A stretch of 5,978 nt of DNA from positions 1 through 5,978 of the forward strand of contig OMRS01000286.1 of the NCBI GenBank assembly GCA_900313545.1. The letters run 5' to 3'. This stretch comes from an uncultured Eubacteriales bacterium. Its GTDB lineage: Bacteria; Bacillota_A; Clostridia; Christensenellales; Aristaeellaceae. The notes under the pieces were generated by a model. That model did no database searches, was not told the DNA's origin, and saw only the letters and a program-made list of their open reading frames with translations. Made by a program: the position numbers and the translations under genes. Of this stretch, positions 1 through 5,978 are shown piece by piece (positions within the stretch are counted from its first letter, which is position 1; each line of letters opens with the position of its first letter).

Positions 1-1935
1 AAGAAGAAGTCCTGCAACCTGTCCGAGGCGGGCGTGCGCAAGGCGGAAAAATGGTTCGGCGTGAGCAACCTTGCGGACATCGACAACAATGAGCTGATGC
101 ACCACATCAACGCGGCGCTGCGGGCCCATGCCCTCATGCGCAGGGATGTGGATTACGTGGTGCAGAACGACGAGGTCATCATCGTCGACGAGTTCACCGG
201 CCGCCTGATGCTGGGCCGGCGCTACAGCGACGGGCTGCACCAGGCCATCGAGGCCAAGGAGCACGTCAAGGTCCAGCATGAGAGCAAGACCCTGGCCACC
301 ATCACCTTCCAGAACTATTTCCGCATGTACAGCAAGCTCTCCGGCATGACCGGCACGGCCAAGACCGAGGAGGAGGAATTCAAGGGGATCTATTCCCTGG
401 ACGTGGTGCAGATTCCCACCAACCTGCCCATGATCCGCAAGGACATGAATGACCTGGTGTACCTGACCGTCCGGGGCAAGTTCTCCCAGGTGGTGGAGGA
501 GATCGAGCGGCGCCACGCGACCGGCCAGCCCATCCTGGTGGGCACCGTGTCCGTGGAGGTCAGCGAAATGCTCTCCGACATGCTGACCCGCAGGGGGATC
601 CAGCATGAGGTCCTCAACGCCAAGCACCATGAAAAGGAAGCCCAGATCGTGGCCCAGGCCGGACACTTCGGCGCGGTGACCATCGCCACCAACATGGCCG
701 GCCGCGGCACGGACATCCTGCTGGGCGGCAACCCGGAGTACCTGGCCCGCCAGGCCATGCGCCAGAAGGGCTACGAAGAGGAGATCATCGAGGACGCCAC
801 GGGCTTCAACCGCAACGTCAGCGAGGAGGTGCTCAAGGCCCGGGAGGAGTACACCCGGCTCTACCAGGATTACAAGAAGCGCACCGATGCCGAGCATGAC
901 CGGGTGGTCGCCGTGGGCGGACTGCACATCATCGGCACCGAGCGGCACGAGAGCCGCCGCATCGACAACCAGCTGCGGGGCCGCAGCGGACGCCAGGGCG
1001 ACCCGGGCAGCTCCCAGTTCTTCCTGTCCATGCAGGATGACCTCATGCGCCTGTTCGGCAGCGAGAAGGTCAGCGGCCTCATCAGCCGGATGGGCCTCAA
1101 GGAGGACGAGCCCATTGAGGCCAAGATGCTCACCGGGCAGATCGAGAACGCCCAGAAGCGCATCGAGGCCAGAAACTACGAAATCCGCAAGAACGTGCTG
1201 CAGTATGACGATGTCATGAACGAGCAGCGCAAGGAGATCTACGGCCAGCGCCGCCAGGTGCTCCAGGGCGAGAACATGCGCCAGACCATCCGCAAGATGG
1301 CCGACCAGCTGATCAGCGACGCCGTGGCGCTGCACTGCGGCAACGGCGACGTGGCCATGGACTGGGACCTGGAGGGACTGGAAACCAATCTGGAGCAGCT
1401 GTGCATCCGGCGGGGCTTCTTCAAGGCCCGCCGGGACGACATCGTCAAGGCGTCAAAGGAAGAGCTGGTGTCCATGCTCCAGAAGGAGGCCGAGGACTAC
1501 TATGTCCTGCGTGAAGGGGTGTTCGCGGAGGCGGGCATCGACATGCGGGAGGTGGAACGGGTCTGGCTGCTGCGCTATGTGGATGAGCGGTGGATGGACC
1601 ACATCGACGCCATGGACCACCTGCGCGACGGCATCGGGCTGCGGGCCTACGGCAACCACAACCCCATCACGGAGTACCAGATCGAGGGCTATGAGATGTT
1701 TGACGAGATGGTGGCCCTCATCCGCCATGACACCGTGCGCGCCGTGTACAACACCATGATCCGGGTGCAGCAGCGCCAGGAGGTCACCCGGGTCCAGGAG
1801 ACCAACCTGGAGCAGGCCCAGCAGGCGGGCGGCGGCTCCGGTCCCCACAAGTCCTCCAAAAAGGTGGGCAGGAACGACCCCTGCCCCTGCGGAAGCGGCA
1901 AGAAGTATAAAAACTGCTGCGGCAGGAACGCGTGA
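1..1935 (+). CDS. secA: Preprotein translocase ATPase SecA, 5' end missing (partial)
   Basis: SecA is the cytoplasmic motor ATPase that pushes preproteins through the SecYEG channel. The frame is open from base 1, so the 644 codons seen are the C-terminal part; the Walker A part of the first nucleotide-binding domain lies upstream. Visible in order: the end of the preprotein-binding region and return to NBD1 (VDEFTGRLM near 184-210, TLATITFQNYFRMY near 292-333, GMTGTAKTEEEEF near 343-381); NBD2 with TNMAGRGTDI (688-717) and ERHESRRIDNQLRGRSGRQG (940-999); helical scaffold and wing with YDDVMNEQR and WMDHIDAMDHLRDGIGLRAY; and a C-terminal SEC-C zinc tail, CxC-x8-CC, with Cys codons at 1882, 1888, 1915 and 1918. 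About 55 residues lie between GRGTDI and the GTERHESRR block. These are absent from B. subtilis SecA but common in clostridial and other SecAs, so I read this as normal variation. No terminator follows, so co-transcription with prfB is likely. Confidence 0.98.
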   Translation, partial: KKKSCNLSEAGVRKAEKWFGVSNLADIDNNELMHHINAALRAHALMRRDVDYVVQNDEVIIVDEFTGRLMLGRRYSDGLHQAIEAKEHVKVQHESKTLATITFQNYFRMYSKLSGMTGTAKTEEEEFKGIYSLDVVQIPTNLPMIRKDMNDLVYLTVRGKFSQVVEEIERRHATGQPILVGTVSVEVSEMLSDMLTRRGIQHEVLNAKHHEKEAQIVAQAGHFGAVTIATNMAGRGTDILLGGNPEYLARQAMRQKGYEEEIIEDATGFNRNVSEEVLKAREEYTRLYQDYKKRTDAEHDRVVAVGGLHIIGTERHESRRIDNQLRGRSGRQGDPGSSQFFLSMQDDLMRLFGSEKVSGLISRMGLKEDEPIEAKMLTGQIENAQKRIEARNYEIRKNVLQYDDVMNEQRKEIYGQRRQVLQGENMRQTIRKMADQLISDAVALHCGNGDVAMDWDLEGLETNLEQLCIRRGFFKARRDDIVKASKEELVSMLQKEAEDYYVLREGVFAEAGIDMREVERVWLLRYVDERWMDHIDAMDHLRDGIGLRAYGNHNPITEYQIEGYEMFDEMVALIRHDTVRAVYNTMIRVQQRQEVTRVQETNLEQAQQAGGGSGPHKSSKKVGRNDPCPCGSGKKYKNCCGRNA

Positions 1936-1975
1936 GTCCCTGCGGGCAGATGCCATGTACCCAACGACCCAAGAA

Positions 1976-1985
1976 AAGGAAGTGA
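1976..1985 (+). promoter_or_regulatory. Shine-Dalgarno site that fixes the prfB start
   Basis: AAGGAAGTGA matches 9 of 10 bases of the AAGGAGGTGA consensus and sits 6 bases before the GTG at 1992. An in-frame TGA at 1983-1985 overlaps it and excludes any earlier start in that frame. Together these decide the zero-frame start of prfB and argue against starting the gene in the +1 frame near 2047. Confidence 0.85.
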
Positions 1986-1991
1986 AGCAAC

Positions 1992-3087
1992 GTGATCGAA
2001 CTGGACATCTACCGCCAGGAAATGGCAAAAATCCGCGAAAGCATCGTTGAGGCAGGTGAGTCACTTTAACATCGCCGGACTGAAGGAACAGCTGGCGGAA
2101 ATGCATGAGACCATGAACGAGCCGGATTTCTGGAATGATCTGGAGCGTTCCACCGCGGTGACCAAGAAGGTGCGCATCGCCGAGAACAAGGTGAACCACT
2201 GGAAGCACTTGGGCGAGCGGGCCGACGACGTGGAGGCCACCATGGAGCTGGCCGAGGAAATGGAAGATGAGGAGCTGGTGCAGGAGGCCGGGGCGCAGAT
2301 CGAGGAGCTCCGGCGGGATCTGGAGGCCCTGCGCCTGGAGACCCTGCTGCGGGGCGACTATGACAGCTGCAACGCCTACCTCTCCCTCCATGCCGGCGCG
2401 GGCGGAACCGAGGCCCAGGACTGGACCCAGATGCTCTACCGGATGTACACCCGCTACTGCGAGCGCCACGGCTATACCGTCAAGGTCCTGGATCTGCTGG
2501 ACGGCGATGAGGCGGGCGTCAAGAGCGTGACCTTTGAGGTGACGGGGGACAATGTCTACGGCTTCCTGCGCGGAGAAAAGGGCGTGCACCGCCTGGTGCG
2601 CATCAGCCCCTTTGACGCCAATGCCCGGCGGCATACCAGCTTCTCCTCCCTGGACGTTTCGCCCATCATCGAGGAGGAGATGGAGGAACTGGACATGGAG
2701 GATGTGCGCATCGACACCTACCGCGCCAGCGGCGCGGGCGGACAGCACGTCAACCGGACGGACTCCGCCGTAAGAATGACCCACATCCCCACGGGTATCG
2801 TGGTGCAGTGCCAGAATGAACGCAGCCAGGTGCAGAACCGCGAGGTGGCCCTGCGCATGCTCAAGAGCAAGCTGGTGGAGCTGCACGAGCGGGAGCGGGA
2901 GCAGAAGATGGCGGACATCAAGGGAGAAATGAAGAAGATCGAATGGGGCAGCCAGATCCGCTCCTACGTGTTCCATCCCTACTCCATGGTCAAGGACCAC
3001 AGGACCGGCTACGAGACCAGTAATGTGGATGCGGTCATGGACGGCGAACTGGACGGGTTCATCACAGCATATCTGCAGATGCAGTAA
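1992..3087 (+). CDS. prfB: Peptide chain release factor 2, with programmed +1 frameshift (join 1992..2066, 2068..3087)
   Basis: RF2 releases finished proteins at UGA and UAA codons. A zero-frame start, GTG at 1992, encodes 25 codons and hits TAA at 2067-2069. Skipping T2067 gives a continuous protein of 364 residues, almost exactly the family length. Seen in the protein: an N-terminal helical domain with the conserved EPDFWND segment; the SPF stop-codon recognition tripeptide at residues 205-207 (codons 2605-2613); and the GGQ peptidyl-release motif at 249-251 (codons 2737-2745), preceded by RASGA. The Ala at 245 corresponds to the position that is Thr in E. coli K-12. The C-terminal WGSQIRSYVFHPYSMVKDHRT block is also typical. 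Pairing with secA upstream is common in Firmicutes, and an intrinsic terminator follows the stop. The unusual point is the UAA in the shift site. A non-shifting start at TTG 2047 or GTG 2056 is less likely because it drops the conserved N-terminus. Confidence 0.97.
2050..2070 (+). other. RF2 programmed +1 frameshift site, CTT TAA C with internal SD-like AGGTGA
   Basis: The zero frame reads ...GAG TCA CTT TAA and the +1 frame continues AAC ATC GCC GGA. The P-site leucine tRNA can slip from CTT (2064-2066) to TTT (2065-2067), as at the classic CTT TGA C site. A stimulatory SD-like AGGTGA lies at 2054-2059, 4 bases before CTT; it can pair fully with the 5' part of the anti-SD. Known in the family: the slip is favoured when the stop is read slowly, so low RF2 raises RF2 synthesis. 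The odd feature is TAA in place of the usual TGA, since TAA is also read by RF1. Confidence 0.87.
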
Positions 3088-3092
3088 TACCG

Positions 3093-3121
3093 GAAAGGGC
3101 GCAATGCGCCCTTTCGTTTTT
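3093..3121 (+). terminator. Rho-independent terminator after prfB
   Basis: A perfect 10-bp stem, GAAAGGGCGC (3093-3102) with GCGCCCTTTC (3106-3115), closes an AAT loop and is followed by G and five T. It starts 5 bases after the prfB stop. Only 13 bases separate its T-run from the next ATG, and these carry that gene's ribosome binding site, so there is no room for a promoter between them. Confidence 0.88.
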
Positions 3122-3134
3122 CACAAGGAGCATC

Positions 3135-3872
3135 ATGAAGAGAAATGGATTGGGGGCAGGGTTTGCCCTGGTGCTGCTGCTGGTGGCGGCGGCATCGCTT
3201 CTTGGCGCGGCGGTGCGCCTGTCCGGGGAGAGCGCGCTGTACGGGAGCCTTTCCCGCAGCGCGGTGGAGGAACTGTACCGCAGGGAGGGAAGGGAGAAGG
3301 TGACCCGGGAGGACATCACCGGGGCCATCGGCCTTGATGAGGACAGCCAGGAGGAGGTGGCCCGGGAACTGGCGGCCTTCATGCGGGAGGAGAGCGAAAC
3401 GCTCCCCCGCGTGCTGGGAGATAAGGAAGTGCAGCACATGTGGGATGTCCGCAGGCTGATGAGCTCCCTTGACCGCCTGTCCCGGGGGATGCTTCTCGTG
3501 TCGGGCATCGGGGTCCTGCTGCTTGCCCTCTGCAGGAATTCCTGGAGGGAAGCGACCAGGGCCCTTCTGGCAGGGGCGGTGCTCGCCGGGCTGGTCGTGG
3601 CGGTCTCGGTGCTTGCCGGGGGCATCCTGGGCTTTACCCGGTTATTTGAGCTGGTGCACCGGGTGGCCTTTGACAATCAGCTCTGGATGATGGATCCCGA
3701 AACACAGATCCTGATCCGCATGATGCCCTCGACCCTCTTTGAGCATGCCCTGCACCTGACGGTGGTGCGCGCTCTCTCCGGGATGCTCATCACCCTGGCC
3801 CTGCTGACCGGGGTGTACGTCCTGGTGCATGGAATGACCCTGCGGAATCTGCAGGCGGGAGGAAAAGAGTGA
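3135..3872 (+). CDS. Four-segment integral membrane protein, TIGR01906/DUF1461-like, function unknown
   Basis: The 245-residue product has four hydrophobic segments, at about residues 8-26, 117-133, 142-166 and 212-232. The first is followed by a charged region of about 90 residues, rich in Glu and Arg, probably on one face of the membrane. Between segments 3 and 4 lies H175-x3-FDNQLWMMDPETQILIRMMP. This resembles the FH..FF.ND.W..DP..D.LI..LP signature I associate with the Firmicute TIGR01906/DUF1461 family; I recognise it by pattern only and know of no established function. ATG 3135 is chosen because AAGGAG (3125-3130) sits 4 bases upstream, a slightly short spacing, and the protein begins MKRN before the first membrane segment. 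Its TGA stop overlaps the tsaD start, so the two are translationally coupled. Expression must come from read-through of the prfB terminator or from a promoter inside prfB, because none fits between. Confidence 0.85.
   Translation: MKRNGLGAGFALVLLLVAAASLLGAAVRLSGESALYGSLSRSAVEELYRREGREKVTREDITGAIGLDEDSQEEVARELAAFMREESETLPRVLGDKEVQHMWDVRRLMSSLDRLSRGMLLVSGIGVLLLALCRNSWREATRALLAGAVLAGLVVAVSVLAGGILGFTRLFELVHRVAFDNQLWMMDPETQILIRMMPSTLFEHALHLTVVRALSGMLITLALLTGVYVLVHGMTLRNLQAGGKE
3857..3871 (+). promoter_or_regulatory. tsaD ribosome binding site and overlapping GTGA start/stop
   Basis: GGGAGG at 3857-3862 lies inside the end of the membrane-protein gene, 6 bases before GTG 3869. The GTG overlaps the preceding TGA (3870-3872) as GTGA, a translational-coupling arrangement. 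It favours GTG 3869 over the in-frame ATG 3911, which has no comparable SD but would give an N-terminus closer to other TsaD proteins. Confidence 0.7.
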
Positions 3873-4927
3873 ACTATCTCAGACAAGTGGAAGAAACTAC
3901 ACGAAGACTGATGCGGGAGGGGCATGCCACCCTCCTGGCGGTGGAATCCAGCTGCGATGAGACCGCGGCGGCCGTCGTCCGGGACGGACGGCAGGTGCTC
4001 TCCTCGGTCATCTTTTCGCAGATCCCCCTGCATGCGGTCTATGGCGGCGTGGTGCCGGAAATCGCCTCCAGGAGCCACGTGGAAAAGCTGGATGTGGTGG
4101 TGGACGAGGCGCTGCTGAAGGCGGGCATGAAGCTGGAGCAGATGGATGCCATGGCGGTGACCTGCGGTCCCGGGCTGGTGGGCGCCCTGCTGACGGGGGT
4201 TTCCCACATGAAGGCGATGGCCTATGCCTGCGGAAAGCCCCTGGTGCCGGTCAACCACATCGAGGGGCATGTGAGCGCCAATTATGTGGCGCACCCGGAC
4301 CTGGAGCCGCCCTTCGTGTGCCTGGTGGCCTCCGGCGGGCATTCCCACATCGTACGGGTGCGGGACTACGGGGAGTATGAGCTGCTGGGGCAGACCACGG
4401 ACGATGCCGCCGGCGAGGCGTTTGACAAGGCGGCCCGGGTGCTGGGGCTTCCCTATCCCGGGGGGCCTCTGCTGGACAGGCTGTCCGCGGAGGGGAATCC
4501 CCAGGCGCTGGCCCTTCCCCATGTGCAGACCCGGGGAAGGTACGACTACAGCTTTTCCGGCCTCAAGACCGCGCTCATCAACGCGGTGCACAGGCTGCGC
4601 CAGGCCGGACAGGAGGTTCCCGCGGCGGACATCGCCGCGAGCTTCCAGCATGCCGTGGTGCAGCAGCTCTCGGAAAAGGCCGTGATGGCCGCCCTGGAGA
4701 CCGGGGCCGGGACCCTGGCCATCGCCGGCGGCGTGGCCAGCAACAGCGGACTCCGCCGGGAGCTGGAGCGGCGCTGCCGGGATGCCGGGCTGAAGCTGCG
4801 GATGCCCCCGCCGGTGCTTTGCACCGACAATGCCGCCATGATCGGCAGCGCGGCGTTCTATCGGCTGATGAAGGGGGAAACCGCGGGGCTGGAGCTCAAT
4901 GCCTGTCCCTCCCTGTCCCTGGTCTGA
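3869..4927 (+). CDS. tsaD: tRNA N6-adenosine threonylcarbamoyltransferase TsaD (Gcp/YgjD/Kae1 family)
   Basis: TsaD transfers the threonylcarbamoyl group from threonylcarbamoyl-AMP to A37 of tRNAs reading ANN codons, forming t6A. It works with TsaB and TsaE; TsaC/TsaC2 makes the donor. Those partners are not in this window. The 352-residue protein shows ESSCDETAAAV (residues 26-36), YGGVVPEIASRSHVE (58-72), the metal-binding NHIEGH with H130 and H134, the GGH loop (156-158), DDAAGEAFDKAARVLGLPYPG (178-198), GGVASN (287-292) and the third metal ligand D320 in CTDNAAMIG. All catalytic elements expected of the ASKHA fold are present. The start at GTG 3869 has a good SD and overlaps the upstream stop, but gives about 20 residues before the first strand, more than most homologues. 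ATG 3911 (residue 15) is the alternative. The gene ends just before a long regulatory interval. Confidence 0.97.
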   Translation: MNYLRQVEETTRRLMREGHATLLAVESSCDETAAAVVRDGRQVLSSVIFSQIPLHAVYGGVVPEIASRSHVEKLDVVVDEALLKAGMKLEQMDAMAVTCGPGLVGALLTGVSHMKAMAYACGKPLVPVNHIEGHVSANYVAHPDLEPPFVCLVASGGHSHIVRVRDYGEYELLGQTTDDAAGEAFDKAARVLGLPYPGGPLLDRLSAEGNPQALALPHVQTRGRYDYSFSGLKTALINAVHRLRQAGQEVPAADIAASFQHAVVQQLSEKAVMAALETGAGTLAIAGGVASNSGLRRELERRCRDAGLKLRMPPPVLCTDNAAMIGSAAFYRLMKGETAGLELNACPSLSLV

Positions 4928-4948
4928 ACCGGATTCCGGTCGGGTTTT
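4928..4948 (+). terminator. Possible weak terminator after tsaD
   Basis: ACCGG (4928-4932) can pair with CCGGT (4936-4940) around an ATT loop, followed by CGGG and four T. The stem is only 5 bp and the T-run is short and displaced. Position directly after the tsaD stop and ahead of a gene with its own promoter makes termination plausible, but the signal is weak. Confidence 0.35.
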
Positions 4949-4950
4949 GC

Positions 4951-5015
4951 AGATGTTAAGGAAATGTTAAATACTCTGCAACATCGCGTAACATGGGTTA
5001 ACAATTACACATTCA
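4951..5015 (+). other. A/T-rich segment beside the DnaA-box cluster
   Basis: This stretch is clearly richer in A and T than the flanking genes. It contains ATGTTAA twice (4953-4959 and 4964-4970, 11 bases apart) and the left copy of GTTAACAATTA (4997-5007). It borders the DnaA boxes, as a duplex-unwinding element would in an origin. That role is inference; no long AT-only 13-mer array is seen. Confidence 0.4.
4997..5007 (+). repeat. Left copy of the 11-base flanking repeat GTTAACAATTA
   Basis: This is identical to 5205-5215 in the same orientation, 208 bases away. The two copies bracket the DnaA-box cluster. The first six bases, GTTAAC, are palindromic. The role is unknown. Confidence 0.6.
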
Positions 5016-5018
5016 GAG

Positions 5019-5191
5019 TTATCCACATGGTTGAACAGAGATGCTGTGCACAACTGTGGATAAGTGTGGATAACCGTGCAGGAATGTGCATAAATCAAGG
5101 AATAACTGGAAAAATGACATGTGGATAACTTCAAAATACTGTGGACAACCTTGGATGAACTGTGGAAAACCCCGGGAGATGCGGTGGACAA
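5019..5191. other. DnaA-box cluster (origin-like module or DnaA-titration/regulatory site)
   Basis: DnaA, the replication initiator, binds TTATCCACA (TGTGGATAA on the other strand). Exact matches are at 5019-5027 (+ strand) and 5055-5063, 5065-5073 and 5120-5128 (all - strand). One-mismatch sites, all - strand, are TGTGCATAA 5085-5093, TGTGGACAA 5140-5148 and TGTGGAAAA 5161-5169. Two-mismatch sites are TGTGCACAA 5045-5053 and GGTGGACAA 5183-5191. That is nine boxes in 173 bases, far beyond chance for exact 9-mers. The cluster lies directly after tsaD, with no dnaA, dnaN or rpmH gene in view, so a chromosomal oriC cannot be claimed. From memory, B. subtilis carries a non-oriC DnaA-box cluster next to gcp, the old name of tsaD, which makes a conserved titration or timing site an attractive reading. 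Short open frames across it are repeat artefacts. Confidence 0.8.
5045..5093 (+). repeat. Exact 10-base phased array of GTG(G/C)A units
   Basis: Five box-like units start at 5045, 5055, 5065, 5075 and 5085: TGTGCACAA, TGTGGATAA, TGTGGATAA, CGTGCAGGA, TGTGCATAA. Every block of 10 ends in GTGGA or GTGCA. The unit length equals about one helical turn, so the bound proteins would sit on one face of the DNA. The fourth unit is degenerate. Confidence 0.7.
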
Positions 5192-5204
5192 CCCTGGAAA
5201 AACT

Positions 5205-5215
5205 GTTAACAATTA
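5205..5215 (+). repeat. Right copy of the 11-base flanking repeat GTTAACAATTA
   Basis: This is the second identical copy of the sequence at 4997-5007. It lies 14 bases after the last recognisable DnaA-like box. The flanking bases differ on both sides, so the repeat is exactly 11 bases. Confidence 0.6.
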
Positions 5216-5240
5216 TGTGAAAACACGCACGAAGAACCGC

Positions 5241-5265
5241 GGGTCGGATGTGACGTCCGACCCGG
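5241..5265. repeat. Perfect 9-bp inverted repeat between the DnaA boxes and the ilvB promoter
   Basis: CGGGTCGGA (5241-5249) and TCCGACCCG (5257-5265) are exact reverse complements around TGTGACG. No T-run follows on the + strand and none lies next to it on the - strand, so an intrinsic terminator is unlikely. It ends 52 bases before the -35 element and could be an operator or a structural hairpin. I do not recognise it as the site of a known regulator. Confidence 0.6.
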
Positions 5266-5317
5266 AAAAACGCAGGACAGGGCGCAGTTTTCAGGGGATG
5301 GTGATACGGGTAGTCTC

Positions 5318-5346
5318 TTGACAGGCTGTGCATGGAATGCTAAGAT
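5318..5346 (+). promoter_or_regulatory. Sigma-A type promoter of ilvB
   Basis: A consensus -35 TTGACA (5318-5323) is separated by 17 bases from a -10 TAAGAT (5341-5346; 4 of 6 matches). TGC directly before the -10 forms an extended -10. Transcription would start near 5353-5355, right at the beginning of the T-box leader. Confidence 0.87.
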
Positions 5347-5353
5347 TCGGTTC

Positions 5354-5578
5354 ACATCAGCGATGAAGGGAACGGTCCGCCGGGATACGCCAAGCGAGGG
5401 AGAGAGGGTGCGAGCTCCTGCGGGGAAGGGCGGACGGATCATCCCGGAGCACTTTGGATGAGGGCATGTCCCCAGTCCGGACGGAACCGACCGTTATCTC
5501 GGAGATGAGCCTGGTTGTCCAGGGAAATTAGGTGGTATCGCGAGTCTTTCGCCCTAATGGGGGAGAAGGACTTTTTTT
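5354..5578 (+). promoter_or_regulatory. T-box leader riboswitch of ilvB, likely tRNA-Ile (AUC specifier)
   Basis: T-box leaders bind uncharged tRNA and switch off a terminator. Stem I is clear. A GATGA/GGA kink-turn lies at its base (5362-5366 with 5446-5448), then GGGA/TCCC (5368-5371 with 5442-5445), then the specifier loop and a 7-bp helix GTCCGCC/GGCGGAC (5375-5381 with 5429-5435). The distal part has AGCGAG (5393-5398) and GGTGCGAG (5407-5414). In the specifier loop ATC (5438-5440), followed by A, reads as an Ile codon, which fits ilvB. The T-box proper is GGTGGTATCGCG (5531-5542), a variant of GGTGGNACCGCG. Its TGGT bulge (5533-5536) would pair with the tRNA ACCA end. The antiterminator is ATTAGG+GCG (5527-5532, 5540-5542) with CGC+CCTAAT (5550-5558). 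The specifier assignment is inference from the fold. Confidence 0.94.
5543..5578 (+). terminator. T-box attenuator terminator, mutually exclusive with the antiterminator
   Basis: AGTCTTTCGCCC (5543-5554) pairs with GGGGAGAAGGACT (within 5561-5572) with one G-A mismatch and one G-U pair around a TAATGG loop, followed by a T-run ending at 5578. The left arm re-uses CGCCC of the antiterminator, so only one structure can form. Uncharged tRNA favours read-through into ilvB. Confidence 0.92.
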
Positions 5579-5606
5579 GTATCAATTTCTATGGAGGGGT
5601 TAGGAA

Positions 5607-5978
5607 ATGAAACTCTGCGGCGCGGCGATCCTGATCGAGTGCCTGATCGAACAGAATGTCAAGACGGTTTTCGGTTTTCCCGGCGGCGCGGTGCTGCCGA
5701 TCTATGATGAACTCTACAAGCGCCAGGACCGCATCAGCCATGTCCTGACCGCCCATGAGCAGCATGCCGGGCATGCCGCCGACGGCTATGCCCGTGCGAC
5801 GGGAAAGACCGGCGTGTGCCTGGCCACCAGCGGTCCGGGCGCCACGAACCTGATTACAGCCATTGCCACGTCCTACATGGACTCAACGCCTACGGTGTTC
5901 ATCACGGGCAACGTTCCCCAGAGCCTCATGGGGACCGATTCCTTCCAGGAGGCGGATATCTCCGGCATTACCATGCCC
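5607..5978 (+). CDS. ilvB: Acetohydroxyacid (acetolactate) synthase large subunit, 3' end missing (partial)
   Basis: IlvB is the thiamine-diphosphate catalytic subunit that condenses two pyruvates, or pyruvate with 2-oxobutyrate, in the first shared step of valine/leucine and isoleucine synthesis. The 124 residues seen cover the N-terminal ThDP pyrimidine-binding domain: [17 protein letters not shown] (21-37), the HEQ segment with the catalytic Glu at residue 51, [17 protein letters not shown] (54-70), [22 protein letters not shown] (72-93) and [16 protein letters not shown] (109-124). These match anabolic AHAS rather than other ThDP enzymes. ATG 5607 has GGAGGGG (5593-5599) 7 bases upstream and lies 29 bases after the T-box terminator. 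The frame stays open to the window end; a small subunit (ilvN/ilvH) would be expected downstream. HEQH replaces the more usual HEQG, a minor variation. Confidence 0.96.

What the first reader, a model, noticed from the sequence alone, without database searches (positions are those of the whole stretch)
5019..5191. Dense DnaA-box cluster directly downstream of tsaD
Seen: four exact TTATCCACA boxes, three one-mismatch and two two-mismatch boxes in 173 bases, in a non-coding A/T-rich interval. Known: such density occurs in bacterial oriC regions, in E. coli datA, and in the B. subtilis DnaA-box clusters that restrain initiation. From memory one of the latter lies beside gcp (tsaD) in B. subtilis. 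Inference: this may be a conserved DnaA-titrating or timing element kept next to tsaD across distant Firmicutes, or part of an unusual origin. The genes around it do not explain it.
Basis: partly seen in the sequence, partly recalled or inferred. Interest (0 to 1): 0.78.

Follow-up and report, generated by a model that had tools for sequence, protein, structure and literature searches.

The report
Conserved DnaA-binding array beside tsaD
Just after the tsaD gene lies a dense row of binding sites for DnaA, the protein that starts chromosome copying; similar rows, often with the same spacing, follow tsaD in most of the Firmicutes sampled here, which points to an old control site for chromosome replication.

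Summary
The boxes are real: four exact, three one-mismatch and two two-mismatch TTATCCACA sites at 5019-5191. With <=1 mismatch the whole window holds 9 against 0.64 expected. In an even draw of Bacillota genomes, 94 of 146 tsaD loci carry >=3 boxes in 250 bp within 600 bp of the tsaD stop. Elsewhere in the same loci 7 of 146 do, all further downstream of tsaD. Draws from three other phyla give 0 of 83. The next gene falls into 34 groups in 120 loci, so a promoter of the next gene does not explain the array. The arrays share a grammar: 460 of 504 boxes point one way, and steps of 9, 12 and 21 bp recur. The array is patchy: absent after tsaD in Lachnospiraceae, present in 11 of 29 loci of the window's family. 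Best reading: the local copy of the B. subtilis gcp DnaA-box cluster, assembling ATP-DnaA and restraining re-initiation. Binding and function in this organism are inferred. The phylum-wide conservation and grammar look new, but the two key B. subtilis papers could not be read.

The parts
3869..4927 (+). tsaD (gcp), the gene to which the array is attached
   Evidence: Pfam TsaD PF00814, E 3.7e-91; ORF
5019..5191 (.). DnaA-box array: nine boxes, eight of them reading TGTGGATAA on the tsaD strand
5019..5027 (+). DnaA box, exact; the only one in this orientation
5045..5053 (-). DnaA box, 2 mismatches
5055..5063 (-). DnaA box, exact
5065..5073 (-). DnaA box, exact
5085..5093 (-). DnaA box, 1 mismatch
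5120..5128 (-). DnaA box, exact
5140..5148 (-). DnaA box, 1 mismatch
5161..5169 (-). DnaA box, 1 mismatch
5183..5191 (-). DnaA box, 2 mismatches
5354..5559 (+). T-box leader of the downstream gene: context, not part of the array
   Evidence: Rfam RF00230, 73.8 bits, E 4.6e-16, below the gathering score of 93
5607..5978 (+). Start of a TPP-enzyme gene (ilvB type by context and T-box): context
   Evidence: Pfam TPP_enzyme_N PF02776, E 2.9e-39

Best explanation
The array is the local copy of an old DnaA-binding locus on the 3' side of tsaD in much of the Bacillota, the same locus as the B. subtilis gcp/ydiF DnaA-box cluster. Co-oriented boxes with steps of 9, 12 and 21 bp and a phase of about 11 bp would let DnaA-ATP protomers dock side by side into a short oligomer. 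When the replication fork passes tsaD, part-way from oriC to the terminus, the number of these sites doubles, free ATP-DnaA falls and untimely re-initiation is restrained. Shown here: the boxes, their orientation bias and spacing grammar, the attachment to tsaD rather than to the next gene, and a position away from dnaA in other Bacillota. Shown in print: in vitro binding of the B. subtilis copy with preference for ATP-DnaA. Inferred: DnaA binding in this organism, oligomer formation, and the effect on initiation.
For: Density far above chance. 94 of 146 Bacillota tsaD loci with >=3 boxes within 600 bp, against 7 of 146 elsewhere in the same loci and 0 of 83 in three other phyla. 54 of 68 spacers after tsaD against 7 of 156 other spacers. 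34 next-gene groups. One orientation for 460 of 504 boxes and recurring 9/12/21-bp steps; period near 11 bp. A 25-base triple pattern hits 61 places in 55 of 149 genomes, 35 of them within 700 bp after tsaD, reversed control 0. In B. subtilis the gcp/ydiF region has 10 sites, Kd 0.15 uM with ATP-DnaA and 0.33 with ADP-DnaA, and 16-fold more recovered with ATP-DnaA at low concentration (PMC4447404 passages). Reviews: deleting six clusters outside oriC advances initiation (PMC13220808 passages; PMC5295017 passages).
Against: 52 of 146 Bacillota loci have fewer than three boxes, as do 18 of 29 usable loci of the window's own family and the Lachnospiraceae loci, so the site is dispensable or can move. 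The window's steps (10, 10, 20, 35, 20, 21, 22 bp among its eight co-oriented boxes) fit the common grammar only in part. Parsimony on a TsaD tree needs 36 changes. Grammar-like triples also occur away from tsaD: 24 of 61 hits. A review says the effect in B. [quoted passage not shown] No binding or initiation data exist for this organism.
Confidence: 0.62

Rival explanations
1. A DnaA-dependent regulatory site for the neighbouring transcription units: DnaA bound here tunes tsaD from its 3' side, or the next gene, according to replication status.
For: DnaA is a transcription factor at several B. subtilis regions (PMC4447404). The boxes keep their orientation relative to tsaD (460 of 504).
Against: The next gene belongs to 34 groups in 120 loci and is on either strand (96 and 24). 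In B. subtilis and in 18 of 30 loci of its wider group the array lies between two 3' ends. In this window the next gene has its own T-box leader. A 3'-end effect on tsaD is not excluded.
Confidence: 0.12
2. A nucleotide-switch locus like E. coli datA or DARS: the array changes DnaA-ATP hydrolysis or exchange, not only the amount of free DnaA.
For: A stereotyped spacing suggests a defined complex rather than loose storage. The B. subtilis copy prefers ATP-DnaA. A 2015 paper already compared B. subtilis clusters with datA in function (PMC4585315 passage).
Against: No activity has been measured. B. subtilis lacks IHF, which datA needs (PMC13220808 and PMC5295017 passages). A review states that no B. 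subtilis regulator of DnaA-ATP conversion is known.
Confidence: 0.18
3. Part of an unusual chromosomal origin.
For: Box density and a locally A/T-rich stretch.
Against: No dnaA or dnaN in the window. In 22 one-contig Bacillota genomes tsaD is 0.096-0.308 genome lengths from dnaA. 42 of 48 dnaA loci fetched have their own cluster, those of the two nearest relatives included: 8 boxes in L096 and 5 in L097. The 9-bp step is in 8 of 48 dnaA loci against 74 of 100 tsaD arrays. The window's own genome could not be checked.
Confidence: 0.03
4. A chance cluster or a compositional artefact.
For: The 52 of 146 Bacillota loci with fewer than three boxes.
Against: Shuffles of the same region (max 3 in 2,000, against 7); other spacers of the same loci (7 of 156); reversed-pattern control 0 in 149 genomes; shared spacings.
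Confidence: 0.01

Closest known systems
B. subtilis gcp/ydiF DnaA-box cluster, one of the strongest DnaA-binding regions outside oriC (PMC4447404)
   Same: Same place, on the 3' side of tsaD; similar number of sites (10 there by that paper, 9 here); intergenic; away from dnaA.
   Different: Next gene differs (convergent ydiF there, a T-box-controlled gene here). Binding is measured there and only inferred here. The B. subtilis sequence itself was not available to align; loci from the order of Paucisalibacillus stood in for it.
E. coli datA
   Same: Box cluster outside oriC that lowers initiation (PMC5295017 passages).
   Different: datA needs IHF, which B. subtilis lacks, and drives DnaA-ATP hydrolysis; not shown here. 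Different gene context.
E. coli DARS1/DARS2
   Same: Chromosomal DnaA-box loci away from oriC.
   Different: DARS raise DnaA-ATP by nucleotide exchange. Core geometry is recalled and was not compared.
oriC box arrays of Bacillota
   Same: Same box word and density.
   Different: The abutting 9-bp step is in 8 of 48 dnaA loci but 74 of 100 tsaD arrays. No dnaA or dnaN nearby.

Membership tests
gcp/tsaD-type DnaA-box cluster (B. subtilis DBC) | Several DnaA boxes close together in an intergenic region | tested here: met
gcp/tsaD-type DnaA-box cluster (B. subtilis DBC) | Lies on the 3' side of tsaD | tested here: met
   92 bp from the tsaD stop to the first box; B. subtilis position from PMC4447404
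gcp/tsaD-type DnaA-box cluster (B. subtilis DBC) | Lies outside oriC | tested here: inconclusive
   True in 22 one-contig Bacillota genomes; own genome not held
gcp/tsaD-type DnaA-box cluster (B. subtilis DBC) | Bound by DnaA, ATP form preferred | not testable with these tools
   Published for B. subtilis only
gcp/tsaD-type DnaA-box cluster (B. subtilis DBC) | Its removal, with other clusters, advances initiation | not testable with these tools
   Reviews of Okumura 2012 only
oriC | dnaA or dnaN beside the cluster | tested here: not met
   Not in the 6-kb window
datA | IHF-dependent stimulation of DnaA-ATP hydrolysis | not testable with these tools
   IHF site not searched for; B. subtilis lacks IHF
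DARS | Three-box core that releases ADP from DnaA | not tested
   Core geometry recalled, not compared

The most novel reading that the evidence does not exclude
The tsaD array is an ancestral replication-control locus of the whole Bacillota whose coded spacing builds an ATP-DnaA-specific oligomer that changes the nucleotide state or cooperativity of DnaA (a Gram-positive counterpart of datA), not merely a sink, and whose place part-way along the replichore serves as a timer. It would be the missing DnaA-activity switch of Firmicutes.
Probability: 0.2. Interest if true: 0.87.

Novelty: new member of a known kind. Interest (0 to 1): 0.66.

Why it matters
[quoted passage not shown] subtilis, and that no regulator there is known to affect DnaA-ATP/ADP conversion (PMC5295017 passages). 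The in vitro binding study wrote that there were not enough regions to define which features give ATP-DnaA preference, naming orientation and spacing among them (PMC4447404 passages). About a hundred diverged arrays at one locus with a shared grammar are such a data set. They predict which spacings matter, tell where to look in other Firmicutes, and suggest that one of the six B. subtilis clusters has been kept by selection since early in the phylum.

Tried and rejected
oriC reading: disfavoured on position. Promoter of the next gene: rejected on neighbour diversity. Plasmid origin: no match to 4928-5606 in the plasmid collection. RNA element in the box stretch: no Rfam match at gathering score in the window; at E<=1 only the T-box further downstream. 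A single second home for the triple: 24 of the 61 hits lie away from tsaD; 20 of the 24 were fetched and read by eye, their genes differ, and four were not read. Descent of the Lachnospiraceae murC array from the tsaD array: suggested by tsaD-array-murC order in other genomes, but there the boxes run the other way relative to murC (120 to 39), so not claimed. DnaD-family genes in the window's order: 0 of the 30 loci fetched (from 61 genomes) have >=3 boxes. Conserved sequence between the boxes: only a C before boxes and an A-rich patch in 32 and 25 aligned arrays. A pattern for the order 9-then-12 was tried in only 7 genomes, 0 hits, Sporomusa among them although it has an array. Rows dropped: of the 149 genomes, G150 and G051 (partial tsaD) were not fetched and G013 is the already held L065, which leaves 146; the twin L133 was left out of spacing, anchor and neighbour counts but not of the 94 of 146; L350, L380 and L384 fell out for short downstream sequence, and second segments of split genes (L324, L354, L382, L383) were not counted. 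The 22 genomes are those whose contig length I knew; other genomes with tsaD and dnaA on contig C1 were not used. Two pairs of species draws are capped: searches returned the best 30 loci of 39 and 41 genomes with a match, which favours TsaD proteins closer to the window's.

Full report
Observation. With at most one mismatch the window has 9 sites against 0.64 expected, 7 of them in the cluster. Region 4928-5330 holds 7 against a mean of 0.16 and a maximum of 3 in 2,000 dinucleotide shuffles. Eight of the nine sites read TGTGGATAA on the tsaD coding strand. The stretch 5000-5220 is 41% G+C in a 62% G+C window. Genes in order: secA (partial), prfB (PCRF and RF-1 domains), a Lit-family membrane gene, tsaD, then a TPP-enzyme gene with a T-box leader at 5354-5559 (73.8 bits, below Rfam's gathering score of 93, E 4.6e-16; not reported at gathering score).

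The B. subtilis precedent. [quoted passage not shown] 16-fold more of it was recovered with the ATP form in the low-concentration comparison. Two reviews (passages) report that removing six clusters outside oriC advances initiation. [quoted passage not shown] A paper on E. coli (passage) likens the B. subtilis clusters to datA in function. The primary papers (Ishikawa 2007, Okumura 2012) are not in the held library.

Close relatives. No genome is held for the window. The two nearest of 80 tsaD loci (77% and 74% TsaD identity) both carry boxes just after tsaD, 6 and 5 at <=1 mismatch, ahead of downstream reading frames that differ from each other and from the window's. From the family of G001, 40 genomes were drawn, 39 gave a match and the best 30 loci were returned. 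One has only 145 bp downstream; of the other 29, 11 have >=3 boxes in 250 bp within 900 bp and 18 do not. So the array is patchy in this family.

Phylum survey. All 149 genomes drawn evenly from the phylum of G013 (a Brevibacillus genome) have tsaD. 146 loci were read: 30 returned by the search and 116 fetched (G150 and G051 have partial tsaD and were not fetched; G013 is L065). Within 600 bp of the tsaD stop, 94 of 146 have >=3 boxes in 250 bp, 69 have >=4 and 36 have none (recounted). In the rest of the same loci (888 kb) 7 of 146 have such a cluster. All seven lie 0.8-3 kb downstream of tsaD, and six of these loci lack one next to tsaD, which looks like insertion of a gene between; the loci hold more sequence downstream than upstream, so this control is lopsided. 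Among spacers of at least 120 bp, called with a simple ORF caller in 115 loci, 54 of 68 after tsaD and 7 of 156 others pass; those seven again start 0.5-2.9 kb downstream of tsaD. From the order of G014 (Paucisalibacillus), 26 of 29 usable loci (30 returned from 41 genomes) have >=4 boxes, up to 12, and 18 of 30 have a convergent ABC-F gene next, the B. subtilis order. Of the 80 named loci, 78 have enough downstream sequence and 18 have >=3 boxes, among them Alkaliphilus, Sporomusa, Thermovorax, Kroppenstedtia, Brevibacillus, Amphibacillus and Macrococcus; none of those labelled Lachnospiraceae does. Draws from the phyla of a cyanobacterium, a Coriobacteriia member and a Chloroflexi member give 0 of 29, 0 of 28 and 0 of 26. 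Array-bearing survey loci have a median pairwise TsaD identity of 55%, and 34 of them are mutually below 60%. Parsimony on a FastTree TsaD tree of 227 rows needs 36 changes: widespread, but often lost or regained; ancestry at the base of the phylum is an inference.

Grammar. In 100 arrays (>=3 boxes, within 3.5 kb after tsaD, twin L133 left out) 460 of 504 boxes have one orientation. A 9-bp step between same-way boxes is in 74 arrays, 12 bp in 53, 21 bp in 53, and steps of 42-45 and 51-54 bp recur. Spacings show a period near 11 bp (vector length 0.48 over 797 pairs; 0.42 for the 527 above 25 bp). A common order is a pair (9), a gap of about 42-45 and a triple (12, 9), seen in Bacilli and Clostridia; Sporomusa has the pair and the triple with a longer gap. 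The triple scores at least 22 of 27 in 43 of 100 arrays and in 0 of 100 stretches upstream of the tsaD end (arrays chosen for boxes, so only the contrast counts). In 48 dnaA loci (18 of carriers, 30 best-scoring of 149) the 9-bp step is in 8 and the 12-bp step in 17, so the tsaD arrays are not simply copies of oriC. The triple as a pattern of 25 set bases with up to 3 mismatches hits 61 places in 55 of 149 genomes, the reversed control none. 35 of the 61 lie within 700 bp after tsaD; of the 37 within 5 kb, 36 are on the tsaD strand; 24 lie elsewhere. Outside the boxes little is conserved. The window's own steps among its eight co-oriented boxes (10, 10, 20, 35, 20, 21, 22) fit the phase only in part.

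What the array is attached to. A next gene was found in 120 positive loci and falls into 34 groups by BLAST, 96 on the tsaD strand and 24 opposite. That speaks against a conserved promoter of the next gene. In 22 genomes with tsaD and dnaA on one contig of about genome size, tsaD is 0.096-0.308 genome lengths from dnaA, median 0.166 (coordinates typed in; dnaA stands for oriC). The 16 with the array span 0.102-0.275 and the 6 without span 0.096-0.308, so the distance is a property of tsaD and no evidence for the array as such.

Where it is missing. In Lachnospiraceae loci tsaD is often followed by tRNA-Ser genes and a contig end (10 of 12 loci scanned). 30 of 60 genomes of the family of G171 (Eisenbergiella) have the triple, 38 hits in all; here the reversed control hits once. 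28 loci of 27 of these genomes were fetched. In 20 of the 28 the array lies beside murC, and in 19 of these a relative of a DnaD/DnaB-family gene lies on the other side, about 1.6 kb away in L470 (Pfam PF07261 checked on the L446 protein only). In some other Bacillota the order is tsaD-array-murC, which suggests one block that split, but the Lachnospiraceae boxes run the other way relative to murC (120 to 39). The link is left open.

Mechanism. Shown: sites, orientation, spacing, attachment to tsaD; in print, in vitro binding of the B. subtilis copy. Inferred: DnaA of this organism binds here; one-way boxes at 9-12 bp let AAA+ domains of ATP-DnaA stack; doubling of the sites at fork passage lowers free ATP-DnaA and restrains re-initiation. 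Control of tsaD from its 3' side and a datA/DARS-like activity are not excluded.

Novelty. A DnaA cluster beside gcp is known in B. subtilis. That clusters are kept by tsaD across the phylum with a shared spacing code was not seen in ten searches of the held library, of which I saw listings, and passages of PMC4447404, PMC13220808, PMC5295017, PMC12371093, PMC4585315, PMC8203912 and PMC10977104. Only PMC4447404 holds DnaA, gcp and ydiF together, and no paper holds both 'DnaA boxes' and tsaD. PMC12371093 reports box enrichment near oriC in E. coli and Salmonella and does not mention Bacillus. The two most likely earlier sources were not readable, so the novelty claim is provisional.

Noticed in passing
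L446, L447, L449, L453-L455, L457-L460, L463-L472: In Lachnospiraceae a DnaA-box array lies beside murC in 20 of 28 fetched loci, with a DnaD/DnaB-family replication gene (PF07261 in L446) on the other side in 19. The boxes run opposite to those after tsaD.
   Followed up: partly
window 4998-5007 and 5206-5215: The 10-base word TTAACAATTA flanks the array on both sides as a direct repeat, 208 bp apart; 0 expected in shuffles. Unexplained.
   Followed up: no
window 1993-2080: prfB seems to keep the programmed +1 frameshift site, but the in-frame stop reads TAA (CTTTAAC) where the usual site, as I recall it, has TGA. If real, the site would not be specific to release factor 2.
   Followed up: partly
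L003, L005, L006, L008, L011, L012, L013, L014, L020, L024: Lachnospiraceae-type contigs often break 1-1.5 kb after tsaD, just past tRNA-Ser (tga, mostly also gga) genes; an rRNA operon beyond the break is a guess.
   Followed up: partly
L076, L213, L214: In Paenibacillus (L076) and two related loci the array lies 2.5-3 kb past tsaD, next to the convergent ABC-F gene, as if a gene had been inserted between tsaD and the array.
   Followed up: partly
L287, L288: Two genomes have a further DnaA-box array, 6 and 7 boxes, between the same two neighbouring genes away from tsaD (by eye).
   Followed up: no
window 5354-5559: T-box leader ahead of the ilvB-type gene, E 4.6e-16 but below Rfam's gathering score.
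   Followed up: yes
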